Source: Nitrospirota bacterium
GTDB taxonomy: Bacteria; Nitrospinota_A; UBA7883; JACRGQ01
Assembly: GCA_024275955.1 (NCBI GenBank)
Contig: JAJRYD010000047.1
Location: 1-6,471, forward strand
Direction of reading: 5' to 3'
Length of the DNA stretch: 6,471 nucleotides
Shown here piece by piece: positions 1-6,471 of this stretch; position 1 is the first letter of the stretch, and every line of letters begins with the position of its first letter. The notes below the pieces were generated by a model. It was not told the origin of the DNA. It saw only the letters and a program-made list of their open reading frames with translations, and did no database searches. A program made the position numbers and the translations under genes.

Positions 1-540
1 AGTGAGAATGTTGGCATGAGTAACCAAAATCGCGGTGAAAAACCGCGACACCGTAAACCCAAGGTTTCCTGGGCAACGATAATCGTCCCAGGGTTAGTCG
101 GGCCTAAGCCGAGGCCGAAAGGCGTAGGCGATGGACAACAGGTTAATATTCCTGTACTGCTTATAGCGTTCCTGCCAGTGACGCAGGATGGTAGCCGGAG
201 CATCTTTTGGCTATAGGTGTCTAAGCGGTTAGCGTACTTCGCTTTGGCGAATCACTAATTCAAAATGCAATGCAAGATTATGGAGTTGCTTTGCAGCGAG
301 TTATAGGATTAAAGTTGAGTTAGCGACGCTTAAGCGGAGTACGTGAGACGCAAATGAAATTCCCCTTAAAAAGGGAAGATTTCGGTGAGCCAAACTGACT
401 AGAAAAGCTGGCAGTTAAGAGCTATAAGTAACCGTACCGCAAACCAACACAGGTGGGTGGGTAGAGAATACCAAGGTGTTCGGGAGAACCTTCGTTAAGG
501 AACTCGGCAAAACAGCGGGCGTAACTTCGGGATAAGCCCT

Positions 541-642
541 GCCTGAATATGCCGCTAAGTTCCTAAGCAAATAGATTAAAAAAAACAGCTGAAACATATC
601 TATTTCTAGAAAAAATTTGGGAACTGAGCGGCATATTCAGGC
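541..642 (+). other. Expansion hairpin at 23S helix 63
   Basis: Positions 541-556 pair perfectly with 627-642 (16 bp), 558-563 pair with 620-625 after one A/G mismatch, and 569-576 (AAATAGAT) pair with 598-605 (ATCTATTT). The result is a rod of about 100 nt where E. coli and Bacillus have a much shorter helix. Normal 23S sequence resumes on both sides (GTAACTTCGGGATAAG before; CCGCAGCGAATGAG and GGCGACTGTTTACC after). Helix 63 is, as I recall, the site of expansion segment ES27L in eukaryotes. The long duplex could be an RNase III target, making this an excised intervening sequence, or it may stay in the mature rRNA. Confidence 0.8.
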
Positions 643-778
643 CGCAGCGAATGAGTCTAGGCGACTGTTTACCAAAAACACAGGTCTCTGCTAAATCGTA
701 AGATGATGTATAGGGACTGACGCCTGCCCAGTGCTGGAAGGTTAAGCGGAGGGGTGCAAGCCCCGATGTGAAGCCCCA

Positions 779-852
<74 letters not shown>

Positions 853-1081
853 TGGCGTAACGGTCTAGACACTGTCTCAACGAAGGACCCGGTGAAATTG
901 CAATAGCGGTAAAGATGCCGTTTACCCACGACAAGACGGAAAGACCCCGTGGAGCTTTACTACAGCTTGGCATTGGATTAGGGTAATACATGTGTAGGAT
1001 AGGTGGGAGACTGTGAAGTCTCGGCGCCAGTCGGGATGGAGTCGTCGGTGAAATACCACCCTTGTATTATCTTGATTCTAA

Positions 1082-1258
1082 CCCGCACCACAAATTGCAT
1101 GCAATTTTGTGGTAATCTCAAAAATCAAATTTCAAATCTCAGAATTAAGGAGTCGCTTTACGATATTAGAAAATGTCTAAAGGATACCAAGGTTTTGACT
1201 TTTGGTTTTTAAGCTTTGAATTACCACACTAGAAATTGCATTCAATTTCTGGTGCGGG
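1082..1258 (+). other. Large expansion or intervening sequence in 23S helix 79
   Basis: The conserved flanks GAAATACCACCC and ACAGTGTCTGG enclose about 180 nt where E. coli helix 79 has about 24. The left arm 1082-1116 and right arm 1220-1258 are inverted repeats: on pairing, the 35-nt left arm matches except at two positions and a 4-nt bulge (CTAG) in the right arm. Each arm also holds a self-complementary core (AAATTGCATGCAATTT on the left). An inner helix can form between 1120-1129 (AAAAATCAAA) and 1201-1210 (TTTGGTTTTT, with a G-U pair). There is no endonuclease ORF and no recognised group I or II intron core. Likely an expansion segment or an RNase III-excised IVS. Confidence 0.8.
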
Positions 1259-1268
1259 AACAGTGTCT

Positions 1269-1304
<36 letters not shown>

Positions 1305-1455
1305 GGTAACGGAGGCGTTCAAAGGTAGGCTAGACCTGGATGGAAATCAGGTTGGTAGTGCAAACGCATAAGCCTGCTTGACTGCAAGACCTACGAGTCG
1401 CGCAGAGACGAAAGTCGGAGTTAGTGATCCGGTACGTACAAGTGGGTGTCGTATC

Positions 1456-1493
<38 letters not shown>

Positions 1494-1603
1494 ATAGTGT
1501 CCAAGAGTCCACATCGACGACACTGTTTGGCACCTCGATGTCGGCTCGTCCTATCCTGGGGCTGAAGCAGGTCCCAAGGGTTTGGCTGTTCGCCAATTAA
1601 AAG

Positions 1604-1651
<48 letters not shown>

Positions 1652-1918
1652 TGTCGTGGGCGTTGAAACTTGAGGAGAGCTGTCCCCAGTACGAGAGGAC
1701 CGGGATGGACCGACCTCTGGTGTATCAGTTGTTCTGCCAAGGGCATTGCTGAGTAGCTAAGTCGGGAATGGATAAGCGCTGAAAGCATATAAGCGCGAAG
1801 CTAACTCCAAGATTAGGTTTCGTTTGAGATCCCTTATAGATTATGAGGTTGATAGGCTCTAGGTGTAAGTGCGGTAACGCATTCAGCCGAGGAGTACTAA
1901 TAGATCGATGACTTAATG

Positions 1919-2078
1919 ATTCACCTTTAGTGGATACAAAATGGCTAAAGACCAAACAACTAAATAACAAAAATCAAAAGAATTTCTTTTGCTAATAAGT
2001 TATTTAGTGTCACTATAGGTGCTTTGACCAGCAGTCAGTGGCTGGATTTTCGACACAGTTTCATATTGTTTGAGAGCT
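1919..2078 (+). other. 23S-5S internal transcribed spacer
   Basis: This spacer contains no tRNA and no credible ORF. It folds on itself: CACCTTTAGTG (1922-1932) can pair with CACTATAGGTG (2011-2021) with one mismatch, ACTAAATAAC (1959-1968) pairs perfectly with GTTATTTAGT (1999-2008), and CAAAAGA/TCTTTTG (1975-1981/1985-1991) forms a small inner hairpin. These nested helices are plausible processing substrates. GTTTGAGAG (2068-2076) can also pair with CTCTCTAAAC (2217-2226), extending the 5S terminal stem in the precursor. Confidence 0.7.
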
Positions 2079-2202
2079 GTATGTTGGTGGTTTTTGCGGA
2101 AGGGGTACACCTGTTCCCATACCGAACACAGAAGTTAAGCCTTCCAGCGGCGATGATACTTGGGTCATCAAGCCCTGGGAAAGTAGCACACCGCCAACAT
2201 AC
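2079..2202 (+). rRNA. rrf: 5S ribosomal RNA
   Basis: The conserved 5S core CCCATACCGAACACAGAAGT (2117-2136) is present. Helix I is formed by CTGTATGTTGG (2077-2087) with CCAACATACAG (2194-2204), so the exact mature ends are uncertain by two or three bases. GGCGATGATACTTGGG and CCCTGGGAAAGTAGCACACCGC fit the usual loop E and helix IV-V regions. At about 120 nt its length is normal. It follows 23S in the standard 16S-23S-5S order, though 16S lies outside this window. Confidence 0.96.
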
Positions 2203-2243
2203 AGCCTTCAAGCTTACTCTCTAAACTGTTGCTTTTGATATTT

Positions 2244-2297
2244 ATAAAAGGTGCATTAAAAAATTAATGCACCTTTTATGCTTTTTAAAGCATTTTT
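2244..2297 (+). terminator. Tandem intrinsic terminators of the rRNA operon
   Basis: A perfect 16-bp stem with an AAAA loop spans 2244-2279 (ATAAAAGGTGCATTAA pairing with TTAATGCACCTTTTAT) and ends in an A/T-rich tail. It overlaps by two bases a second hairpin at 2278-2293 (ATGCTTT, TT loop, AAAGCAT) followed by a T run at 2293-2297. Their position just after 5S fits rRNA operon termination. The stems are A/T-rich, as expected in this genome. Confidence 0.8.
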
Positions 2298-2319
2298 CAT
2301 ATTAAGATAGTTAGTATTC

Positions 2320-2357
2320 ATAAAAAATATCCAAAAAAGTTAATGGATATTTTTTAT
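2320..2357. terminator. Third hairpin, possibly bidirectional terminator
   Basis: ATAAAAAATATCCA (2320-2333) pairs perfectly over 14 bp with TGGATATTTTTTAT (2344-2357), with a 10-base loop. T-rich arms on either strand could let it act in both directions. It lies between the rRNA operon terminators and the KGG gene, so it may be a back-up terminator. Confidence 0.55.
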
Positions 2358-2427
2358 TTTGACCAATGTTTTAAAGCTTTTTTCGCACTAATATTGAAAC
2401 CAGGTGAGTAATTTAAGAGGGGATAAA

Positions 2428-2460
2428 GTTGTCTTAGCTAAGTGCATTAGGTAAGGCAAC
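2428..2460 (+). promoter_or_regulatory. Leader hairpin upstream of the KGG gene
   Basis: GTTGTCTTA (2428-2436) pairs with TAAGGCAAC (2452-2460) with one G-U pair. After a G/G mismatch, CTAA (2438-2441) pairs with TTAG (2447-2450) around a GTGCA loop. No T run follows, so it is not an intrinsic terminator. It ends 11 bases before the Shine-Dalgarno sequence and leaves it exposed, which could suit mRNA stabilisation or a protein-binding element. I see no confident promoter upstream; read-through from the rRNA operon is possible. Confidence 0.4.
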
Positions 2461-2483
2461 CTTCCAATAAAAGAGGTGAAAAA

Positions 2484-2681
2484 ATGGCAGGAACAAAAGA
2501 AGGTGGCCTTCAAGCCGCTAAAACAAACAAAGAAAGATACGGTACTGATTTCTATGAAAGAATTGGCCGCATAGGAGGTAAACGTGGCACTACAGGCGGC
2601 TTTGCTGCAAATCCAGAGCTTGCAAAAGAAGCTGGACGCAAAGGCGGTAAAATAAGCGCTGCCAGAAGAAAGAAAAAATAA
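2484..2681 (+). CDS. KGG-repeat small basic protein (YciG/Con-10-like family)
   Basis: A 65-residue basic, glycine-rich protein. It contains two KGG-type motifs, RIGGKRGTTGGF (about 29-40) and EAGRKGGK (about 49-56), and ends in a lysine/arginine tail, RRKKK. The opening MAGTKEGGLQAA and the central FAANPELAKEAGRKGG match a widespread family of short proteins found in bacteria, plasmids and phages, related to the stress-induced YciG of enterobacteria. Their biochemical role is not established; nucleic acid or RNP association is inferred from charge. The start is well supported by AGAGGTG at 2472-2478, five bases before the ATG. It lies downstream of the rRNA terminators and 74 bases before another small basic ORF, suggesting a two-gene transcript. 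Confidence 0.9.
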   Translation: MAGTKEGGLQAAKTNKERYGTDFYERIGRIGGKRGTTGGFAANPELAKEAGRKGGKISAARRKKK

Positions 2682-2755
2682 CAAGCCAATTTTTGAGCTG
2701 CGGAGTTTAGAGAGTTTACCGTTTCTTCCAGCTTAGGAATGGCAGAGAGGGAAAA

Positions 2756-2920
2756 ATGGGCAAAACTTTTCGTTATGGAGATGAGAATGTAAAAAGAAAT
2801 AGAAAGAAGTTCGAAACCCGCCAAGAATTTATATCTCCAAGAGTTTTCTATAATAGAATAAGCTTTAAAAAGTTGCGTAACAGGCAACTATTCAAGAAAA
2901 GGCGAACGACTTACAAATAA
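2756..2920 (+). CDS. Unrecognised 54-residue highly basic protein
   Basis: A short ORF starting ATG GGC AAA ACT and ending TAC AAA TAA, with AGAGGG at 2746-2751 placed well for initiation. The product has 19 Lys/Arg against 4 Asp/Glu and several aromatic residues, in a pattern such as MGKTFRYGDENVKRNRKKFE near the start and FKKLRNRQLFKKRRTTYK at the end. It has no cysteines, no hydrophobic stretch and no signal peptide. I do not recognise the family. Size and charge suggest RNA, DNA or ribosome binding, which is inference. It lies 74 bases after the KGG gene on the same strand. Reality is supported by the ribosome binding site and by the location, but not proven. Confidence 0.6.
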   Translation: MGKTFRYGDENVKRNRKKFETRQEFISPRVFYNRISFKKLRNRQLFKKRRTTYK

Positions 2921-3053
2921 CCTTTGGCTATTTGTCAATTTCTAAATCCGAATTTCTAATTTCTAAACGAATTCAAATGTTTTAAATTAGAAACAAGATG
3001 GTTAGTTTAGGGTTTTAAAAATTTGAATTTAGATATTGTTTAGTATTTAGTGC
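2921..3053. other. AT-rich intergenic filler between convergent genes
   Basis: The stretch contains no gene. From about 2936 it is made of short permuted words such as AATTTCTAAATCC, GAATTTCTAATTTCTAAA, AATTCAAAT, TTTGAATTTAGATATTG and TTTAGTATTTAGTGCTTAGG. This degenerate style is common, from memory, between genes in CPR and some other uncultured genomes. It separates the + strand small-protein genes from the - strand ImmA-like gene and may include weak terminators, but no clear hairpin with a T run is visible. Confidence 0.6.
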
Positions 3054-3512
3054 TTAGGATTTCGAATTTAATATATGTTTTCTAACCTCTCTGTCTTTTA
3101 TTTCGTTTACTTTCCAGTAACAGTCACAGACGAAACATCCGAAAGTATTTCGATTTCTTTGAAGCGAATATTCGCCGCATTTAGGGCAAGTAGCTCTTTT
3201 TTTTATCCATTTATCGTAACTATCTAGGCATTCTTTGATATGCTCTGCATTTATCTTTAGGCCGTATTTTTTGGCTAGTTTTCGCGTTTCTTCCCATGCT
3301 TCATGCTCTAGCTCTAAAAGCTCCACGTCATAGTTATAAGAAAAATGGTCTAACTTCATATGAGCTATTTCATGAAGGAGGGCCAGCGATCCATTTTCGT
3401 TTTCTATTTCTTCGGGAATATAAGTTATAGTTTTATCGTTTGAGTTAAAAGAAAAAACATCGCCGGGAAGGCATTTGTTTTTCTTGATTATGTTTTTAAT
3501 TATGGTATTCAT
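3054..3512 (-). CDS. ImmA/IrrE-like zinc metallopeptidase with C-terminal zinc ribbon
   Basis: A 152-residue protein. LLHEIAHMKLDH (45-56) carries the HExxH zinc site at H47, E48 and H51, and the following LELEHEAWEE (67-75) supplies a probable third ligand at E71, as in the ExEA helix of the ImmA/IrrE family. The C-terminal part has CPKC (109-112) and CFVCDC (126-131), resembling a zinc ribbon. ImmA-type enzymes typically cleave phage or conjugative-element repressors, and IrrE cleaves the DdrO repressor in Deinococcus. Here no partner repressor (XRE-type) is next to it, so the substrate is unknown. An in-frame TAA six bases upstream fixes the ATG as the earliest start. There is no Shine-Dalgarno sequence, and the promoter suggests a leaderless mRNA. 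It may be a host gene or a remnant of an integrated element. Confidence 0.8.
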   Translation of the reverse strand: MNTIIKNIIKKNKCLPGDVFSFNSNDKTITYIPEEIENENGSLALLHEIAHMKLDHFSYNYDVELLELEHEAWEETRKLAKKYGLKINAEHIKECLDSYDKWIKKRATCPKCGEYSLQRNRNTFGCFVCDCYWKVNEIKDREVRKHILNSKS

Positions 3513-3672
3513 TGGTTTTTATTTTATTCCCAAAGTTATCCCCATGTAAAGCATAAGCAAAAAATCAAATTTCAAAAATCAAATCTCAAAGTATAAAGTA
3601 AAATTAACAAATATATATTGGCGCAACAAAACAAGTATACAAATTTTTGTCATTGACGTGGCATAAAATTTT
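3513..3672. other. Intergenic region with AAATC/AAATTTC repeat words
   Basis: Besides the promoter, this 160-base gap holds the A-rich repeat at 3558-3590 (AAAATCAAATTTCAAAAATC followed by AAATCTCAAA), which shares its words with the 23S helix 79 insert. No ORF, tRNA or clear trhP terminator was found. Confidence 0.5.
3521..3550 (-). promoter_or_regulatory. Promoter of the ImmA-like gene, probably leaderless
   Basis: Read on the - strand, TTTACA (3545-3550) and TAAAAT (3521-3526) are separated by 18 bases, each matching the sigma-70 consensus at five of six positions. The ATG begins only eight bases after the -10 box, so transcription would start at or next to the start codon. This agrees with the missing ribosome binding site. 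Confidence 0.55.
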
Positions 3673-5634
3673 CTATTTAGCGACTCTTTTTCTCATCAAA
3701 GTCATTTCGGGGTAAGTGTTTTTTAATCTTAAGTATGCTTTTTGGTCTTTTCTGCCCGGGTTTACAACGGTTATTTTTCTGCCTGATTCGTCTGTTATGC
3801 CAAGAACTTTTTCTTTTGAAACTCTCTCGGGAGTAATTATTTCTAGTGTATCACCGACCTTAATCTGATTTCTGACTTCTATATAGTTCCAGTTGTCATC
3901 CTCAAGTTTCCTGCTCGACCGAATAGTTGTTTGGGCGGGGATCCGGGGGTCTGGATTTTTTTCGGATTTTGCCTGTTGGATGTTATAGATTCCTGCTTTC
4001 GCAGGAATGACAGAAGGAGATGCAGGAATGACAGAAGGGGCGTCAGGAATGACAGAAGGAGATGCAGGAATGACAGGGGAGGTGTTATCTCGACTGGCCT
4101 TGCAAGGCGATGAGTTTCTTCTTCGTTTTTCAAGGGGTTCTTCCGCTTCGGTCGGAATGACAGAGAAGGTGTCATCTCGATCGGCTTCGCAAGGCGATGG
4201 GTGAAGAGATCCCTTTCCCACTTGTTTTTTAAGAGGTTCCTCTGCTTCCGCAGGAATGACAGAAGAAGGGCGGGAATGACAGGGGGATGGAGTAGAATGA
4301 CGTTTTGGAGTTGGCCTGACAACGGCAACGAAGTTATATTTTCTTATAGGTTGCCTTTTGGGATATGTTTCACCTTCTTTTGCTTTACCGAATGCAAATC
4401 CAGTCGTATAGCCGCGATAGTTTAGAGTTCTTAGTTCTTTTTCAAGTTCCTTTATTATTTTTCCATTAAAAATATTATTATTTATAGTATCCAGTGCTTT
4501 TCTGTATGCTTTTGCGACTATACCAAGGTAGTATATAGATTTGTTTCGCCCTTCAACTTTTAGCCCTGTGATTCCTGCATCTAAAACTTTATCCAAATAT
4601 CCTATCAGGCATAGATCTTTTGAATTCATGATATATGTGCCGTTCTCATCTTCTTCAATAGGGAAATATTCTCCGGGACGCAGTTTTTCTTCGAGATAGA
4701 TTCCTGCTTTCGTAGGAATGACAGAAGGAGATGCAGGAATGACAGGGGAGGTGTTATCTCGACTGGCCTTGCAAGGCGATGAGTTTCTTCTTCGTTTTTC
4801 AAGGGGTTCTTCCGCTTCGGTCGGAATGACAGAGAAGGTGTCATCTCGACCGACTTCGCAAGGCGATGAGTGAAGAGATCCCTTTTTCTCATTAATGTCA
4901 TTCCCGTGTAAACGGGAATCTATATTTTTAATTTCCTTTTTCTGAATTCCTGCTTTCGCAGGAATGACAGAAGAGGGATCAGGAATGGCATTAGTGCTTT
5001 TTACTTTTTCATTTTTACATTTTATCTTATATTCCCATCTGCATGGTTGGGCACAGTCTCCTAGATTTGCTTCTCTACCGGTCATATAAGCGGAGAGGAG
5101 ACACCTTCCTGAATAAGAGATGCACATAGCACCATGGACAAACATTTCAAGCTCCATATCGGGTACGCTTTCGTGAATCTTTTTAATCTCTTTCAGGGTT
5201 AGCTCGCGAGCTAGTATAACCCTCTTTACCCCGAAGTCCTTCCATAGCTTCACTGCCTCTGCATTAACTGTATTTTGCTGAGTAGAGATATGAATAGGGA
5301 CTTTTGGGGCGTTTTCTTTAATTATTCTCAGTACTCCCATATCGGCAACTACGAAAGCGTCGGGGTTAAGCTTTGCAATTTTTTTAATGTCGGAGGCAAG
5401 GGTTTTCAGATGTTTCTCGTGGGCAAAGATATTGAATGTGACATACACTCTTTTGCCTTTTTTATGCGCATCTCTGATTACTTTTTCGATTTGAGGAATA
5501 GTAAAGCGCACCTCTCCTTTCCTCATAGAATATTTAGGAAGTCCCAGATATACTGCATCGGCGCCATACTCAAGCGTAAATCGTGCTTTTTCAGCATCTC
5601 CAGCAGGTAATATTAGTTCGGGCTGCTTGTTCAT
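3673..5634 (-). CDS. trhP: TrhP-type U32 family tRNA hydroxylation protein, invaded in frame by repeats
   Basis: A 653-residue homologue of E. coli TrhP (YegQ), which takes part in forming 5-hydroxyuridine at tRNA position 34 in the cytoplasm. The start ELILPAGDAEKARFTLEYGA matches the U32 barrel. FVHGAMCISYSGRC (165-178) with C194 and C198 gives four cysteines suited to an iron-sulfur cluster. RPGEYFPIEEDENGTYIMNS (319-338) and GLKVEGRNKSIYY (357-369) are TrhP signatures, and a C-terminal beta domain follows (about 585-625). E. coli TrhP has about 450 residues. The excess lies in two in-frame repeat blocks, residues about 216-313 and 441-575, at points where the E. coli protein has linkers. 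The core is unbroken, so a functional enzyme is plausible. The ATG overlaps the recombinase stop (ATGA) and lacks a good ribosome binding site, implying translational coupling. RlhA is the alternative U32 subfamily, but the signatures favour TrhP. Confidence 0.88.
   Translation of the reverse strand: MNKQPELILPAGDAEKARFTLEYGADAVYLGLPKYSMRKGEVRFTIPQIEKVIRDAHKKGKRVYVTFNIFAHEKHLKTLASDIKKIAKLNPDAFVVADMGVLRIIKENAPKVPIHISTQQNTVNAEAVKLWKDFGVKRVILARELTLKEIKKIHESVPDMELEMFVHGAMCISYSGRCLLSAYMTGREANLGDCAQPCRWEYKIKCKNEKVKSTNAIPDPSSVIPAKAGIQKKEIKNIDSRLHGNDINEKKGSLHSSPCEVGRDDTFSVIPTEAEEPLEKRRRNSSPCKASRDNTSPVIPASPSVIPTKAGIYLEEKLRPGEYFPIEEDENGTYIMNSKDLCLIGYLDKVLDAGITGLKVEGRNKSIYYLGIVAKAYRKALDTINNNIFNGKIIKELEKELRTLNYRGYTTGFAFGKAKEGETYPKRQPIRKYNFVAVVRPTPKRHSTPSPCHSRPSSVIPAEAEEPLKKQVGKGSLHPSPCEADRDDTFSVIPTEAEEPLEKRRRNSSPCKASRDNTSPVIPASPSVIPDAPSVIPASPSVIPAKAGIYNIQQAKSEKNPDPRIPAQTTIRSSRKLEDDNWNYIEVRNQIKVGDTLEIITPERVSKEKVLGITDESGRKITVVNPGRKDQKAYLRLKNTYPEMTLMRKRVAK
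3989..4008. repeat. 20-bp palindrome ATTCC(N10)GGAAT, copy 1
   Basis: ATTCCTGC and GCAGGAAT around TTTC form a perfect 8-bp stem. It has the same size and shape as the Neisseria dRS3 element ATTCCC(N8)GGGAAT. Confidence 0.85.
4003..4086 (-). repeat. 21-bp tandem repeat, four units
   Basis: Units at 4003-4023, 4024-4044, 4045-4065 and 4066-4086, each starting AGGAATGACAG on the + strand; the first and third are identical. Seven codons per unit give the protein repeat VIPASPS/VIPDAPS. Only two units (4714-4755) are present in the other block, so copy number probably varies by slippage. Confidence 0.9.
4045..4216 (-). repeat. 172-bp direct repeat, copy A
   Basis: Aligns without gaps to 4714-4885 with only three differences (4181 T/C, 4184 G/A, 4200 G/A). 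The 669-bp offset is a multiple of three, so both copies are read in the same frame. Confidence 0.95.
4086..4114 (-). repeat. 29-bp dispersed unit (SSPCKASRDN type)
   Basis: TATCTCGACTGGCCTTGCAA then GGCGATGAG on the + strand. Related copies lie at 4173-4201, 4755-4783 and 4842-4870. They keep the frame TCTCG...GCAAGGCGATG with changes in the middle, so this is a second repeat family interleaved with the ATTCC palindromes. Confidence 0.8.
4700..4719. repeat. 20-bp palindrome ATTCC(N10)GGAAT, copy 2
   Basis: ATTCCTGC, TTTC, GTAGGAAT. It differs from copy 1 by one base (C to T), which leaves a G-T wobble in the stem. Confidence 0.85.
4714..4885 (-). repeat. 172-bp direct repeat, copy B
   Basis: Partner of the repeat at 4045-4216. 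The identity ends abruptly at about 4886, where the sequences diverge (CTTTTT here against CTTTCC). Near-identity points to recent duplication or gene conversion. Confidence 0.95.
4900..4919. repeat. 20-bp palindrome ATTCC(N10)GGAAT, copy 3
   Basis: ATTCCCGT and ACGGGAAT around GTAA form a perfect 8-bp stem. Here the dRS3-like form ATTCCC(N8)GGGAAT is matched exactly; it is translated as part of DSRLHGND. Confidence 0.85.
4946..4965. repeat. 20-bp palindrome ATTCC(N10)GGAAT, copy 4
   Basis: Identical to copy 1 (ATTCCTGC, TTTC, GCAGGAAT). It marks the upstream edge of repeat block 1 and is translated as VIPAKAGI. Confidence 0.85.
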
Positions 5635-6443
5635 AGCGGACTTTTAATGTTTTTAAGCTTTGGATTTGTTACCTGTGTATATATTTGTGTTGTTCGGATA
5701 TTGGAATGTCCTAAAAGTTCCTGCACATATCTCACATCAGTCCCATTTTCCAGCAGGTGTGTAGCAAATGAGTGGCGTAGAGAGTGAAAAGTGGCTGGTT
5801 TATCTATTTTCGCTTTGGCTAGGCTCTTGCGAAACATTTTTTGGAGCGATGTTGTTGTGAGTTTGCCGCCACGATTAGAGTTAAAAATAAGGTTATCTGC
5901 ATTTTTGCCGGCAATAATATTTCGCAGATCGTTTTGCAGTCTTTTCGGCAATATACTGATCCTATCTTTCTTGCCTTTCGCACTTTTGATATGGATAACA
6001 AGTTCATCAATATCTAGGTCTGCGACTTTCAGATTAATTACCTCACTTACACGCAAACCGCAGGCGTATCCAAGCGAAATCATTAATCTATATTTTGCAT
6101 TGTCTGTTGCTTGAATGATTTTTTCGATTTCAGTACGCGAAAAAACAACTGGCAGCTTTTTGCTCTTCTTGGCAAATTTCAAATTTATTTTTTGCGGATC
6201 GTTTAAAACTTCTTTATAGAAAAATTTAATTGCATTTAAGGCGAGATTGATTGTTTGGGGAGATTGTTTCTTTTTATGTTTTTCAAGCAGAAATTCTTCA
6301 ATTGCCTTTTGTTTGTTTTTTATATTTTTCTTTTTAGAAAATGTGATATAATCTTTAATGTAAAGCAAGTATGCTTTACGTGTCTTAGGGGAATAGTTAC
6401 GTAAACGTAACAATCGATCGGTTTTATCTAAAGCTTTGTTCAT
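5631..6443 (-). CDS. XerC/XerD-like tyrosine recombinase
   Basis: A 270-residue site-specific recombinase. The N-terminal SAM-like core-binding domain (about 5-90) contains RLRNYSPKTRKAYLLYIKD and LNAIKFFYKEVL. The catalytic domain (about 97-260) has the full set of residues: R131 in ACGLRVSE, K156 in SAKGKKDR, H220 and R223 in HSLRHSFATHL, H246 in LGHSNIRTTQ, and the nucleophile Y255 in QIYT. It could be the chromosome dimer-resolving Xer protein, which is often single and short in reduced genomes, or an integrase of a mobile element. It lacks the extra insertion of integron integrases. An in-frame TAG nine bases upstream of the ATG fixes the start. Its TGA overlaps the trhP ATG, so the two are probably one operon. 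Confidence 0.93.
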   Translation of the reverse strand: MNKALDKTDRLLRLRNYSPKTRKAYLLYIKDYITFSKKKNIKNKQKAIEEFLLEKHKKKQSPQTINLALNAIKFFYKEVLNDPQKINLKFAKKSKKLPVVFSRTEIEKIIQATDNAKYRLMISLGYACGLRVSEVINLKVADLDIDELVIHIKSAKGKKDRISILPKRLQNDLRNIIAGKNADNLIFNSNRGGKLTTTSLQKMFRKSLAKAKIDKPATFHSLRHSFATHLLENGTDVRYVQELLGHSNIRTTQIYTQVTNPKLKNIKSPL

Positions 6444-6449
6444 ATGAGC

Positions 6450-6455
6450 ATTCTA
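6450..6455 (-). promoter_or_regulatory. Possible -10 box of the recombinase gene
   Basis: On the - strand TAGAAT (five of six consensus bases) ends six bases before the ATG, and no Shine-Dalgarno sequence is visible. Together they suggest a leaderless mRNA. The matching -35 box would lie just past the window edge, so this is only a suggestion. Confidence 0.35.
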
Positions 6456-6471
6456 TCAAAAGTTTGTATAA

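Follow-up and report, generated by a model that had tools for sequence, protein, structure and literature searches.

We conclude that the gene analysed here is an ordinary enzyme core carrying two in-frame inserts made of palindromic repeats. The gene lies on a contig of 6,471 nucleotides (the window, by which we mean the whole stretch of DNA analysed), and its open reading frame of 653 residues has no stop anywhere within it. An initial annotation of this DNA had proposed an intact TrhP core with ~230 extra residues inserted at positions 3910-4989. The large in-frame gain is borne out, with the figure revised to ~245 amino acids for both inserts summed (107 and 138 codons), and the interval does hold the repeat blocks, except that its positions 4315-4698 are normal TrhP core between the inserts. 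The gene and its inserts are as follows (handles beginning with G denote genomes of relatives).

3673..5634, minus strand: U32-family TrhP-like tRNA-modification gene, 653 codons with both inserts counted (Pfam/NCBIfam matches and orthologue alignment)
4699..5019, minus strand: insert 1 (107 codons; residues 206-312), with a beta strand on either side; G479 and G612 lack it
3901..4314, minus strand: insert 2 (138 codons; residues ~441-578), within the linker that leads to the C-terminal domain; G549 and G612 lack it
3894..4302, minus strand: outer boundaries of insert 2, from CGTCATTCT (4294-4302) to GAGGATGACA (3894-3903)

The U32 catalytic domain and the U32 C-terminal domain (Pfam) are matched in order and split around the inserts. 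Because PF01136 and PF16325 both score above cut-off and the fold is that of U32 proteins, the protein belongs to the Peptidase U32 family; the nearest solved fold in Foldseek is the U32 peptidase 5d88, while a sequence search found no solved structure at E 0.01. The top NCBIfam family is TrhP, the prephenate-dependent tRNA U34 hydroxylase. The score for NF011996 is 398 bits versus a cut-off of 534 bits (the G509 orthologue is likewise below it, with 401 bits), and we therefore refer to the product as a TrhP-like U32 protein. Orthologues, which are ~400-450 residues long, match residues 1-204, 313-440 and ~579-653, and in an alignment of 32 sequences (the window protein and 31 orthologues) the invariant residues, including C171, C178, C194 and C198, are all outside the inserts. 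Over the first 204 residues, amino-acid identity to G479 and G549 (84%) exceeds nucleotide identity (75%), a pattern as under purifying selection. The enzyme would presumably retain activity despite the inserts.

The inserts were initially annotated as four dispersed repeats, translated as SVIPAKAGI, RLHGND, PTEAEEPLEK and SPCKASRDN. All four are readings of dispersed repeats; they represent two types of element rather than four. SVIPAKAGI and RLHGND are the readings, in opposite orientations, of a single palindrome of ~25 bp, a TGTC-tagged REP with an 8-bp stem and a 4-base loop. The complete palindrome (TGTCATTCC...GGAAT) is present in four copies on the 6.5-kb contig, three on the minus strand and one on the plus strand, together with a total of four 21-bp half copies, which at 7 codons each are frame-neutral. 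PTEAEEPLEK and SPCKASRDN are the head and the tail, respectively, of a second element that is longer and ends in similar inverted sequences (TGTCAT...ATGACA-like); pieces of it recur across many Patescibacteria genomes. As the initial annotation had stated, the gene holds two composite blocks, each combining REPs with the second element:

4946..4969, minus strand: REP palindrome TGTCATTCCTGCGAAAGCAGGAAT, insert 1, read SVIPAKAGI
4896..4920, plus strand: REP palindrome TGTCATTCCCGTGTAAACGGGAATC, insert 1, in opposite orientation, DSRLHGND in the gene
4752..4832, minus strand: second element, insert 1, head TGTCATTCCGACCGAAGC..., tail ...CAGTCGAGATAACA, read SVIPTEAEEPLEK...SPCKASRDN
4725-4745: single 21-bp half-REP, insert 1
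4699..4723, minus strand: REP palindrome ending insert 1, read SVIPTKAGI
4170..4262, minus strand: second element, diverged copy, insert 2, read SVIPAEAEEPLKK...SPCEADRDD
4083..4163, minus strand: second element, second copy, insert 2
4014..4076, minus strand: three tandem 21-bp half-REPs, insert 2, SVIPASP / SVIPDAP / SVIPASP
3988..4012, minus strand: REP palindrome, insert 2, read SVIPAKAGI

A stretch of 172 bp (4045-4216 and 4714-4885) is common to both inserts at 98% identity, and all three differences between these copies are nonsynonymous, three being too few to prove neutrality. Insert 2 has similar starts or ends in G479, G509 and G630, which suggests an older shared element that would later have been filled from inside. 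Chance would not be expected to leave a frame of such length and composition free of stops: for inserts 1 and 2, respectively, 4.6 and 3.6 in-frame stops are expected and none is observed, and under a Markov-1 model the probability of zero stops is 0.01 and 0.02, with both inserts together open in 0/5000 cases. Insert 2 lacks stops in a second forward frame as well, so the nature of the repeat accounts in part for the open frame. Read from its sequence, the bare palindrome has a stop in only one of six frames, the other five being open.

In the AlphaFold model, pLDDT is below 50 at residues 210-309 and 447-575, nearly coinciding with the inserts. Insert 1 lies between strands at 203-206 and 312-315, and insert 2 between strands at 433-439 and 582-587. 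The model is uneven, in that the core is otherwise mostly confident and residues 172-200 also have low pLDDT. Both blocks are thus predicted to be disordered and to lie between beta strands of an intact core, in line with the initial proposal that they occupy linkers.

Orthologues reveal these sites in empty and filled states. In G612, a syntenic relative, both sites are empty. In G479, site 1 is empty and site 2 is filled (RHSDEGRIS...), while in G549 site 2 is empty and site 1 contains a near-perfect hairpin. Repeat-free junctions thus exist at the places that had been predicted for them. In G509, site 1 reads VIPDSIRNP...PRVKPEDD...SVIPAKAGI and site 2 RHSEQSEES...; in the same genome (L318:5003-5083), the last ~27 TrhP codons are duplicated ~1.3 kb downstream of the gene. 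The insert at site 1 of G630 is related to the second element of the window and has a TAG in frame; this TrhP gene may be broken or split, or the sequence may contain an error. Further different inserts are present at these sites in G621, G592 and G310. Among 88 Patescibacteria orthologues, there are 32 internal insertions of at least 12 amino acids, 31 of them in three loops (19 at residue 204/205, 6 at 386-389, 6 at 446-455 and 1 elsewhere). Recognisable repeats do not account for all 32, several being short AT-rich stretches. Inserts in other genomes are mostly hairpins with TGTCAT/ATGACA-like ends, and parts of several recur in the same genome. Because different palindromes occupy the same sites in relatives, the orthologue comparison supports repeated, separate insertion events, and we infer that the mobility is one of insertion and not of repeated deletion.

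The initial annotation assigned the repeats to a probable CPR genome, which holds for the contig and not for the assembly that contains it. The assembly (2.45 Mb, 98% complete) has its own other 23S rRNA, 78-80% identical to that of the window, and a TrhP match was found in only one of ten family relatives of the assembly. By contrast, a phylum-wide search centred on a Buchananbacteria genome identified TrhP proteins with 84% identity in G549 and G479, 80% in G509 and 74% in G630, and these four genomes have the neighbouring KGG-motif and 152-residue genes in the window's order. In G562, a 23S rRNA gene adjoins TrhP and is 89% identical to that of the window over 385 bp versus 79% for the assembly's own. 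Thus, the rRNA, the TrhP similarity and the gene order all identify the host as a member of the Patescibacteria (CPR). Repeat counts over the assembly found the window's repeats on this contig and nowhere else. The window contig is mis-binned and the assembly is an unrelated genome. A narrower placement within the class of Buchananbacteria, taken from a TrhP tree, was set aside: the placement is weak, the branch is long and the 84% relatives came from the phylum-wide search. Two further observations concern the contig itself. First, its partial 23S rRNA gene has two stretches (1082-1258 and 541-642) with 26-nt inverted repeats at their ends, which may be intervening sequences of the CPR-rRNA kind. 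Second, the 152-residue gene and TrhP are adjacent in the window (3512-3673) and roughly 3-5 kb apart in relatives (L315-L318).

The initial annotation also called for a genome-wide count, and in genomes of relatives the REPs indeed turn out to be dispersed. With at most 3 mismatches, the palindrome is present in 123 of 380 genomes of the Buchananbacteria-containing class, where matches to the reversed pattern are nearly absent, and five close relatives have 21, 50, 44, 4 and 4 copies, with 0 in the reversed-pattern controls. From stretches around matches we compiled 63 distinct REPs (all strong matches of G509 and some of those of G479 and G549), which make up a non-random sample; 19 of these 63 are inside open reading frames of at least 150 residues, and ~18 are in frame in conserved genes with family models matching both flanks. 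The genes concerned encode HolA, PrmC, RecG, PpsA, two LeuRS, an RluA-family synthase, two PcrA-like helicases, AlaRS, ArgRS, PriA, Pth, MiaB, GatD, HypE, TrhP and a DUF763 protein. Fifteen of the 19 intragenic REPs are read as either VIPAxAGI (9) or DSRLRGND (6). The LeuRS genes of two close relatives (L359:3-2084 and L373:3-2330) have a NUDIX domain inserted beside the editing domain and, in addition, a REP whose position is almost identical in the two. MiaB of G509 (L389:1098-2585) seemingly has three separate repeat-derived inserts of different families. We also considered a GTAG REP mobilised by a RAYT/Y1 transposase and rejected it: the tag is TGTC, Y1 transposase genes (Y1_Tnp) are as common in REP-rich (19 of 30) as in REP-free genomes (26 of 50; p=0.36, no association), and no REP directly adjoins any of the Y1 genes inspected in close relatives.

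We suggest, with considerable confidence, that these inserts reflect wide insertion of REPs followed by a filter for frame and for a flexible loop, after which further copies are attracted. In this model, short palindromic REP-type elements dispersed in this Patescibacteria clade would insert at many places, and survival in coding DNA would require a net length that is a multiple of three, an open frame and a flexible surface loop, of which TrhP would offer three. Once resident, an element would be a place where more copies insert, duplicate in tandem or undergo gene conversion, so that the inserts would grow by nesting. The core would be kept under purifying selection, while the inserted peptides would be disordered and probably unselected; both the order of nesting and the neutrality of the inserts are steps that we infer. 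A bolder alternative, in which REP insertion is not random and then filtered but directed, for instance to existing REPs or to exposed DNA at certain gene positions, and the translated palindromes are a genome-wide source of new protein loops in Patescibacteria, appears unlikely to us.

It is very unlikely that the inserts are instead functional and kept by selection, with hairpins slowing translation between folding units or peptides altering tRNA binding. Such a role would fit with inserts that lie between structural units, form strong RNA hairpins and recur in the same loops, and effects of REPs in repair and RNA-modification genes have been suggested by Di Nocera et al. (PMC3733652). However, the sequence, length and family of the inserts vary between relatives, G612 has none, the G630 insert contains a stop codon and the differences between the 172-bp copies are all nonsynonymous. 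Still less credible is an assembly artefact in which similar repeats from different places in the genome were misjoined. While the shared 172 bp are about the length of a read and the contig sits in the wrong bin, the order of the three core segments and their reading frame are maintained through both blocks, independent assemblies of relatives have inserts at the same loops, and the ends of insert 2 agree with those of relatives, even if the number of copies within the blocks may be incorrect. Equally improbable is that the gene has become a pseudogene, where nothing any longer opposes insertion, as the very large inserts and the TAG in G630 might indicate, because the window gene has a 653-codon open frame, keeps every invariant residue and has a core more conserved in protein than in DNA.

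These observations extend protein-coding palindromic repeats to the Patescibacteria, with tRNA synthetases, helicases and RNA-modification enzymes decorated, and suggest that genes can take in junk-like DNA without breaking. TrhP also represents a natural insertional scan of one enzyme, with three loops, many independent insertions and empty orthologues; thus, the long-standing question of whether inserts of this kind are neutral junk or supply material for new parts of proteins becomes directly testable.

In other bacteria, CGTC REPs are defined by an unpaired CGTC tag at one end (with TGTC and CCTC variants allowed), a stem of 8-9 bp with AT pairs first, a loop of 4-5 bases and an unpaired 3-base tail, which is CCA in most, and they occur in multiple copies dispersed over the genome (PMC3733652). 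In the window, TGTC precedes every complete palindrome, the 8-bp stem starts with AT and encloses a 4-base loop (ATTCCTGC-GAAA-GCAGGAAT), and the tail is CTA or varied, while the copy in G509 TrhP reads CCA (GGAATCCAG). The two systems also share in-frame intragenic copies and the lack of an associated transposase, CGTC REPs having no associated transposase (PMC3733652) and the REPs described here no Y1 association. Moreover, the gene categories with REPs here resemble those listed for other bacteria, in which intragenic REPs are found in DNA-repair, tRNA-synthetase and RNA-modification genes, with possible functional effects proposed (PMC3733652). However, in-frame REP clusters in those species, mostly Alphaproteobacteria, encode 43-82 amino acids at largest (Di Nocera, De Gregorio and Rocco 2013, PMC3733652), while here ~107 and ~138 amino acids are present in one gene of a Patescibacteria host and the REPs occur alongside a longer element and half units in tandem. 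RPE-4, RPE-6 and dRS3 of Neisseria (CGTC-1) have been assigned to the CGTC/TGTC REP superfamily (PMC3733652), whose tag, stem and loop are found here. Unlike the inserts in TrhP, dRS3 elements are clustered repeats and are not described as peptide-coding inserts in an enzyme (PMC3733652). The likeness to Rickettsia palindromic elements drawn by the initial annotation is apt: as for RPEs, palindromes are in frame in unrelated housekeeping genes with the peptides tolerated (Ogata et al. 2000, 2002, reviewed in PMC10969869), and the tag, stem and loop fit the superfamily holding RPE-4 and RPE-6. However, classic RPEs are single elements of ~150 bp in Rickettsia, while the units here are shorter, composite nested REPs in a host that is not Rickettsia, and the same loops are reused by different families. 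Full-text searches of open-access papers returned nothing relevant on REPs in CPR/Patescibacteria. Proteins decorated by REPs or RPEs are a known phenomenon, and the case described here, from Patescibacteria, is unusually large and recurs in a single enzyme; relative to the open-access papers searched, what is new is the phylum, the size within one gene and the reuse of the same three loops by different families.
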